From a virus, in the IMG/VR virus record IMGVR_UViG_3300045970_000794, positions 188,001 through 252,000 of that record: a DNA stretch of 64,000 nucleotides. The stretch is one strand, 5' to 3'. Positions 1 to 64,000 of this stretch are shown here, piece by piece. The translations under genes and the position numbers were made by a program. The notes beneath the pieces were generated by a model. That model worked only from the letters and a program-made list of their open reading frames with translations. It did no database searches and was not told the DNA's origin. Positions within the stretch are counted from its first letter, which is position 1; each line of letters begins with the position of its first letter.

Positions 1-791
1 ATTGATTTTAGATTATCTAATCCACCCCAATATTTAATTGACCTATAATGTTGTTCACCATTATATTCGATACAAACATTATAATCTGGTAAATAAAAAT
101 CAAATGGTAACATTATTTTATCTTTACAACCATTAAATCTATGCTGTGGTAAATATTTAATATTATTTATTAATAAAAATTCTCTAATAATTTTTTCACC
201 CTTTGATGATTTACACTTAGAACACCCTTGACCTTTTAAATGATTACTAGGGGTTTGCTCAAATTCACCATGAATTGAACATATAATTTTAACTTTATTA
301 TGTGCATTAATATAAATTACATTAGAATAATCATATTTATTTGTGTGAATTTCTAAAGATTTAGTTATGAATTTATCATTTTTAAACCTTTTACTATCAC
401 CAACTGCTTTCCAACCACATTTTTGACAACCATAACTCTCCAAATGCCATTTAGCTTTTTGTTTAAATTCACCATGTATTGGGCATATTATATCTAAAAC
501 ACTATGTTTATTTATATAATTAATGTTAGTATAATCGTATTTATTACCATGTTTTTGTTTTGCTTTAATTATAAATTCTTCATTAGTTAATTTTGAGTTT
601 ATTTTACATTTTGGACATCCACTATTACTTCTTAGATGATTTCTTGGTTCCATTAAAAACTCACCATGTATTGGACATATTATGATTATGTTTTCGTATT
701 GTGTTATATAATTAGCTTTTGAATAATCATATTTATCACCATGTTTTTGTACTGCTCGTTTAATAAAAATTTCTGTAGTTATCATATTCAT
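1..791 (-). CDS. Partial zinc-ribbon repeat / VSR-like homing endonuclease (runs off the window start)
   Basis: The reading frame starts at the ATG at 791 and stays open to base 1, so its C-terminus lies outside the window. The 263 visible residues hold three copies of a repeat of about 50 residues of the form KYDYS...ICPIHGEF...H...GC.KC, which is the DUF723-type zinc-binding repeat. A nuclease core follows with the motif PFDFYLPDYNVCIEYNGEQHY split around D and E residues, as in VSR-like/EDxHD homing endonucleases. The interrupted gene at 52002-53318 has the same architecture. An ATATTTATAATA motif ends 2 nt upstream of the ATG. A second ATG is at 785. The role as a free-standing homing endonuclease is inferred from family and architecture. 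Confidence 0.8.
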   Translation of the reverse strand, partial: MNMITTEIFIKRAVQKHGDKYDYSKANYITQYENIIIICPIHGEFLMEPRNHLRSNSGCPKCKINSKLTNEEFIIKAKQKHGNKYDYTNINYINKHSVLDIICPIHGEFKQKAKWHLESYGCQKCGWKAVGDSKRFKNDKFITKSLEIHTNKYDYSNVIYINAHNKVKIICSIHGEFEQTPSNHLKGQGCSKCKSSKGEKIIREFLLINNIKYLPQHRFNGCKDKIMLPFDFYLPDYNVCIEYNGEQHYRSIKYWGGLDNLKS

Positions 792-793
792 TT

Positions 794-805
794 TATTATA
801 AATAT
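794..805 (-). promoter_or_regulatory. Late-promoter-like motif ATATTTATAATA
   Basis: Exact ATATTTATAATA on the minus strand, 2 nt before the ATG of the partial endonuclease gene. It is one of fourteen such motifs in the window that all point into a downstream gene. Confidence 0.5.
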
Positions 806-872
806 ATTGAAATTAATAAAAGAAATTTTAAACTATGAAATATCGTCCTATGGGATTCTATGTAATATAAAA

Positions 873-894
873 AAAGCGGGCTAATACCCGCTTT
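873..894 (-). terminator. Intrinsic terminator after DNA polymerase
   Basis: An 8-bp perfect stem (AAAGCGGG / CCCGCTTT) with a 6-nt loop is followed on the minus strand by a T-rich run. It lies 8 nt past the polymerase stop codon. Confidence 0.85.
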
Positions 895-902
895 ATTTTT
901 TA

Positions 903-3900
903 CTAGAAATTCCATTCATCATCGTCTTCGTTAAGAGTTATCTCAGCAACTTCTTGTATTGCTTCGACAATGACCTTTTCCTCTTCGTTAATGGACTGAT
1001 TTGGTTCTACTGATAGTACTGATTCATTTAATACTTTTTGTTGTTCTAAATGTTTTAACCAAAAGTCATAAGGTTTTTTAAGTTCATCATCATTAAGAGT
1101 CTCGTAAAATTCAGCTCTAGTTATGGCTTCATCCTCGTATTTAAATATATCATCTAGCTTACCGATTTCCTCATCGTATTTTTTAGATAGGAATATTAAT
1201 TCACCTTCTTCGTTAACACTTAAATACGCTATATTTACGTAGTTATTAATAACATCTATCGCAACATCATAATCAGAAGCTAATAATTCATTAATATTTT
1301 CTAATTGGTTAGCTTCAAGTCGTTTAATTAAATCATCAATTTTTTTACGTTCGAAAATAAGGTCACCTTCTTTCATTTTAGCTACTCTATCTAAATAGTC
1401 AGCTTTAATTCCTTCCCAATCTTCTAGCGAAACACCAATATCTTCTAGGTTATTTGGTGTTTTATTTACTTTAAGCCAAAATTTAATTTCTTTATCTTCG
1501 AAATTCATTAAATCTTTTTCGTAGTCATCTTGGTCGATTGGTTCATCTGGAATACCAGATACAAGTATACATTCTTCTTCGGTGAATATTTGAGGCTCCG
1601 CTAATGTCATTTTTTTAGTCTTCCTATCGGTTTTAGTTTCAACAAAAATCTTATCACGAATTTCTTTTTTGAATACAACCAATAATGGGGTTATTCGATT
1701 ATTAAATGCTGTTAAATACTTAGCCACATTATATTCTTCTGTGGTTAAATTGGAATCACTTTCAATATCCTCAGTTGGAATCAATTTACAATTTAATTTA
1801 ACGACACCTTTTTCAGTTTTAATATCACCATGTGATTTTTTTTCACCAGTATTAACATAGTAGATTACATCACCTAATTCAACTTTTAAATTATGTAAAA
1901 TTGCTAATTCCATATGTGCTTGCTTAGGCATTGGTTTACCAGCTTTATTAGTTTTTTTACATTTTTTCTTGTATTCATCAATACTAATCTTAACTTTAGA
2001 TTTTGATGCAATTTTAATTAAAGGAATTGAATAACTATAAATCATATCGACATATTTTTGATATAACTCAATAAATTCACTACCTTTATTATCCAATAAT
2101 AATACAATTGCTTCATCTAAAAATTCTTCAATGTATGTTGGCATTTTCTTAGATTTGATAGTATTACCAACCAATTTAATCTTAGTTTTACCTTTTTTGA
2201 TGATTTTATTAGCGTAATTCTTTCTAGCGAAATTAATAGTTGATTCACCGATTTCATCAATATCCAATCCCATTCTACCAATCATGTAAGTATCATTGAA
2301 TTCAGCAACTACAGCTTTTACACCGATATATTCTTTATCTTTTTCATTGAATGAATGTTTTCCATTTGAAATATACGTTATATTATCAATATCCAGTGGT
2401 ATTTCAAAGTTAAAACCATCGGTATTTTTAAGATTAATTAATCCAATTCCACCAATAAAAGTCCCATCATCAGTTGATATGTCATAAACAAAATTATTAA
2501 TATCTTTATTAGAAATTATTTCATTTTTCCAAACTTCATCAGACTTTTTTAATGTTTTTTTAGTAAAACTAGATAAATTACGATTATTATTTTTTAATGA
2601 AAATGAAATAAAATTTTGTTTATCTTTTCTGGTTTTAATTTTATACTCAATATTTAAATTTTTCATTAATAAACCAATACCAGCCATAGCAACTTGAGAC
2701 TTCATACCAATATCTGAACAAGTATCTATAGTATTTCCATAACCATCAGATGCACACACACCTTCTAAAAAATATTTTTTAATATCATTATTAGAATTTA
2801 AAATAATATTAGGTATTTTTTTCTCCCTGTAAGAAGTGTAAAAGTTTTCACAGAAAAATGTTGCGAATGTTGCATTGTGAACAACTAAATTATAGACACT
2901 ACTAGATTTTAAGTGGTTTTTTATTTCAGATTTAATTTTAAATTTAGTTTCTAAAATTAATTTTAATTTCTCCAAAAATTCTAAATTTGAATTGGATATC
3001 TTCCAGTCACTTCGTTTACCTTTATTAATATGTATTTCACCAGTTTTTTTGGACCTATATTTTTGCGTTCTTTTTGAACAATTAGCTGAACCATCACCCA
3101 AGAAAAAACCATATAACCAAGCCTCATCACTTGATATGCTATTTATTGAGTTAAAATCATTTAAATCATTACAAACATCAATCTTATCACCTCTTTTTAA
3201 TTTTGATGGTTTTATTTGAATATTATTCTGAAACAATGAATGGTCTTCAGTTACATTAACTAACCTATCTTTAGTGGTTATTCGGTGAATTGTTTTTTCA
3301 GTTTCATGTCTAAAAACATATTTAATATTTTTCCAACCATTTACAGTTAAAACTTCATATGGTTTAGCTTCAAAATCACGTAATTTATGAGAATCAATAT
3401 AGTTTGAATTTTCATTAAATAAATCACAAATTGGTAATATATCTAACATTCCATTTTTATATCTAATATAAACTGGTGTATCATATGTAACTGAATCACC
3501 CACAAGTGGTATAAAACCATATTTTTCAACAAAGAACTTAACCATAAGTCTTAAATACATTCTACCTCTACATGTTGTTTCTTCAGCCAAATCCATTTGT
3601 GACCATGGGAATACATCTGGCGCACCATAAGAACCGAAGAATGAGTTAGCAAGTATTTTAAGTGGTAATTGTTTTCTATCATAGAAACTACCAGTCTTCG
3701 TATCACCAAGACCATAAGCTTCATTCATCAAAGCTTTGTATTTATCACGATAATCAACAATATAGGTTAATAAACCTTTCATAACACCACTGATATCAAT
3801 ATCAGAGAATATATTCCAAGTTAATTGAGTTTTTGGGTAAAGAGCTGCATAATCGAGTTTTGAATATTTACCAGCTTTACCAACTCTAAGTAATCTTGAT

Positions 3901-5267
3901 AAACCACCAGTAAAATCACGTTTCTTATCAAATTCTGGAATAGCCAAATCATTTTCATATGACCAAGCTAACATTATCAACTTCCAAATGGTTGCAGTAC
4001 CCATGGTAAGGGTACGCATAAATGATGTTGGTAAAATTTTAGATAATAAGAATGATGCTTGATTAAAAATGAAACCTACTTGTTCGGTTTCCCATAAATC
4101 ATCTAAAAGATATCGTTCAGCAATATATTGCCCTGTAACAATTTCATATTCATCTTTAAGTGGTTTATTTTCAGTTATTTTATACCAATCACCATTGACA
4201 TCATTAAATGCATACTCATTTACTTTATCGGACCAAATAGTACCAATCATTCTACCATCATTAATATAAACACGATTTGGTTTATTAATTTCGGAAAATT
4301 TAGTAATATATTTTAATCCAGCTTTTTTAATATCAGAATTAATCGCTTGAGCTCTACGAACTGAATGATAAATGTCGGCAATGTTATATCCCCACATGTA
4401 TGTTTGTTCATAATATTCAGTATCACTACCTAATTTTAATGTTGATTGTTTACGTTTAATTTTAACATTAGGGTTTAATGTTTTTACCATTTTAGTAATA
4501 TCAACATTTAATAATCTACATCTTTCAAAGATATAGTACCAGTCAAATGTTTCTGAATTATAACCTTCAATAATATCTGGCTTTAATGCATCAATAATAC
4601 CAAAAAATGTTTCTAATGCTTGAACTTCTCTACTTAATCTATTTGGACCATCTTCAATTGTTAATATTGTCTCCCACCCACGATTATTTTTAATACCTAT
4701 TTGATTAATATGTGTATTATGTGGGTCTAAACCAGTTGTTTCTAAGTCGAACTGAAGTCTATGCAAATCATTATAATCATCAAATCCCTTGAATAATCGT
4801 TTACCAGATTGAATCATATATTGCTCAATTGGTGGTAATGTCATGAAATTCTTATTACCATTTATCTCACAACCAGCATCTTTAAAGAAATTTAATAATT
4901 GAAGGTAATTTTTGCTTCCAGTGATAAGGTATTTATATCCAGCGGCTAATCGTTGTGGTTCAGTACCTTCATCATTTTTAGTTTTAAGTAATTTAACTTT
5001 AATTTCAGCTTTACGCATTTCATTCTTCAACTTACCTCTATTTCCACCGTATAAATCATCCAATGCGGCTTCTTTCATCCAAAGGAATGGCTTATACTTT
5101 TCTTTTTTGACTATTTTAGTTGAAGTACCATAACCATTTGGTTGGTTAATTATTACTGAAACAGTTTCATCGTAATAATTAGCTTCAATTGCTGTAATGT
5201 ATTTTTGTGGGTCGTGACCATCGAAAAATTGTTCAATAGCCTCAGGTGTAACTTGTTTTTGCTCCAT
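903..5267 (-). CDS. gp43: Family B DNA polymerase (T4 gp43-like) with an in-frame intein
   Basis: Replicative DNA polymerase with 3'-5' proofreading. The start is placed at the ATG at 5267 (protein begins MEQKQ); a longer frame reaches 5306 but adds an unlikely N-terminus. The precursor is 1454 residues and the spliced extein 1097. Visible motifs: ExoI FDLETTGL near residue 173, ExoII with GYNSETFD, polymerase motif A DYAALYPK at 472, motif B with ANSFFGSYG near 540, and motif C GD/TDG split by the intein after D591. Without the intein, motif C reads VGDTDGF, close to the YGDTDS of the family. A terminator follows the gene. It is divergent from the RHH gene at 5473. Confidence 0.95.
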   Translation of the reverse strand: MEQKQVTPEAIEQFFDGHDPQKYITAIEANYYDETVSVIINQPNGYGTSTKIVKKEKYKPFLWMKEAALDDLYGGNRGKLKNEMRKAEIKVKLLKTKNDEGTEPQRLAAGYKYLITGSKNYLQLLNFFKDAGCEINGNKNFMTLPPIEQYMIQSGKRLFKGFDDYNDLHRLQFDLETTGLDPHNTHINQIGIKNNRGWETILTIEDGPNRLSREVQALETFFGIIDALKPDIIEGYNSETFDWYYIFERCRLLNVDITKMVKTLNPNVKIKRKQSTLKLGSDTEYYEQTYMWGYNIADIYHSVRRAQAINSDIKKAGLKYITKFSEINKPNRVYINDGRMIGTIWSDKVNEYAFNDVNGDWYKITENKPLKDEYEIVTGQYIAERYLLDDLWETEQVGFIFNQASFLLSKILPTSFMRTLTMGTATIWKLIMLAWSYENDLAIPEFDKKRDFTGGLSRLLRVGKAGKYSKLDYAALYPKTQLTWNIFSDIDISGVMKGLLTYIVDYRDKYKALMNEAYGLGDTKTGSFYDRKQLPLKILANSFFGSYGAPDVFPWSQMDLAEETTCRGRMYLRLMVKFFVEKYGFIPLVGDSVTYDTPVYIRYKNGMLDILPICDLFNENSNYIDSHKLRDFEAKPYEVLTVNGWKNIKYVFRHETEKTIHRITTKDRLVNVTEDHSLFQNNIQIKPSKLKRGDKIDVCNDLNDFNSINSISSDEAWLYGFFLGDGSANCSKRTQKYRSKKTGEIHINKGKRSDWKISNSNLEFLEKLKLILETKFKIKSEIKNHLKSSSVYNLVVHNATFATFFCENFYTSYREKKIPNIILNSNNDIKKYFLEGVCASDGYGNTIDTCSDIGMKSQVAMAGIGLLMKNLNIEYKIKTRKDKQNFISFSLKNNNRNLSSFTKKTLKKSDEVWKNEIISNKDINNFVYDISTDDGTFIGGIGLINLKNTDGFNFEIPLDIDNITYISNGKHSFNEKDKEYIGVKAVVAEFNDTYMIGRMGLDIDEIGESTINFARKNYANKIIKKGKTKIKLVGNTIKSKKMPTYIEEFLDEAIVLLLDNKGSEFIELYQKYVDMIYSYSIPLIKIASKSKVKISIDEYKKKCKKTNKAGKPMPKQAHMELAILHNLKVELGDVIYYVNTGEKKSHGDIKTEKGVVKLNCKLIPTEDIESDSNLTTEEYNVAKYLTAFNNRITPLLVVFKKEIRDKIFVETKTDRKTKKMTLAEPQIFTEEECILVSGIPDEPIDQDDYEKDLMNFEDKEIKFWLKVNKTPNNLEDIGVSLEDWEGIKADYLDRVAKMKEGDLIFERKKIDDLIKRLEANQLENINELLASDYDVAIDVINNYVNIAYLSVNEEGELIFLSKKYDEEIGKLDDIFKYEDEAITRAEFYETLNDDELKKPYDFWLKHLEQQKVLNESVLSVEPNQSINEEEKVIVEAIQEVAEITLNEDDDEWNF
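2424..3494 (-). mobile_element. Intein with LAGLIDADG homing endonuclease in DNA polymerase motif C
   Basis: A 357-residue in-frame insertion (polymerase residues 592-948) splits motif C between GD and TDG. It begins with Ser (SVTYDTPVY), as splicing requires, and ends with Asn (INLKN) followed by extein Thr. The penultimate residue is Lys, where most inteins have His. Block B-like sequence (TEDHS) lies in the N-terminal part. Two LAGLIDADG-type motifs, LYGFFLGDG near residue 718 and FLEGVCASDG near 833, mark the endonuclease domain. Boundaries follow from the restored polymerase motif; splicing itself is inferred. Confidence 0.93.
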
Positions 5268-5420
5268 ATGTATATAAAAAAATTCAGAAATAATGTAGAA
5301 ATACAAAATAACTTAATTTTTTCGTAAAAAGCAATAAAAAACGTAATTATTTTATACTACCATCTAAAACATGTAATTTTAATGTTAAAAACTTTATCTT
5401 TTTTATAAATTAGTTATATT

Positions 5421-5428
5421 TATATTTG
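5421..5428 (+). promoter_or_regulatory. Possible host-type -7 box (TATATTTG) for the RHH gene
   Basis: TATATTTG fits the Bacteroidetes -7 consensus TAnnTTTG and lies 44 nt upstream of the ATG at 5473. No clear TTG is found at the expected -33 position, so this is a weak call. The box overlaps the left arm of the palindrome at 5424-5450. Confidence 0.4.
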
Positions 5429-5450
5429 TGGGAACATTGTTCCCACAAAT
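5424..5450. promoter_or_regulatory. Perfect 27-bp palindrome, candidate operator
   Basis: Two 13-nt arms, ATTTGTGGGAACA and TGTTCCCACAAAT, are exact reverse complements around a single T. The element overlaps the candidate -7 box and lies 22 nt before the start of an RHH-domain protein. RHH proteins typically bind such inverted repeats and often autoregulate. There is no T-run, which argues against a terminator. Confidence 0.7.
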
Positions 5451-5472
5451 AACATTAATTAACTTATATGCC

Positions 5473-6045
5473 ATGAGAGAAGAAGAAATTAAAATTAGAA
5501 TATCATCGGACATTAAAACGGATTTTCAAAATATATGTGAAATTGAAAATACAACGATGTCTAATAAATTAACTGGATTTATTATTGATGAAATACATCG
5601 CAAAATAATTAAAACATTGGATAATAATACAATAACTAAACGTTTAATTAAATTTGGGATTAATAAAGGGGGTAGGTTCTATCAAAAGAATGAATTACTT
5701 AAAATTATATTGGATGAAGATGGTTTTGAAATATCTCATCTAGATTTTTTAAATAAAAAGACGTTATATGGTCAATTTGGTTTCCATTCTGAGGGTGATG
5801 TAATACATAAATATAATGCAACTCACTCTATCAAAAATCTTAGAATTGATGGTGATTGGTTAATTGGTGATATTACCATTTTGAATCCATCTATACTACC
5901 AGTATTGGATAATTTAGTTTTTAGACCTCGTTCATTTGGTATTATTAGTGAAAACGGTATTGTTAAAGATTTGGAGATAATCGGTTTTGATGCTATACTT
6001 AAAACAGATGATAAATTTATTGATTATGGTGATGAAGATATGTAG
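5473..6045 (+). CDS. RHH-type DNA-binding domain fused to a prohead-protease-like domain
   Basis: The 190-residue protein starts at the ATG at 5473 (MREEEIKIRIS); the frame extends upstream to 5428, but that stretch is the palindrome. Residues 1-45 look like a ribbon-helix-helix domain (IKIRISSDIK, then two helices). Residues from about 65 parallel the phage's gp21 protease at 57567-58268: GINKGGRFY against GIENRNGRIY, ATHSIKNLRIDGDWLIGDI against IAHNITKMWWEGNTLVGEM, RPRSFGI against VSSRGVG, and LEIIGFDAI against FEIICWDIV. The candidate catalytic His and Ser are retained. A DNA-binding regulator with a protease-fold effector domain is an inference; protease activity is unproven. The gene overlaps the next one by 14 nt. 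Confidence 0.65.
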   Translation: MREEEIKIRISSDIKTDFQNICEIENTTMSNKLTGFIIDEIHRKIIKTLDNNTITKRLIKFGINKGGRFYQKNELLKIILDEDGFEISHLDFLNKKTLYGQFGFHSEGDVIHKYNATHSIKNLRIDGDWLIGDITILNPSILPVLDNLVFRPRSFGIISENGIVKDLEIIGFDAILKTDDKFIDYGDEDM

Positions 6046-6760
6046 TAAATGTCAATTACCTAAAGAATTGACTGAATTTAATAAACGAAGTAATTCTAAG
6101 GATGGTTTACGTTATGAATGTAAGTCATGTCAAAAATTAATTTATGAACAAAAAAGAGAATATTACATTATTAAAATGAAAAATAATCGTATTAAACACA
6201 TTGATGAATATGCTAAACGAGATAGAGAATATTATGAAACTAATCGAAATGGTATATTATATCAGAAAAAAGAATATTATAAAGAAAATAGAAATGAAAT
6301 ATTAATAAAGAAAAAAGAATATGATAAAGAAAATAGTGAACATAAAAAAGAATATAATAAAAATTATCGTAAAAATAATAAACCTAAACTAATGAAGTAT
6401 GCTAGGGATTACTCAAAAGAATGGCGTAAAACACATTCACATATTGTAGCTTGGAGGCGTGTACTATCATGCTCATTAAAAAGATTAAATAAATCAAAAG
6501 AAGGTCATACCATTGATTTACTAGGATATTCACCACACCAATTAAAAGAGCATTTAGAATCACTATTTACTGATGGTATGTCATGGGATAATTATGGTGA
6601 ATGGCATATTGACCATAAAATACCAGTTTGTAGCTTTTCAGCTGATACACCACCTAGTGTTGTAAATGCATTAAGTAATTTACAACCATTATGGGCTACC
6701 ACAAGGGAAATAAATGGGATTATTTACGAAGGTAATTTAAATAAATGGAAATATGATTAA
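6032..6760 (+). CDS. HNH homing endonuclease with N-terminal zinc finger
   Basis: The 242-residue product has an N-terminal CxxC..CxxC zinc finger (CSKCQLPKE, CKSCQK), a long Lys/Glu/Tyr-rich helical linker and a C-terminal HNH domain with FTDGMSWDNYGEWHIDH and NLQPLW. This matches free-standing phage HNH endonucleases and closely resembles the HNH gene at 53292-53975. The start at 6032 is chosen because residues upstream lack character and the zinc finger begins at once. It overlaps the stop of the RHH gene, suggesting co-transcription or insertion immediately downstream. It converges with the minus-strand gene ending at 6757 (4-nt overlap). Confidence 0.85.
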   Translation: MKICSKCQLPKELTEFNKRSNSKDGLRYECKSCQKLIYEQKREYYIIKMKNNRIKHIDEYAKRDREYYETNRNGILYQKKEYYKENRNEILIKKKEYDKENSEHKKEYNKNYRKNNKPKLMKYARDYSKEWRKTHSHIVAWRRVLSCSLKRLNKSKEGHTIDLLGYSPHQLKEHLESLFTDGMSWDNYGEWHIDHKIPVCSFSADTPPSVVNALSNLQPLWATTREINGIIYEGNLNKWKYD

Positions 6761-7152
6761 CGATTTTTAATATCCGCATCCAAGACATGGATTGTTAAAG
6801 TATCTCTAATTGGTACTATCAGTGTTCCGATTACTTCCATATCATTTAATCCACCTAAAAATTCAATAGTGAATTGTCCACGATATGTTCCAGCTCTATT
6901 AGTATCTTTAGTTCTAAATGTATAGGTTACATAATATTCTTCAGTCATATCCAATGGAGTATCTAGTTTTAACTCACACCCAGCTGGTCGTTTTGCAACC
7001 TTAATTAAACCAGTATCAACATCAACCATACTGAAGTAAACGTTGGAGTTTTGTATTTGCTCGTGAAATGCTTTATAGTCATTTCTACCATCTTGAATTA
7101 ATTCCATCTTCAAAATATTTAATGTAGCACCTTTATTTATGAAAAAATCCAT
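6757..7152 (-). CDS. Small phage structural protein, possible baseplate or fibre-attachment protein
   Basis: The 131-residue protein has alternating hydrophobic strands (YYVTYTFRTKDT, GQFTIEFLGG, LTIHVLDADI), giving a beta-rich, immunoglobulin-like impression. It recalls the N-terminal domain of baseplate upper proteins (BppU/DUF2479 type), but this is only a resemblance. The start is placed at the ATG at 7152; a GTG at 7161 is possible. Its first codons overlap the 3' end of the HNH gene at 7133-7861. It is the last gene of the fibre region in the direction of transcription, which fits a tail-associated role. Confidence 0.55.
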   Translation of the reverse strand: MDFFINKGATLNILKMELIQDGRNDYKAFHEQIQNSNVYFSMVDVDTGLIKVAKRPAGCELKLDTPLDMTEEYYVTYTFRTKDTNRAGTYRGQFTIEFLGGLNDMEVIGTLIVPIRDTLTIHVLDADIKNR

Positions 7153-7861
7153 ATAATTCACTGATTTTAATTTTATTATTTATTCTTTCAGTTACATTAA
7201 TTAATAACATTTGTGGTGAAAATAATGAGCTAGAACCTTTAGAAAGATTTTCAAAACTCGGAATCGCCCTTAAATTAATAATATCAGCAACTATTTTAAC
7301 ATCTAAATTAACCATAAAACAATCTTTTATTGATACTATATGGTCTATATGGTAATCATTCAGACCTTTACCTACTTTATCTAAATTTTCAATTTGTGTA
7401 GAGCATTGTTTTATAGTTTTTTTAGTATAATATTTAACCCTACTCTTATATTTATAAAATTCTGATTTAGTTTTTAAATATTCATCATATTCAATACCAT
7501 ATTTAGTTTTAAACATTTTAACCATTGATTTATTTCTATCAATATATTTATGGTCTCGTTTAATTATTGGTAAATTTTTTAATTTTATTATTTTATTTAA
7601 AGTATCATATTTAATACCACACTCAATTGCAATTGTTTTTAATGTTTTAGTTTTATCATAATAAATAGATAATACTTTTGAAATAATTCCTTCATTTAAA
7701 TATTTTATATTAACCCCACCACGTTTTTTTCTATTACATTTCATACATAATGTATTTTTATTCGTGGTAGATTTATAACTATCTTTTCGTGTGTAAGTTA
7801 TATTTTCACCACACCCGTCAGTTGGGCATTTACGTTCGAATATTTTATTATCAGTTGTCAT
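7133..7861 (-). CDS. HNH homing endonuclease
   Basis: The 242-residue protein starts with a four-cysteine zinc finger (CPTDGCG, then CMKCNRK), followed by a helix-turn-helix-like stretch (LKTIAIECGIKYDTLNKII) and a C-terminal HNH core, YHIDHIVSIKD with NLRAIPSFENLSKGS. This is typical of phage homing endonucleases, which cut intron-less or endonuclease-less alleles of neighbouring genes. It lies between a tail fibre and the small structural gene and overlaps the latter's start by 20 nt. A late-promoter-like motif ends 2 nt upstream of its ATG. No intron boundary is visible, so it appears free-standing. Confidence 0.85.
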   Translation of the reverse strand: MTTDNKIFERKCPTDGCGENITYTRKDSYKSTTNKNTLCMKCNRKKRGGVNIKYLNEGIISKVLSIYYDKTKTLKTIAIECGIKYDTLNKIIKLKNLPIIKRDHKYIDRNKSMVKMFKTKYGIEYDEYLKTKSEFYKYKSRVKYYTKKTIKQCSTQIENLDKVGKGLNDYHIDHIVSIKDCFMVNLDVKIVADIINLRAIPSFENLSKGSSSLFSPQMLLINVTERINNKIKISELYGFFHK

Positions 7862-7863
7862 AT

Positions 7864-7875
7864 GATTATAAATAT
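7864..7875 (-). promoter_or_regulatory. Late-promoter-like motif ATATTTATAATC
   Basis: Eleven of 12 positions match ATATTTATAATA on the minus strand, 2 nt upstream of the HNH gene at 7861. Confidence 0.45.
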
Positions 7876-7881
7876 AACACT

Positions 7882-9768
7882 TTAAACCAATAATATGTTT
7901 AAAGTTCCACCTGTAATAAATAATTTATATCTTAGACCAGTATCAGCGGCTGCAAGTATTATTGATGTATCAGCATTTGATACTACTTCTAATGCATTAA
8001 CATAAGTTGTATTGTTAGTATTACCCGTTACTCCAATACCCAATACTACAGTTCCAATACCATTTGCTGTTGATGCTGAACCATGGACAAATGATAATAC
8101 TCCAATCGCCTCTGTTAAATAACCACCAGCATGACTTGATATACCACTTGCGGTAGTTGACCAACCTTCGCTATGACTTGTATAACCAATCGCAGTTGTA
8201 CTAATACCTTCAGAGTGACTACCACTACCACTAGCAGTAGTTCGATATCCTTCAGCATGTGAACCAAATAAACCAATTGCTGTGGTTTCTTTACCTTCAG
8301 CATGACTATTATTACCAACCGCAGTAGTTCGATATCCTTCACTATGACTGTAATCACCGATTGCAGTTGTATCATAACCTTCACCATGACTAGCAGAGCC
8401 ACTTGTTACAGTATTAACACCTTCAGCATGACTATAATCACCAAATGTTTTTGAACCTATACCTTCAGCATGACTGTATAATCCAGTTGTTATTGTATTA
8501 ACACCTTCAACGTGACTATAATCACCCAAAGCAATTGTTTGACTACCTTCTGCATGTGTATATTGACCTAATGCTTTAGAAAAGCGTCCTTCAGCATGAC
8601 TAATTTGACCATTTGCTATAGTACTATTACCTTCAGCATGACTATAATCACCCAAAGCAATTGTTTGACTACCTTCTGCATGTGAATTGATTCCAATTGC
8701 TGTCGTATTGGTACCTTCAGCATGACTAACCCATCCATTTGCTGTGGTTGAAAGACCTTCAGTATGACTAATTTGACCATTTGCTATAGTACTATTACCT
8801 TCTGCATGACTACCACCACCAATTGCCGTTGTCATTTGCCCTTCGGCATGACTATAAGTTCCGCTAGCTATTGTACTACCACCTTCAGCATGACTATTAT
8901 CACCAACCGCAGTAGTTGAACCACCTTCACTATGACTATAAACACCCCCAGCTATCGTAGCATTACCTTCAGCATGACTACTTTGACCAGTTGCTATTGT
9001 ACTATCACCTTCAGCATGACTATTTACACCTAACGCATGTACATTAGTTCCAATAGCAAATGCTGGGCGACCTAATAAAGTAATTAAATTATAAAAACTA
9101 TCACCACTTATAATATTATAAGTTAAAGCTGATATTGAAGAATCAACAATATAAGTTGAATTACTAACAGCATCATAATAATAATCAGTATAACTACAAC
9201 CAACATTAATTAATTGTGTTACTCCAACACCATCATCTAATAAAAATTCAGAGCAAAATTCACCAATATAAACACTCCATTCATTTACAACATCACCAGT
9301 CAAAACTATAGCTGGACCAGAGTATGTTGGGTCACTTGCTGTTATTGTTATAGCTGATACTATTGTTATTGGTGTTTGAATGTAAAGTATTTCACTAGCA
9401 TTTGCTATCGAACCTACACCAATTGCAAAACTAGCTGTAGTCATAGCAGTTGTACCAGACCCAGCAGCTAAAGCATAATCACCAGTAGAATAAATACCAC
9501 TATTATTAATCGCTTTAATTGAATAATTACCAGTAGAACCAGATGTCCAATAGCCCGCATCAATTAAGCCACTAAGATTGGTTGATATTATTTCACCATT
9601 TAATTTAGTATAAACCAAATTACCGCCACTATAAGTTAATCCAGATAATGACATACCTTTTAGATTAACAAAATTATAATCAACATCAGAATGTGATAAT
9701 ACTGAACCAACGGTAATATCATTATATGGACTCGTAATTGTCCTAAGTTTTAATTGTTCATTTGCCAT
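7882..9768 (-). CDS. Tail fibre/adhesin with SHAEG (YadA-head-like) repeats
   Basis: The 628-residue fibre has an N-terminal segment (LRTITSPYNDITV...NLKG) shared with the fibre at 11075-13951, likely the part that docks to the tail. The bulk, about residues 230-560, is more than 20 repeats of 14-16 residues with the core SHAEGxxTTAxG. Such repeats form left-handed beta-roll trimers in YadA-type heads and phage fibres. No S74 chaperone is present. The underlying DNA is very repetitive: the stretch around 8504-8560 recurs near 8645-8690. It probably contributes to host binding. A late-promoter-like motif lies 11 nt upstream. Confidence 0.85.
   Translation of the reverse strand: MANEQLKLRTITSPYNDITVGSVLSHSDVDYNFVNLKGMSLSGLTYSGGNLVYTKLNGEIISTNLSGLIDAGYWTSGSTGNYSIKAINNSGIYSTGDYALAAGSGTTAMTTASFAIGVGSIANASEILYIQTPITIVSAITITASDPTYSGPAIVLTGDVVNEWSVYIGEFCSEFLLDDGVGVTQLINVGCSYTDYYYDAVSNSTYIVDSSISALTYNIISGDSFYNLITLLGRPAFAIGTNVHALGVNSHAEGDSTIATGQSSHAEGNATIAGGVYSHSEGGSTTAVGDNSHAEGGSTIASGTYSHAEGQMTTAIGGGSHAEGNSTIANGQISHTEGLSTTANGWVSHAEGTNTTAIGINSHAEGSQTIALGDYSHAEGNSTIANGQISHAEGRFSKALGQYTHAEGSQTIALGDYSHVEGVNTITTGLYSHAEGIGSKTFGDYSHAEGVNTVTSGSASHGEGYDTTAIGDYSHSEGYRTTAVGNNSHAEGKETTAIGLFGSHAEGYRTTASGSGSHSEGISTTAIGYTSHSEGWSTTASGISSHAGGYLTEAIGVLSFVHGSASTANGIGTVVLGIGVTGNTNNTTYVNALEVVSNADTSIILAAADTGLRYKLFITGGTLNILLV
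7925..9035. repeat. Tandem coding repeats (SHAEG array) in tail-fibre gene
   Basis: The sequence CCTTCAGCATGACT or a close variant recurs every 42-48 bases, in frame with the minus-strand fibre gene. Some longer blocks are near-identical. The array codes for structural repeats and is not a CRISPR. Confidence 0.8.
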
Positions 9769-9779
9769 TTTTTTTGTTT

Positions 9780-9791
9780 TTATATAAATAT
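9780..9791 (-). promoter_or_regulatory. Late-promoter-like motif ATATTTATATAA
   Basis: The minus-strand motif ends 11 nt before the ATG of the fibre gene at 9768. Confidence 0.55.
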
Positions 9792-9840
9792 TAATAAAAT
9801 TAGATTACCACTAAATAATGTTGTGATATATTAATTAATA

Positions 9841-11052
9841 TTAATATTCCTTAACATTTATAACACCATTTACAGTTACATTAGTAGTTATTGGTCTAAT
9901 ACAAAGAACTATTTGGTCCATCGTATTATTCAAACTACAACCAAGAAATGCTAAGAAATCTTTTTCAAATAAATTGGTTGGTATTTGTTGACCTGTACCA
10001 ATAATTCCACTACATAATTCCCTTCCACTTGCAGTTACTGTGGTTGATATAGCTGCGACTGCTGAACCATTTGCTTCCTCAATACATGAGCCAGAAAGTG
10101 ATGTATATGTTAGTGGTGCAGATAATGTAGGATTTAATTGTAATGTCCAGTAAACAATATCATTTGTACTAGAACAATATACACCAACACCAGTTACTTT
10201 TACAGCGCAATCCCTATGTGTTGCTAGTTTTCTTATTGCTTTAAGTGGGTATATTGTACCAATAACTGCGATAGTATTTGATGCTACGGCCGCTGTAGAT
10301 AATGACTGTACTGAATTGTTGTAACCATGTTCTTCAGTACTTCCTTCAGTAGCTACTTGAGAACAAATATATCTGAGAGAACCAGTTCCAGTTGTACTTT
10401 TTATTTCATATCGTATTGGTTGATTTGGTGATAGAATGAATACATCAGTTGCACTTCCCGCATAATTTACTGTATGACATAAAACAAATCCTTGGTCTGT
10501 TTTTAAAAACAATCTTAAAACTGCACCCCCAAGCCATAAAAAGTCAAATAATATAACTGTAAAATGACTCCAATCATATGTTGATACTGAATTATAATTC
10601 GTCCAAGCACTCATAGGTACATCAACTGTTGTTGTTCCAGACCTTGATGCTTTTATCGAAATTGTTGTTCCGTTATTTTCTAACCAAAACCCATCAGTTG
10701 TCGCTGAATATGGTACTGTTGCTGATGTACTAAAGTACCCAACCCTCTTTGTTGTACCAGTTTCCGATTGAAAATTATCAAATGTACATTCACACATTTG
10801 CGATTTACCAGCAAAATACGGTGCAAATCTTCTCGTTTGTCTTACGAGATATTGGCCAGCAGTGACACTCATATTATATTTATTTTGACCATATAACCCA
10901 GTTCCAGTACCTTGTGTGTCAAAAACATTTGTATTGTCAGTATTAAGGATTTTACCATCAACCAAAGTCGTTATTTGTGAAATTCTCACACGTGTTCCAG
11001 CATCAAGAGTTGATGTTGCTGGGTTTAAACTTGTTGTTCCAAAGTAACTCAT
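9841..11052 (-). CDS. Beta-rich virion protein of the fibre cluster
   Basis: I do not recognise a specific family for this 403-residue protein. It is rich in Thr, Ser, Gly and hydrophobic beta-strand stretches, has no signal peptide or membrane segment, and begins MSYFGTTSLNPATSTLDAG. A central part with WSHFTVILFDFLWLGG followed by VLRLFLKTDQGFVL suggests a lectin- or jelly-roll-like fold. It lies in a run of tail-fibre genes, 22 nt downstream of the fibre at 11075-13951, and is probably co-transcribed. A receptor-binding or tail-decorating role is inferred only from position and composition. Confidence 0.55.
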   Translation of the reverse strand: MSYFGTTSLNPATSTLDAGTRVRISQITTLVDGKILNTDNTNVFDTQGTGTGLYGQNKYNMSVTAGQYLVRQTRRFAPYFAGKSQMCECTFDNFQSETGTTKRVGYFSTSATVPYSATTDGFWLENNGTTISIKASRSGTTTVDVPMSAWTNYNSVSTYDWSHFTVILFDFLWLGGAVLRLFLKTDQGFVLCHTVNYAGSATDVFILSPNQPIRYEIKSTTGTGSLRYICSQVATEGSTEEHGYNNSVQSLSTAAVASNTIAVIGTIYPLKAIRKLATHRDCAVKVTGVGVYCSSTNDIVYWTLQLNPTLSAPLTYTSLSGSCIEEANGSAVAAISTTVTASGRELCSGIIGTGQQIPTNLFEKDFLAFLGCSLNNTMDQIVLCIRPITTNVTVNGVINVKEY

Positions 11053-11074
11053 ATTATTTATTTTTATATTGTTA

Positions 11075-13951
11075 TTAAATTATCCACCATGCTATTCCAT
11101 CTGTTACAATTTTCATTGCATTTGGTTTTATTATTGTTTGTGTTAGTTCTTCTTCAATTTTTTCACTTGCATTACCGTCCATAGTGCAAACTCCTGTATT
11201 TATATTTTTAATTGTATAAACCCTATTGGTACATCCAGAAGCTGGGGGTAATGTCACTGTTGTTGCTCCTGTTGAATTAACAAGAACAATATTATGTGCT
11301 GATGATAATGTTGTATTTCCAGTTATTGTTGTAACTTTCTTACCTTCTGAACCAGCATTATCTAGAGTTGAAACTGGTGCTGTTGTTCCAATACCAACAT
11401 TACCATTTCCTTTTACACTAAACCTTATTCCACTTGTTAAAGTATATGCAACTGCGGAACGAGGAGTTGTTGAAAAAGCTACAGTTGTATCTAACACTGT
11501 ATCAGAAGTAATTGTAGAAATTGTTCTAACTGTTTCACCTGCTACTGTAAGTGTGTCACCTACTTTAAATGTATTTGTAAATTGAGTTTTTACACCTATT
11601 AATGTTGTAGAGCTTCCAGTAGTAGACACTGTTCCAGGACCTGTTGTTGCTTGTGCAACGTCCAAATTTGATGTAGGTGTAGCAGTTCCAAATCCATTAT
11701 TTTGATTTAATTTAACAATAAATTTTGAATAAACAGCTGGGTTAAAAGCATCTAATAATCCACCATTATAACCATCTCTCAATGCAACATTAAAATCTCC
11801 AGTTGCATTTGATACTTGGAATAATGCCATATTTGTAACATCACTTGTAGATTTAACGAATGAATTATTTATCAACGGGTCTGATTTTACTGAAAATCCA
11901 AAGTAAGGTTGATAACCACTTCTTGTTACTCCTATATTATAATAACTAAGATTTACTGCTGTTCCCCAACTTATATTATCTCTACCTGCTCCTTGTATTC
12001 CAATAGATAATCTGTCGGTTGGAGCTGTTAAACCAATTCCAACGCTACCATTACCTAATACAGTCATTCTATTTCCACCAACTAATGTATATGCTTTAGC
12101 TGATATTGCAGCACCTACAGCATTTGTGGTTAAAGATGTATTACTAGCAATAGTAGCAATAGTTAAAGTTTGTCCTTCACTTGTAATAGTATCACCAACT
12201 TTAAATGTATTTAAAAACCAAGTGTCAACTCCTGTCCAAGTAGTTCCACTTGCTGCTACTGAAACAGTTCCAATACCTGTAGTTGGTTGCCATACATCAA
12301 GATTACCATAAGCAGTAGTTCCACCAATTGTTACTCTTGTAGCATTTGCACCTGTTCCACCAAGAACCATTAAATTAGATTCATCACCCACAGCATTAAA
12401 ACCAATACAAGTTAAATAATTTCTTTGTGTTGCTGATGCTTGACCAGTATTTACTCCAAGTAATGTTTGATATTGTCCCGATGTTGTTGCATTAGCTGTA
12501 ACATTATTAGCATTATATCCAGCTCCTGAACCTACTGCTGTATTATAACTACCAGTGGTAGTTAATAAAGTATAATAACCTACTGCTGTATTGTAAGTTG
12601 TATATATTCCATCCCTTAAAGTCCAAGCTCCTAATGCTGTGTTACCAGCACCTGTATTTGAATAACCAGCTCTATTACCAACAAGAGTATTATAACTACC
12701 AGTTATATTATTATAACCAGCATAATAACCTGAAAAATAATTATATACTCCTGTTGTGTTTTTATTACCAGCATAAGCTCCAAAAAAATCTCCTGAACCA
12801 AAAGTTAAAGCTAGCCCAGCACCTTTTCCTAATTTAGTAGTCTGCGCATCAATCATCATTGATTTTACATTATCTACTTTAATAAAATCGTTTGTTGTAT
12901 TTGGTCTTGAATAATAACCTGCTGTACTACCTAGTGAAGCATCAGTAGCAGTATCAACATAAGTAGTATCTATATTATTATTTATTGTTGCAACTAAAAA
13001 ATCATTATACCAATAAGGACTAGCTGCCTTACTTCTATAAATTCTTCTTCCTGTAACTCTAGGGTCTGATGATACTGGTAAATTAACTGTTACTGTATTA
13101 TTTCCAGCTGTTGTTGTTATTGTCGCACCTTGTCCTGATGATTCTGTTTCACCTAGTGCAGTAATATACATAACTTGATACCAATGCTGTCCAGTATCTA
13201 CTGAACCTCCTGCACTAACTGTTCCTGTTGTTTGTGGTGCTTTTATAACAAAATTAAAATTCATTCCTGTATCAGTTGTTATATTGTCTGATGAAGTTGT
13301 ACCACCAACATATAATGCGGTTGTTCCTGTTGCAGCCGCATTTCCTATTATAACTCTTTTATTTGTTGAATTAATAGTTAAAATTGGTGTTGTTCCATCT
13401 GACTTTGTAATTGTAACCGCACTAATAGAATCAATTGATGGTGATATATTTGGTGTAATTATTTTGGTTGATGCTGATAATGTTGGCACAGTAAGGTTAC
13501 CCGTCATTGTATCACCAGTAATATGAACAAATATATCAGTTAAACTTGAACCATTTATAGTTATTGTATTAGCAGAAATTGTTGTAGCACTAATGGTTGG
13601 TACATTTAATTGACCAGTCATTGTATCACCAGTGATATTTACATATAATCCATCTAATTCAGTAATTGTATGATGAATTGATGTATCACCAGTATGATTA
13701 CTAAATTGAATCAACGTGGTATAACCAGATGTTATACCAGAAGCTGACGATATGTTAGTATATAATACATCACCATTTAATTTTGTGTAAATTAATGTAT
13801 CACCACTCATTACAATCCCAGATACTGATAATCCTTTTAGATTAATGAGATTATTATCAACCTCAATTGCTGATATAGCCCCATTAACCGTTATATCATC
13901 ATACGGACTAGTTGTAAACCTTAGTTTTATTTTATCACTTGTAATACTCAT
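11075..13951 (-). CDS. Long tail fibre with N-terminal docking domain and multiple repeat types
   Basis: The 958-residue fibre shares its first 65 or so residues with the fibre at 7882-9768 (TSPYDDITV, NLKG, YTKLNGD). Next come two TGDTMTGxL...P repeats typical of phage fibres, a segment with SGQGATITTTAG, and a run of G.YN..G..AG repeats (GAYAGNKNTTG, GYYAGYNNITG). Near the C-terminus are two diverged copies, about 85 residues each, containing NTFKVGDT and GNGNVGIG. It ends in a beta-rich cap. Pro and Gly codon choice in the repeat part looks less uniform than in neighbouring fibres, hinting at acquired domains. Host recognition is inferred. Confidence 0.82.
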   Translation of the reverse strand: MSITSDKIKLRFTTSPYDDITVNGAISAIEVDNNLINLKGLSVSGIVMSGDTLIYTKLNGDVLYTNISSASGITSGYTTLIQFSNHTGDTSIHHTITELDGLYVNITGDTMTGQLNVPTISATTISANTITINGSSLTDIFVHITGDTMTGNLTVPTLSASTKIITPNISPSIDSISAVTITKSDGTTPILTINSTNKRVIIGNAAATGTTALYVGGTTSSDNITTDTGMNFNFVIKAPQTTGTVSAGGSVDTGQHWYQVMYITALGETESSGQGATITTTAGNNTVTVNLPVSSDPRVTGRRIYRSKAASPYWYNDFLVATINNNIDTTYVDTATDASLGSTAGYYSRPNTTNDFIKVDNVKSMMIDAQTTKLGKGAGLALTFGSGDFFGAYAGNKNTTGVYNYFSGYYAGYNNITGSYNTLVGNRAGYSNTGAGNTALGAWTLRDGIYTTYNTAVGYYTLLTTTGSYNTAVGSGAGYNANNVTANATTSGQYQTLLGVNTGQASATQRNYLTCIGFNAVGDESNLMVLGGTGANATRVTIGGTTAYGNLDVWQPTTGIGTVSVAASGTTWTGVDTWFLNTFKVGDTITSEGQTLTIATIASNTSLTTNAVGAAISAKAYTLVGGNRMTVLGNGSVGIGLTAPTDRLSIGIQGAGRDNISWGTAVNLSYYNIGVTRSGYQPYFGFSVKSDPLINNSFVKSTSDVTNMALFQVSNATGDFNVALRDGYNGGLLDAFNPAVYSKFIVKLNQNNGFGTATPTSNLDVAQATTGPGTVSTTGSSTTLIGVKTQFTNTFKVGDTLTVAGETVRTISTITSDTVLDTTVAFSTTPRSAVAYTLTSGIRFSVKGNGNVGIGTTAPVSTLDNAGSEGKKVTTITGNTTLSSAHNIVLVNSTGATTVTLPPASGCTNRVYTIKNINTGVCTMDGNASEKIEEELTQTIIKPNAMKIVTDGIAWWII

Positions 13952-13967
13952 TTTATAATTGTTTTAA

Positions 13968-16115
13968 TTAAACTGGAATTGTTGATAAATTTCCACTATC
14001 ATCAACAACCAATCTAAATTCTGTTCCACCAGATGATTTAATTATTATACCATTCACAGTATTAACATATAATTGTGTAACATATGTAGTATAAGCACTA
14101 GTAGCAGTAATCCCACTACCAGCGATAATTGCGCTACTTTCGGCTGATACATTTGTTGTATTACCACTACCACCTAATATTTGAGAATAAGGTGCATTGG
14201 TAATATTATATTGACCACTTACATGTGAACAAATAGCTATTGCTGTTGTATATCTACCTTCACTATGTGACGCATCACCACTTGCTATAGTGCTTAAACC
14301 TTCAGCGTGACTACCATAATTACCACCAGCTATCGTAATATGACCTTCAGCATGACTACTTTCGCCAGATGCTATCGTACCAATACCTTCAGAGTGACTA
14401 CCATTATTACCACTGGCTTTAGTTCCATACCCTTCAGCATGACTACCACGTAGACCAATGCTAGTGGTTAATTCACCTTCTGCATGACTTGATGAACCAC
14501 TTGCTACTGTAGCATTACCTTCAGCATGACTATAATCACCAAATGCTTTTGTATTATTACCTTCAGTATGTGAATTGATTCCAATTGCTGATGTATATTC
14601 ACCTTCAGCATGACTAACCCACCCATTTGCTATCGTATTCATACCTTCAGCATGACTAACCTGACCAAAAGCAGTAGTATTGGTACCTTCAGCATGACTA
14701 GCACCACCATTTGCCGTTGTCATTTGCCCTTCGGCATGACTACCAAAAATACCGATAGCAATTGTTCGGTCACCTTCAGCATGACTTCGAATTCCACTTG
14801 CTATAGTAGTGTATCCTTCAGCGTGACTATTATCACCACCAGCAGTAGTACCAGCACCTTCAGCATGACTACTACTACCAGTTGCTTTAGTATTATTACC
14901 TTCAGCATGGCTTGAACTACCTAAAGCAATTGTAAAATTACCTTCAGCTACTGAATAATCACCAATTGCATCTAAATCTGTACTATTATTTGCCTTAATT
15001 GATGATATACCAGCAGAGCCACCTAACCATAATGAACTACCAGCACCACCATTAACGACATTGCCACTTACATCAATACCTAAATTATTTATTGAAGTTC
15101 CAGTATTTAAATTTAAAATATTAAGGTAAGGTACATATACTGTATCATCGGATGGTCCAGTCATTCCACTTCCACCAATAACAACACTTCTAGCACCATC
15201 AACGGTTGAATTGTATGAATGTATAAATGAAGCTAAACCATTTGCCGTTGTAGTAAAACCACCAGCATGACTATAATTACCAATAGCTTTAGCCATATAT
15301 CCTTGAGCATGTGACGTTGAACCACTAGCAGTTGAGTTATTACCCTCAGCATGTGACCTAACACCAATCGTAGTGGTTAAATAACCTTCTGCGTGACTAT
15401 TATCGCCATAAGCTTTAGTTAAATTACCTTCTGCATGTGTTGTTGAACCAGTAGCAGTTGTTGACCAACCTTCAGTGTGACTATAATTACCTAAAGCTTT
15501 AGTTAATCGACCTTCAGCATGAACAGCATCACCACTTGCAGTAGTTCCACTACCTTCAGCATGACTTGAATTACCAAATGCTTTAGTACTTTCACCTTCA
15601 GTGTGAGTATAAAATCCAGTTGCTGTGGTTAGATGTCCTTCAGTATGTGTACCAGTACCACTAGATACAGTTCTCCAACCTTCACTATGTGAATAATCAC
15701 CATATGCGACTGTTGAATTATTTTGTGAATGTGAATTAGGTCCTAATGCTGTTGTATTTTGACCTTCAGCGTGACTATTAGCACCGCTAGCAATCGTACT
15801 TATACCTTCGGAATGACTATTATTTCCACTTGCAGTAGTTGAACCACCTTCAGCGTGCGCCCCAAAACTACCAGTTGCTTTAGTTCTATAACCCTCAGCA
15901 ATAGCGTAATTACCAGTAGCATCAATAGTAGTATTACCAGTACTAGTAGCCATTCTAACTGATGTAATACCAGTAGAACCAGGTTGCCAAGGTAATGTTG
16001 TAGTAATACCACTTAATGTAATTTTTTTAGTTACACCACCAGCTACTGTTACGAATAAATCGGAACCGCTTGGTGTTAAATTCTCTGTATATTGAGATAT
16101 TTTTTTATTTGACAT
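13968..16115 (-). CDS. Tail fibre/adhesin with two blocks of SHAEG repeats
   Basis: This 715-residue protein begins MSNKKISQYTENLTPSGSDL, a tail-fibre-like N-terminus. It has two SHAEG repeat blocks (about residues 65-305 and 375-640) separated by a non-repeat segment around residues 306-370 with SVVIGGSGMTG. The repeats have the core SHAEGxxTxAxG and differ mainly at variable loop positions. No S74 chaperone is visible. It lies 12 nt downstream of the LamG-like gene and is probably in the same transcript. The architecture is consistent with a trimeric fibre involved in adsorption (inference). Confidence 0.83.
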   Translation of the reverse strand: MSNKKISQYTENLTPSGSDLFVTVAGGVTKKITLSGITTTLPWQPGSTGITSVRMATSTGNTTIDATGNYAIAEGYRTKATGSFGAHAEGGSTTASGNNSHSEGISTIASGANSHAEGQNTTALGPNSHSQNNSTVAYGDYSHSEGWRTVSSGTGTHTEGHLTTATGFYTHTEGESTKAFGNSSHAEGSGTTASGDAVHAEGRLTKALGNYSHTEGWSTTATGSTTHAEGNLTKAYGDNSHAEGYLTTTIGVRSHAEGNNSTASGSTSHAQGYMAKAIGNYSHAGGFTTTANGLASFIHSYNSTVDGARSVVIGGSGMTGPSDDTVYVPYLNILNLNTGTSINNLGIDVSGNVVNGGAGSSLWLGGSAGISSIKANNSTDLDAIGDYSVAEGNFTIALGSSSHAEGNNTKATGSSSHAEGAGTTAGGDNSHAEGYTTIASGIRSHAEGDRTIAIGIFGSHAEGQMTTANGGASHAEGTNTTAFGQVSHAEGMNTIANGWVSHAEGEYTSAIGINSHTEGNNTKAFGDYSHAEGNATVASGSSSHAEGELTTSIGLRGSHAEGYGTKASGNNGSHSEGIGTIASGESSHAEGHITIAGGNYGSHAEGLSTIASGDASHSEGRYTTAIAICSHVSGQYNITNAPYSQILGGSGNTTNVSAESSAIIAGSGITATSAYTTYVTQLYVNTVNGIIIKSSGGTEFRLVVDDSGNLSTIPV
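14240..15900. repeat. Tandem coding repeats (SHAEG arrays) in tail-fibre gene
   Basis: In-frame repeats of 42-48 bases with the core CCTTCAGCATGACT (reverse strand of SHAEG) run in two blocks. They closely resemble the arrays at 7925-9035 and 18850-19140. Confidence 0.78.
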
Positions 16116-16127
16116 AGTTTATAGTTT

Positions 16128-17909
16128 TTATTCTTCAATTATATGATTTCCATTTTCATCTAAGATGATACTTCCATTTTCAGCTAATATTCCATCACCG
16201 CTTATTATTACGCTTGGACCACAAGGGCATGCACATGAATGGCCATATTGATTCATTTCACTTTCATAATTATTTTTAATTGCACACCATGATAATTCCT
16301 CATCATAGTATCTGAATTGTGAAATACCACCAATGAATGTTCCAGCAAAGTTTTCCTCAATTAATAAATTAAAATCTGATGGGTCTGGACCATCAAATGT
16401 TTGTGATTCCAATAATCCTTGTGAACCACCACCAATACTTATATTGAAAGGAACACCCTGTTGTTTTTCTTTGAATTCATCCAATTCTCTAGGTACAATC
16501 TCAATAAAATCTCGTACAATATATTTAAGATGACCATTAATGTAAAACATTAACTTTCCAACTCTTGGTGGACCGTATAATAATTGACACTCATCATAAG
16601 TTGTATCGGCAACCCATCTAACAACAACATGGGTCCATTCATCATTACTAACTAACCCACTCATTGAGTAAGATTCTTCAATAGTAGCCGCAGTTGTACC
16701 ACCACTAGTACAAGTATATATTATTCTTCGATAGCCAACACTACCATCTTCTCTAATCCTAAAGCCAGCCGCATTGTAAACAACATCACCAGACCAATTA
16801 AGTGGATTAATTTCAGTTGTTCTACCAGTATAATCACACGCAGTAAATCCAGTACCATCACCACCACAGCCACAACCTGTTGAACCACTATGTACACGAT
16901 TATAAATTAAAAATTGATTTTCGTAATCAGTATAAACTGTTGTTGATGTTACACTTATTGAACCACCAGTAAAATTACATGCAGTTACATTATGTGGTAA
17001 ACCATTATCATCACCATTGCAACTATTACAACTACCGCTAAAAGAACGATTATAAATTAAAAATTGATTATCGATATCTCTAATAAATAATTTTGGTGGG
17101 TCCAATGGATATCCACTACTACTTGTCATTTCATATTCTTTTGGAATTGTGCACCATTCTGTACATCCAGAAGTACATCCAGAAGCAATCTCATTTTGAC
17201 CACTCCAAACATTCCAAAATTTATTTTCAGCTCTAGCACCAATGTATAAAAAGAATCCCACATTATTTGGATAATCATCATTCAATGTCGTACCAGTGTA
17301 ACCACTACACATATCTTGTTTATTCAACCAAAACTCAGTAACCCAGCCTTTATGCATTCTATTAGGTAATGTTTGATAATCATAATCATGTAGTTTGTAG
17401 AATCCTTGATAGAATCCACCACAAAGTTGAACATATTGACCAACAGTATTTGCAGTGCTAGCACCAACAATATCAATCGGGTAAATATAATTATTAGTCA
17501 TACCAGTTACTTGATGCATCCAAAACATTGTATCACTTGATAATATTGTCAATGATGACATAGTAAGAGCACTCAATAAGGCATTATTTTCAGTATCGCC
17601 ACTAGCTTTAATATATGTAATTAAACCATTATCAATACCAACTAACCCGATATCAATTAATGTTAAACCAGTAGTACCAATAGCACTGGCAGTAGCACCA
17701 GTCCATGTAGATAAACTGTATATGTTTGTATTTCCAGTATTAAAAATATCTAAATTATTGAAATCGAAATATCCAACTAATGAATCACCAGTTAGAACCC
17801 CAATATAAGGTTCATAGTAGGTTTCATCAGAACTGATATACATATCCCAATAATCGCTATCACTTAAACGTAAATCGATATTTCTAAAATAATAATTTCT
17901 TAAACCCAT
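16128..17909 (-). CDS. Large tail-associated protein with concanavalin/LamG-like domain and Cys-rich repeats
   Basis: A 593-residue protein. The middle has two related units built on NQFLIYNR..SGS followed by a Cys/Gly-rich patch (CNSCNGDDNG and GCGCGGDGTG). The C-terminal half contains EWTHVVVRWV, LMFYINGHLK and GGISQFRYYDEEL, the usual signature of a LamG/concanavalin-like sandwich that may bind glycans. It ends in a CACPCG motif and an ENGNHIIEE tail. It sits 2 nt downstream of the S74 fibre gene and 12 nt upstream of the next fibre, so it is probably co-transcribed. A carbohydrate-binding tail role is inferred. Confidence 0.65.
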   Translation of the reverse strand: MGLRNYYFRNIDLRLSDSDYWDMYISSDETYYEPYIGVLTGDSLVGYFDFNNLDIFNTGNTNIYSLSTWTGATASAIGTTGLTLIDIGLVGIDNGLITYIKASGDTENNALLSALTMSSLTILSSDTMFWMHQVTGMTNNYIYPIDIVGASTANTVGQYVQLCGGFYQGFYKLHDYDYQTLPNRMHKGWVTEFWLNKQDMCSGYTGTTLNDDYPNNVGFFLYIGARAENKFWNVWSGQNEIASGCTSGCTEWCTIPKEYEMTSSSGYPLDPPKLFIRDIDNQFLIYNRSFSGSCNSCNGDDNGLPHNVTACNFTGGSISVTSTTVYTDYENQFLIYNRVHSGSTGCGCGGDGTGFTACDYTGRTTEINPLNWSGDVVYNAAGFRIREDGSVGYRRIIYTCTSGGTTAATIEESYSMSGLVSNDEWTHVVVRWVADTTYDECQLLYGPPRVGKLMFYINGHLKYIVRDFIEIVPRELDEFKEKQQGVPFNISIGGGSQGLLESQTFDGPDPSDFNLLIEENFAGTFIGGISQFRYYDEELSWCAIKNNYESEMNQYGHSCACPCGPSVIISGDGILAENGSIILDENGNHIIEE

Positions 17910-17911
17910 GA

Positions 17912-19843
17912 TTAAAATGTTTCTAAATTAGTTCTTCTCCACCCATTATTTGTTTTGATATACATATAATTATCATCCCAACGGATTTCACCAACTTCAC
18001 CACTAGAATCATTTGAAGATTGTGGTGTATATTTTGGTAATATTAATTTTTCTGGGATAATGCTAGGTGATACAATGAAATTACCATTATTATCAATTAA
18101 TAATAATGAATTAGTATTTTCGTCAACACCTTTAAGTATTACAATACCACCGTTAATTGCTGTATTATGTGTTCCATTGTAATTTAATTCGATATTATTA
18201 TCTTCAGCAACAATTCTTTCAGTATTGAAGATTTGTGTATCACCAGATACTAATTCTTTAACTGCCTCCACTAATAATGGTACAATTTCATTATAATTAA
18301 GTGATAACATATCATCACTTTTAGCTCTATTTCTAACAATATCTGGTATAATACTTTGTACTTCTTGTGCTATGAAACCATATCGAATACCGCCACCCAT
18401 ATTAGATTCTGTTGTATATTCAAATGACACACCTCTAAGATTTTTTATTTTATCTAAAGAATTTTCTAGTTTAACAATATTTTGTTTAAGTCTAGCATCT
18501 GAAACACCAGCAACAATTTTTCCACTAGCATCAGTAGCAATTGGGTCTGTAGTTGTTAAACCATCGATGACTAAATCTGGTACATAAACCATATTACTTG
18601 TAATTGCGGTAATATTAGTACCACCAATTATTACTGAATTAGTACAACCAGTACCAATTCGATTACTATCACCACCTAATATTGATGATGAAGAAGAACC
18701 AGTATTAATATTATGATTAGTACCACCTAAAATTGTTGAATAATCAGAATATACTCCGATATTAGGTGTAGTTACATATGAATGATTAAATGATGTTTTA
18801 TTATTTGCAATTACATATGACCCAACACTAGCTAATCCCCCAACATGTGCACACCAACCACCAGCCAATGTATATTCACCTTGTGAGTGACTTGATGCGC
18901 CACTTGCTATTGTATTATTACCTTCAGCATGACTATATTGACCTATCGCAAGTGTACTTGAACCTTGAGCATGACTTAATAGTCCACTGGCTATTGTATT
19001 ATCACCTTCAGCATGTGCCCCAATACCACTGGCTGTTGTATACCTACCTTCAGCATGACTATATCTACCAATAGAAGTTGTACCACTACCTTCAGCATGA
19101 CTAAAATTTCCTTTTGCTTCAGTTAATCGACCTTCAACTAATGAATAATTACCACTAGCATTACCATCACTATAATTCATAACAACAGCATTTGTACCAC
19201 TACCCGCCGACCAAAATGATGAACCAGATGATGAACCAGATGCTGGTTGAAATTCAACCATACCTTCACTGTTTGTACAAGTTAAAACATACCCAACTAC
19301 TGGGTTATTTGATATGATAAATTTTTCAGTTCTTAAAATACCTTTAACATCAGCCCATAGTGTTCTACCTGTAAAATCTAACGTTCCAGCTGATAAGGTT
19401 TGTGTATTATTAGTATAACCAGTTCCACTAAATATTGGTCCCGCACCAGAGAATACATCAGTAATAGTTAATCCATAACTAACACCTGTATATGATAATG
19501 CAACTAAATTTCCATCAATTGTTGTTGTTGAATCAGCTGTAAATGCACTAACACTTTGCACTTCACCACTAGTAATATCGGTAATAGCACTAAAACTAGA
19601 GCTACCTAAATTCAATATTGGGTTGGTAAATGTAAATACGGTTGCACTAGGGTTACCAGAAAATGAAAAATATACGTCAGCTAATGTTAAAGTCACACCA
19701 GAAGTTGATGGGTCTGGACCAGAAGTTATTGCACTAAACGTAACTCCATGCACTGTAGTACCTGATAAATCAGTACTTGTGTTAATATATTGACGTATCT
19801 GTCTATTATCTGAATAATCAATTTTTGTTATAAATCCACTCAT
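17912..19843 (-). CDS. Tail fibre with SHAEG repeats and C-terminal S74 intramolecular chaperone
   Basis: The 643-residue protein starts at the ATG at 19843 (MSGFITKIDYS); a longer frame to 19870 overlaps a promoter-like motif. A beta-rich N-terminal half is followed by about seven SHAEG repeats (about residues 235-350). From about residue 448, VSDARLKQNI, followed by GFIAQEVQ and LNYNEIVPLLVEAVKEL, is a peptidase S74 chaperone, which trimerises fibres and normally cleaves itself off at the Ser-Asp of this motif. Unusually, roughly 100 residues follow the S74 core. This is the only S74 domain in the fibre cluster. Confidence 0.9.
   Translation of the reverse strand: MSGFITKIDYSDNRQIRQYINTSTDLSGTTVHGVTFSAITSGPDPSTSGVTLTLADVYFSFSGNPSATVFTFTNPILNLGSSSFSAITDITSGEVQSVSAFTADSTTTIDGNLVALSYTGVSYGLTITDVFSGAGPIFSGTGYTNNTQTLSAGTLDFTGRTLWADVKGILRTEKFIISNNPVVGYVLTCTNSEGMVEFQPASGSSSGSSFWSAGSGTNAVVMNYSDGNASGNYSLVEGRLTEAKGNFSHAEGSGTTSIGRYSHAEGRYTTASGIGAHAEGDNTIASGLLSHAQGSSTLAIGQYSHAEGNNTIASGASSHSQGEYTLAGGWCAHVGGLASVGSYVIANNKTSFNHSYVTTPNIGVYSDYSTILGGTNHNINTGSSSSSILGGDSNRIGTGCTNSVIIGGTNITAITSNMVYVPDLVIDGLTTTDPIATDASGKIVAGVSDARLKQNIVKLENSLDKIKNLRGVSFEYTTESNMGGGIRYGFIAQEVQSIIPDIVRNRAKSDDMLSLNYNEIVPLLVEAVKELVSGDTQIFNTERIVAEDNNIELNYNGTHNTAINGGIVILKGVDENTNSLLLIDNNGNFIVSPSIIPEKLILPKYTPQSSNDSSGEVGEIRWDDNYMYIKTNNGWRRTNLETF
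18850..19140. repeat. SHAEG coding repeats in the S74 fibre gene
   Basis: Repeats of about 45 bases with CCTTCAGCATG cores run in frame with the fibre. This array is shorter than the two at 7925-9035 and 14240-15900. Confidence 0.7.
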
Positions 19844-19850
19844 AATATAT

Positions 19851-19864
19851 TTATTAATAAATAT
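19851..19864 (-). promoter_or_regulatory. Late-promoter-like motif ATATTTATTAATAA (minus strand)
   Basis: Faces the fibre operon that starts at 19843, ending 7 nt before its ATG (9 nt if only the 12-mer core is counted). Back to back with the plus-strand motif at 19879-19890. Confidence 0.55.
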
Positions 19865-19878
19865 TCTCAATTCAAGGT

Positions 19879-19890
19879 ATATTTATAGAG
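19879..19890 (+). promoter_or_regulatory. Late-promoter-like motif ATATTTATAGAG (plus strand)
   Basis: Ends 12 nt before the ATG at 19903 and drives the plus-strand genes 19903-22636. With the minus-strand motif it forms a compact divergent promoter. Confidence 0.6.
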
Positions 19891-19902
19891 AAATGAATTA
19901 TT

Positions 19903-20532
19903 ATGGCAATAATTAAGAAAAAAGACTTATATGACGTTAAACTGGATGAACTAATTGATTTGGATGGTTCACCAATTGAAGGTGATGAAAGATATGATAC
20001 TACTAGTCAAATAAATGTTGGTGTTGATAAAGCTGGTTCTGGAGTACCAGAACTTACTACCGATAAATTTGCTAAATCATCAAGGCAAGGTAATAGATAT
20101 TATTATGGTCCACAAGGTATTAGTGGTTCAGCTGGTGCTGTACATAAAACCGTTGGCGATTTACCAGACCCACGTGGTATAGGTTTAGATTTTGAGGGTA
20201 GTGAAAAAGAATTAGATGAATCTATTAATAAATTAGCCGAGGAAAAGATGATAAAAATGGTTGAAGATATAATCTCAACTAGGTCAGTTGGTAATGATAT
20301 GGTTAAAAAAACTAATAGACCAGATGTTGATAGAAATAATATTCCAGATATTGACGAATTGAGAAAATCAAAACCTGTTACAACTAATTCAACTATTGAA
20401 TTTGTTAATGAGTTTAAAAATGAGCCATTACAAGGTGATGAAGCTGCTATTATATTAAATTATATTATGAGTAATTTAGATTTATCAACAGTTTCACCAG
20501 ATTATAAAAGAATTTTAAGAAGTAAATTATAA
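19903..20532 (+). CDS. Conserved phage protein of unknown function, probably late
   Basis: The 209-residue soluble protein is not recognised. It begins MAIIKKKDLYDVKLDEL, has a Gly-rich middle (YYYGPQGISGSAGAVH), an acidic helical part (EKELDESINKLAEEKM) and ends with a helical stretch. No signal peptide or membrane segment is seen. It is the first gene of a tight plus-strand run (19903-22636), 12 nt downstream of a late-promoter-like motif and divergent from the fibre operon. A structural or assembly role is inferred from that setting alone. Confidence 0.6.
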   Translation: MAIIKKKDLYDVKLDELIDLDGSPIEGDERYDTTSQINVGVDKAGSGVPELTTDKFAKSSRQGNRYYYGPQGISGSAGAVHKTVGDLPDPRGIGLDFEGSEKELDESINKLAEEKMIKMVEDIISTRSVGNDMVKKTNRPDVDRNNIPDIDELRKSKPVTTNSTIEFVNEFKNEPLQGDEAAIILNYIMSNLDLSTVSPDYKRILRSKL

Positions 20533-20538
20533 AATCAT

Positions 20539-21027
20539 ATGAATAGTGATTTAAAAGATAAAGTTTGGCAATGTCCCGATGAATTACTAGGTAAATTAAA
20601 ATCTAATTTAGCTAATTTTGGTGGGAAAGAAGGTAGTCGTGGTGTTCAAAGGATTAAAGATATTATTGATTATCCAAAAGTATCTTATTCTCAAATGAAA
20701 CGATTGAAAAATTACTTTGATACATATGAAGGTGATGGTTCAGATAATGAATATAAGATGATTGGTGGTGATGAAATGAAAAATTGGGTTAATAATTCAT
20801 TAAAAACTTCACGTGATGCTATTTATAATGTAAAGAATACTAGAATGATGGCTGGTGAAGAAAATCAATTCATTGATACCCATGAAAAAGATAATAATTC
20901 AAACCCAACCGATGTTAGTATTCCTAAATTACATAAAATGAGTAAATCTAAATATATTATGCTCGATAGAGGATTTACTGAGCAAATAAGTCGAATCAAG
21001 CAATTGATTGAGCATATGAATAAATAA
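20539..21027 (+). CDS. Conserved phage protein of unknown function
   Basis: A 162-residue soluble protein, not recognised. The N-terminal half (WQCPDELLGKLKSNLANF, KRLKNYFDTYEG) looks helical, with motifs suggesting DNA- or protein-binding helices, and the C-terminus is a basic-amphipathic helix (FTEQISRIKQLIEHMNK). It begins 6 nt after the stop of the upstream gene and is probably co-transcribed from the promoter at 19879. Nothing in the sequence identifies an enzyme. A late virion or assembly protein is the simplest guess. Confidence 0.6.
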   Translation: MNSDLKDKVWQCPDELLGKLKSNLANFGGKEGSRGVQRIKDIIDYPKVSYSQMKRLKNYFDTYEGDGSDNEYKMIGGDEMKNWVNNSLKTSRDAIYNVKNTRMMAGEENQFIDTHEKDNNSNPTDVSIPKLHKMSKSKYIMLDRGFTEQISRIKQLIEHMNK

Positions 21028-21051
21028 CGAGTAAATTAAATACATTGTATT

Positions 21052-21390
21052 ATGTCAAATAAATTAGAACAAGCAGCAATTCAACAAAGAGCAATCTTAA
21101 TACCACAAAATGCGTATAATGATGCTGCACCAGCTAATGAGTATACTGCAACTCATACTAAAGCACTTGCTGATGCTACAACACCAGAAAAAGGTAGAGG
21201 TACAGGGTCTGTTGACCCTCAAACAGCTGCTGTTGATTATAATGGTGGTACTAATACTGATAAATTTGGTAATCCTAGTATCCCAGGTTCTGGTCGTGAA
21301 CCAGCATTTAGTATGAATCAATATAATCTAAATAATGGTTATAGTGCACCAGACACATCAGCTAACGTAGGTCAAGTAGTAATTGATTAA
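21052..21390 (+). CDS. Small protein of unknown function
   Basis: A 112-residue protein rich in Ala, Thr, Asn, Pro and Gly, with little predicted helix after the first 20 residues (MSNKLEQAAIQQRAILIPQ). The rest looks disordered (KGRGTGSVDPQTAAVDYNGG, NLNNGYSAPDTSANVG). It lies between two other unassigned genes of the same operon with short spacers of 24 and 8 nt. No motif allows a function to be given. Confidence 0.5.
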   Translation: MSNKLEQAAIQQRAILIPQNAYNDAAPANEYTATHTKALADATTPEKGRGTGSVDPQTAAVDYNGGTNTDKFGNPSIPGSGREPAFSMNQYNLNNGYSAPDTSANVGQVVID

Positions 21391-21398
21391 TTAGAAAA

Positions 21399-22067
21399 GT
21401 GGAACTGAAACTTTACAATATTTACGAAAGTCTTATATTAGAATCGGTAGGTAGAAATCAAATCATGGATTCAATACATCTTCCTTATAGGGTTAAGATT
21501 TATTATCAAGGTGAAGATGAAAACCATCCGAGCTGGCGTTCTATTGACCCATATGTTTTAGGTATGTCAACAGCTGGTAATGAAATATTAAGAGCATATC
21601 AAGCTTTTGGTTTCACAACTAGTAATGGTGCATCTTGGAAAACATTTAGAGTTGATAGAATATTAAGATGGGAGCCAACTAATTTTAAAATTGGTAATAA
21701 ACCAATAAATGAATATGACCCTACTATTCCAGCGTATAAAAATGATGGTAGTGACCAAAAAATGGTTAATATTAGTGCATGGAGAAAATTTGGTGACCAA
21801 GTAAAAGATATTGAAACACAAAAACAAGTTAATGCATTCAATGATACTAAAGGTAATGTCACACCAACTAAAGAACCTATAACTCCAGCTAAACCAATAG
21901 CTCAACCAACAACTGAACCTAAAATTCAGCCAAAAGTTGAACCAAAAGCTCAAATTAATAAAAAAATTGAGCCAGAAATAAATAAAGAACCGTTGCCAAT
22001 TAAAAAGCAACCAAATATAACAGCTGAACCAGATGAAGAAGCTGACATTGATAAAAAAATTGAATAA
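21399..22067 (+). CDS. WYL-like domain protein with disordered Pro/Lys-rich tail
   Basis: The 222-residue product uses a GTG start at 21399 (MELKLYNIYESL); an ATG in frame lies only at residue 23. Residues 25-100 resemble the Sm-like barrel of WYL domains: RVKIYYQGEDE, WRSIDPYVLGMS, GNEILRAYQAFG and WKTFRVDRIL. WYL domains sense ligands or nucleic acid in transcription factors, but no helix-turn-helix is attached here. From about residue 150 the chain is low-complexity, built of Pro-Lys-Glu-Ala repeats (KPIAQPTTEPKIQPKVEP). Its stop overlaps the next start (TAATG). Role unknown. Confidence 0.6.
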   Translation: MELKLYNIYESLILESVGRNQIMDSIHLPYRVKIYYQGEDENHPSWRSIDPYVLGMSTAGNEILRAYQAFGFTTSNGASWKTFRVDRILRWEPTNFKIGNKPINEYDPTIPAYKNDGSDQKMVNISAWRKFGDQVKDIETQKQVNAFNDTKGNVTPTKEPITPAKPIAQPTTEPKIQPKVEPKAQINKKIEPEINKEPLPIKKQPNITAEPDEEADIDKKIE

Positions 22068-22636
22068 TGGATATGCCTCCACAAGTACCAATGGATTTCC
22101 TTAGGAAATTATCAGGTGCTAAAAAATTAATGGATAAAGTAGAATCGGGTGATTATGAAACTGGTCACGTTGACGCTAGAGCATTAACTGAAGATGGTGT
22201 TCAAGGTATGATGGCCGAAGGCGTTGCACCAAGAAGAATGCAACAAACACAAACGCCTACTGTTAATGAAATTACACCAGAAAGAATTGCGGCATCTAAA
22301 ATGCCAGACGCAATTAAAAAAGCTATGCTTGAAAACCCAATCCCACAAGTTACAATGGGACATACATTCACATTAGAAGATGTGGCTCAATTCGCTAAAG
22401 ATGAGAAACCATTACCACTTCCAAAAGCAAATGCATTTAAAAAACCTAATCAGATGGTTAGTGAACAATCAATACATAATATGGTTGGATTGACTGAAGC
22501 TGAAGTTAGAGTAATTGTTAAAGATGAAATGATTGAGTTTTTAACTAAATACTTTACAAAATCGCTTACTGAAGATGTACAAAATAAGGTAATTAAACAA
22601 TTACTAGAAGCTGGGAAAATTAGAGTTAAGAAATAG
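22067..22636 (+). CDS. Conserved phage protein of unknown function
   Basis: The 189-residue protein begins MDMPPQVPMDFLRKLSGA and is translationally coupled to the WYL-like gene (TAATG overlap). It contains a central linker rich in Pro/Thr/Gln (RRMQQTQTPTVNEITPER) and a helical C-terminus (LTEAEVRVIVKDEMIEFLTKYF, then EDVQNKVIKQLLEAGKI). No membrane segment or catalytic motif is visible. A terminator follows. As last gene of the late-type run it may be a virion or assembly protein (inference). Confidence 0.55.
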   Translation: MDMPPQVPMDFLRKLSGAKKLMDKVESGDYETGHVDARALTEDGVQGMMAEGVAPRRMQQTQTPTVNEITPERIAASKMPDAIKKAMLENPIPQVTMGHTFTLEDVAQFAKDEKPLPLPKANAFKKPNQMVSEQSIHNMVGLTEAEVRVIVKDEMIEFLTKYFTKSLTEDVQNKVIKQLLEAGKIRVKK

Positions 22637-22642
22637 TAAGGT

Positions 22643-22664
22643 AAGCCCACAAAAAAGTGGGTTT
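22643..22664 (+). terminator. Intrinsic terminator
   Basis: Stem AAGCCCAC / GTGGGTTT (one G-U pair) with a 6-A loop, then TATTTATTT, 6 nt after the stop at 22636. It closes the 19903-22636 operon. Confidence 0.8.
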
Positions 22665-22716
22665 ATTTATTTACTAAATTAATTCAATCGTTATATTTTT
22701 AAAAAATAGTTTACAT

Positions 22717-23946
22717 ATGAAAGAAAAAATTAAAGTTTTAGTACATCCTAGCGATAGGACAGGAGTTGGTTATTTCCGTTCAACAAGACCACATATTGCA
22801 TTAGAAGACATGTATCCAGATGATTTTCATGTTGATATTGATTATGACCCTAGATATGATGACGAAGAATTCTTAAAACAATATGATATAATTCATTATC
22901 ATAGAACATTTGGTCCATATGAACAAATGAGTGCTACAACCGAAACACTTAAAAGATTGGGAATTAAAGGTATTATGGATTTGGATGATTATTGGTCACC
23001 AGGTACTCACCACCCAGCTTATTTAATTATTAAACAAAATGGCTTAGATAAGAAATTAGTTGAAAATATTAAAGTAGCTGAATATGTGATGACAACAACC
23101 CCAATTTTTGCTAAAGAAATGAATAAATTTAATAAAAACACTTTAGTTATTCCTAATGCAATTGACCCATCCGAAAAACAATTTATTCATAACCCAGAAC
23201 CAAGTGAAAGAATTCGAATTGGTTGGTTAGGTGGTAGTAGTCACCTTAAAGATTTAGAAATACTTAAAGGTGTTGTTAGTCGATTGAAAAGTGAAGGTTT
23301 AATCGATAAGGTTCAATTTGTTTTATGTGGATTCGACACTAGAGGTACTATTACTTCAATTAATGAAGAAACAAAAGAACAATCAACTAGAAAAATTCTT
23401 CCTCATGAAAGTGTTTGGACTAAATATGAAGAAATATTCACAGATAACTATAGCACAATCAGCCCAGAATATAAAGCATTTTTATTGAAGTTTAGTAAAG
23501 ATGAATGGCCAGATGTTGCTAATGAAGCGTATAGACGTGTTTGGACGAAACCAATTAATACATATGCAAGTAATTACAATTTATTTGATATTAGTTTAGC
23601 TCCATTGGAAGAAAACATTTTCAATAAAGTTAAGAGTCAACTTAAAGTAATTGAAGCTGGTTTCCATAAAAAAGCTTTAATCGCTCAAAATTATGGACCA
23701 TATCAAGTTGATTGTATCGAAGCTTACGAACGTGGTGGTACTATTAACCCAAAAGGTAATGCATTTTTAATTGATTCAGTAAAAAACCATAAAGATTGGT
23801 TTGAACAATTAAAACGATTAATAAAAAACCCACAGCTAATTAATCAATTAGCAAATAATTTATATGATACAGTTAAAGATACATACTCATTAGAGTCTGT
23901 TACAAAACTAAGAGCTGAAACGTATAAAAAATTATTAGATAGATAA
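22717..23946 (+). CDS. Glycosyltransferase, GT4-like (GT-B fold)
   Basis: The 409-residue protein begins with LVHPSDRTGVGYFRSTRPH, a Rossmann-type N-terminal domain, then IIHYHRTFGPYE and IMDLDDYW. In the C-terminal domain VIPNAIDP followed by RIGWLGGSSHLKDLEIL is the hallmark of GT4-type enzymes, with a donor-site region near YNLFDISLAPLEEN and KSQLKVIEAG. It probably transfers a sugar from a nucleotide donor. It opens the glycan cluster after a terminator and lies just upstream of the frameshifted gene. Donor and acceptor cannot be read from sequence. Confidence 0.85.
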   Translation: MKEKIKVLVHPSDRTGVGYFRSTRPHIALEDMYPDDFHVDIDYDPRYDDEEFLKQYDIIHYHRTFGPYEQMSATTETLKRLGIKGIMDLDDYWSPGTHHPAYLIIKQNGLDKKLVENIKVAEYVMTTTPIFAKEMNKFNKNTLVIPNAIDPSEKQFIHNPEPSERIRIGWLGGSSHLKDLEILKGVVSRLKSEGLIDKVQFVLCGFDTRGTITSINEETKEQSTRKILPHESVWTKYEEIFTDNYSTISPEYKAFLLKFSKDEWPDVANEAYRRVWTKPINTYASNYNLFDISLAPLEENIFNKVKSQLKVIEAGFHKKALIAQNYGPYQVDCIEAYERGGTINPKGNAFLIDSVKNHKDWFEQLKRLIKNPQLINQLANNLYDTVKDTYSLESVTKLRAETYKKLLDR

Positions 23947-23947
23947 T

Positions 23948-24519
23948 ATGAAATTATTTAAAAAAAGTAAAAAAGAAACAATTAAAATTAATGTTAATAA
24001 AATTAAGTTAATTAATAAAAAAATTGAGCAAATGGGAAAACCAAAGTAGTCGCTCAAGTTAAGCCAAATATTTTTAAAAGAATTTATGGTGAAATTAAAA
24101 ACATTTTTAAACGTAAATTTGTAAAAGTTCCAGTAACTAAATTTAAAATTGATACTAAGTTAGTTAAACCTTTTGGACATGAAGCACTAGCTAGTGAAAG
24201 GATTAATGAATTAATCCAATGGGCACCACCACAAACAATGACTTATGATGAGGATTTGTATAATGAAGAATTGATGAAATCAGCTTATGAGAATTCTTGT
24301 GGTAAAGGGTCACCAAGATTTGTTGATTTTGTTGATATTGATGAACATAATTGGTTGAATAAGAATAATACTGATGAAAGTAAATCAATACAAAATTTAA
24401 TTAGTCAAGATATTAAAGAAACTAATATGGAACTCGCTTTACAAAATAAAAAATTGAATCGTAAACCACCATTATTAATTCATAAAAAAACACAGGTTAA
24501 AAATCAAATATTTGAATAA
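23948..24519 (+). CDS. Unknown protein, apparently expressed by -1 frameshift (or frame-broken gene)
   Basis: An ATG at 23948 opens a 33-codon basic frame (MKLFKKSKKETIK) that ends at TAG 24047-24049. The -1 frame stays open from before that point to the stop at 24517-24519. The zero frame reads G GGA AAA at 24034-24040, an exact X XXY YYZ slippery heptamer, 6 nt before the zero-frame stop. A shift there would give a continuous protein of about 190 residues: 31 zero-frame codons then TKVVAQVKPNIFKR onward. Without shifting, an ATG at 24238 could make 93 residues. No obvious stem or pseudoknot follows, so a missing base in the GGGAAAA run is also possible. The function is unknown. Confidence 0.55.
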
Positions 24520-24533
24520 AAGATTAAAATATC

Positions 24534-24564
24534 TTGACACTTGGTAATTTTTTGAGTATCTTTG
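24534..24564 (+). promoter_or_regulatory. Host-type (Bacteroidetes) promoter
   Basis: TTG (in TTGACA) at 24534-24536, 20 nt, then TATCTTTG at 24557-24564. The spacing and -7 box match the Bacteroidetes consensus. The ATG of the HD-domain gene follows at 24593. Confidence 0.8.
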
Positions 24565-24592
24565 GTTAAAATATTAATTAACTCAAAAAAAT

Positions 24593-25159
24593 ATGAATCT
24601 ATCACAAGAAAAAATAACCAAAAACGCCAAAAAGTTCTTCCAAACTGGTCAAGAATATGGCTTTATGCCTGAAAGTCTAGTGACTTTCTTAGGTACTGAA
24701 ATAATAGCAGCACCAGCTTCTACTAGAAAAGATATGCATAATGCATTCGAAGGTGGTTTAATTGACCACACTCTTAAAGTTACTAGTTATGCTGTTAAAT
24801 TAAATGATATTTTACCAGAAGCTAAAAAAATTGATAAAGCATCATTAGTTAAAGTTTGTTGCCTTCACCAAATAGGTAAAGCTAAATTATACAAAATATG
24901 CGAGTCTCAATGGCATAGAGATAACCAAGGTAAAATGTATGATTTTAATGATGACATGATATCAATGAAAGTTGGTGAAAGGTCTGCATTATATGCATTA
25001 CAACATGGTGTTGAATTAACCGAGGAAGAATTTTCCGCTATTGTGTTTCATGATAGAGATGAAAGTGACGCTCAAGTTAAATGGCATAATTCAATGTTAG
25101 GTGAAATATTGAAAATGGCTAATATATTGGCAATTAGAGAAGAAAAAATAATGCAGTAG
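24593..25159 (+). CDS. HD-domain-like phosphohydrolase with altered HD motif
   Basis: The 188-residue protein has the layout of an HD-superfamily hydrolase: HNAFEGGLIDHTLKV near residue 45, then CCLHQIGKAKLY near residue 90, and VFHDRDES near 150. In the central motif the usual His-Asp is His-Gln (codon CAA), which should weaken or abolish the canonical two-metal site. Related phage proteins act on nucleotides or cyclic nucleotides. Here the role is unknown, and a binding or regulatory function is possible. It has its own host-type promoter, so early or middle expression is likely. The GIY-YIG gene follows. Confidence 0.75.
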   Translation: MNLSQEKITKNAKKFFQTGQEYGFMPESLVTFLGTEIIAAPASTRKDMHNAFEGGLIDHTLKVTSYAVKLNDILPEAKKIDKASLVKVCCLHQIGKAKLYKICESQWHRDNQGKMYDFNDDMISMKVGERSALYALQHGVELTEEEFSAIVFHDRDESDAQVKWHNSMLGEILKMANILAIREEKIMQ

Positions 25160-25184
25160 ACTTTAGTTTTTTCCAAAAAATCAT

Positions 25185-25196
25185 ATATTTATAATA
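25185..25196 (+). promoter_or_regulatory. Late-promoter-like motif ATATTTATAATA
   Basis: Exact consensus, ending 1 nt before the ATG at 25198, the same unusually short spacing seen at two other endonuclease genes. Confidence 0.5.
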
Positions 25197-25197
25197 T

Positions 25198-26130
25198 ATG
25201 GGTCGAAAGAAAAAATACGATGAAATTGAAAAAATAGACCAACAACGAAAATGGTCTAATAAATATTATAATAAAAAAAATAAATTTTATGTATATGTTT
25301 ATTTAGACCCACGAAAAGTTGGTCCATTTTATTATGGTGAATATATGTTTAATTATGAACCAATATATATTGGTAAAGGTAAGGGATATAGATATAAGAT
25401 TCACTTAAAAATGGCTGAAAATAATATAGATGATAAAACTTTTAAATTTTATAAAATTAAATCAATATTAAATGATGGGCTCACCCCTATTGTTTTTAAA
25501 TTAATTGAAAATATTACTGAAAATAGAGCTCTAGAATATGAGAAACAACTAATTAAACTTATAGGTCGTTATGATAATAATAGTGGACCATTGACAAACT
25601 TAACTGATGGTGGTGACGGTATTTCTGGTTATAAACAAAAAGAAAATTATTTAATAACTAGACGTAGAAAAATTAATCAATTTGATTTAGATGGTAAATT
25701 AGTGAAAACTTGGAATTCAATAATAGATGCTAAAACTAGTTTAAATATTAAGGCACCAATATCAGATTCATGTAAAGGTAAACGATTAATTATTGGTGGT
25801 TATATTTGGAAATATTTTGATGAAAATTATAATTCTCAAGATATTTTAAACTTAATTCAAAATCAAATTGAAAAAGAATTCACCATTAGGCAAATTAATG
25901 GTAAAAAAAATAGTCAGTTAATATTTGAAATTAATTTAAATGGTGAAATTATTAAAGAATGGGATTCAGCTAGTAGTGCTGCTAGATTTTATGGGGTTAA
26001 TAAAACTGCAATATGTAATGCTATAACAAAAAAAAGGTTATGTAATAATAAAATTTGGTGTAAAAAAGAAAAATATAGTATAAGTGAAATTTCAACAATT
26101 GTTGAAAAATATAAATTAAAAAAAAAATAA
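25198..26130 (+). CDS. GIY-YIG homing endonuclease with NUMOD1 repeats
   Basis: The 310-residue product has an N-terminal GIY-YIG nuclease domain (FYVYVYLDPRK near residue 30, then EPIYIGKGKGYRYKIHL near 60, and a later catalytic Glu region ENRALEYEKQLI). Two NUMOD1-like DNA-binding modules follow (INQFDLDGKLVKTWNSI and IFEINLNGEIIKEWDSA with NKTAICNAI). This is the usual make-up of free-standing phage homing endonucleases. It sits 3 nt upstream of the dUTPase start, so dut, or the gene on the other side, is the likely target locus. Spacing suggests it has been inserted into a transcription unit. Confidence 0.9.
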   Translation: MGRKKKYDEIEKIDQQRKWSNKYYNKKNKFYVYVYLDPRKVGPFYYGEYMFNYEPIYIGKGKGYRYKIHLKMAENNIDDKTFKFYKIKSILNDGLTPIVFKLIENITENRALEYEKQLIKLIGRYDNNSGPLTNLTDGGDGISGYKQKENYLITRRRKINQFDLDGKLVKTWNSIIDAKTSLNIKAPISDSCKGKRLIIGGYIWKYFDENYNSQDILNLIQNQIEKEFTIRQINGKKNSQLIFEINLNGEIIKEWDSASSAARFYGVNKTAICNAITKKRLCNNKIWCKKEKYSISEISTIVEKYKLKKK

Positions 26131-26133
26131 AAA

Positions 26134-26736
26134 ATGAGTAATGAAGCTGATGAATTAAGAAAGTTATTTCTTTCTAAAGTAATTGAAGACCCATCTATTT
26201 TGACTGATGATGAAAAATTTAATGAAGTCTTAAATACATTAGATTCTGAAAGTGAACCTTCGATTAAATTTAATAACAATTTTTGTAAACTAGTTCTCAA
26301 ATGTGAGAATAAATCTACTAATGATAATCCAGAGTACCAAAAAGAAGGTGATTCTGGATTTGATTTGCGAGCTAATTTAACTGAACCCGTATGGATAAAC
26401 CCATTAGAACGTAAGCTAATACCAACTGGTTTATTTTTCGAAATACCATTAGGTTTCGAAATCCAAGTTAGACCTCGTTCTGGTTTAGCACTTAAAAATG
26501 GTATCACAGTATTAAACACACCTGGTACCATAGATTCTGGATATCGTGGTGAAGTCTGCATTATTCTTGTTAATTTAAGCGATACACCATTCTGCGTTAA
26601 TCATGGTGAAAGAATTGCTCAAGGAGTATTTGCCGCTGTAATTGGTAAACAATTGGTTAACATCGAAATGATTGATAAAGTTTCACCAGATACTGACAGA
26701 GGTGCTGGTGGATTCGGACATACTGGTTTGAGTTAA
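26134..26736 (+). CDS. dut: dUTPase (trimeric dUTP diphosphatase)
   Basis: Hydrolyses dUTP to dUMP and pyrophosphate, keeping uracil out of phage DNA and feeding dTMP synthesis. All five motifs are present: I GDSGFDLRA, II PRSGLALKNG, III NTPGTIDSGYRGEV with the catalytic Asp, IV GERIAQGVF and V RGAGGFGHTG. The 200-residue protein is longer than typical trimeric dUTPases because of an acidic helical N-terminal extension of about 50 residues (DELRKLFLSKVIED...). A GIY-YIG endonuclease gene lies just upstream and a small coiled-coil gene begins 1 nt downstream. Confidence 0.95.
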   Translation: MSNEADELRKLFLSKVIEDPSILTDDEKFNEVLNTLDSESEPSIKFNNNFCKLVLKCENKSTNDNPEYQKEGDSGFDLRANLTEPVWINPLERKLIPTGLFFEIPLGFEIQVRPRSGLALKNGITVLNTPGTIDSGYRGEVCIILVNLSDTPFCVNHGERIAQGVFAAVIGKQLVNIEMIDKVSPDTDRGAGGFGHTGLS

Positions 26737-26737
26737 T

Positions 26738-26971
26738 ATGAGTAAAGAATCAATAGAGTCAACCAAGATTGAAATATCGAATATAGAGGCTGAAATAGAG
26801 CGTCTGGCGAACTTAAATGAGAAAGTGGATGCTATGCTTGTTTTGAAGTTAAATCATCTTAAAACGAAGCTAAAATGGGATGAGAGTGGTTTGCTTGAAG
26901 GACTTAAAGGTAAACCTAATAAAAATTTAGCATCACTATTAGAATGCTTTAAATCATCAAAAATTAAATAA
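26738..26971 (+). CDS. Small coiled-coil protein
   Basis: A 77-residue protein of unknown function. The N-terminal 50 residues form a predicted coiled coil (STKIEISNIEAEIERLANLNE, LVLKLNHLKTKLKW), with a short basic C-terminus (FKSSKIK). It starts 1 nt after the dUTPase stop and is followed by a terminator, so the two are surely co-transcribed. A scaffolding or adaptor role is possible, but nothing specific can be seen. Confidence 0.6.
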   Translation: MSKESIESTKIEISNIEAEIERLANLNEKVDAMLVLKLNHLKTKLKWDESGLLEGLKGKPNKNLASLLECFKSSKIK

Positions 26972-26991
26972 AAGCGGTTAAATTCCGCTTT
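26971..26991 (+). terminator. Intrinsic terminator after dut operon
   Basis: Stem AAAGCGG / CCGCTTT with an 7-nt loop followed by a run of T, directly after the stop at 26971. Confidence 0.85.
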
Positions 26992-27043
26992 TTTTGTTTA
27001 CTTTGAAAAATATTTTTAATATATTTAACTAAAAATTAAATAT

Positions 27044-28690
27044 ATGATAAGTGTTTTTTACTGTACCCGAGCTTCAAATCCGAAGCATCTAGAACATCTA
27101 AAGAAAACCTGTGGGTTAAAAGATGTTGAAATAATTGAATACATTAACAATGGTGAAGGTTTGACCAAACCATATAATGACGCATTGAAATCTGCAAAAT
27201 ATGATATTGTAGTATTTCTGCATGACGATATTGAAATTCGTACCGATAATTGGGGGAATAAAATATTAAAACATTATAAACGTAATCCAGAGTACGGCAT
27301 ATTAGGTGTTGCTGGTACTAAATACCTTTCTACTACTGGTAAATGGTGGGATGATAAAAAGAAAATGTATGGTCAAGTTTTCCATACACATGAAGGTAAA
27401 ACTTGGTTATCAGCTTATAGTAAAGACCAAGGTAATCAACTAGAAGAAGTATGTTTAGTTGATGGACTATTTTTCTCTGTTTGTAAATCTAGACTTAAAC
27501 ATAATTTTGATGAATCCGTTACTGGTTTCCACTTTTATGATGTAACCTTCTGCGTTCCAAATTACTTATCTGGCGTTAAAATTGGTGTTCATACCGATAT
27601 TAAAGTTAATCACATGTCAATTGGTGTGACCAATGATGAATGGGAGCAAAATAGGGTTTTATTTGCCGCTGAAAATAAAGAGCATTTACCAATCAATATT
27701 AAAAAAATATATGGTAAGAATGATAAGATTAAAGTACTTATCGGGTGCCTTAATTTTAATAGTTATACTGGCTCTGAACTACATTTCTATGAATTAGCCA
27801 AAGAATTAATTAAACAAGGTTGTGAAGTTAGTATTTGTTCTAATTTAGCTGGTGGTGATTTGGCTAATAGAGCTAAAACATTGGGGATTAAATTATACAA
27901 TCTTAATGAGCCACCAGGATATAAACTTGGTGATGGTAAATGGATGCTTAAAACAGCACAAGGTGATGTAGCATCTAAAGAAAATACGTTATATTCTGTA
28001 ACACCAACCGATTTCGATATTCTTCATTTGAGCCATAAACCAATTGTTGAACATTTAATGAAGTTATACCCAGATGTTCCAGTAATATCAACAATTCATT
28101 CTGAGGTTATTGAATTGGAATATCCAGTAATTAATGATAGAATTAAAAAATACATTGCAATTCGCCCAGAAATTAAACAATTTTTGATTGACCGTTTTAA
28201 TATTGATGAATCCAAAATTGGTGTGATTTATAATCCAATTAATAATACTCGATTTAAACCAATTGTAACAAAGAAAAGAGATAAAAAACGTATTTTATTT
28301 GTTGGTACGATGGACTATTTAAGAGAAAACACCATTAATGACTTAATTAATGAAACAAGAATAAATGGCTCTGAATTATATTTGGTTGGTAAAAAGAATG
28401 GTTTAAATGTTGATTCATTGTTAATAGGTAATGACCATGTTAAATATTTCCCACCAGTATGGAATATTGAAAAATATATTCAAGATTGTGATGAAACTGC
28501 TGGTATATTGCTTGGTAGAACTACAATTGAATCATGGATGTGTGAAAAGCCAGCGTGGATATACGAAATTGACGAACAAGGGAATATTAAATCAAAAAGA
28601 TTAAACGAAGTACCAAGTGATATTGATAAATTCATTAGTAGAAATGTAGTTAATCAAACTATTGAAGAATATAAAAATATTATCTCTTAA
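27044..28690 (+). CDS. Bifunctional glycosyltransferase (GT2 plus GT4)
   Basis: The 548-residue protein has two transferase halves. Residues 1-210 are GT-A-like: MISVFYCTRASNP, then VVFLHDDIEIRTDNWG with a DDIE metal/nucleotide motif, and EEVCLVDGLFFSV. Residues 230-545 are GT4-like: VLIGCLNFNSYTGSELHFY, VPVISTIHSE, KKYIAIRPEI, GVIYNPINNTRF, RILFVGTMDY, and GRTTIESWMC near the donor site. Such fusions usually add two successive sugars. A diverged ATATTTTTAATA lies about 22 nt upstream. Starts a long run of tightly spaced glycan genes. Confidence 0.85.
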   Translation: MISVFYCTRASNPKHLEHLKKTCGLKDVEIIEYINNGEGLTKPYNDALKSAKYDIVVFLHDDIEIRTDNWGNKILKHYKRNPEYGILGVAGTKYLSTTGKWWDDKKKMYGQVFHTHEGKTWLSAYSKDQGNQLEEVCLVDGLFFSVCKSRLKHNFDESVTGFHFYDVTFCVPNYLSGVKIGVHTDIKVNHMSIGVTNDEWEQNRVLFAAENKEHLPINIKKIYGKNDKIKVLIGCLNFNSYTGSELHFYELAKELIKQGCEVSICSNLAGGDLANRAKTLGIKLYNLNEPPGYKLGDGKWMLKTAQGDVASKENTLYSVTPTDFDILHLSHKPIVEHLMKLYPDVPVISTIHSEVIELEYPVINDRIKKYIAIRPEIKQFLIDRFNIDESKIGVIYNPINNTRFKPIVTKKRDKKRILFVGTMDYLRENTINDLINETRINGSELYLVGKKNGLNVDSLLIGNDHVKYFPPVWNIEKYIQDCDETAGILLGRTTIESWMCEKPAWIYEIDEQGNIKSKRLNEVPSDIDKFISRNVVNQTIEEYKNIIS

Positions 28691-28691
28691 T

Positions 28692-29573
28692 ATGGACTGG
28701 AAATATCCCGAAATACCTAAAACTATGCATTTTTACTGGGGATTAAATACCCCAGTATCATATTTACAAATGCTTACAATTAAAAGTTTTAGATTACTAA
28801 ACCCAGATTGGGTAATAAACCTATGGGTACCAATATCTCCATTTAAAGAAACTCATTCGTGGTCCACTAATGAACAGAAAGTAGAATATACTGGTCTTGA
28901 TTATTATGATGAAATGATTAAGTATGTTAACCATGTTTTTGTAACTGATTTTGAAAAAATTGGCTTTAGAAATGATGTGTCGGAAGTATATAAATCTGAT
29001 TTTATTAGATTATATATACTATACCATGAAGGTGGCTTTTGGAGTGATATTGATATTTTATACATCAAACCAATGTCTGAATTAAATTTAGACTCTGGTA
29101 TTATACAAGGGGGTTCTTATAGTTTGAATATGGGTGTTGTTTATAATGACCCAGTTGGATATATTGGTATTGGTTTTATGTTCTCAAAAGCTAAGAATAA
29201 ATATTTTGAAGCTTTATTAAATTCAGCACTAGAGAATCTAAATACGGCCCAATATGAATCTATTGGCGTTGGGTTATACCGTAAATTATTCCATTCAATA
29301 TATGCTATTCAACATAAATTTAAAGGAATTACTTTTGCAAACATACCAATGGATGTAGTATATCCATTCGAATGGCACCAAGTTGATAAAATTTTCAATA
29401 GTACTGAAGATTTAACAACCAACCGAACTATTGGTATTCACTGGTTTAATGGTGCTACTGATGCAAAGAATTTCCAAAATTTATTAACACCAAATAATTT
29501 AGATGAAATAATTCAATCAACCATTGTTAGATATGTTAAACAAATCAATAAAGAATGGAGTGAAATTAATTAA
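28692..29573 (+). CDS. Glycosyltransferase with DXD sugar-binding motif (GT32-like)
   Basis: The start at 28692 (MDWKYPEIPKTMHFYWG) gives 293 residues; the longer frame would overlap the previous gene. IPKTMHFYWG followed by a DXD motif in GGFWSDIDILYIKPM is characteristic of the Gly_transf_sug/GT32-type family that transfers hexoses with a metal-bound nucleotide sugar. A conserved IGIHWFNGAT near the C-terminus fits the family. It starts 1 nt after the upstream gene. The acceptor is unknown. It probably contributes to a phage- or host-surface glycan. Confidence 0.85.
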   Translation: MDWKYPEIPKTMHFYWGLNTPVSYLQMLTIKSFRLLNPDWVINLWVPISPFKETHSWSTNEQKVEYTGLDYYDEMIKYVNHVFVTDFEKIGFRNDVSEVYKSDFIRLYILYHEGGFWSDIDILYIKPMSELNLDSGIIQGGSYSLNMGVVYNDPVGYIGIGFMFSKAKNKYFEALLNSALENLNTAQYESIGVGLYRKLFHSIYAIQHKFKGITFANIPMDVVYPFEWHQVDKIFNSTEDLTTNRTIGIHWFNGATDAKNFQNLLTPNNLDEIIQSTIVRYVKQINKEWSEIN

Positions 29574-29576
29574 AAT

Positions 29577-30659
29577 ATGAAAACAGTAGTAACTATAACT
29601 GGTATTAGACCAGATTTTATTAGAATGTCAGAGATATTCAAAAAATTAGACGATAATTTTAATCATATTTTAATACATACTGGTCAGCATTATGATGCGC
29701 TATTGTCTGATGTATTTTTTAATGAATTAGAAATTAGGAAACCAGATTATAACTTAGAAATCGGTGGCCGTGGTAAAGAACATTTCCACCAATCAGCTGA
29801 TTTGTCGGTTAAAATTATTGAATTATTACGTAAAGAGGATATCAAACCAGATATTATTTTATTTCTTGGTGATTCTAATTCAGCAATGGCTGCTACCCCA
29901 TTAAAAAAAGAAGGTTATAAAATAGGTCATATTGAAGCTGGTATGCGGTCATATGATAAACGAATGTTAGAAGAAATAAATAGAGTGTGTTGTGACCATT
30001 GTAGTGATTTATTATTTGTTTATCATGATGACTATAAAAATAATTTATTAAAAGAAAATTTTGATTCAAAATCAATACATGTTGTTGGTAATACAATAGT
30101 CGAGGTTGCTATGAAATTCAATGATTTACTTAATACTAAATCAAAGACTAAAGATTTTATATTATTAGATATTCATCGGCCAGAAAACTTTAAACATCGT
30201 AGTAGGTTAGAAAATATTATAAAATATGCACAATATTTTTCAAATTTAACTGGATTACCAATTAAGTTATTAGGTTTTAAGCGTACTATGGATTATATTA
30301 CTGAGTTTAAAATTGATTTAACATCAATAGATTGTATTGAACTTATGTCATACAAAGATTTTATGCTAACGCAATATAATGCGGCATTTATGATTAGTGA
30401 TAGTGGAACTGCACAAGAAGAACCAGCATTGTTGAGGACTCCAGTATTAGTTCCTAGAGATTATACTGAAAGACCACAATCATATGCTAATAATTGTTCA
30501 CATTATTTAGATGTAAATGAATTCAAAATTGAAACATTAAAATTAGCTAATGATTGGCTAAAATCAATTTCAGATGGAAACTTAATTATGAAATCAGATT
30601 GGCTCGGTGATGGTAAAACATCGACCGACATAATTACAATTTTAAAACATTCAATATGA
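29577..30659 (+). CDS. wecB: UDP-GlcNAc 2-epimerase (non-hydrolysing, WecB-like)
   Basis: Interconverts UDP-GlcNAc and UDP-ManNAc or acts on a related acetamido-sugar nucleotide. The 360-residue length is normal for the family. Visible motifs: VTITGIRPDFIRM (GTRPE-like nucleotide loop), LIHTGQHYD, LGDSNSAMAA, GHIEAGMRS, EEINRVCCDHCSDLLF and the substrate site DSGTAQEEPALL. It overlaps the next gene by 4 nt (ATGA), indicating translational coupling in the glycan operon. Related enzymes (CapG, FnlC) work in UDP-FucNAc synthesis, so the exact substrate is open. Confidence 0.92.
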   Translation: MKTVVTITGIRPDFIRMSEIFKKLDDNFNHILIHTGQHYDALLSDVFFNELEIRKPDYNLEIGGRGKEHFHQSADLSVKIIELLRKEDIKPDIILFLGDSNSAMAATPLKKEGYKIGHIEAGMRSYDKRMLEEINRVCCDHCSDLLFVYHDDYKNNLLKENFDSKSIHVVGNTIVEVAMKFNDLLNTKSKTKDFILLDIHRPENFKHRSRLENIIKYAQYFSNLTGLPIKLLGFKRTMDYITEFKIDLTSIDCIELMSYKDFMLTQYNAAFMISDSGTAQEEPALLRTPVLVPRDYTERPQSYANNCSHYLDVNEFKIETLKLANDWLKSISDGNLIMKSDWLGDGKTSTDIITILKHSI

Positions 30660-31468
30660 TTAGATTTTCAGTCGTAATGGCATATTATAATAGAAAGCCA
30701 CAATTGATTAGAACATTAAAATCAATCGAAAAATCCATTAAAGTGGATGAAGTTGAAGTGATTATAACTAACGATTGTAGCGCACCAGAACATTCAATTG
30801 ATGATTTAAATGGTCAGTTTAAGTTTCCAATTAACGTGATTAATGTGGACCCAAAAGACCGTTGGTATATTAACCCATGTGTACCATTTAATATGGCAAT
30901 CAAAGAAGCTAAAGGTGAATTCATAATACTTCAAAATCCAGAATGTATGCACGTTGGTGATATATTATTAGATGTAAGTTATTGTTTAAATCCAAAATTA
31001 TATATAACATATGGTTGTTATTCGATTAATCAAGATACTACAAATAGTTTAGGTACATTAAACCTAGAATCTGAAACATTATATGATGATACAATGAAAT
31101 TAATAAGTCCACTTACAACCGCTAGTGTTATTGTTGGTGAAAATTCTTGGTATAATCATTCACTTTATAGACCAAATGCATATCATTTTATATCAGCAAT
31201 TAATAAAGTTAATATTACTGATTTAGGTGGGTTTGATGAGCGATACGCAATGGGTATTGGCTTTGATGATGATGAATTATTATGGCGAATAAAACTAAAA
31301 GGATTATCGGTTTTAATACAAGATTCACCAATGGGTATACATCAATGGCACTATAGTGAGAATAATTTTTTCGCAAAAGCGGTTAACCCATCAGATGCAT
31401 TATATAAAAATCAGGTATTATTCAATAATATAACAAAAAAAGAAACAACATGGATAGTAAACAAATAA
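30656..31468 (+). CDS. Family 2 glycosyltransferase (GT-A)
   Basis: A 270-residue GT-A enzyme: RFSVVMAYYNRKPQLIRTLKS at the N-terminus, VEVIITNDCSAP (nucleotide-binding Asp), KGEFIILQNPECMHVGD in the position of the DXD motif (NPE here), and a C-terminal GGFDERYAMGIGFDDDELLWR with catalytic acidic residues. The C-terminal part resembles polypeptide GalNAc/galactosyltransferase-like GT2 proteins. Coupled to wecB by a 4-nt overlap and to the next gene by a 19-nt overlap. Sugar and acceptor cannot be deduced. Confidence 0.87.
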   Translation: MIRFSVVMAYYNRKPQLIRTLKSIEKSIKVDEVEVIITNDCSAPEHSIDDLNGQFKFPINVINVDPKDRWYINPCVPFNMAIKEAKGEFIILQNPECMHVGDILLDVSYCLNPKLYITYGCYSINQDTTNSLGTLNLESETLYDDTMKLISPLTTASVIVGENSWYNHSLYRPNAYHFISAINKVNITDLGGFDERYAMGIGFDDDELLWRIKLKGLSVLIQDSPMGIHQWHYSENNFFAKAVNPSDALYKNQVLFNNITKKETTWIVNK

Positions 31469-32262
31469 AAATAATTGCATTCTGTCAATTAAGAAACGAA
31501 TTACAAAAAGGTAACCTAGAAAATTGGTTCAAACAATTAGAGTTTTGCGATTATATTTACGTATACGACCAGAATTCAATAGATGGTAGTTTAGAATATT
31601 ACAAAACAATCCCTAATGCGGTCGTTATTGAATCAAGTGTTAATCGATTCAGTGAAGAATTAATTTGCAAGGGTGAATTATTAAATAAATTATTAACAGA
31701 ACACCCAGATGTTGATTGGATATTATGGGTTGATGGTGATACATTACTAGATGGTAGATTATTAAGAGATAATGCTAAACAGTTCAAAGAATTATGCCAA
31801 TATGGAAATGATAATTCAATTGATTGCTTTATGTTCGAACATTATAATTTATGGCGTAGTGACATTTATTATAGAGTTGATAGTCAATATCATGATTTAT
31901 CTGGTAATGTTAGAGCATTATGGAGGAATACTGGTAATTTAAGTTTCAATGCTAGTGCTGGTCTACATGGCCAACAATACCCTAATGGTTTAAAAAAATT
32001 CAGTAAAATTGAATATGGTTTAATACACCGTGGATTTGCAACCGATTATCAAATTATCACAAAATATGATGTTTACAATGACAGAGGGCAACTAGGATTA
32101 GAGCGATTATTAAGTGAAACAAATCTAAATGTAGTTCAATTACCCGATGGTTTATTACCAGACTGGTTCGTTCTTACTGATATTGAACATCCAGCTAATA
32201 AAAGGAAAATTAAAGAGATTTACGATGAACAAAAACTTAGAGATAATAGCACTAATATTTAA
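31450..32262 (+). CDS. Family 2-like glycosyltransferase
   Basis: The 270-residue product matches the Glyco_tranf_2_4 type: IIAFCQLRNELQKGNLENWF, CDYIYVYDQNSIDGS, and DWILWVDGDTLLD, which holds the DGD metal site. The C-terminal part (RNTGNLSFNASAGLHGQQ and IEYGLIHRGFATD) is typical for that group. It overlaps genes on both sides, in keeping with a compact operon. It is likely one step in a glycan made by the phage; the specific reaction is unknown. Confidence 0.82.
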   Translation: MDSKQIKIIAFCQLRNELQKGNLENWFKQLEFCDYIYVYDQNSIDGSLEYYKTIPNAVVIESSVNRFSEELICKGELLNKLLTEHPDVDWILWVDGDTLLDGRLLRDNAKQFKELCQYGNDNSIDCFMFEHYNLWRSDIYYRVDSQYHDLSGNVRALWRNTGNLSFNASAGLHGQQYPNGLKKFSKIEYGLIHRGFATDYQIITKYDVYNDRGQLGLERLLSETNLNVVQLPDGLLPDWFVLTDIEHPANKRKIKEIYDEQKLRDNSTNI

Positions 32263-32956
32263 ATCGGTTGATTATTTAGAATTAATCTATAAGGAATTAA
32301 TTTCAGATAAATGTAAAGTTGATGGTTGGGATATTGGTGTTAGAATAGTTGCAAATGATGCGACACCAGAAGTTCTAGAACGATTAAAAGAGTTAAATAT
32401 TAAATGTTCAATTTATAATGACCCAAAGCCAAATGACTATTATTTGAATAGAGTTTATAGGTGTTGGAATTATGGTGGAAAAACCAGTGAATATGATAAT
32501 ATTTGTTTCGTTAATTCAGATATGGTATTTACTGAAAATTGGTTACCAAATTTATTAAAACACCATGATGGTATTAATATTCCATGCTCTAGGTTAGTGG
32601 AGAGTGGTAAAATGCTAAGCGGTTTGCATGCAGTATCAAAAAACTTCGGGAAAACAGCTAAAGATATTAATTTTGTTGATTGGGAAGCATTTGCGAAAAA
32701 CATAGCAATACCAACCACAATGCCGAATGGTTTATATATGCCATGCATTTTCACTAAAGAACGATTTGTTGAAAGCGGTATGTATCCAGAAGGTAATATC
32801 TATCATGATGGTGTTGGAACATTAGGTGCTTTTGTTAAAAGCGGTGATGTGTATTTTTTTAATGATGTTTTAAAACAAAAATATAATATGAATCATATAA
32901 CAGTGTTTGATTCATTAGTTTATCATATACAAGAAGGGGAAAAAGATGAATCATAG
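32225..32956 (+). CDS. Glycosyltransferase, GT2-like
   Basis: The ATG at 32225 is chosen (MNKNLEIIALIFKSVDYLEL), giving 243 residues; the frame extends upstream but only inside the previous gene. The GT-A features are IGVRIVANDATPE, YLNRVYRCWNYGG, YDNICFVNSDMVFTENW with a NSDM metal-type site, and a C-terminal HDGVGTLGAFVKSG. It overlaps both neighbours (38 and 11 nt). A transferase in the phage glycan operon is well supported; its specificity is not. Confidence 0.75.
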   Translation: MNKNLEIIALIFKSVDYLELIYKELISDKCKVDGWDIGVRIVANDATPEVLERLKELNIKCSIYNDPKPNDYYLNRVYRCWNYGGKTSEYDNICFVNSDMVFTENWLPNLLKHHDGINIPCSRLVESGKMLSGLHAVSKNFGKTAKDINFVDWEAFAKNIAIPTTMPNGLYMPCIFTKERFVESGMYPEGNIYHDGVGTLGAFVKSGDVYFFNDVLKQKYNMNHITVFDSLVYHIQEGEKDES

Positions 32957-33455
32957 TGAAGTAATATATCAAATTTGCGCTGGGCTAGCTATTAAACCAA
33001 ACAGCTATTTAGAACTCGGGCTTTATGAAGGTGAAACCTTTAAAATGTTAAGTAAATTAATTCCAAATTGTATTGGGGTTGATTTTTCACCAAAAAATTT
33101 AGATGGTTACGGTGGAATATTAGTAATGTCAACCGATGAATTCTTTAATCAAAATAAAGAAACTTTTGATATTATTTTTATTGATGCTGACCATAAATTT
33201 GAATCAGTTAAAACCGATTTATTGAATGCTATCAAAATATTAAATTATAATGGGATGATATTTTTACATGATACTGACCCAGAATCCGAATATCTATTAC
33301 AAGATGGGTATTGTAGTAATTCATATAAAATATTAGAATATATTAATAATGAATTACCAGAATTAACTCAAATTACTTTACCTGTAACACAGGCTGGGTT
33401 AACGATTGTAAAGAGAAAACATGATTCGAGAGTTAAAACTTATTTAAATGTCTAA
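32946..33455 (+). CDS. Class I SAM-dependent methyltransferase
   Basis: This 169-residue protein shows the core of a class I methyltransferase: SYLELGLYEGETFKML (motif I), CIGVDFSPKNL (acidic residue at the end of strand 2), and FDIIFIDADHKFESVKTDL, followed by GMIFLHDTDP. It resembles Methyltransf_24-type proteins often found in polysaccharide gene clusters. It is embedded between glycosyltransferases and overlaps the FkbM gene by 8 nt. It may methylate a sugar of the glycan, but this is inferred from context. Confidence 0.83.
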   Translation: MNHSEVIYQICAGLAIKPNSYLELGLYEGETFKMLSKLIPNCIGVDFSPKNLDGYGGILVMSTDEFFNQNKETFDIIFIDADHKFESVKTDLLNAIKILNYNGMIFLHDTDPESEYLLQDGYCSNSYKILEYINNELPELTQITLPVTQAGLTIVKRKHDSRVKTYLNV

Positions 33456-34080
33456 ATTATCAATAACAACATCTGATTTTATCAGTCATATTAAAAATAA
33501 TCTACCAATCGATAAAATTAAAACTATTATTGAAATTGGGAGTCTAGATGGTGCTGATTCATTAGCATTAAAAAAAGCTTTTCCAGCTGCAACCGTATAT
33601 ACAATTGAAGGATTGCCAGATAATTTTGAGCAATATTTAAAAAATCAAACTGAAATCAGAGCATTTAATATTGTAATTTGTAATTATATTGGTATGGTTG
33701 ATTATCATGTTAAAGATATTAATGGTTTACATGGTATTTTTAACCGTGGGAATGAATATGGGAATAAAATAATTAAGCTACCTTGCACCACTGCTGAGAA
33801 ATTTTGCGAGGTGAATGATATAACCTCAATTGATGTTTTGAAGATTGATGTTGAAGGTGCAACTTATGAAGTATTAGAGAGTTTAGGTAACATGCTTACT
33901 AAAACTAAATTAATTCATTTAGAAACTGAAACATTTCCATTTTTTGATGGTCAGAAATTACATAATGAAGTTTGTAATTTTTTATTAAATAATAATTTTG
34001 AATTACTTGAAATGACATTTGCAAATATTACTTCAGATGGTAAACAAAGTGATTCAGTTTGGATAAATAAGAATATATGA
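33448..34080 (+). CDS. FkbM-family methyltransferase
   Basis: A 210-residue FkbM-type SAM methyltransferase: KTIIEIGSLDGADSLALKK (motif I), AATVYTIEGLPDNFE, CNYIGMVDYH, and IDVLKIDVEGATYEVLE (family signature KIDVEG). It continues with LIHLETETFPF. FkbM enzymes commonly O-methylate sugars or polyketides. It overlaps the previous gene by 8 nt and the next by 4 nt (ATGA). In this operon the likely target is a glycan hydroxyl, which is inference. Confidence 0.9.
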   Translation: MSKLSITTSDFISHIKNNLPIDKIKTIIEIGSLDGADSLALKKAFPAATVYTIEGLPDNFEQYLKNQTEIRAFNIVICNYIGMVDYHVKDINGLHGIFNRGNEYGNKIIKLPCTTAEKFCEVNDITSIDVLKIDVEGATYEVLESLGNMLTKTKLIHLETETFPFFDGQKLHNEVCNFLLNNNFELLEMTFANITSDGKQSDSVWINKNI

Positions 34081-34994
34081 AAACGGGTTGGTTAATTAAT
34101 GATACTCTAACATGTATACCAAATACTAAAACATTCTGGCATGATTTATTAGATTGGTTACCAAATTTAATTGATAAAACCAATGGTTATACCGCTTATT
34201 CATCATTACCAAATAAAATCGAGTTAGATTATTCAACAATAAATAATAAGCCAGAGTATCTAATACGAAATGCATCGTTTTTTAGACGAATGAATATCCC
34301 AATAAAAACAATTTCATTATTACAAGACGTTTGGGATGAACCTACCCAGCTAGATGTGTGTAATAATTCTAGTTATACTGTGTTTAATTCACCGTTTACA
34401 TATGAATTATATAAAGATAAAATAACATCTAGATTTGAGGTAATACCATTAGGTACTGATTTTAATCTGTTTCAACCATTAAATAACAATTTTTCAGATG
34501 AATTCGGGATTCTACCTAATTCAATATGCTTTATTGGTGCTAATAATGACTACCCAAAAGGGTTCAATACAATATTAGATTTAATTAATTCAACTAATTA
34601 TAATTTTTGTTTAATCATGAAAGATAGTTTCGAGATGAATCACCCTAGAGTTAAAGTTTTTAATCGAATGTCACAGGAAAATGTTGTAAAAATATTAAAT
34701 TCTTGTGAGATGCTATGTACTTCTAGAATTGAAACATTACATTTATCTGGTGTTGAAGCTGCTGCTTGTAATTTACCACTAATAACAACCAATGTTGGTG
34801 TTTATTATAATAAAGAAAATGGTGATTGGGGTAGAAAAGCATCAACAGTCAATGAATTTAAAGAAAATATTGAATTCGTATTTAATAATTATAATAGTTT
34901 TAACCCTAGAGAACATTTTTTAAAACTAGGATATGATAAATCAACTTGTAAGAATAAGTGGGTTGAATTAGTTAATAAAATTGAAAATGAGTAA
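34077..34994 (+). CDS. Glycosyltransferase, GT4-like
   Basis: The 305-residue protein has the C-terminal half of a GT-B enzyme clearly visible: FEVIPLGTDFNLF, CFIGANNDYPKGFNTIL, then SCEMLCTSRIETLHLSGVEAAACNLPLITTNVG split over about 30 residues, which matches the donor-binding EX7E region. The N-terminal part is shorter than usual for GT4. It overlaps the FkbM gene by 4 nt and the next start by 8 nt. Likely a sugar transferase of the same glycan pathway. Confidence 0.82.
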   Translation: MKTGWLINDTLTCIPNTKTFWHDLLDWLPNLIDKTNGYTAYSSLPNKIELDYSTINNKPEYLIRNASFFRRMNIPIKTISLLQDVWDEPTQLDVCNNSSYTVFNSPFTYELYKDKITSRFEVIPLGTDFNLFQPLNNNFSDEFGILPNSICFIGANNDYPKGFNTILDLINSTNYNFCLIMKDSFEMNHPRVKVFNRMSQENVVKILNSCEMLCTSRIETLHLSGVEAAACNLPLITTNVGVYYNKENGDWGRKASTVNEFKENIEFVFNNYNSFNPREHFLKLGYDKSTCKNKWVELVNKIENE

Positions 34995-35940
34995 AGTTTT
35001 AGTTGTTGGTGGTGCTGGTTATATAGGCGGTTTAACTTCCGACTTATTATCATCTAAAGGTCACGATGTTACAGTATATGATAATTTATTGTATGAATCT
35101 AGATACCTTAAAAATGTTAAATTTGTTTATGGCGATATTCGTGAAACTGATAGAATAATTGAATTATCAAAATCTTTTGATGTAATTGTTTTAATGGCGG
35201 CATTAGTTGGTGACCCAGCGTGTAGTGTTGACCCACAACTTACTGAGGATATTAATTTTAAACCAATAAAAAAATTAGCTAATGGTATTCCATTGGGTAA
35301 ACATATAATATTCATGTCTACTTGCTCAGTGTATGGTGCCCAAGATACCCTATTAGATGAGTCTAGTTCAACGAACCCATTATCATCATATGCAAGTACC
35401 AAATTAAAGGCTGAAGAGTTTATAACGAAGCGTAATGGTACGATTTTTAGATTAGGTACTGTATTTGGTTTAGGTGATACATATAGTCGCATTAGAATGG
35501 ATTTAGTGGTTAATGTATTAGTAATGAAAGCACTAAAATATGGTGAGATAACAATTAATGGTGGTGAACAATGGAGACCAATTATTGCGGTGAAAGATAT
35601 TGCAAATTATATTTGTGAAGCTGTTGATTATCAATATAATGGTACATATATTTTAGCGTATGAAAACGTTATAATCAAAGAATTGGGTGTGAAAGTTGCA
35701 AGTTTAATTCCAAACACAAAAATTAATTACACTGATATTTCTTTCCAAGATGCTAGAAATTATCGAGTTAATAATAGTAAATCATTGGCAACGTTCAAAT
35801 ATAAACCTATTGTATCAGTTGAAGAAGAAGTTGGTAGGATGGTAAAAATGTTCAACGAACAACGAATTAAAAACCCAGAAGACATGATTTATAATAATGG
35901 TTCTTATTTAAGAGAATTAAAAAAAACAAACGAATTATAA
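34987..35940 (+). CDS. NAD-dependent nucleotide-sugar epimerase/dehydratase (SDR)
   Basis: The 317-residue extended short-chain dehydrogenase starts at the ATG at 34987. The nucleotide-binding site is VVGGAGYIGG (residues 6-15), then VYGDIRETD, LMAALVGDPA, and STCSVYG followed by the catalytic YASTKLKAEE (YxxxK). Substrate-side sequence RLGTVFGLGD and WRPIIAVKDIA is typical for sugar-nucleotide epimerases. It probably makes or modifies an activated sugar for the transferases around it. The exact reaction cannot be fixed. Confidence 0.88.
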   Translation: MSKVLVVGGAGYIGGLTSDLLSSKGHDVTVYDNLLYESRYLKNVKFVYGDIRETDRIIELSKSFDVIVLMAALVGDPACSVDPQLTEDINFKPIKKLANGIPLGKHIIFMSTCSVYGAQDTLLDESSSTNPLSSYASTKLKAEEFITKRNGTIFRLGTVFGLGDTYSRIRMDLVVNVLVMKALKYGEITINGGEQWRPIIAVKDIANYICEAVDYQYNGTYILAYENVIIKELGVKVASLIPNTKINYTDISFQDARNYRVNNSKSLATFKYKPIVSVEEEVGRMVKMFNEQRIKNPEDMIYNNGSYLRELKKTNEL

Positions 35941-35941
35941 T

Positions 35942-36544
35942 ATGAATATTGATAAAAGTTTCTGGGAGAGTAAACACTCTGATAGTGATAGATATTGGTT
36001 AACTGGTTCAAGTTTAAGAGATATTATGCATTTACATAATCTAACTATTGATGATATTAAAAATAAAAAAATGTTAGAAATTGGGGTTGGATTTGGTAAC
36101 CTATCGATAGATGCTGTGAATCACGTAAAAGAATTAATTTGTTGTGATATATCTGAAGTAGCATTAACGAAAGTTCATCCTTTAGTAACTAAAAAATATT
36201 TAACAACTGAACTTTCAAAAATTGAACCAGTTGATTTAGCTGTTTGTCATTTAGTGTTTCAACATTGTATTGATTCTGAGATTGAGAGGATAATCAATGA
36301 TGTTGTATTGAGTGATGATGGAATATTTTCATTTCAATTCGCATTTTTACGTGAAAATGAAGAACCAAATGAAAATGTTAAAAATTTAATTAATGGTGGT
36401 TCACATCATTTCAGAAGTATTGAAACTATTACTGATATGGTTAATAAAGCAAATAAAGAGATTATATCAATTTCGGAACCAATGAATTATTATAATCCAG
36501 AAAATTTTAGCTGGTTAATGATTAAAATTAAAAACAAAAAATAA
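35942..36544 (+). CDS. Class I SAM-dependent methyltransferase
   Basis: The 200-residue protein carries MLEIGVGFGNLSIDAV (motif I), LICCDISEVAL (motif II) and DLAVCHLVFQHCID (post-motif), a typical Methyltransf_11/25 arrangement. A downstream FSFQFAFL corresponds to the strand 5 region. It overlaps the cupin gene by 1 nt (TAATG). As with the other methyltransferases here, sugar methylation is the likely role, by context. Confidence 0.83.
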   Translation: MNIDKSFWESKHSDSDRYWLTGSSLRDIMHLHNLTIDDIKNKKMLEIGVGFGNLSIDAVNHVKELICCDISEVALTKVHPLVTKKYLTTELSKIEPVDLAVCHLVFQHCIDSEIERIINDVVLSDDGIFSFQFAFLRENEEPNENVKNLINGGSHHFRSIETITDMVNKANKEIISISEPMNYYNPENFSWLMIKIKNKK

Positions 36545-36999
36545 TGGAAAAAGATATTAAATTATACAAAGGTGACATTGCGGTTGATGACCGAGGTTCA
36601 CTATCATTCGTAAATGACTTCAATTTTGAAGGTGTTAAACGATTCTATCAAGTAGAAAATCATAGAGCTGGTTTCATTCGTGCATGGCATGGTCATATAA
36701 AAGAGGGTAAATACGTATATGTTACTGAAGGTAGTATATTAATTGCGGTATTACCAATTACAATTGAGGGTGATAAAGCAGTTTGTGATGAAACAAAGAT
36801 TAAATCTTTCACATTATCAGCTAAGAAACCAAGTATTTTATGGATTCCAGCTGGTTATGCAAATGGATTTAAAACATTAACACCTAACACTAAAGTTATA
36901 TTCTTCTCAACATCAACACTAGAAGAAAGTAATGGTGATGATTATAGATTTGAAAGTAATAAATTTGGTAATAACATTTGGGAAGAAAATTTTAGATAA
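36544..36999 (+). CDS. Cupin sugar-nucleotide epimerase/isomerase (RmlC/WxcM-like)
   Basis: The 151-residue single-domain cupin has GDIAVDDRGSLSF near residue 10, IRAWHGHIKEGKYVYVTEG near 50 and LWIPAGYANGF near 105, all typical of the dTDP-keto-sugar epimerase-like family and of the cupin domain of CapF. The catalytic His region is present. It is coupled to the methyltransferase upstream (1-nt overlap) and followed directly by an RmlD-like reductase. Together these two genes match the two halves of bifunctional CapF/WbjC, which would suit deoxy-amino-sugar synthesis (inference). Confidence 0.85.
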   Translation: MEKDIKLYKGDIAVDDRGSLSFVNDFNFEGVKRFYQVENHRAGFIRAWHGHIKEGKYVYVTEGSILIAVLPITIEGDKAVCDETKIKSFTLSAKKPSILWIPAGYANGFKTLTPNTKVIFFSTSTLEESNGDDYRFESNKFGNNIWEENFR

Positions 37000-37000
37000 T

Positions 37001-37837
37001 ATGAAAATATATGTTTTTGGTGCAACAGGTATGCTAGGTGAATATGTAACAACATATTTATCTGAATTTTATGATGTAATTATTATTAATAGGGATATGA
37101 TTGATGCTAGCTCAATAACTGAACGTCAATTGAGTGCTAAATTATTTCATTTAGGTGTTAAAAAAAATGATGTAATAATTAATTGTATGGGAACGATTAA
37201 ACCTAGAGTTGATGAGCTTGGCCCATTAAATGCTATTCTGGTTAACTCAGTATTCCCAAGAATTTTGGCGAATGCTTGCCAATCATTAGAAGCTAAAATG
37301 ATTCACCCAACTACTGATTGTGTTTTCACTGGTAATGATGGTGATTATACTGAAGATTCAATTCATGATGTAACAGATACTTATGGACGTACTAAATCAT
37401 TAGGTGAACCAGAAAATTGCACAGTTATTCGAACATCTATAATTGGTGAGGAAGTCAGTCAAGGTCGTTCATTAGTTGAATGGATTAAATCTTGTAAAGA
37501 TAAGGAAGCTAATGGTTATAATAATCATTATTGGAATGGAATGACATGTTTGCAATTTGCAAAAGTATGTCACATAATAATAGACGAGAATTTATTTTGG
37601 AATGGTGTTAAACATATTCATTCTAATTATGTTGATAAATGTAATTTATTAAAAATGGTTAGTGATGTGTATAAATTAAATATTAAAGTTAATGAAATAT
37701 CAGGTCCTACTAGTTGTGACCGAACATTGAAAAGTATTAGTATTGAACCTCAATTTAATATTCCAGAGTTGTACACACAAATTGTTGATATGAAAAATTT
37801 CTCAAAAAAACTATATGAAAATTATGAGTTGGATTAA
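37001..37837 (+). CDS. RmlD-like NAD(P)-dependent sugar reductase
   Basis: The ATG at 37001 gives a 278-residue SDR protein: IYVFGATGMLGEYV (nucleotide site), VIINCMGTIKP, HPTTDCVFTGNDGDYTE and the catalytic YGRTKSLGE. This matches RmlD/CapF-N reductases acting on keto-deoxy-sugar nucleotides. It begins 1 nt after the cupin gene. WecB-like, SDR, cupin and reductase genes together suggest a deoxy or amino-deoxy sugar is produced; the product is not identifiable from sequence. Confidence 0.87.
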   Translation: MKIYVFGATGMLGEYVTTYLSEFYDVIIINRDMIDASSITERQLSAKLFHLGVKKNDVIINCMGTIKPRVDELGPLNAILVNSVFPRILANACQSLEAKMIHPTTDCVFTGNDGDYTEDSIHDVTDTYGRTKSLGEPENCTVIRTSIIGEEVSQGRSLVEWIKSCKDKEANGYNNHYWNGMTCLQFAKVCHIIIDENLFWNGVKHIHSNYVDKCNLLKMVSDVYKLNIKVNEISGPTSCDRTLKSISIEPQFNIPELYTQIVDMKNFSKKLYENYELD

Positions 37838-38669
37838 AAATAAAATAGCAATACTATCATTAGCAATGTCTAATGTTGAAAAAAACGCATTAACGCAAGA
37901 AGGTACTACACTTTCTGATGATACACAACACATACAACGCCATAGGCAAGGTATGTTATCAGATGACCTTATGCAAGGTAGAGTTACTGAAGAAGTTAAA
38001 CTACTTAGGCACCGTATGTATAAAATATTGGATGAATCATCAAAATTAAAAGTTCATTTTAAAAAAGATTCTAATGGTAATTTAACATACGATTTGGTTG
38101 ATAAAACAATCATCCCATCGAAATTAGTAATTGACCCTTTTGATGATTATAAAGTTGAATTAGTTATTGATAATTCACCAATAACTGGTGGTATGGACTT
38201 AACATCGGAACATCCAGATGAAACTATTGTTGAAAGACAAGTGTATTGCAGTCGTGGTATCACACCTAAATTTGAGATTGAGAAATATTGTACTAAATTA
38301 TTTGTTAGGTACATTAAAAATGATGAGCGATTGTTAGAATTCCACATACCAAAATATGTTGATAATTACGACCGAAAAACAGTTTTCTTAATTAGTGAAA
38401 TTAAAAAATTAATTGAAAAAACTAGATATTCAGATATATTAGATATAAAAACTGTTGGCTTCGTAACATTCAACGCTATCGGGGCTCAAGATTTCCGTGA
38501 ATTTACGTATGATGTTGATAAATTTGATAAAATAGTTGAATTTGATGGTGTTTATATTATTAAATTCAAAGCCACAGTAATCGCCAATGGTGATAATATC
38601 ATCGACAAATACAAACATGAATTGCAAGATGAGCGATATGCAAATAAAGAAGCTAGAATAGTTAAATAA
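37815..38669 (+). CDS. Unknown phage protein
   Basis: A 284-residue protein not recognised (start at 37815; an ATG at 37824 is equally possible). It has an N-terminal hydrophobic helix (WIKNKIAILSLAMS), a charged region with HIQRHRQGMLSDDLMQGR and EEVKLLRHRMYKILDES, and a beta-rich C-terminal half (YKVELVIDNS, FKATVIANGDNIIDKYK). It overlaps the reductase by 23 nt and is the last gene in this run before a minus-strand gene. A virion role is possible, as similar compact plus-strand genes sit among structural genes, but this is weak. Confidence 0.5.
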   Translation: MKIMSWIKNKIAILSLAMSNVEKNALTQEGTTLSDDTQHIQRHRQGMLSDDLMQGRVTEEVKLLRHRMYKILDESSKLKVHFKKDSNGNLTYDLVDKTIIPSKLVIDPFDDYKVELVIDNSPITGGMDLTSEHPDETIVERQVYCSRGITPKFEIEKYCTKLFVRYIKNDERLLEFHIPKYVDNYDRKTVFLISEIKKLIEKTRYSDILDIKTVGFVTFNAIGAQDFREFTYDVDKFDKIVEFDGVYIIKFKATVIANGDNIIDKYKHELQDERYANKEARIVK

Positions 38670-38671
38670 TA

Positions 38672-38896
38672 TTATCGTTTCTTACGCACACTACCCGATT
38701 TTTTACTTTTTTTAATATTAACCTCTTTATTAGCTACTTTAACGATAACTTTTGGTTTATCATCAACTTCTATTGGTGCTAATCCATTTAATTTACGATA
38801 AGTTATAATTAGTGATTTAATTTCAGATTCAGTCAAACCAGTAATCTCAACTGGATATATATCGTGAAAAACTTTACTCCCAAGACCATTACTCAT
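38672..38896 (-). CDS. Small basic protein
   Basis: The 74-residue product starts at the ATG at 38896 (MSNGLGSKVFHDIYPVE); a longer frame reaches 38938 but runs through a late-promoter-like motif. The C-terminus is strongly basic (VNIKKSKKSGSVRKKR), preceded by a helical stretch (ESEIKSLIITYRKLNG). Function is unknown; nucleic-acid binding is possible from charge alone. It is an isolated minus-strand gene in a plus-strand region. Confidence 0.6.
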   Translation of the reverse strand: MSNGLGSKVFHDIYPVEITGLTESEIKSLIITYRKLNGLAPIEVDDKPKVIVKVANKEVNIKKSKKSGSVRKKR

Positions 38897-38911
38897 ATGT
38901 TTAAGTTTATT

Positions 38912-38923
38912 TATTATAAATAT
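38912..38923 (-). promoter_or_regulatory. Late-promoter-like motif ATATTTATAATA
   Basis: Exact consensus on the minus strand, 15 nt before the ATG at 38896. It supports that start over the longer frame. Confidence 0.6.
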
Positions 38924-38982
38924 CTTCAAATTTATCAATAATTAATATTTACTTTAACTATAATTATGATTATTTTAATATT

Positions 38983-39582
38983 ATGAAAATAGGTATTGAA
39001 TTAAATGAAGTGTTACGTGATTTCATCGGCCAATTCGAATATGTGTATAATAAGTATTTAAACGCAGAGTTAGATACTCAACAAAATCCAGTCAAATCAT
39101 TTGACTTAGTGGATTATTTTACATTTTCTGGTGGTACTGATGAAATGAATATGTTTCTTTATGAAGAAGCGGCACTCGAGGTTTTTGGTCATGCAGATGA
39201 ACTGTATACTAATTTAATTAATCGTTTAAATATTTTTTTAATGGATATTAAAGACGATGAAGAACATGAAATTTGGTTAGTTAGTAGAGAGGCTGTGAAT
39301 AGTATTCCAGCAACTTTCTTTTTCTTATCCAAAACAGGTGCCAGATTTGATAGAATCAAATTTGTGCAAAAATACTCTGACGAGTGGGATGATATTGATG
39401 TATTAGTAACCGCAAACCCTAGAGTATTAGATTGTAAACCAGATGGTAAAATTGCTGTTAAAGTGAAAGCTAGTTACAACGATGATTCAATCTCCGATTA
39501 CCAAATAAAATCCTTATTTGAATTCATTGATAATGATGAATTAAGGGATAAAATTTTTAAAAAACTAAAAGAAAATGAATAG
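38983..39582 (+). CDS. HAD-like protein with degenerate catalytic motif
   Basis: The 199-residue protein begins IGIELNEVLRDF where phage HAD-type nucleotidases have a DxD core such as IGIDIDGVLRDF; here the two Asp are Glu and Asn (codons GAA, AAT). A later IWLVSREAVNS resembles HAD motif II and DDIDVLVTANPRVLD resembles the motif IV region. The family usually removes phosphate from nucleotides. The loss of the nucleophile makes catalysis doubtful, so a binding or structural role is more likely. Stop overlaps the next start by 8 nt. Confidence 0.6.
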   Translation: MKIGIELNEVLRDFIGQFEYVYNKYLNAELDTQQNPVKSFDLVDYFTFSGGTDEMNMFLYEEAALEVFGHADELYTNLINRLNIFLMDIKDDEEHEIWLVSREAVNSIPATFFFLSKTGARFDRIKFVQKYSDEWDDIDVLVTANPRVLDCKPDGKIAVKVKASYNDDSISDYQIKSLFEFIDNDELRDKIFKKLKENE

Positions 39583-39946
39583 TGTTGATTATTTGGAAAT
39601 TGGTGGAGTAGCGTATTCACTAGATTTCGATTCATTCGAATCATTGTTAAGCCTTGATATAACAAAAGAAAATGAAGAACCAGTTGAAATTGAAACAACA
39701 ACTGAGTTCGATGGTACTGGAAACCCAGTCGGGTCATCAATTATGACAAGGCAAATTAGACGTGGTAAAGAAATTGATATGTCTAAATATGAAGTCATCA
39801 AACATATGTTAGAAATTGTATTAGGTTACAATGAAGAACTTGATGATAGTTTAGGAATACAACGAGCATTTGATAAGCTCCCAATAAGTTTTAAAATTGC
39901 CTTCAATACTTTAGTAAAGTATGGTGTTTTAAATGAAATAAAATAA
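39575..39946 (+). CDS. Unknown small phage protein
   Basis: A 123-residue protein, not recognised. It begins MNSVDYLEIGGVAYSLDF, followed by an acidic stretch with ETTTEFDGTGNPVGS and a helical C-terminus (YEVIKHMLEIVLGYNEEL, IQRAFDKLPISFKIAFNTL). It overlaps the HAD-like gene and lies 23 nt before a glycosyltransferase. It may be a virion or morphogenesis protein, but no motif supports this. Confidence 0.55.
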   Translation: MNSVDYLEIGGVAYSLDFDSFESLLSLDITKENEEPVEIETTTEFDGTGNPVGSSIMTRQIRRGKEIDMSKYEVIKHMLEIVLGYNEELDDSLGIQRAFDKLPISFKIAFNTLVKYGVLNEIK

Positions 39947-39968
39947 AAATGTTTTAATAAAAATTAGA

Positions 39969-41045
39969 ATGGAAAACAATGAATTAAGTAGCCACATAAA
40001 AGCGGTAATTGAAAAACTAGATGCAAAAGATTTTGGGTTTTATTTTTTCACATTAGATACTAAAGGTAACCCAACGGCTGGTGTTGCTAATATCTACGAA
40101 CATGTGAAAATTCTCACAGAATTAGGGTATAAAGCATACATTATGCATGAAAAAAATGAATACATCGGTGTTGGTGGTTGGTTAGGTGAAGAGTATATGA
40201 AATTACCACACGTATCAATTGAAAATCAAACATTGAATGTTGGTCCACAAGACTTCATCATAATACCAGAAGTATTTGCAAATGTTATGGACCAAACTAA
40301 AAACTTTCCTTCAAAAAGAATCGTTTTATGTCAATCATATGACTATATTTTTGAATTAATGAATTTTGGTTTAACATGGGGTGTATTCGGAATTAATGAT
40401 GTTATTACTACTAGTCAAAAACAGGCTAGCTACATCAAAACATTATTCCCAAATATTAACACACATATTATTCCAGTATCAATACCAGAATATTTTAAAC
40501 CACAAGAAAAGCCAGTGAAACCAGTGATTTCAATCATGGCCAGAGACCAAAAAGATGCGTTGAAAATTATCAAATCATTCTATATTCAATATCCAACATA
40601 TAAGTGGATTACATTTAAAGAATTAAGAGGTGTACCAAAAGAAGAGTTCGCTAGTTCTTTAGCTGATTCATGTTTAGCTGTTTGGGTTGATGGTATTTCT
40701 GGTTTCGGAACATTCCCATTGGAAGCAATTGAATGTAATGTACCTGTGATTGGTAAAATCCCAGAATTGGTTCCAGAGTGGATGGAAGATAATGTAACAC
40801 CAGAAGGTATTACTAATCTAAAAGCTAATGGTGTTTGGAGTACTAGTATATTAGAAATACCACATTTGATTGCACAATACCTTAAAGTTTGGTTAGAAGA
40901 TTCAGTACCTGAGAATATTTTAGATGCAATGAAAGAAAGCAAAGGTCAATACACGTATGAAAAACAAAAATTAGCTGTTGAACAAATTTACACTGATTTT
41001 GTTAATAAACGTAAAGAAGAGATAATGTTATTACAAAATAAATAA
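39969..41045 (+). CDS. Glycosyltransferase, GT4-like
   Basis: The 358-residue protein contains KILTELGYKAYIM, KRIVLCQSYDYIFE, THIIPVSIPEYF (end of the N domain), ISIMARDQKDALKII, and a C-terminal donor-site region CLAVWVDGISGFGTFPLEAIECN. This fits a GT-B, GT4-like transferase, with SGFGTFPLEA in place of the EX7E-type segment. It is followed 5 nt later by a GT2 gene. This pair precedes the late sigma gene, so the glycan cluster runs into the late control region. Confidence 0.8.
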   Translation: MENNELSSHIKAVIEKLDAKDFGFYFFTLDTKGNPTAGVANIYEHVKILTELGYKAYIMHEKNEYIGVGGWLGEEYMKLPHVSIENQTLNVGPQDFIIIPEVFANVMDQTKNFPSKRIVLCQSYDYIFELMNFGLTWGVFGINDVITTSQKQASYIKTLFPNINTHIIPVSIPEYFKPQEKPVKPVISIMARDQKDALKIIKSFYIQYPTYKWITFKELRGVPKEEFASSLADSCLAVWVDGISGFGTFPLEAIECNVPVIGKIPELVPEWMEDNVTPEGITNLKANGVWSTSILEIPHLIAQYLKVWLEDSVPENILDAMKESKGQYTYEKQKLAVEQIYTDFVNKRKEEIMLLQNK

Positions 41046-41049
41046 AAAT

Positions 41050-41862
41050 ATGAAAGAAATGAATGGAATTACGGTTATTCTTCCAGTATACGAAGTTAAC
41101 CAAGAAATTGAACAATATTTTGCTTTGGCGATTGCTAGTATTAATAATCAAGCAATATTACCAGATGAATTATTAATTGTTACTTCTTCAAATGAAGAAC
41201 TTAAAACATTTGTTAATGGTTTTGATTATGGTACAATTAAAGAAAATGTTAGAATTATCGAAAATACTGGTAATACTGACTTCCCTAGTCAATTCAATTT
41301 TGGTGTTGAAAATGCTAAAACTGAATGGGTATCATTCCTTGAGGTAGATGATGAATTCTCTAGAATTTGGATTAAAAATGTTATCACCTATCGTGAAGCT
41401 TATCCAGAAATCAACACATTCTTACCTATAATCGTAGATGTTGATGCTGAAGGTCAATTCATCGGTTTAACTAACGAACCTGTATGGGCTGCTGAGTTTT
41501 GTGATGAATTAGGTATATTAGACCATCAAGCATTGATTGGTTACCAAAACTTCAATTTTGCTGGTATGGTTATTCGCAAAAGTGTTATTGAGGAATTTTA
41601 CGGTATGAAATCAAACTTGAAATTAACGTTTATGTACGAATTTTTATTAAGGTTGACACATTTTGATACAAAAATCATGGTAATACCTAAAATCGGATAT
41701 AAACACACAAATCAAAGAGTTAATAGTTTGTTTTATAACTATAAACAAGAAATGAAACCTAATGAAGGAAAATGGTGGTTAGCTCAAGCTAAAAAAGAGT
41801 TCTATTTCACACACGATAACAGAGGCTTAACCTATACTGAGCCAGCTGAAAAAGAAGTATAA
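41050..41862 (+). CDS. Family 2 glycosyltransferase
   Basis: A 270-residue GT-A enzyme: ITVILPVYEVNQEIEQYF, SINNQAILPDELLIVTSS, NFGVENAKTEWVSFLEVDDEF, where VDD is the metal/donor motif, and a C-terminal part ending with FYFTHDNRGLTYTEPAE. This is close to typical GT2 transferases though short at the C-terminus. It is 5 nt after the GT4-like gene. It probably completes the glycan set; the sugar is unknown. Confidence 0.85.
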   Translation: MKEMNGITVILPVYEVNQEIEQYFALAIASINNQAILPDELLIVTSSNEELKTFVNGFDYGTIKENVRIIENTGNTDFPSQFNFGVENAKTEWVSFLEVDDEFSRIWIKNVITYREAYPEINTFLPIIVDVDAEGQFIGLTNEPVWAAEFCDELGILDHQALIGYQNFNFAGMVIRKSVIEEFYGMKSNLKLTFMYEFLLRLTHFDTKIMVIPKIGYKHTNQRVNSLFYNYKQEMKPNEGKWWLAQAKKEFYFTHDNRGLTYTEPAEKEV

Positions 41863-41872
41863 ATCAACAATA

Positions 41873-42667
41873 ATGGCAAAAAGAGGACGAAAAACTCAAG
41901 TAGGTATTTATTTTGGTCCTATAGAAGAAGAAGCTGTTAGTAGATATATGTCACTTGGTACTATGATTTATCATCCAGATTTTCCAGAGGATGAGAATAA
42001 AAAGATTTGGATTGGTACTGATGAAGAAGAAAAAGAACGGAATTCAATTTATAGTGAATTTTTAAAAAACCCACTAGATAAAATGATTGAATCAATCATT
42101 AGGCGATACAAATTATATCGAAAATCGATATCATTTGAAGAACTTCATTCCGATACTTTATCATTTTTAATGACAAAAGCTCACAAATTCGAAGATGCAC
42201 GAGGTAAAAAAGCATATTCTTACTATGGAACTATTTGTAAAAACTACATACTTGGATTATTAATTAAAGATGAAAAAACTATCAAACAAGTTACTTCGTA
42301 TGACGATATCTATGAAACTATCGAAGAACGAGAAGATTTATCATATGAAATTGACACACATGTAATAGATGCTAATTCTTTGATTAATGATATAACAACT
42401 GAAATTCGAAACGAACTTAGAGTTAATGAAACCAGTGAAAAGGTATATCTTAATGAAAACGAACGAAAAGTTGGTGAAGAATTAATTAATATTTTAGAGA
42501 ATTGGCAAACTGTTATTAATATTAGTGGTGGGAATAAATATAATAAAAATTCCATATTATCCTGTTTACGTGAGGGTACTCATTTAAATACTAAAGATAT
42601 TAGAAATGCAATGCGTAAGTATAAAAAAATGTATAGCCTAATTCTAGAGGAAAAATTAAACAATTGA
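41873..42667 (+). CDS. gp55: Late-transcription sigma factor (T4 gp55-like)
   Basis: The 264-residue protein carries a sigma region 2-like core: KMIESIIRRYKLYRKSISF, LHSDTLSFLMTKAHKF and KAYSYYGTICKNYILGLLI, which are characteristic of gp55-type late sigma factors that replace the host sigma on RNA polymerase for late genes. The N-terminal 60 residues are acidic and the C-terminus helical (IRNAMRKYKKMYSLIL). It lies directly before the 42716 gene, which has a strong late-motif copy. It is the most likely factor to read the ATATTTATAATA motifs; this link is inferred. Confidence 0.87.
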   Translation: MAKRGRKTQVGIYFGPIEEEAVSRYMSLGTMIYHPDFPEDENKKIWIGTDEEEKERNSIYSEFLKNPLDKMIESIIRRYKLYRKSISFEELHSDTLSFLMTKAHKFEDARGKKAYSYYGTICKNYILGLLIKDEKTIKQVTSYDDIYETIEEREDLSYEIDTHVIDANSLINDITTEIRNELRVNETSEKVYLNENERKVGEELINILENWQTVINISGGNKYNKNSILSCLREGTHLNTKDIRNAMRKYKKMYSLILEEKLNN

Positions 42668-42691
42668 TAGCTACTAGTTTTTTTTTCTGAG

Positions 42692-42703
42692 ATATTTATA
42701 ATA
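42692..42703 (+). promoter_or_regulatory. Late-promoter-like motif ATATTTATAATA
   Basis: Exact consensus, 12 nt before the ATG at 42716. It opens the run of structural genes 42716-46302. Confidence 0.65.
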
Positions 42704-42715
42704 AAAGAAAATACT

Positions 42716-43108
42716 ATGTCTAAAAGAAAAAGAAATAAAATACAACTGAATAGCGTTGAGAATTTGGAAAACATTATGCAAGAAGTGTATAACGATGCTA
42801 ATGTCCAAATTAATGACGCTAATCGTGCTATTAACGAGCTTGTTAATAGTACTGCACCCGAAGATGTTAGTGATTATGCAATGATAGCTAAAGAAAAGGG
42901 TAATCTTATTAAACTTAAAGATTCTGCAACTAAAATTAAATTAGAATTAGCTAAGTTAGAAGCCGATATTATGAAAAGCAAAGGTAATACTGAAGAAGCC
43001 GTTCAAGCATTTGCTGGTCCAACCAAAGCCGATTTTAAATCAGTTAGAGAATTAATAACTAGAAATAAGGAAAATAACGATACCGAATCATACGAAATAC
43101 CAGAATAA
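42716..43108 (+). CDS. Helical protein, possible small terminase subunit (gp16-like)
   Basis: This 130-residue protein is almost wholly helical: LENIMQEVYNDANVQINDAN, then DYAMIAKEKGNLIKLKDSA and KIKLELAKLEADIMKSKG, with a polar C-terminal tail. The helical layout, size and position after a strong late motif are like those of T4 gp16, the small terminase, but there is no decisive motif. It could equally be a scaffold or tail-related helix protein. Its stop overlaps the next start by 1 nt. Confidence 0.5.
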   Translation: MSKRKRNKIQLNSVENLENIMQEVYNDANVQINDANRAINELVNSTAPEDVSDYAMIAKEKGNLIKLKDSATKIKLELAKLEADIMKSKGNTEEAVQAFAGPTKADFKSVRELITRNKENNDTESYEIPE

Positions 43109-44658
43109 TGCCTGTTTTTGATACAAAGAGTGGTTTATATAGAGAAATTTCAGCGATGAAAACTCTTTCTGATGGATATCCAAGTCTAATCAAAAATAAA
43201 GCATTCGATGAAGTTACCGATAAAAAATCTAGTTTACTATCTAAAGCTGGTGAAAAGAAAGCTGGTGTTATTGCTAAATCTAAAGATAAAACAACTGGTG
43301 CAATGAGTTTCGTTAAAAATGTTTTATTGATAATTTCTGGTCTTAATGCAATACAATCATTAGTGGTTGCAACACTTTCTCGTGAATTACCTAAGATTGA
43401 AGATTTCATAAAGAAAGCTTTGAAGGACCAATTAAAAGAAATGGTTAATTGCGGGTCTGACCCACAGTTGCCAGATTATTTAAAACAAGGTGGTGCTGGA
43501 ATTAATGTTAATCTTAATAATGTTGATTTCTTTAAATTATTTAATCTTGACCCAACAGCTGATAATGGTAAATTACTATATTCAGATGCGCAAGCTGGTT
43601 TAAGTAGTACTGATATGCATACTTTTCTATATGATGTAATTCAAGATGATGCATTAGTTGGTGGTACTTCACATGACTGGGGTGCTCAAACAATGAGTGA
43701 CCCGATTATGAGTATCACATATAGCTCACAAACACCAACAGCTGCTAGAGTTTTAAACATTAAAGCTAGTCAATACTATAGTGATAATAAGTCATTAACT
43801 GATTTTAATAACGATTATATTGATAGTTTAACGATATTACCAACTGCACAAGTATTCAATCAATTAATTGATGCAATATTTGGCTCTGTGTCGGTTGATT
43901 TAGAAATACCAAAAGATTGGCTCAAAAAGCAAGAAGAAGTTAATAAAATCATTGAAAGAATGATAAGTGCTGAAGAAGAAATTGTGATAGATGATTCATT
44001 TTTCGAATTTACAGGTCAAGATTTATGGGATATTGAAGAAGCTGCAAGGCAAAGAAGTAAAGGAATTAGATATTTTATCACCTGTGATAATGTTGCAACA
44101 TCAGTGAGTATTGATACATTATTAAGTTCAACAACTCAAATGGAAACTGCATCGACTAAACAAGAATTAGAAGATATAGTTAAATTAACGATAAATACTA
44201 TTAGTACTGAAGTATCTAAAGATGTAGCGGAAAAAGATAAACCTAAATTTAGTTTCGAATTTTTTGATTCAATATTCGAATCAATTAGTATGACTGTTTG
44301 TAATTCAATATTAAGCCCTAAATTAGCTACATTACTTCAAGTTAACAATAAAATAGTTTACGGTGACCAAGCTGAAGAATTCAATAATCCAACTGATTAT
44401 ATATTTAAAAATAGAACATTATACGATGCAGTAATAAAAGCAATAAAATCAATGTTATTAGCTATATTAATGGCGTATGCTCTTAAAAAATTAAATGAAT
44501 TAATATCAAACACTAAAGCTAAAAACAATGCCGAACAAACAAAATTAGCTAAAGCTCAAATATTAAGTTTAATTGGTATGCCAGCCGCATTAACTAAATT
44601 AATGAATATGATTTCTAGTTTCTCATCAACTGCTGATGATAAAATAAATAAAATTTAA
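43108..44658 (+). CDS. Large virion or tail-associated protein with C-terminal hydrophobic helices
   Basis: The 516-residue protein has hydrophobic stretches at about residues 70-92 (SFVKNVLLIISGLNAIQSL) and 445-465 (SMLLAILMAYALKKL), Lys-rich N-terminal repeats (KAGEKKAGVIAKSKDK) and a long mixed middle. Several segments recall T4-like baseplate or membrane-active virion proteins, yet no family can be named. It is coupled to its neighbours in a late operon (1-nt overlap, then an 11-nt gap). A structural role is inferred. Confidence 0.6.
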   Translation: MPVFDTKSGLYREISAMKTLSDGYPSLIKNKAFDEVTDKKSSLLSKAGEKKAGVIAKSKDKTTGAMSFVKNVLLIISGLNAIQSLVVATLSRELPKIEDFIKKALKDQLKEMVNCGSDPQLPDYLKQGGAGINVNLNNVDFFKLFNLDPTADNGKLLYSDAQAGLSSTDMHTFLYDVIQDDALVGGTSHDWGAQTMSDPIMSITYSSQTPTAARVLNIKASQYYSDNKSLTDFNNDYIDSLTILPTAQVFNQLIDAIFGSVSVDLEIPKDWLKKQEEVNKIIERMISAEEEIVIDDSFFEFTGQDLWDIEEAARQRSKGIRYFITCDNVATSVSIDTLLSSTTQMETASTKQELEDIVKLTINTISTEVSKDVAEKDKPKFSFEFFDSIFESISMTVCNSILSPKLATLLQVNNKIVYGDQAEEFNNPTDYIFKNRTLYDAVIKAIKSMLLAILMAYALKKLNELISNTKAKNNAEQTKLAKAQILSLIGMPAALTKLMNMISSFSSTADDKINKI

Positions 44659-44669
44659 TTTATATAAAC

Positions 44670-45098
44670 ATGGCTAATACTGAATTTAACCCAAATAATA
44701 CTAGTTCAATTAGTTTACCAATTGGTGATATCATTAAAATGTTTTCATCATTACTGGTACCAACTACTAAATTGCCTAGTATACCACCAGCATTAATATT
44801 AAGCGGGGCTCAATTTAGAACTGGATTAAGCCCTAGGAAAATTGCTTCTAGAATTATATCAAGACAACATGAAGCTGGTGCACCACAAGGCCCACTTAAT
44901 GATGGTAGTGATAATATTGAAGAAAAAATGGAAGTAATTCGTGTTGAAGAAATGATATACGCATTACAAAATGAAGCAAAAGTAGAGGTTACAGTTAAAC
45001 CAGGTCAACAAGTCGATGGTACATTTGCTGGAATTGGTTCTGGTTATATAAAAGGTCAAACAATTACCAATGGTAAGGGTCAAGCCGTTATACGTTAA
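44670..45098 (+). CDS. Small virion-type protein
   Basis: A 142-residue protein, not recognised. It begins MANTEFNPNNTSSISLPIGD, has a Pro-rich hydrophobic patch (LPSIPPALILSGAQFRTG) and ends with a beta-rich part KVEVTVKPGQQVDGT and GSGYIKGQTITNGKG. The Thr/Asn-rich start and beta-rich end suit a virion protein. It lies in the late operon between the large protein at 43108 and the small gene at 45110. Confidence 0.55.
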   Translation: MANTEFNPNNTSSISLPIGDIIKMFSSLLVPTTKLPSIPPALILSGAQFRTGLSPRKIASRIISRQHEAGAPQGPLNDGSDNIEEKMEVIRVEEMIYALQNEAKVEVTVKPGQQVDGTFAGIGSGYIKGQTITNGKGQAVIR

Positions 45099-45109
45099 AA
45101 TTTTTTGAA

Positions 45110-45289
45110 ATGGAAAAATTAAAAGACATGACAAATAATGAAATCTTAATGGAAATTAAGAAAATGCAAGCCGACCATGATGTTATCAAATTAAGGATGC
45201 TTAGGGATAACGATTTGTTGGATGCAATTGAGAAAAGTTTCGCTTTGGCGAATGAAGAACTAATTAAAAGACTTAAAGGGGAAAAATAA
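45110..45289 (+). CDS. Short helical protein (59 aa)
   Basis: A 59-residue frame from the ATG at 45110 to TAA at 45287-45289. It reads MEKLKDMTNNEILMEIKK and later DNDLLDAIEKSFALANEEL, a charged amphipathic helix pattern. Its stop overlaps the ATG of the spike gene (TAATG), a coupling seen across this operon, which supports it being real. Function unknown. Confidence 0.65.
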   Translation: MEKLKDMTNNEILMEIKKMQADHDVIKLRMLRDNDLLDAIEKSFALANEELIKRLKGEK

Positions 45290-46302
45290 TGTACTTTTTT
45301 AATGATTTACCAAGATTTGGTGGTGGCGGTGGTTTACCTAGCATTAATGATATTAAAGCAAGTCAATTTAATGTTCATATTGCAACTGTTATTGATATCG
45401 ATGATACCAATGATAGTGGTAGGATATGTGCAATAATTAAAGGTAAAGATGATAGTGCTAAACATAGACTAGATAATGCTAGAACAAAAGAAGAAATTGC
45501 ATCAATAAAAAATGAAATTTATGCATTACCATTATTACCAAAATATCTTAACGTTTTCCCTAAAAAAAATGAAATAGTTTTTATCTTCATACAGGATGAT
45601 AATAAACCATATGGTGAACGATTCTGGGTTGGACCAATTATATCACAACCACAATATTTAAGAATTGATGATACTGTTAAAAATAAATCAAATTTAAAAT
45701 ATGGTGGCGTGGCCGCACCATCGCCAGCACCTAGTACCATACCAGAAGCTAATGGTGTTTATCCTAGAAAGAATGAAATCGCTTTTCAAGGTAGAGATAA
45801 TGCTGATTTAATATTTAGAAGTGGCGAGGCAATTCTTAGAGCTGGAAAATATAAAAATGAAATCCCTAAAGAAACTAATATCCCTGTTTTTAATCCTAAG
45901 CAAGCATATTTCAAATTAGCTAATAATGTTTCAGTTAAAAAGAATTCGGATAATTCAACTACTAAAGGTAGCGTTGCTACTATGGTTGCTGATAAATTGT
46001 TATTATTAACATATGATGGTAGGCAAAATCATTTTGATGAATACAAATTAACCGATGGTAGTAACAAAGACCCAAATATTGGTTACGAAATTACTGAAAA
46101 AACACTATTAGAAGTGTTGGAAAAGGCTGAACCAGCAGTATATGGTAATGTTCTTGTTAGTTTTATGAAATTAATCAAAGAGTTTGCTAGTAATCATACC
46201 CACCCATATTCTGGTTTACCACCAGTTAGAGATAAATTTGTTTTGAATGTACTGGAATATGATTTAAATAGTTTATTAGCTAAAAATATCCGTCTTGTTT
46301 AA
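45289..46302 (+). CDS. Baseplate spike/hub protein with OB-fold (gp5-like)
   Basis: The 337-residue protein has a Gly-rich start, then VHIATVIDIDDTNDSGRICA and LPKYLNVFPKKNEIVFIF, followed by GERFWVGPIIS, which match the N-terminal OB-fold of T4 gp5-like baseplate spike proteins. The C-terminal half ends with SNHTHPYSGLPPV, a His-rich patch like the iron-binding HxH of spike tips. There is no lysozyme domain visible. It would form the central spike under the tail tube. It is the last gene before the motif at 46313. Confidence 0.72.
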   Translation: MYFFNDLPRFGGGGGLPSINDIKASQFNVHIATVIDIDDTNDSGRICAIIKGKDDSAKHRLDNARTKEEIASIKNEIYALPLLPKYLNVFPKKNEIVFIFIQDDNKPYGERFWVGPIISQPQYLRIDDTVKNKSNLKYGGVAAPSPAPSTIPEANGVYPRKNEIAFQGRDNADLIFRSGEAILRAGKYKNEIPKETNIPVFNPKQAYFKLANNVSVKKNSDNSTTKGSVATMVADKLLLLTYDGRQNHFDEYKLTDGSNKDPNIGYEITEKTLLEVLEKAEPAVYGNVLVSFMKLIKEFASNHTHPYSGLPPVRDKFVLNVLEYDLNSLLAKNIRLV

Positions 46303-46312
46303 TATTATTAGG

Positions 46313-46324
46313 ATATTTATTAAT
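46313..46324 (+). promoter_or_regulatory. Late-promoter-like motif ATATTTATTAAT
   Basis: Ends 12 nt before the ATG at 46337. One of the T-rich variants shared with the motifs near 19851, 57442 and 60042. Confidence 0.6.
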
Positions 46325-46336
46325 AAATGATTTATT

Positions 46337-47737
46337 ATGGTAATTAGGACATATTTTGATAAGAATAATACACTTATTCGCAATACTTTAACCAATACAG
46401 CTAGAAATCCAATAGTTGAATTATACTATGGTGGTGATTCATCTAGTTTAGAATTCAGTAGATATATTTTTCATTTCGATGAAACCACATTAAGAGATTT
46501 ATACTCTGGTGGTACTTTTCCAGATATCACTAAAATGACACATACACTTAAAATGACTAATACTGGGTTATTTGATACTGATTTACTTAATACAACAGCA
46601 TCAAATGGTATGAGTAGAACATGTTCATTTGATTTAATAGCATTTACCATTAATCAAGTATGGGATGAAGGAACTGGTTATGATTATCGACTACCAGTAC
46701 TTATTACGGGTACTACTGATTTCGCTACTGTGCCTTCTAACTGGAGCTATTCACAAACTTTAATTCCTTGGACTAACAGTGGTGTTTATTCTGGGTCTCC
46801 AACTGGTATTACAATAGCAACACAACATTTTGATTTAGGTAATGAAAATTTAGAAATGGATATTACTAATGCGGTTAATGCTATCATTACTGGCGATACT
46901 AATTATGGATTTGGAATAGCATTCCCACATGATTATGAACTCACATCAAGTGATGGGTTAAATTATGTTGGGTTCTTCAGTAAATTCACTCAAACATTTT
47001 ATGAACCATATATTGAAACAACTTACAGTGAAAAAATTAAGGATGACCGAGGAAAATTCTATTTAGATAAACCAAATAAATTATATTTATACGTTAATTT
47101 AGGTAATATGCCGACTAATTTGGATACTATACCAAGTGTTATTGTATATGACCAAAATGGAGTTCAATTTAGTTCATACACAACATCAGACGTAACACAC
47201 GTTACCAAAGGGGTTTATTCAATTGATATTATGGTTCCAACAACAACTGATTATACTGATTGTGTTGGTTTTACTGATTTATGGTGTAATATTATGATTA
47301 ATGGGGTTTCCAGACCAGATGTTGAATTAGATTTCGTATTAGCTGATGCTGGTAGTTATTATAACATTGGAAACAGTGATACGATGCCTCAAGAATATGG
47401 ATTTTCAATACATGGGATTAAAATGGAAGAAAAAATTATTCGTGGTGATATTAGAAAAGTATTAGTGTCGGCCCGCATACCGTATACTGTAAATCAAAAA
47501 TCAATTATTGATAATTTACAATATCGTTTATATGTTAAAGAAGGTAGAAATGAATTAACTGTTATTGATTATGAGGATGTTGAGCGTGCATTTACTAATA
47601 ATTACTTTTTATTGGATACCGCTAGTTTAATTCCGAATACGTATTATTTGGATTTAAAAGTTGAATCAAACTATCAAGTAACAACAATAAAAGATGCGGT
47701 TAATTTCGATATCGTAGGTCAAGTAGAATTAAGATAA
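46337..47737 (+). CDS. Large beta-rich tail or baseplate protein
   Basis: This 466-residue protein is not assigned to a named family. The N-terminal half looks like a carbohydrate- or fibre-associated sandwich: SRYIFHFDETTLRDLY, FDLIAFTINQVWDEG, ENLEMDITNAVNAIITG and NYGFGIAFPHDYE are similar to DNRLRE-like modules of secreted bacterial proteins. The C-terminal half holds further beta domains (KPNKLYLYVNLGN, GVYSIDIMVP). It follows a late motif and precedes small genes in the same direction. A baseplate or tail role is inferred. Confidence 0.6.
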   Translation: MVIRTYFDKNNTLIRNTLTNTARNPIVELYYGGDSSSLEFSRYIFHFDETTLRDLYSGGTFPDITKMTHTLKMTNTGLFDTDLLNTTASNGMSRTCSFDLIAFTINQVWDEGTGYDYRLPVLITGTTDFATVPSNWSYSQTLIPWTNSGVYSGSPTGITIATQHFDLGNENLEMDITNAVNAIITGDTNYGFGIAFPHDYELTSSDGLNYVGFFSKFTQTFYEPYIETTYSEKIKDDRGKFYLDKPNKLYLYVNLGNMPTNLDTIPSVIVYDQNGVQFSSYTTSDVTHVTKGVYSIDIMVPTTTDYTDCVGFTDLWCNIMINGVSRPDVELDFVLADAGSYYNIGNSDTMPQEYGFSIHGIKMEEKIIRGDIRKVLVSARIPYTVNQKSIIDNLQYRLYVKEGRNELTVIDYEDVERAFTNNYFLLDTASLIPNTYYLDLKVESNYQVTTIKDAVNFDIVGQVELR

Positions 47738-47738
47738 T

Positions 47739-48119
47739 ATGAGAATATATGAAACATATCGGGATTTATTATCAGAGGTTAAGCCTAGTGATGTAAACAA
47801 TAATTATGATTCAGTTGAAACCATCGTTAATCGTTTAAGAAATATTGGATTCATTGTTGACCCTAATCATTTAGTTAGTGAATTAATAAGTCGAAATGGT
47901 TTAAGATTATTAAGAGTCCCATCAAACCCATATAAAGCATATGTGGTTTATAGGGCTGGTAGTGAAAAACATGCTAATGAATTAGTTGCTATCGCTGAAA
48001 AATATGGTGGATATTTAAGTCCAGACGCATCAGATGAAGATTCAATTAAAATAGGTCAATTATTAAATTACGACCAATCAGAGATTGAAGCATTTATTAA
48101 TAGAAGAAAACAAATTTAA
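47739..48119 (+). CDS. Unknown small phage protein
   Basis: A 126-residue helical protein: YRDLLSEVKPSDVNNN, TIVNRLRNIGFIVDPNHLV, AYVVYRAGSEKHANELVAI and a C-terminal KIGQLLNYDQSEIEAFIN. Only a general resemblance to conserved phage proteins with a KYGGYLSP motif can be noted. It begins 1 nt after the upstream stop, so is co-transcribed. Function unknown. Confidence 0.55.
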   Translation: MRIYETYRDLLSEVKPSDVNNNYDSVETIVNRLRNIGFIVDPNHLVSELISRNGLRLLRVPSNPYKAYVVYRAGSEKHANELVAIAEKYGGYLSPDASDEDSIKIGQLLNYDQSEIEAFINRRKQI

Positions 48120-48122
48120 ATT

Positions 48123-48425
48123 ATGGAAATACATCAACGATTAAGAGAGGCAATAAATAGAGCACACTGCTTAGCAGCTGTATGTGATACTATGAGTGTT
48201 GCTACCTATCAAGAAGGTATGAAATTATTGGTAGATGCTTTAGGTACACCAGAAGAAAATCCAAAAGTTTGGCAAAGTATTGCTAAACCAGTTAGTAATT
48301 GGAAAAGTGAAAATAAATTAATTAACGGTGAAGTTAAGCAAAAACAAATGTCTGGCGATTCTATGGTAGATGAATCGAATACATGGTGGGCCGCAATACA
48401 ATCAACAATTTGTAGAAACTCATAA
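48123..48425 (+). CDS. Unknown small phage protein
   Basis: A 100-residue helical protein (MEIHQRLREAINRAHCLAA, then QEGMKLLVDALGTPEEN), with two Cys and a Trp-rich end (TWWAAIQSTICRN). It is tightly packed with neighbours (3-nt gaps). No family is recognised. Confidence 0.5.
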   Translation: MEIHQRLREAINRAHCLAAVCDTMSVATYQEGMKLLVDALGTPEENPKVWQSIAKPVSNWKSENKLINGEVKQKQMSGDSMVDESNTWWAAIQSTICRNS

Positions 48426-48428
48426 ATT

Positions 48429-48950
48429 ATGGATATTCGAAATAAGTTTATTAAAGTAATCCGAGAATACGAGGATGTTAACCAACAGCAATATTTGGAT
48501 TGGGTTAATAAAGTATCTAGAAAAGTTGATATGGCTGATTTAGATGGTAATCTACGTTCTGATTCAACCGAACCTTACACATTAAAAAAAATGGTTAGGC
48601 AGTTATTAGCCAATTATATTAAACAAAATGAATGCTTCACAAACGCATCATTAGTTTTTAAAGCTATGAGTGGTATTGAAGGTGTTAAAGTCGCATATGT
48701 TTTAGGATTTATGGTTGAAAATGGTAAAAAATTTGGCCATGCATGGAATATTATAAACGGTAAACATTATGATTTTACCGCTAGAATATCAGAAGAAATG
48801 GATAATGAATATTATCAAATTGCAATTATCGATGATTTAAATAAGATTAAAAGCTTACCAGTGTTCAATCCAAGTGGTGAGTGTGAAAATGAAGAATATG
48901 ATGTTGATGGTATGTGTTCTATTTACCCATATTATAAAAATAATCTTTAA
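48429..48950 (+). CDS. Possible papain/transglutaminase-like protein
   Basis: The 173-residue protein has NECFTNASLVF near residue 63, GKKFGHAWNIING near 100 and HYDFTARISEE right after, an order of Cys, His and Asp that matches papain- or transglutaminase-like folds. The N-terminal helix and the C-terminal part add no further evidence. If active it could process or cross-link protein, but a binding or inactive homologue is as likely. It closes a run of small late genes. Confidence 0.5.
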   Translation: MDIRNKFIKVIREYEDVNQQQYLDWVNKVSRKVDMADLDGNLRSDSTEPYTLKKMVRQLLANYIKQNECFTNASLVFKAMSGIEGVKVAYVLGFMVENGKKFGHAWNIINGKHYDFTARISEEMDNEYYQIAIIDDLNKIKSLPVFNPSGECENEEYDVDGMCSIYPYYKNNL

Positions 48951-49097
48951 AACATTTACAATTTACAAACTACCCTTATATTTATATTTGATGATTAACC
49001 CAATGTGTTGGTCTTGAGTCGAAAGTCGGCTTTAAAGGTATTAATACCGAAAAGATTTGCACGTTAACATTATAACATTGTTAAAAAAGTTAAAATT
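48951..49097 (+). other. Unusually long, palindrome-rich 5' leader region
   Basis: About 100 nt lie between a promoter-like sequence (ATATTTATATTT at 48978-48989, overlapping TATATTTG) and the ATG at 49098. The leader includes a perfect 12-bp palindrome GGTATTAATACC at 49037-49048 and the partial inverted repeat AAAGTCGGCTTT upstream. Most genes in this genome have almost no leader. A regulatory RNA element is possible; I see no known class. Confidence 0.4.
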
Positions 49098-49967
49098 ATG
49101 AAAACAAATTATGCTTCCGTTGCGGAGCCAACTGTTGGTATAGCTATCAACAAAAGTAAATTAAAGCTGTATAATAAGAACAGCAATGTTCCTGTATATT
49201 ATCTACAAAAAGGACAGGAATTTCAGATTGAAATATTCAATCCAACAAGCGACACAATTCTCGCCAAAATCAATTTAAACAGTAAGATGATATCACAAGG
49301 TGGCTTAGTATTAAGACCTAGTGAAAGAGTATTCTTAGACCGTTATTTCGATGTATCTAAAAAATTTAAATTTGATACGTATGAAGTTGGTAATTCTGAA
49401 GCTGTAAAACAAGCCATTCAAGATAATGGTGATGTTAAAGTTGAATTTTATCGTGAACAACAAGTAAATTCATATTATTACAACCCAGTTATTAATTTAT
49501 GTAGTAATAATCATACTGGAACATTTACTCGTACACCATTAATTGGTGGTACATGTAATGCTACTTATAATTCAACATCATTCGGTTATAATAGTAATAA
49601 CACTAGTAGTATTGCTAATACTGTTACCACTACAGTAGCAAGTTTTGGTACTATGGATATGTTATCTGATTGCGCTGGAACTCATGTTGATATTGGTAAA
49701 AAGAAAACATTAAAACGTTCATTAAGTGCATCAAAATCAATTGAAACTGGTAGAGTTGAACAAGGTAGTGAATCAAATCAAAAATTCCAATCGGTAAATA
49801 AAAAATTTGAATACCTTCCATTCCACATAGTAGAATATAAATTACTTCCAATATCTCAGAAAATTAATACTTCTAGTGATATGAAAGTTAAAATATATTG
49901 CGGTAATTGTGGCGCAAAAGCCAATGCTGGCGATAAGTTTTGTCGTGAGTGTGGTAATAAACACTAA
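49098..49967 (+). CDS. Zinc-ribbon protein, probably phage-exported or virion-associated
   Basis: The 289-residue protein opens with MKTNYASVAEPTVGIAIN and a beta-rich domain (FQIEIFNPTSDTILAKI, LVLRPSERVFLDRYFD), continues with a Ser/Asn/Thr-rich middle (YNSTSFGYNSNNTSSIAN) and ends in a zinc ribbon CGNCGAKANAGDKFCRECG. Proteins of this design occur in large phages and related viruses but their role is not established. No signal peptide is visible. It stands alone behind the leader at 48951-49097 and is followed by a strong terminator. Confidence 0.6.
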   Translation: MKTNYASVAEPTVGIAINKSKLKLYNKNSNVPVYYLQKGQEFQIEIFNPTSDTILAKINLNSKMISQGGLVLRPSERVFLDRYFDVSKKFKFDTYEVGNSEAVKQAIQDNGDVKVEFYREQQVNSYYYNPVINLCSNNHTGTFTRTPLIGGTCNATYNSTSFGYNSNNTSSIANTVTTTVASFGTMDMLSDCAGTHVDIGKKKTLKRSLSASKSIETGRVEQGSESNQKFQSVNKKFEYLPFHIVEYKLLPISQKINTSSDMKVKIYCGNCGAKANAGDKFCRECGNKH

Positions 49968-49996
49968 ATAAAAATAAGGGTTAATCATAAAAATGT

Positions 49997-50017
49997 GGGG
50001 AAAATTTTGTTTTCCCC
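49997..50017 (+). terminator. Intrinsic terminator
   Basis: Perfect 8-bp stem GGGGAAAA / TTTTCCCC with a 5-nt loop, followed by a long T-run, 30 nt after the stop at 49967. It overlaps the -33 region of the promoter for 50041. Confidence 0.85.
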
Positions 50018-50036
50018 ATTTTTTTTTATATCTTTG
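50005..50036 (+). promoter_or_regulatory. Host-type (Bacteroidetes) promoter
   Basis: TTTTG at 50005-50009, a 19-nt gap, then TATCTTTG at 50029-50036; the ATG follows at 50041. The transcript would be almost leaderless. Confidence 0.6.
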
Positions 50037-50040
50037 CAAA

Positions 50041-50376
50041 ATGAAAAGAAAAAAATTATATTTAGACGATGATAGAGTGTATAGGATTCCACCAAATGAT
50101 TCTTGGGTACGAATCTATTCATTTGATGAGTTCGTTGCTTATATCGAAGCTAATGGCCTCCCAGATGAAATTTCGTTTGACCATGATTTAGGTGAGTTAA
50201 ATGGAGTGATTCAAAAAGATGGAAAAGACTGTGCTAATTATTTGGTTAATTATTGCATTGACCATAATTTAGATTTACCTAAATATGATTGTCATTCAGC
50301 TAATCCATGTGGTTGGGATAATATAAAAGGATTACTCGATTCTTATAGTAAATTTAGGTTAAAGAATGGCATTTAA
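50041..50376 (+). CDS. Cyclic-phosphate-processing receiver-like protein (cREC type)
   Basis: The ATG at 50041 gives 111 residues that match the small cREC family: KLYLDDDRVYRIP at the start, WVRIYSFDEFVAYIEANG, EISFDHDLGE near residue 42 and a conserved YDCHSANPCGWDNIKGLL near the end. The Asp-rich LDDDR and the DHD motif resemble a receiver site; the HSANP motif is diagnostic. Members are linked to cyclic-phosphate or nucleotide-related signalling, but the activity is not settled. It has its own host-type promoter. Confidence 0.78.
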   Translation: MKRKKLYLDDDRVYRIPPNDSWVRIYSFDEFVAYIEANGLPDEISFDHDLGELNGVIQKDGKDCANYLVNYCIDHNLDLPKYDCHSANPCGWDNIKGLLDSYSKFRLKNGI

Positions 50377-50388
50377 CCTTTAATTGGT

Positions 50389-50400
50389 ATATTTATATAG
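50389..50400 (+). promoter_or_regulatory. Late-promoter-like motif ATATTTATATAG
   Basis: Ends 13 nt before the GTG at 50414. It favours GTG 50414 as the start of the next gene over the upstream TTG. Confidence 0.55.
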
Positions 50401-50413
50401 AAATGTATTAATT

Positions 50414-50959
50414 GTGAATTTATCAGATAAACTACATAATAAATTGACTCAATATCTATTCGAAAATAGTCAGTTTACCAATTGGGTTATGCCTTCCGAT
50501 GAAGATTTAGCTTTAGAGTATAATCTTGAATATGAAATGAAGCATTTAGGTTCATATATTCAAGATGTTATGGATGAATACGGTTACGATACTGGTGATA
50601 GTATTTTCCCTAATGCAATGTCTTTTGTTAAAGCAGCTAAAGCTGGACGAGTTATAATGGTTGATAAATCGTTAGATAATCTAATTGATTATCGTTCAAA
50701 TTGTAATTCTATTGAATGTTTAATTTCATTGATTAAAGGGTATCGTTCATATCCAAAATATAGGAATGAAGATACTATTAATGCAATGGCCCAAGGATTC
50801 GACCAAAATAAACCAATGAAATTACCAATCGTACTGAAATTTTCAGATGATGAATATAGGGTAATGGGTGGAAATACTAGAATGGACATGGCTTTTATTA
50901 AAGGCATTAACCCAAAAGTATTGGTGGTTGATTTAAGAAGATTTGCTAAGAAATTATAA
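50414..50959 (+). CDS. ParB/Srx-like nuclease-fold protein
   Basis: The frame opens upstream with TTG at 50384, but the GTG at 50414 (MNLSDKLHNKLTQYL) is preferred because of the promoter motif, giving 181 residues. The C-terminal segment LPIVLKFSDDEYRVMGGNTRMDMAF is the ParB/sulfiredoxin-like signature (GGNTR), found in many phage proteins and DNA-modification or partition partners. The N-terminal part is helical. It overlaps the end of the minus-strand gene 50954-51280 by 6 nt. Activity is not predicted. Confidence 0.65.
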   Translation: MNLSDKLHNKLTQYLFENSQFTNWVMPSDEDLALEYNLEYEMKHLGSYIQDVMDEYGYDTGDSIFPNAMSFVKAAKAGRVIMVDKSLDNLIDYRSNCNSIECLISLIKGYRSYPKYRNEDTINAMAQGFDQNKPMKLPIVLKFSDDEYRVMGGNTRMDMAFIKGINPKVLVVDLRRFAKKL

Positions 50960-51280
50960 TTTATTTAATATATCTTTCATAGCCTCATCAATTGTTTTAC
51001 CAATATATTTTTGACTCCTACAGAAATTAACTTGGCATTTACCTAATTCATTACTTTCTTTACCAGTTGGCTTAAATTCAAGACTTCTAGTGTTATTTCC
51101 CCATATTTTATAATCCCGTAACATTTCAGTGCCACAGCATTCTGAGTTACAACCAAGAGACATACAGTGATTATCAGCGACAAAAAATTTAAGATTATAT
51201 TTTTCACATAATTCTTTAGCTAAATTAATGTACTCTTCTTTTTTTACTTTATCCATTTCCCAATCAGAACCAGTTTTCAT
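50954..51280 (-). CDS. Cys-rich protein, resembles a C-terminal domain of radical-SAM proteins
   Basis: A 108-residue protein (second ATG at residue 9). It has YINLAKELCEKYNLKFFVAD, then HCMSLGCNSECCGTEML, with several Cys and a His that could bind a metal or iron-sulfur cluster. The pattern KEYGIxFFVADPH...CCG is seen in C-terminal parts of some radical-SAM enzymes; no CxxxCxxC SAM motif is present here. Isolated minus-strand gene upstream of a terminator on the secreted-protein side. Function is unknown. Confidence 0.5.
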   Translation of the reverse strand: MKTGSDWEMDKVKKEEYINLAKELCEKYNLKFFVADNHCMSLGCNSECCGTEMLRDYKIWGNNTRSLEFKPTGKESNELGKCQVNFCRSQKYIGKTIDEAMKDILNKL

Positions 51281-51337
51281 ACCATAATTTCTTTTCCATG
51301 ATTAAAATATAACCAGTGGAAAATATAAGTAAATAAA

Positions 51338-51361
51338 AAAGCCACACGTTAATGTGGCTTT
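51338..51361 (-). terminator. Intrinsic terminator
   Basis: Perfect 9-bp stem AAAGCCACA / TGTGGCTTT with a 6-nt loop and a T-run on the minus strand, just after the stop at 51365. Confidence 0.85.
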
Positions 51362-51364
51362 CTT

Positions 51365-51790
51365 TTATTTATCTCCCCCGACTAAAAGTACGAAGGTATA
51401 CGTACCATTACAATCACCATCGGCAAACCATTCTTTAGTTTTACCAGTTGTTATTGCATAAATAGTTTTATAACCTTTTTTAGCTTTCAACGTGGTATTT
51501 GACCAACCATCTAACACACCTTTAGAAACACCATCAACATAAACTTCAACCATATATCCTGTGTTGTTAGCAATTTCAATTGAGCATTCTTTAGAACCAC
51601 GTGTTCTTTGTTGGTCCAAAGCTGGGTCTTCTAATGGATTGTCATCATTAGTTGTTATCGCTGTTTTAATCATTGGATTATTCCAAGCTTCACGAACAAC
51701 ATTTTTTGATTTAACTTCCACTTTCAATTCTTGTGCGAATGAACTTCCAACGAAGGTCATAATTGCAATTAATAATAATAATTTTTTCAT
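51365..51790 (-). CDS. Secreted protein with Sec signal peptide
   Basis: The 141-residue protein begins MKKLLLLIAIMTFVGSSFAQ, a clear N-terminal signal peptide with a likely cut after SFA. The mature part is small and beta-rich (LKVEVKSKNVV, CSIEIANNTGYMVEVYVDGV, YTFVLLVGGDK), with two Cys. Export to the periplasm or host surface is inferred; a role in superinfection exclusion or lysis control is only a guess. It is directly downstream of the former gp23 end at 51893, from which it is separated by a terminator. Confidence 0.75.
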   Translation of the reverse strand: MKKLLLLIAIMTFVGSSFAQELKVEVKSKNVVREAWNNPMIKTAITTNDDNPLEDPALDQQRTRGSKECSIEIANNTGYMVEVYVDGVSKGVLDGWSNTTLKAKKGYKTIYAITTGKTKEWFADGDCNGTYTFVLLVGGDK

Positions 51791-51845
51791 TTTTAATTTG
51801 TTTTTATATTAATAAAATAACTAATGAAAAGGTAACCACAAAAAA

Positions 51846-51871
51846 AAAGCCCTACATTACTGTAAGGCTTT
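51846..51871 (-). terminator. Terminator of the displaced gp23 end
   Basis: A stem of 11 positions with one mismatch (AAAGCCcTACA / TGTAaGGCTTT) and a 4-nt loop lies 22 nt after the stop codon of the gp23 remnant. It parallels the terminator after the intact gp23 at 54023-54048. Confidence 0.7.
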
Positions 51872-51892
51872 TCTTTATTTATCTAGAAGAGA

Positions 51893-51961
51893 TTATCTCA
51901 ATTCATTGATGTTGAATGTAGGAACACCATCTACTCTTACATGCCCGTAAAACCTGTTGTT
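51893..51961 (-). pseudogene. Remnant 3' end of gp23 (22 codons plus stop)
   Basis: Read on the minus strand, this segment encodes NNRFYGHVRVDGVPTFNINELR in two pieces of the same frame, followed by TAA. That is identical to the last 22 residues of gp23 at 54072-55859. The nucleotides differ at several codons, all synonymously. It has no start of its own and breaks off at 51961. It is followed by its own terminator, so it looks like the original end of the capsid gene, left behind by an insertion. Confidence 0.85.
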
Positions 51962-51964
51962 AAA

Positions 51965-51996
51965 TTTGCATTTTTAAAATAATTTTAGTATCTTTG
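51965..51996 (+). promoter_or_regulatory. Host-type (Bacteroidetes) promoter
   Basis: TTTG at 51965-51968, 20 nt, then TATCTTTG at 51989-51996, with the ATG at 52002. Strong match to the Bacteroidetes consensus. Confidence 0.75.
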
Positions 51997-52001
51997 TATT
52001 T

Positions 52002-53318
52002 ATGAAAAAATTAACAAATGAAGCGTTTTTTAAAGGAATAGAAAAAGAACATGGGGATAAATATGATTATTCTAAACTTGAGTATATAAATATGAGTACT
52101 AAAGTAACTATCATATGTCCAATACATGGCGAATTTAAGCAAAGACCACATAATCATGTAGAAGGTAAAGGGTGTCCTAAATGTGGATTTGATAGAACAA
52201 GAAATAGTAAAGTTAAAACAACTAATAAATTTATTGCACAAGCCAATGAAATTCACAATAATAAATATGATTATTCTAAAACCAATTATACAACTGGTAT
52301 TATAAAAGTAATTATTATATGTCCAATACACGGTGAATTTAAACAAGACCCATATAACCACCTACAAGGTAAGGGGTGCCCTAAATGTGGTAAAGTTTAT
52401 AAACCAACAACAGAAGAGTTCATTCAAAAAGTTAGGGGAGTTCATGGAGATAAATATGATTATTCTTTATTTAAATATGTTACCAGTTCAACAGCAAGTG
52501 AAATAATATGTCCAATACATGGAAAATTTAAACAAACACCACAAAACCACCTTAAAGGGAAAGGCTGTTTTAAATGTGGTAAAGCTTATGCTAGTAGGTA
52601 AAGAAGATATAAATTAGATGATGTTATTATTAAATTAAAAAATAAAGGGTTTTATGATGAATCATATAAATATGAAGAAATTTTATTTATAGATGGTGGG
52701 TCGAAAATGTTAATTACTAATAAATATACTAATACAAAACATATTACACCAGTACACAATATATTAAGACGAAAAACTAATTGTTGTTTTGATAATGCTA
52801 TTAATAAACAAGAATACCTTATTAGTATGAGTAATATTGTTCATGATAATAAATATAATTATTCTAAAGTTAATTATAAATCAGCTATATTTAAAATTAT
52901 AATTACATGTCCTACGCATGGTGATTTTAAACAAACTTTTAATTCACATTTAAGAGGTTCTGGGTGTCCTAGATGTTCTGATAGTAAAGGTGAGAAAAAA
53001 ATAAGAAAATTACTAAAGAGTAATGATATTATATTTATCCATCAATATAAATTTAATAATTGTAAGAATGTAAGACCTTTACCTTTTGATTTTTATTTAC
53101 CAGATTATAACGTGTGTATTGAATATAATGGAAAACAACATTATGAACCGATTAAACATTTTGGTGGTAAAAAACAATTAATTTATATACAAAAAAATGA
53201 TAAAATTAAACAAGAATTTTGTGAAAAAGAAGGTATTAAATTAATCACTGTAAAATATAATGAAGATATTGAAGAACGATTAACCGAAGAGTTAAAGAAT
53301 TTGAGTTCCTTTACTTAA
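52002..53318 (+). pseudogene. Interrupted zinc-ribbon repeat / VSR-like homing endonuclease
   Basis: One frame runs from ATG 52002 to 53318 but is broken by TAA at 52599-52601; the codons after it stay in frame, with the next ATG at 52707. The first 199 residues hold three KYDYS...ICPIHGxF...H..GKGC.KCG repeats. The 203-residue second part adds a further repeat and the nuclease core PFDFYLPDYNVCIEYNGKQHY, split around D and E as in VSR-like/EDxHD endonucleases. The partial gene at 1-791 has the same design. It is flanked by the gp23 remnant and an HNH gene. It is either a decaying gene or two peptides that work together. Confidence 0.8.
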
Positions 53319-53975
53319 ATTGTCCTCACCCCATAATGGTTGAAGATTATCCAAACGCCAACACTCCTTAAACTCTAGGTCATCAGTACTTTCAAACATA
53401 AAACTATTCATCGGTTTTTTATGGTCTACATGCCACTCACCATAATTATCCCACGTCATTCCATCGGTAAATAAGTTCTCTAAATGAATCATCAATTCTT
53501 CGATACTATAACCTAATAATGCAAATGTTTTATTCGTCTTATTAACATTACGTTCTTTAAGCATTTGCCATACCGCTGTGCGTGTTCTAACACCTAAACG
53601 ATACTTTGGGTCCTCAGCACGTCTTTTACGCTCATAATCACGCTTATATTTGTTTACATGTTCTTTATTTTCATCTCTCCAACTTGAGTGATACTTTCGC
53701 AATTCTTTTCTATTTTCGTTAGACCATTCTTTATGGTATTCGCTAAGGTCTTCTTTATTTTTTTCATAATAACGTTTAGCGGCAGCTGGTTTCCCACCTA
53801 TAAATCGTTTACCAGAAGGTCCAAACACAACACCGTTTTCTTTAAGTGTTCTAATTATTATCGTTTTATGTATACCCATTCGTTCACTAATAGTCGTAGA
53901 CCCAAGTAATTTATCATTATACATTTTCAAACACTCTTGTGTTTGCTCTGGTGTTAATTCTATTTTTTTACTCAT
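53292..53975 (-). CDS. HNH homing endonuclease
   Basis: The 227-residue protein starts at the ATG at 53975 (MSKKIELTPEQTQ). An N-terminal helix-turn-helix (TTISERMGIHKTIIIRTLKE) and a basic helical linker are followed by the HNH core FTDGMTWDNYGEWHVDHKKP and NLQPLWGEDNLSKG. It resembles the HNH gene at 6032-6760. It lies directly downstream of gp23 on the same strand, converging with the zinc-ribbon gene by 27 nt. The host-type promoter at 53979-54009 controls it. This pair is likely what displaced the gp23 end. Confidence 0.88.
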   Translation of the reverse strand: MSKKIELTPEQTQECLKMYNDKLLGSTTISERMGIHKTIIIRTLKENGVVFGPSGKRFIGGKPAAAKRYYEKNKEDLSEYHKEWSNENRKELRKYHSSWRDENKEHVNKYKRDYERKRRAEDPKYRLGVRTRTAVWQMLKERNVNKTNKTFALLGYSIEELMIHLENLFTDGMTWDNYGEWHVDHKKPMNSFMFESTDDLEFKECWRLDNLQPLWGEDNLSKGTQIL

Positions 53976-53978
53976 ATA

Positions 53979-54009
53979 CAAAGATACTAATAATAGTTTA
54001 TAAAGTCAA
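53979..54009 (-). promoter_or_regulatory. Host-type (Bacteroidetes) promoter
   Basis: On the minus strand TTG (54007-54009), 20 nt, then TATCTTTG (53979-53986), 3 nt before the ATG at 53975. Confidence 0.75.
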
Positions 54010-54022
54010 GTAATATTAACAA

Positions 54023-54048
54023 AAAAGGTGGAGATAAATCCACCTTTT
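54023..54048 (-). terminator. Intrinsic terminator after gp23
   Basis: Perfect 10-bp stem AAAAGGTGGA / TCCACCTTTT with a 6-nt loop, and a T-run on the minus strand, 24 nt past the gp23 stop codon. Confidence 0.85.
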
Positions 54049-54071
54049 AAGTTTTATATTATCAAGAGTGA

Positions 54072-55859
54072 TTATCTCAACTCATTAATATTGAATGTAG
54101 GTACACCATCAACTCTTACGTGACCATAGAAACGGTTGTTCACAACTTTCTTAGCGTAACGTGTCATTATACCCTTAACAGGGGCAAAGTTGAATGGGTT
54201 GTACATTGTTGGAGTAAGTTGCAAAGGCACGTATGGTGCGTAGATGTAACCAGTATCCAATAATGATTTACCTTTATGACCGATAATCATTGAGTAGTAA
54301 GGAGCATAAGGGTCACGATACACTTGGTAACGTCCACTTAATGAACCAATTCTTTCAATACCCATGTTGTATTGGTCTTGTTCTGGACTTGCGTCAGAAA
54401 CGTGGAAATATTCTAAATCGTCAAATATAGCACTGATTTCAGAAGATACAACGATGAAGTTAGCACCACCTCTAAGTGTAGATTTATGGATTTGTGCTGA
54501 AATTTGGTTAACTTTAGTTAATAAAGTTTGATTCCAGTCTTTTTGAGTGTAAGGACTTGCAGCTGTAGAAGCTTTTCTCCAACCTTGGTAATCCCATCTC
54601 ATTTGCCATGCAGCAGCTTTACGTAAATCACGAAGGATTTCACGGTCAATTTCAGCAGCTACTTGTTCAGACAACATAGCAGTCAATTCAGCTTCAGCAT
54701 CGATGTTGTGGAATGCACTAACGTCTTGAGCCAATTCTGGTGACCATGTTGCACGTAATTTTCTTTCTTCAACAGATACAACAACTTCGTCAAGTTTGAA
54801 AGAAATTTCAGCAAGTTCAGTTTCTAATTCAAGAGTTGCATAAGTTGCATATGATACTGTAAATGCAGTTGCACCAGTTGCAGCATAAGTACTAGAACTT
54901 ACAGCTCCAACATAACCATCATATGTAGATGTACCGTTAGATGATACTGGGTGACTTAAATCAAGGTCTAAATACATAATACCTTCAGCGTCACAAATAT
55001 CAGTATATTCAACAATACCTTTACCGTATTTTTGAGTTACAATTCTAAATGGAACTTCAGCATTTTGTGCAATGATTACTTTACCATCTGGGTCAGTAAT
55101 TGCAGCGTTTGCACTAACAATTTTAAGACCAGCTAAGAAGCTTTCAGTATCCATTGGATGTCCATCAGGTCCGTTTAATCTACCAGCACCACTACCAGTG
55201 AAACCAGTTACTTTAAGGATTACGTTTCTGATTGAACCATCAACTGCGTAAGTTGGGGTTGTTGCATTAGCCCAAACACCATTAGCATTTAATGTAACAG
55301 GTTGAGTCAATGTCATTGCATTGATAGTTATTGTACCTTTTGAGTTGTCAAATAAACCATCATTGTAATATAAATCGTAAAGTGATTTACTTCTGAAAGT
55401 TGTTTCTAAACAACCATCAATAACACAACTTGGAAGTTGTCCAACAGCCATACCAGTGTGAGCTGAATATGTTGCACCGTCAATCCATGGGTCACCATAA
55501 GTTCCAGTTGAATTATTTGTTCTGTAAGAAGTTTGTGGTACGAAGAAGAACAATTTACCAATTGGCATGTTCAACGCTTGTACAGACACGATATCGTTAG
55601 CTAAAAGCTTAGAGAATACTCTTCTTACGATAGGGAATACTACTGTTTCGAAAGAACCAGAAGAATCCGCTGTAGTGTTTTCGGTTAATAAAGTACTAGC
55701 TTGGTTTTCATAAAGCTGAGCAATATTTTCCTTAACGTGGCCTTTAAGACCTTCTAAGAATCCAAGAGATTCCCATTTTTCTTGAGTCATTTTACGGATA
55801 ACTTTCATGTGGTTTAATCCAATGTTACCTACTTGACCTGATGTTAATAAATGTCCCAT
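54072..55859 (-). CDS. gp23: Major capsid protein (T4 gp23-like)
   Basis: Forms the hexamers of the capsid. The 595-residue protein starts MGHLLTSGQVGNIGLNHMKV, with ALNMPIGKLFFFVPQTSY and SKLLANDIVSVQ in the N domain, matching gp23. A likely gp21 cleavage site is LLTE at residues 57-60, which would remove the N-terminal peptide. The C-terminal part AKKVVNNRFYGHVRVDGV is family-typical. It is longer than T4 gp23, with an insertion-like segment around residues 290-350 (TAFTVSYATYATLE). The gene follows the scaffold gene in a late operon. Its 3' end is duplicated at 51893-51961. Confidence 0.93.
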   Translation of the reverse strand: MGHLLTSGQVGNIGLNHMKVIRKMTQEKWESLGFLEGLKGHVKENIAQLYENQASTLLTENTTADSSGSFETVVFPIVRRVFSKLLANDIVSVQALNMPIGKLFFFVPQTSYRTNNSTGTYGDPWIDGATYSAHTGMAVGQLPSCVIDGCLETTFRSKSLYDLYYNDGLFDNSKGTITINAMTLTQPVTLNANGVWANATTPTYAVDGSIRNVILKVTGFTGSGAGRLNGPDGHPMDTESFLAGLKIVSANAAITDPDGKVIIAQNAEVPFRIVTQKYGKGIVEYTDICDAEGIMYLDLDLSHPVSSNGTSTYDGYVGAVSSSTYAATGATAFTVSYATYATLELETELAEISFKLDEVVVSVEERKLRATWSPELAQDVSAFHNIDAEAELTAMLSEQVAAEIDREILRDLRKAAAWQMRWDYQGWRKASTAASPYTQKDWNQTLLTKVNQISAQIHKSTLRGGANFIVVSSEISAIFDDLEYFHVSDASPEQDQYNMGIERIGSLSGRYQVYRDPYAPYYSMIIGHKGKSLLDTGYIYAPYVPLQLTPTMYNPFNFAPVKGIMTRYAKKVVNNRFYGHVRVDGVPTFNINELR

Positions 55860-55894
55860 AATTTAATATGTTTAATTTTTAATTTTTATTATTA

Positions 55895-57409
55895 TTATCT
55901 TGTTTCAACTCTATTGATTAAGTCAATTATTCTTTTTGTTGATTGGTCAACATATGCTGTTGATTCACTCAATTGACTTGCTCCAGAGCCTTGAACCTTA
56001 GTTGTTTTATCAACGATAGATTCGGTTATTGTTTTCTTGCTACCTAATTCGTTAGCAATTGTTTTGTAAAGCCTTTTAGATTCTTTCAATGAAGTTACTT
56101 CGCTATCGAATCTCTTCATGATGTCTTCTTTTTCCACCTTAGTAGTACTGTGTTCAGTAACCAATTTAACTACGTATGTTAAATTAGAGTTGTATACTAC
56201 GGCTTCAGCTAACATATCTCTAAATTTGCCTAAGTTAGCTTTGAATTCTTCTCTCTCTTGGCGAAGTGCTTTAACTTCAGTCAATAGAGCATTATATCTT
56301 TTTGTAACTTCTTCAGTAACTAATTTTTTAGCTGATGCTACTTTGGATTCAGCAGTTGTTCCAGCAGCTTTTCTTGCTGGTTCGTGACGTTGTGGTTGAT
56401 TTTGGCCACCAGCTTTTCTGCCTTGTGCGTATGTCAATCTTTCGCCTTCTTCCATAGTTTCTGGTTCAACTTCTTCAGTTTCCATTACATGTTCTGCGTG
56501 TCCTGTTTTAGAACCGTTAGGGTCTTTTTCAGTAAATCCACCAGTTAAATTGTCGCCTTTAATAGTGTCTGATTTTTCACCTTTTTGACCTTCAATGTTT
56601 CCGCTTGGTAATTTTCCACCACCAACTTCATCACTCTTGTCATGACCATCTTTTCTTGGCTTTCCAGTAGATGCAATATCTCTACCAATGTTTTCCATTT
56701 CATGAAGTTCTATTTCGTAAACTACACTTTCACCTTTTAATTCATCGTCATCGTCACCTTCAGCTTTTTCCTCAGCTTCTTCACCTGGAGTTTCGCCAGC
56801 TTCATGTTCTGGGGTTTCGTCTTTAGCTTCGTCACCTAGGCTAAATTCGTATTCTGGTTCGTTTGACTCTTCATCACCAATGCCTAATTCTGGAGTTTCA
56901 ATTGATTCTTCAGAACCGATACCAGCTTCAGTAGGTTCACCACCGCCAAGTTTAACAACATATTCGTTGCCACTTTGAGGGTCTTTAATTTTAACTTCAT
57001 TGTTTGACACAATTTCGATTTCGTCTTCACCACTAAGTTTTTTGAATACTGAAATAACTTCATCATCAGATGCAGTAGTTAAATCTAATGTATCCATGCC
57101 TCCCATTTCTGGTTCCATTTCTGGTTCCATTTCTGGTTCCATTTCTGGTGTTTCGGCTGACTCTGGATTTTCATCATCCATTGGAAGAGCTGGAAGGTTT
57201 TCGCCGCCCATTTCGTCATCGGTGTCTAATTTTGGAGTGTTGACATCTTCTTCATCATAATCTGCTTCACTAAGCGATTCTTTCACAACAGCATTAATTT
57301 CTTCATGCATAGTAGCACGTAGTATTTCTTTCGTGTTTGCTTTCAAGACAGCTTGAATTGATTCAATATCAATTAATGCTTCGTCTATTAATTTTTTCTT
57401 TTCAGCCAT
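55895..57409 (-). CDS. gp22: Prohead scaffold protein (gp22-like)
   Basis: This 504-residue protein is very acidic and low-complexity, as expected for a T4-like core scaffold. Residues 90-110 contain three EPEM repeats, and long Glu/Asp-rich stretches follow (GDEAKDETPEHEAGETPGEE). The C-terminal half is a coiled coil (VTKRYNALLTEVKALRQ, FDSEVTSLKESKRLYKTIA). It sits directly upstream of gp23 and downstream of the protease gene, the standard order. It is likely cut up by gp21 during maturation (inference). Confidence 0.82.
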   Translation of the reverse strand: MAEKKKLIDEALIDIESIQAVLKANTKEILRATMHEEINAVVKESLSEADYDEEDVNTPKLDTDDEMGGENLPALPMDDENPESAETPEMEPEMEPEMEPEMGGMDTLDLTTASDDEVISVFKKLSGEDEIEIVSNNEVKIKDPQSGNEYVVKLGGGEPTEAGIGSEESIETPELGIGDEESNEPEYEFSLGDEAKDETPEHEAGETPGEEAEEKAEGDDDDELKGESVVYEIELHEMENIGRDIASTGKPRKDGHDKSDEVGGGKLPSGNIEGQKGEKSDTIKGDNLTGGFTEKDPNGSKTGHAEHVMETEEVEPETMEEGERLTYAQGRKAGGQNQPQRHEPARKAAGTTAESKVASAKKLVTEEVTKRYNALLTEVKALRQEREEFKANLGKFRDMLAEAVVYNSNLTYVVKLVTEHSTTKVEKEDIMKRFDSEVTSLKESKRLYKTIANELGSKKTITESIVDKTTKVQGSGASQLSESTAYVDQSTKRIIDLINRVETR

Positions 57410-57441
57410 TTCAAACTAATTTAATTATAAGTTTATTTCTG

Positions 57442-57455
57442 TAATTAATAAATAT
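57442..57455 (-). promoter_or_regulatory. Late-promoter-like motif ATATTTATTAATTA
   Basis: Points at the scaffold/gp23 operon; it ends 32 nt before the ATG at 57409, further than most other copies. Confidence 0.5.
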
Positions 57456-57566
57456 GTGTTATTTTTAGAAAGTATAAATTGATTATCAATAAATGCACAC
57501 ATTTTTTAATCTTATTGTTTGGTTTTATTTAAAAACCTTTTAATTTTAGGTAAAAATCATTGTTTA

Positions 57567-58268
57567 TTACAATAAAAATTTATCTAAAAAATCATTTAAA
57601 TTTTCATTTATTATTTTACTACCATTAATTTTTGATTCCATGAATGGTGATGCTTTTTCTCTATTTCTGAATATCCAAGAACCTGGTGTACTAGGACTAG
57701 TAACAATATCCCAACAAATTATTTCAAAATCATCTTGTACGATAAATCTACCATTAACTTCTTCCAATGAACCAACACCTCTTGATGAAACACCAATCAT
57801 AATACCTTTTCTTAGTAAATTAGCAACCATATCACCTTGACATGAAATAATACCAAAATTGATAAATCCTGGTGACATAATAATTTCCATTTCACCTACC
57901 AAGGTATTACCTTCCCACCACATTTTGGTTATATTGTGTGCGATGCGTTCAACTGAAATAATAGAAGATTCTGGATGGTCTGATTCACCAATAGCTCTAA
58001 CGTCTCTGATTAGCTCTTGATAATTATTTGCTTCACGTTTTAATATTTGTTCGGAATAAATTCGTCCATTACGGTTTTCAATACCATATTTTTGTAATAC
58101 AACGAATACTTTTAATGGTTCTTCAATTACGAATTGTCTGGATTCTAGTTTCTGAATTTCAGTTATGAATTTTTTGTTTCGAGAATCCCTAGGGTCAATA
58201 TACCCATCATTCTCGATTAAATATCCATAACCAGATTCACCAGCTTTTAATATTTTAATATCTGACAT
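57567..58268 (-). CDS. gp21: Prohead maturation protease (T4 gp21-like)
   Basis: The 233-residue protein has the core of T4-type prohead proteases: GIENRNGRIYSEQIL, AIGESDHPESS, RIAHNITKMWWEGNTLVGEM with the catalytic His, and GVSSRGVGSLEEV with the candidate catalytic Ser, followed by FEIICWDIVT. It would cleave scaffold and capsid proteins during head maturation. It lies between the gene at 58354 and scaffold. The RHH protein at 5473-6045 resembles this enzyme's core. A late-promoter motif lies 12 nt upstream. Confidence 0.92.
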   Translation of the reverse strand: MSDIKILKAGESGYGYLIENDGYIDPRDSRNKKFITEIQKLESRQFVIEEPLKVFVVLQKYGIENRNGRIYSEQILKREANNYQELIRDVRAIGESDHPESSIISVERIAHNITKMWWEGNTLVGEMEIIMSPGFINFGIISCQGDMVANLLRKGIMIGVSSRGVGSLEEVNGRFIVQDDFEIICWDIVTSPSTPGSWIFRNREKASPFMESKINGSKIINENLNDFLDKFLL

Positions 58269-58280
58269 ATTCTAACATTT

Positions 58281-58292
58281 TATTATAAATAT
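58281..58292 (-). promoter_or_regulatory. Late-promoter-like motif ATATTTATAATA
   Basis: Exact consensus, 12 nt before the ATG of gp21 at 58268. Confidence 0.65.
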
Positions 58293-58309
58293 GTCCAATA
58301 AATCAAAAA

Positions 58310-58331
58310 GCCCTAGATGTATATCTAGGGC
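58310..58331 (-). terminator. Intrinsic terminator
   Basis: Perfect 9-bp stem GCCCTAGAT / ATCTAGGGC with a 4-nt loop, then a T-rich stretch on the minus strand, 22 nt after the stop at 58354. Confidence 0.8.
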
Positions 58332-58353
58332 CTTTAGTTATAGTTAAGTTTAA

Positions 58354-58788
58354 TTATTTTTTACTTTTATAAAAGCTAAAAAACTCATTAGAATCCAATA
58401 TTTCATCAACAATTAATTTCGTAATATTAGTTAATTCAGTATTCAATTCATCCGAATCAATACTCAATTCATTTTTCTGGTATAATGTTATTTCACAATT
58501 CATAAAACTACGCTTACCGTATTGAATCCCAGATTCTCGCATATCCAAATCAACTAATATTCGGTCATGGATGAATTGCTGTTTATTTATTTTAGAATAT
58601 AATTTTTGCTTTATTTGCTTATTGATTTGACTTATTACCCTATCATATGAAACATCACCTTCAAGCTTTGGTTCACCCCACGCTGACATGTTAATATAGA
58701 TTGATTTTGGGTTTTTAGTATCAACAGTACCAGAAACGATACAGTAATTGTTGGAAACATTAATTTTATTTTCTTTACCTCTTTTCAT
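58354..58788 (-). CDS. Unknown phage protein in the head gene cluster
   Basis: A 144-residue protein: MKRGKENKINVSNNYCIVSG, SIYINMSAWGEPKLEG, VSYDRVISQINKQIKQKL, RILVDLDMRESGIQYGKR. No family is recognised. It may be alpha-beta, with a C-terminal helix (TNITKLIVDEILDSNEFF). It lies alone between two hairpins: an upstream promoter region and a terminator, which implies separate control from the adjoining late genes. Nearby hairpin and promoter suggest early or constitutive expression. Confidence 0.55.
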   Translation of the reverse strand: MKRGKENKINVSNNYCIVSGTVDTKNPKSIYINMSAWGEPKLEGDVSYDRVISQINKQIKQKLYSKINKQQFIHDRILVDLDMRESGIQYGKRSFMNCEITLYQKNELSIDSDELNTELTNITKLIVDEILDSNEFFSFYKSKK

Positions 58789-58795
58789 AATAAAA

Positions 58796-58839
58796 AATCC
58801 TCACTCTTTTCACCAATTATAGTGAAAAAAATGAGGATT
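58796..58839. repeat. Long imperfect inverted repeat overlapping a promoter
   Basis: The arms, starting AATCCTCAC on the left and ending GAGGATT on the right, pair over about 18 positions with a few mismatches around an 8-nt loop. It lies between two minus-strand genes and overlaps a sigma70-like promoter, so it could be a terminator for the upstream gene or an operator. Confidence 0.6.
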
Positions 58840-58844
58840 GTCAA
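58816..58844 (-). promoter_or_regulatory. Sigma70-consensus promoter TTGACA-N17-TATAAT
   Basis: On the minus strand TTGACA (58839-58844) and TATAAT (58816-58821) are exact and separated by 17 nt. The same sequence read as TTG-N20-TATAATTG nearly fits the Bacteroidetes pattern (one mismatch). It faces the gene starting at 58788. Confidence 0.55.
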
Positions 58845-58859
58845 GTATTATTTAATATA

Positions 58860-59234
58860 TTATTTAAATATGTTCTGTGCGAATATTGCGATTGCCATAA
58901 GTGCTTGGATAACAATCCAAATCATTAGTGCCTGAGTTCTAAAAGTTTTTAATCTATCAATATCACTTATTTTTTCTTTTAATTGTGTAGGGGAAACGAT
59001 TTCTTCCATTCTTCGTTTCCAATTAGTCAATTCTTTGAGTTCACTAGGTGATGTTACTGCATCAAAATTTGATTTCCACTCATTAATAGTTTTAATCTCA
59101 AATTCGTGAGTTCCAATAACATTAAGTCTTTCCTCAATATGCCCTAGTCGCTCACTAAAGCTCACTTGATTTTCAGCGATTGTATTTAATCTATGAAGTA
59201 TTAATTCTAAATTAATTTTTTGTTCATCTGCCAT
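58860..59234 (-). CDS. Coiled-coil protein with C-terminal membrane anchor
   Basis: The 124-residue product begins MADEQKINLELILHRLNTIA, a long coiled-coil region with LGHIEERLNVIG and KISDIDRLKTFR, and ends with one membrane helix (ALMIWIVIQALMAIAIFAQ). The layout recalls XhlA/hemolysin-like small phage proteins, but also tail-anchored assembly factors. It might help lysis or head-membrane assembly; no proof. It lies 15 nt downstream of the 59250 gene. Confidence 0.6.
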   Translation of the reverse strand: MADEQKINLELILHRLNTIAENQVSFSERLGHIEERLNVIGTHEFEIKTINEWKSNFDAVTSPSELKELTNWKRRMEEIVSPTQLKEKISDIDRLKTFRTQALMIWIVIQALMAIAIFAQNIFK

Positions 59235-59249
59235 AACATACTTTTGTTT

Positions 59250-60032
59250 TTAATTATTCGTTAAATCTGTTTTTAAAACAATAAGTTTATTCATATTTTC
59301 GTTGTAATTCGATGAATTATAAGTCATAGTTAGTAATTTATCTTTAACTTGTGATAATTTTTCTTTTACATTAGAATCATTGTTAATTAATTTTGCGTCA
59401 ATTAAATCAACGCATTCAGTTACAATATCTTTTTGTGATTGTTCTTTAACCACTTCATCAGTTTCAATTAAAGTTTTAAGTAATATTCGTTCATTTTCAT
59501 TTAAATCACTATATTTCTCATTAAATTTCTTAATGGCAATAGTAGCGATAGCGTTCGTTGGGATTAAATTTTCTTTAATCGTTTCTTTTGGTTTATTACT
59601 TTTAATGTAATTAGTTATGTTGTTATAAGACTCTGTAATAGTTTCAACGTATAAAGGATTGTTACTCATGAAAATTATTTTAGTAATATCTTCATGTAAT
59701 TTAGTCATTTTATCGTCATAAGGTTTATCTAACCTTGTTTTATATTTACCTAATTTTTCAGCTAAATTTTCATTAGCTTTTTGAATGTCAGTTTTTTTGA
59801 AATCTCTTAAATATTGAACGTTAAGTTTTGTAAAATTAATAGCATTATTTTCATTGATATCAGATTTATCTTCTAAATTGGTATAAACCAAGAATTCAGT
59901 TCTTAAAATTTTATCTTTTTTAATAGCCTTAACATATTCACTAAATATCGCTTTCTTAGTCTCATCTTTTTTAATGATGGACTCAATTAATAGGTCATAA
60001 AAAGCATTTTTTATTTTACCAAAATTCTGCAT
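59250..60032 (-). CDS. Unknown helical protein next to the portal gene
   Basis: A 260-residue, largely helical, charged protein (MQNFGKIKNAFYDLLIES, KDKILRTEFLVYTNLED, NLAEKLGKYKTRLDKPY). The portal (gp20) region of T4-like phages often carries such helical genes of unknown role between gp20 and gp21. It starts 9-12 nt downstream of a late motif and ends 15 nt before the membrane-anchored gene. A head-assembly role is guessed from position. Confidence 0.6.
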   Translation of the reverse strand: MQNFGKIKNAFYDLLIESIIKKDETKKAIFSEYVKAIKKDKILRTEFLVYTNLEDKSDINENNAINFTKLNVQYLRDFKKTDIQKANENLAEKLGKYKTRLDKPYDDKMTKLHEDITKIIFMSNNPLYVETITESYNNITNYIKSNKPKETIKENLIPTNAIATIAIKKFNEKYSDLNENERILLKTLIETDEVVKEQSQKDIVTECVDLIDAKLINNDSNVKEKLSQVKDKLLTMTYNSSNYNENMNKLIVLKTDLTNN

Positions 60033-60041
60033 AACATTTAT

Positions 60042-60055
60042 TTATTAATAAATAT
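60042..60055 (-). promoter_or_regulatory. Late-promoter-like motif ATATTTATTAATAA
   Basis: Minus strand, ending 9 nt before the ATG at 60032 (11 nt if the 12-mer core is used). Confidence 0.55.
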
Positions 60056-60074
60056 TGTAATTACTCGAAAGAGC

Positions 60075-62144
60075 CTATATTTCTCTTAACTTTTTATTAA
60101 TATCCTCAATCATATTGTTGATATTATCATTAATCTTTAGGTTTTTATCCGAAATCTTAGTAGTATGTTCACGAATTAATTTATCTTCTGGCACTTGTGA
60201 ATTGATTAATCGGTCCATATACATCGATTGATACTTTGATGTTTTAGCATCTAATTTTTCACTAAGCAATTTTTTTTGCTCAGCTAATAATTTTTCAGCA
60301 TTCTTTAATAATATTCTGTTAGATTCACCAAATGCTGGGACTTCAGTATCTTCAGCACCAGCTTCACCGCCAGCTTCTGTATCAGCACCAAATTCAGTTT
60401 CTGCACCAGCTTCACCACCAGTATCTTCACCACCTTCAACAGGGGTTTCATCACCGAATCCACCACCCCCGAAGCCGCCTCCACCGCCGCCTCCACTAGC
60501 ACCAGCATCACCACCAGCTTCTTCACCACCACCAACATCTTCACCAGCAGCAATTTTTTCTAAAGCTTTAGGGTCACCATAAATGTTGTCAACTTTATCA
60601 AAGAAACCAGTTTGTTTAATAATAGAAGCTGTTTTAGCAAGTTCAGCAGCCGCAGCTTTTTCAATCCTTTGCTCAAGTAAATCTTGTTTAATTTCTTCAT
60701 CACTAAATCCTAGGATTTCTTTTTTAGCTTTTGTCATTGACATTGCTTGGAAACCATTACCAGAATCACCAACTGCATCTCTATATAACGTGATTTTTTG
60801 TTGTAAATGTTCAATTTTCAACATCTCAGCTTGAGTTGATGGGTTATTAAGTGTTAGAATGAAATTATCCAATTCATCATCAAAACCTAAAATGTATAAA
60901 TGTATGATGGCAATTTTATTTAATTCCATCAATATAGCTTGTTGTATACGGTTAATTGTTCTAGAGAAACGAATATCCATCAATGCTAAATTTTTACCTT
61001 CACCAATAGCAGCATCAAAACCTAAAAATGGTTTTGGAATACGTAAAGCGGTAAATAATTTATTCTGTAAATATTCAATATCAGCAATTTCAGATAAGTT
61101 TGATGCACCTGGTAACGTATCAATTGGGCTTGGTGCGTTTTCATCACGAACTGGAACGAAAATATCTTGGTCTTGCCCTAGTTGATTATACCTTAAATCG
61201 ATTTGCCCTGTTGCTGAATCAACAACTGGTAAACGTTTGAATCTACTTGCAATCTCATTAACATAAGCTGCAACATCATTATCATCAATGTTACCAACAT
61301 ATATCTTATAAATTCTACGTTCTGGAGCTCTAGTAACACGATAAATTAACATCGCATCTTCCGATAACAATAATTGTTTCCAGATTCTACGAGCTTTTTC
61401 AAGTACTGATGTACCATATGGTAATTTTCTATCATCACCTAATAATCTGAAATGCGCTATTTGCCATGAATTGAATTCAACATCTTTGGTTTTCCAATAA
61501 AACTTAATCTTATTATCATACTCAGTTTTAGTACTATCAGAACCCATTACACGACTTCTAGCCAATAACATGTTATATAAATCACCTTCTCTACGTTCCA
61601 TTTCGAAATTAGGCATTTGTCTAGCACCAATAACGCCACCTTTTTCATCAACATTTAAAAACACAAAGTTATCACCATATTTACAAAGATTTCTAGCCCA
61701 TGCTGGTAAATTAGTATGACAATCTAAACGATTGAAGAATAAATCTTCCAATATTGTTTTAACTCTACTACTTTCAGAATAAATGTTTAGAATTTTACCT
61801 TTATCATTAGGTGTTGTTGATTCTTCCATCATAATATCCAATGCGGCCGCAATTTCTGGAAAAAATTCCATAGATTCAAAGTCACTATAAGAACCAATTC
61901 TAGTTACTTCATAATGAATTGATTGTTGATACATTTCTCCATCAACTTTTTGCCATAATTGGCTAAGATAACGATTTTGTTGTGCTTGTGTCTTAGCTAC
62001 ATCATATTCTTGTTTGGATGAAGTTTTTATAATTTCATCACGCCCAATACTATAACGATTAGTTTTTTCTTGAGGAACTTTAACACCTTCTGGACCAAAT
62101 ACTTTATTTAATCGTTGAAATACAGTTAATTTTTTTTCTGCCAT
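60075..62144 (-). CDS. gp20: Portal protein (T4 gp20-like)
   Basis: Builds the portal ring through which DNA enters the head. The 689-residue protein has SIHYEVTRIGSYSDFE, FFPEIAAALDIMMEES, NLPAWARNLCKYGDNF, LLLSEDAMLIYRVTRAPERR, TLPGASNLSEIADIEY and TALRIPKPFLGF, all diagnostic for gp20. A Gly/Glu/Ala-rich, apparently disordered segment follows (about residues 530-615, with GGGEEAGG and GGGGGGGFGGGG), unlike typical gp20 proteins. The C-terminal helix resumes with NRILLKNAEKLLAEQKKLL. Transcribed toward the head gene cluster. Confidence 0.95.
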   Translation of the reverse strand: MAEKKLTVFQRLNKVFGPEGVKVPQEKTNRYSIGRDEIIKTSSKQEYDVAKTQAQQNRYLSQLWQKVDGEMYQQSIHYEVTRIGSYSDFESMEFFPEIAAALDIMMEESTTPNDKGKILNIYSESSRVKTILEDLFFNRLDCHTNLPAWARNLCKYGDNFVFLNVDEKGGVIGARQMPNFEMERREGDLYNMLLARSRVMGSDSTKTEYDNKIKFYWKTKDVEFNSWQIAHFRLLGDDRKLPYGTSVLEKARRIWKQLLLSEDAMLIYRVTRAPERRIYKIYVGNIDDNDVAAYVNEIASRFKRLPVVDSATGQIDLRYNQLGQDQDIFVPVRDENAPSPIDTLPGASNLSEIADIEYLQNKLFTALRIPKPFLGFDAAIGEGKNLALMDIRFSRTINRIQQAILMELNKIAIIHLYILGFDDELDNFILTLNNPSTQAEMLKIEHLQQKITLYRDAVGDSGNGFQAMSMTKAKKEILGFSDEEIKQDLLEQRIEKAAAAELAKTASIIKQTGFFDKVDNIYGDPKALEKIAAGEDVGGGEEAGGDAGASGGGGGGGFGGGGFGDETPVEGGEDTGGEAGAETEFGADTEAGGEAGAEDTEVPAFGESNRILLKNAEKLLAEQKKLLSEKLDAKTSKYQSMYMDRLINSQVPEDKLIREHTTKISDKNLKINDNINNMIEDINKKLREI

Positions 62145-62190
62145 AATATCTTTTTTATTAATTATAATCTTTTTTTAAATAAAATAAAGA

Positions 62191-62436
62191 CTATTTTACG
62201 TAATCACATGCAACATATGCTGACCTGTGTGTTATCACACCAACCAAATATGTATTATACACATAACTATTTGTATTATCATCACCTTGTGAATATGCTG
62301 TCGCATCACAACCTGTTTTAGGCCTTACATGACCAGTTGTTTTAGCACTTTTATCACTATCACTTGGTTGCCATTGGTAAACATACCCACGAGTAGGGGT
62401 CCTACCAAATATTTTTTTACTCTTATCTAACGCCAT
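62191..62436 (-). CDS. Small protein between terminase and portal
   Basis: An 81-residue protein: MALDKSKKIFGRTPTRGYVY, then a Gly/Thr/Asn-rich middle (KTTGHVRPKTGCDATAY) and a hydrophobic end (YLVGVITHRSAYVACDYVK). No family is recognised. The start is preceded at 12 nt by a late motif, which supports it as a real gene. A role in the head or neck is possible from its location. Confidence 0.6.
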   Translation of the reverse strand: MALDKSKKIFGRTPTRGYVYQWQPSDSDKSAKTTGHVRPKTGCDATAYSQGDDNTNSYVYNTYLVGVITHRSAYVACDYVK

Positions 62437-62448
62437 ATTAATATTATT

Positions 62449-62460
62449 TAATATAAATAT
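62449..62460 (-). promoter_or_regulatory. Late-promoter-like motif ATATTTATATTA
   Basis: Ends 12 nt before the ATG at 62436. It overlaps the last base of the terminase stop codon. Confidence 0.6.
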
Positions 62461-64000
62461 TATCTCATACCACTAAATAACCATAAGTAATCACCTTTAG
62501 GGTCTTGCATATTCTTAGATACGATTGGTGTGAACTTAGGTTTATTCATTGGCGTTTTGCTACCTTTTGGAACAAAACCAGTATTATATTCATCAGTAGT
62601 ATTTTTACCACCATTAACAACCCAGCTTTTTAGCATCGCCTTAGCTTGATTCTGGACTTTTTCTAAATTTTTAAATGAATGTTCTAACACCCATAATGCC
62701 ATACCTAATGCCATTAATAAATCATCGTGATGACCTTTCATATGGTCTGGCCTACCGTCACGATAAACAAATGTTTTCATTTCGGATGTTAATCTGATTG
62801 AACGTATTTTAACTAAATTCTGTCGGATGCTTTGTTCCAAATGCCCGATTAATGGTAAACGTATTGAATTTACTACTAAACCTGGTTTCTTATCATCATC
62901 CATCACGTGTTTAGCCAAATCTTTTTGGTCTAATAATTTATTACGTTCACTATAATGGATATTTTTATATTTCACTTCAATCAACTTCAATACTGTTGAC
63001 ACACCCCAACCACCAGTAACGTCAACTACTACATATGCATTATACAATAACCCATACTCTTCAACTATTTTTGCTAATAAATCTGGTGGGACTTTACCAC
63101 GATATTCAGCTACTTCTTCCATTGTCGTAAAATCGATAATAACAAAAGTTGAAAAATCGTCACCACCACCACTGGATACGTCAACACCCATTATGTAACG
63201 ATGACCTTCAATTGGTTTTTCCCAAATCCAAATTTCTTTTTTAATACCAGATAGATATTGTGGTTCTTTGCAATTATTTTTAACGTGGAATTCAATAAAT
63301 TCATCATCAATAACCTGACCCCCAGAACCTAGAAATGATACATCTAATTCTTGAGCAATCATTCGTTTATCACCATTCATACCACGACACATTGCTTCGT
63401 ACCATGAAGAAGTTGGTTTATAACCCGTATCTAATTTACTTTTATAGCTTTCAAATGTGAATTCCATTTCAGTGATTACTTCCTCACCTTTTAACCATTT
63501 TAAATCAATATTATAACGGTTATCTTCATACCACTTCATTTCAACAACATTAAAGTCATTATCACCTTTTAGCGAACCATCATATGATTTCCAATACAAT
63601 TCATCGTAACCATTTGGTGTTGAAATTAATGTTGCTTTACCCCCAGTACCTAGCGATGTTAGTGCGGCTCCGAATACTTCATCACCATTATCAATAAACG
63701 CAGCTTCATCCATAACAAGATATGTAGGAGTAAAACCCCTCAACGCATCTTTAGATGTTGCAACCGCTTTGATTTCACATTTATTTGGTAACATTAATTT
63801 TCTATTGGAATCAACTAAGAATATTGATTTTGCTTCTTTTTCAGCATCACCATAATAATCTTCACCCCAAACCCATCTAGGTAATTGTAATAGAAAATCT
63901 TTAATTTTGGCCAAAAATTCTTCGGCCATATCTCTTTTATTTGCTAATATAAGTATTTTTTCTGGACTTTCATCACTAGCAAAACCAACTTTTATCGCTA
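62460..64000 (-). CDS. gp17: Terminase large subunit (gp17-like), partial at the window end
   Basis: Motor ATPase and nuclease that packages DNA. The frame is open from the window end; its N-terminus with the Walker A motif lies outside, so the ATG at 63929 is probably not the start. Visible: ILANKRDMAEEFLAKI, a region like the gp17 motor domain; the Walker B VMDEAAFI; the coupling region STPNGYDELYWKS; and the nuclease part with MGVDVSSGGGDDFS (metal Asp), YVVVDVTGGWG and GHHDDLLMALGMAL. These match the gp17 C-terminal nuclease domain. Confidence 0.93.
   Translation of the reverse strand, partial: AIKVGFASDESPEKILILANKRDMAEEFLAKIKDFLLQLPRWVWGEDYYGDAEKEAKSIFLVDSNRKLMLPNKCEIKAVATSKDALRGFTPTYLVMDEAAFIDNGDEVFGAALTSLGTGGKATLISTPNGYDELYWKSYDGSLKGDNDFNVVEMKWYEDNRYNIDLKWLKGEEVITEMEFTFESYKSKLDTGYKPTSSWYEAMCRGMNGDKRMIAQELDVSFLGSGGQVIDDEFIEFHVKNNCKEPQYLSGIKKEIWIWEKPIEGHRYIMGVDVSSGGGDDFSTFVIIDFTTMEEVAEYRGKVPPDLLAKIVEEYGLLYNAYVVVDVTGGWGVSTVLKLIEVKYKNIHYSERNKLLDQKDLAKHVMDDDKKPGLVVNSIRLPLIGHLEQSIRQNLVKIRSIRLTSEMKTFVYRDGRPDHMKGHHDDLLMALGMALWVLEHSFKNLEKVQNQAKAMLKSWVVNGGKNTTDEYNTGFVPKGSKTPMNKPKFTPIVSKNMQDPKGDYLWLFSGMR

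Follow-up and report, generated by a model that had tools for sequence, protein, structure and literature searches.

An HNH endonuclease gene behind the capsid gene of giant T4-like phages appears to bring its own gp23 end and to leave the old end as a scar

In giant T4-like phages, a selfish endonuclease gene appears to invade the major capsid gene, gp23, supplying a recoded end that encodes the same protein while the old end persists downstream as a scar. We analyzed one such locus in a window of 64,000 nucleotides, taken from a virus record of 362,102 bp (IMG/VR record IMGVR_UViG_3300045970_000794), and its relatives show that the system is recurrent. The account as a whole, which we consider probable, is that a homing HNH enzyme dedicated to gp23 would cut the gene near its 3' end, that the donor's 3' end would be co-converted, and that the native end would be stranded where downstream homology is missing.

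The gp23 locus in the window

The intact gp23 gene lies on the minus strand at 54,072–55,859 and encodes a major capsid protein of 595 residues (Pfam PF07068, E = 1.4e-70). Its last 22 codons and stop, at 54,072–54,140, are referred to in the following as copy 1. A second copy of the same stretch, the remnant, lies on the same strand at 51,893–51,961; its translation, NNRFYGHVRVDGVPTFNINELR*, reproduces the 22 C-terminal residues of gp23 exactly, and it was recovered at E = 2e-15 with a DNA profile of gp23 tails. The two copies are identical at 58 of 69 nucleotides and differ in 10 of 22 codons, every difference being synonymous, with five consecutive differences at codons -20 to -16 (RFYGH). 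Directly behind each copy is a terminator (54,020–54,050 and 51,840–51,872, both minus strand); folding gave a hairpin followed by a T-run for each terminator (-17.9 and -20.0 kcal/mol), and their sequences are unlike. The preliminary description of this DNA had reported the exact match to the protein end and stop, the synonymous codon differences and a separate terminator for each copy, and all three were borne out.

Two convergent genes are located between the gp23 ends. The HNH endonuclease gene is on the gp23 strand at 53,292–53,975, counted from its ATG, behind a putative promoter (TTGAC...TATCTTTG) at 53,979–54,009 (minus strand). A zinc-ribbon/VSR-type endonuclease gene occupies 52,002–53,318 on the plus strand, and its putative promoter (TTG...TATCTTTG; 51,966–51,996, plus strand) abuts the remnant. 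Both promoters were read from the sequence and are presumably of the Bacteroidetes type. The preliminary description had placed both genes between the copies and regarded them as one inserted pair. Both are indeed present, but an in-frame TAA at 52,599–52,601 interrupts the VSR-type frame, and the idea of a pair had to be given up: only the HNH gene is constant beside gp23, and we saw a VSR-type gene next to this HNH family only in the window. This gene has many relatives at other places in the window's genome and seems to be a defective passenger in its own right, either a later arrival or a hitchhiker.

The HNH gene belongs to a family that we found only at gp23. The window's HNH protein retrieved 80 loci in a scan of IMG/VR, which were pooled with a gp23-based locus set, and every homologue of the family retrieved in either set was just behind the gp23 stop, on the same strand. 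A second HNH scan with a diverged member, together with a further gp23 scan, yielded 95 genes adjacent to gp23 and none elsewhere. In the retrieved family members gp23 is intact, and the gap from its stop to the HNH gene is 63–141 bp (median 96). Identity inside the examined family goes down to about 45%, and more distant cousins (30–44% identity) are found elsewhere in the window's genome and in known phages; dedication to gp23 is therefore a property of this family, not of all its cousins.

The HNH protein matched PHROG 1035, endonuclease VII, at E = 2e-13, and had no match in Pfam. An HVDH...N...N motif is kept, with D186-H187, N212 and N221 invariant among 29 aligned homologues, suggesting an HNH nuclease domain of a homing-endonuclease family. 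CxxC pairs flanking DHDH are absent from the invariant columns of this alignment, and the family falls outside the Endo VII-motif (DHHRN/F-CphI) class of homing endonucleases. The predicted structure (mean pLDDT 83.7) has an N-terminal HTH, similar to the HTH domains of repressors, and a small C-terminal strand-helix unit. A fold search with this model matched only HTH-type DNA-binding domains, none of them at E ≤ 0.001.

Stranded ends in relatives and an empty/occupied pair

A gp23-tail profile that made no assumption about the start of a remnant was run against the sequence behind gp23 in 124 distinct loci. It identified four long remnants, in the window, L014, L092 and L099, with first codons at -22, -22, -22 and -21, respectively. 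Two more, in L168 and L172, came from a pattern search that presupposes the remnant start, so that all six begin at gp23 codon -22 or -21; no remnant was present in 93 further distinct loci. The common breakpoint is an indirect sign that alleles free of the endonuclease gene may be cleaved site-specifically. All six remnant-bearing phages are outside clade A, described below. L168 and L172 are weaker evidence, because the L172 contig has no complete gp23 beside the remnant and the L168 gp23 shows a gap of some 37 residues in its interior. In a second pattern scan, most matches were intact gp23 genes with a Leu before NN and hence not remnants, while short remnant-like matches on the minus strand or at E > 0.1 were taken as chance.

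In the window and in L092 and L099, homologous sequence begins again at the presumed cut, -65 to -70, and in L092, L099, L168 and L172 a cargo reading frame stops at a TAA created at or beside the junction. Many occupied loci of clade A are back in homology with their empty relatives 10–20 bp behind the HNH gene, as expected where downstream homology permits clean repair.

The preliminary description had called for a comparison with insertion-free relatives, and this was possible with a near-isogenic pair, L010 without the HNH gene and L099 with it. Identity between the two is 99.92% along the 3,872 bp that lead up to the gp23 end and 99.84% along 3,658 bp downstream. Relative to L010, L099 is longer by an insert of 1,142 bp, and 69 bp of its gp23 end are present twice. 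The L099 remnant and all sequence beyond it are the gp23 end and neighbours of L010, making the native origin of this remnant clear, and the terminal codons and post-stop sequence of its copy 1 are close to those of L013. Copy 1 of L099 agrees with L010 over about 40 nt past the presumed cut, which implies an identical donor sequence in this stretch or, alternatively, two recipient genomes. L010 is either the empty ancestor or arose when the two copies recombined and excised the element precisely, and the way in which the few base differences are distributed slightly favours excision; on both readings, the element was gained or lost recently at exactly this place. The HNH gene is thus present or absent at one site among close relatives, and it is intergenic, outside any intron or intein, beside a conserved gene, as is characteristic of free-standing homing endonuclease genes (HEGs).

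That the invasion brings in a replacement gp23 end and strands the old one, as had been proposed, is well supported in the relatives, through the L010/L099 pair, the six remnants and the 3'-confined differentiation described below. In the window itself, phylogeny did not settle which copy is foreign; by analogy with L099 and L010, copy 1 is the probable replacement, and the remnant, starting at the presumed cut site, the probable native end, followed by what would be the native terminator. On the question of which copy groups with which relatives, the last 22 codons of copy 1 are nearest to those of L088, and L084 and L088, both carrying the HNH gene, are the nearest relatives for the window's HNH gene, the copy 1 post-stop sequence, which they have in common with the window, and these codons. 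The gp23 body, however, is mosaic, and a sliding nearest-neighbour analysis gave no stable donor for this reason. The probable original neighbour of gp23, a gene at 51,365–51,790 on the minus strand, had no family matches and, as a probe for the window's empty site, no relative in IMG/VR. Because of the mosaic gp23 and the lack of relatives of this neighbour, we can only infer the direction of events here.

Codon differentiation and a target-like motif

Clade A, of the FTPIKGIM type, includes 40 gp23 genes with the HNH gene and 22 without. Synonymous differentiation between the two groups was F = 0.101 in the last ~50 codons and 0.011 in the gene body, and the most strongly differentiated columns lay around codons -27 to -15. 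In permutations, which leave relatedness in and for which the gene body serves as control, the observed value was reached in 0 of 2000 for the last 50 codons and 12 of 2000 for the body. Repeating the analysis in clade A with 86 additional loci (53 and 33) replicated the result, with values falling from the 3' end: 0.103, 0.067, 0.035, 0.023, 0.018 and 0.010. HNH state changes numbered 10 on the tree of the gene body and 4 on that of the 3' end. Clade B, to which the window belongs, showed the same direction weakly, with F = 0.021 and 13 changes on the body tree vs 11 on the 3'-end tree. The separate phylogenetic history of the gp23 3' end, for which the preliminary description had proposed a comparison with the rest of the gene, is thus distinct in clade A but weak in clade B. 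The clade A signal suggests an HEG with a co-converted flank. The co-inheritance is a population signal and not a cross.

A copy of the breakpoint site also appears in front of many HNH genes. We profiled 918 gp23 windows of 21 nt, from both strands, against the region between the terminator and the HNH start in 52 distinct loci with the HNH gene. The three best of the 918 were in the sense direction, at codons -22, -23 and -21, which is the remnant breakpoint, and z exceeded 1.64 in 62% of the 52 regions compared to 2% of 55 regions from loci without the HNH gene. This pooled profile was the decisive version of the analysis; taking the best 20-mer of each locus gave 7 site matches vs 0–7 in shuffles. 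Examples of the motif are ATAAATAATAGATTTTATGGTCAT (L096) and GTAAACAATCAATTTTATGGTTGT (L126), and the likeness to the gp23 site reaches 14–15 of 20 nt in L008, L096, L126 and L059. No clear motif was found before the HNH gene in the window or its nearest relatives L084, L088 and L024. Because the promoter region of the HNH gene has such a degenerate target copy in many relatives, the enzyme may also repress its own gene, the copy being a predicted operator.

Mechanism, alternatives and known systems

In the mechanism that we propose, the HNH protein would act as a free-standing homing endonuclease on gp23 alone, with a target in the sequence coding for NNRFYG (AAYAAY/MGNTTYTAYGG), 22 codons before the gp23 stop. 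In a mixed infection, it would break an HNH-free gp23 at this target, nicking or cutting at AAYAAYMGNTTYTAYGG. Repair off the HNH-bearing genome would then import the donor's synonymously different and presumably uncuttable 3' end, its terminator and the HNH gene, and the capsid protein would stay intact because the imported end differs only synonymously. Where both genomes have the downstream sequence in common, repair would be clean. Where this homology is missing, the incoming DNA would be joined at the broken end, stranding the native gp23 end from the cut site on, as probably happened in the window. Against this account stand the weak 3' signal in clade B, the restriction of the remnants to phages outside clade A, the unclear promoter-region motif in the window and its nearest relatives, and the nicking activity of the known HNH homing enzymes of T4.

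An alternative, which we judge unlikely, is that the 3' end of gp23 is a hot spot of recurrent illegitimate insertion and duplication in which the HNH gene has no role and is one passenger among many. The region downstream of gp23 does vary widely among relatives. Two-copy arrangements in other contexts, which the preliminary description had held to speak against an endonuclease-driven origin, do occur: in L014 and L168 the two ends enclose only a cargo gene of an ordinary kind, without any endonuclease, and this HNH family was not found in the examined sequence of L014, L168 or L172. A hot spot, however, predicts neither a single breakpoint codon, nor a copy of the breakpoint site in the HNH promoter region, nor an HNH-dependent codon differentiation confined to the 3' end. 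Since the breakpoints, the differentiation peak and the promoter-region motif coincide, they are most simply explained by a homing enzyme that would open gp23 at this place and spread with a rewritten 3' end.

Less likely again is that the VSR-type gene cut the window's gp23, with the HNH gene already resident or carried along. The VSR-type gene does abut the remnant, and VSR-like genes are also present downstream of gp23 in L035, L036 and L038. However, the breakpoint is the same in L092 and L099, which have an HNH gene and no VSR-type gene, the target-like motif stands before HNH genes, and the VSR-type frame is broken, with its many relatives in the same genome. Least likely of all is that the gp23 end was duplicated in tandem, that the copies then drifted synonymously and that endonuclease genes were inserted between them later: although the post-stop sequences behind both copies in L014 are nearly identical, an untranslated remnant would be expected to lose its protein, which those of the window, L014 and L092 have kept identical to the gp23 end despite 9–13 differing codons, the two terminators are unlike each other in the window, L092 and L099, and the ~99.9% identity of the L099 flanks to L010 leaves no time for drift.

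The homing account describes a route by which a free-standing endonuclease can enter an essential gene while leaving it unbroken. A broader reading, a homing drive on the capsid gene with recoded rescue, self-regulation through a decoy target and mobilisation of cargo between jumbo phages, is possible, and we offer it tentatively; if true, the rewritten 3' end would give immunity to re-cutting and limit recombinational loss. The natural material, which includes empty and occupied sister phages, scars at the presumed cut site and a predicted operator, opens target choice, donor immunity and cargo transfer to testing. In addition, gp23 is a standard marker for T4-like phages, and in the phages studied here its 3' end travels apart from the gene body.

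Among known systems, the Seg and Mob enzymes of T4 are likewise encoded by intergenic HEGs and home without introns by repair, with co-conversion of the neighbouring gene; the reported distances from site to HEG range from hundreds to thousands of bp, whereas the presumed site here is ~160 bp away (PMC2988022). The T4 HNH homing enzymes MobA and MobE nick and do not cut (PMC2988022). I-TevI of T4 is an autorepressor whose operator, over its own late promoter, resembles the homing site in 15 of 20 nt (PMC2988022), comparable to the site likeness seen here. I-TevI, however, is an intron-encoded GIY-YIG enzyme with proven binding (PMC2988022), while the operator here is predicted, and unclear in the window's clade. 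F-CphI, encoded beside psbA of cyanophage S-PM2, is a free-standing enzyme that cuts the adjoining gene in relatives and spares a protected donor allele (PMC6083498), as may be the case here. F-CphI has a DHHRN Endo VII motif, and its donor is protected by an intron (PMC6083498); the motif of the present family is HNH-like and lacks CxxC pairs, and donor protection would lie in codon spelling.

In the literature searched, whose coverage excludes most subscription journals, we found no phage precedent for stranded gene ends behind HEGs. By term search, none are described in the review of T4 free-standing HEGs (PMC2988022), and remnants, gp23 and recoding are not mentioned in a survey of phage HEGs at exchange boundaries (PMC10448857). 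The closest likeness is to the mobile ORFs of fungal mitochondria, in atp6 of Allomyces macrogynus and in atp6, atp9, cox2 and nad3 of Glomus, where an endonuclease gene comes with a foreign, synonymously diverged C-terminal part and the native C-terminus is stranded downstream (PMC3630166). The same architecture, an in-phase foreign C-terminus and a stranded native one, is found here, the native remnant being clear for L099 and assigned by analogy in the window. The fungal elements encode LAGLIDADG or GIY-YIG enzymes, whereas here an HNH gene with its own terminator and putative promoter is inserted at a phage capsid gene, and, unlike in the fungal mobile ORFs, several insertions have one and the same breakpoint.

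Endonuclease-related genes inside and outside the gp23 locus

The zinc-ribbon/VSR-type gene of the window (52002-53318, plus strand) is split by an in-frame TAA at 52599-52601, and about 10 relatives of this gene are found at other places in the same genome (G000). Several more distant HNH genes are likewise dispersed through G000 outside the gp23 locus, for example at C1:180442, C1:194266 and C1:75236. In two relative loci, L003 and L004, the sequence 0-130 bp past the gp23 stop resembles the region upstream of the HNH gene in L099, the occupied member of the near-isogenic pair L010/L099, and is followed by no HNH gene; this stretch is possibly a scar left by HNH loss.

Variation in gp23 and its terminator among relatives

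The gp23 frame at L168:10700-12409 apparently lacks about 37 residues (517-553), in frame, reflecting either an assembly error or a real deletion. A remnant of the gp23 end lies at L172:1276-1344 (G001:71200-71268) on a 187-kb contig, in which no recognizable complete gp23 was found. Of the terminator hairpins behind the L010 stop and behind the L099 remnant, one has the loop CATTAG and the other CTAATG; the loop appears to be inverted between two otherwise near-identical phages.

Small genes downstream of gp23

Behind the remnant in the window, a small gene at 51365-51790 has a signal-peptide-like N-terminus (MKKLLLLIAIMTFVGSSFAQ); it had no family matches and no relatives in IMG/VR. Among the relative loci, 43 of 366 ORFs downstream of gp23 start with an MKxLIKKLLRE-like peptide (L014 +71, L092 +787, L024 +1299 and the L168 cargo ORF, among others), in small genes that are unrelated; no such N-termini were found in the window. 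Because its LxE resembles the cleavage site of the T4 gp21 protease, the peptide possibly serves to target internal head proteins to the capsid.
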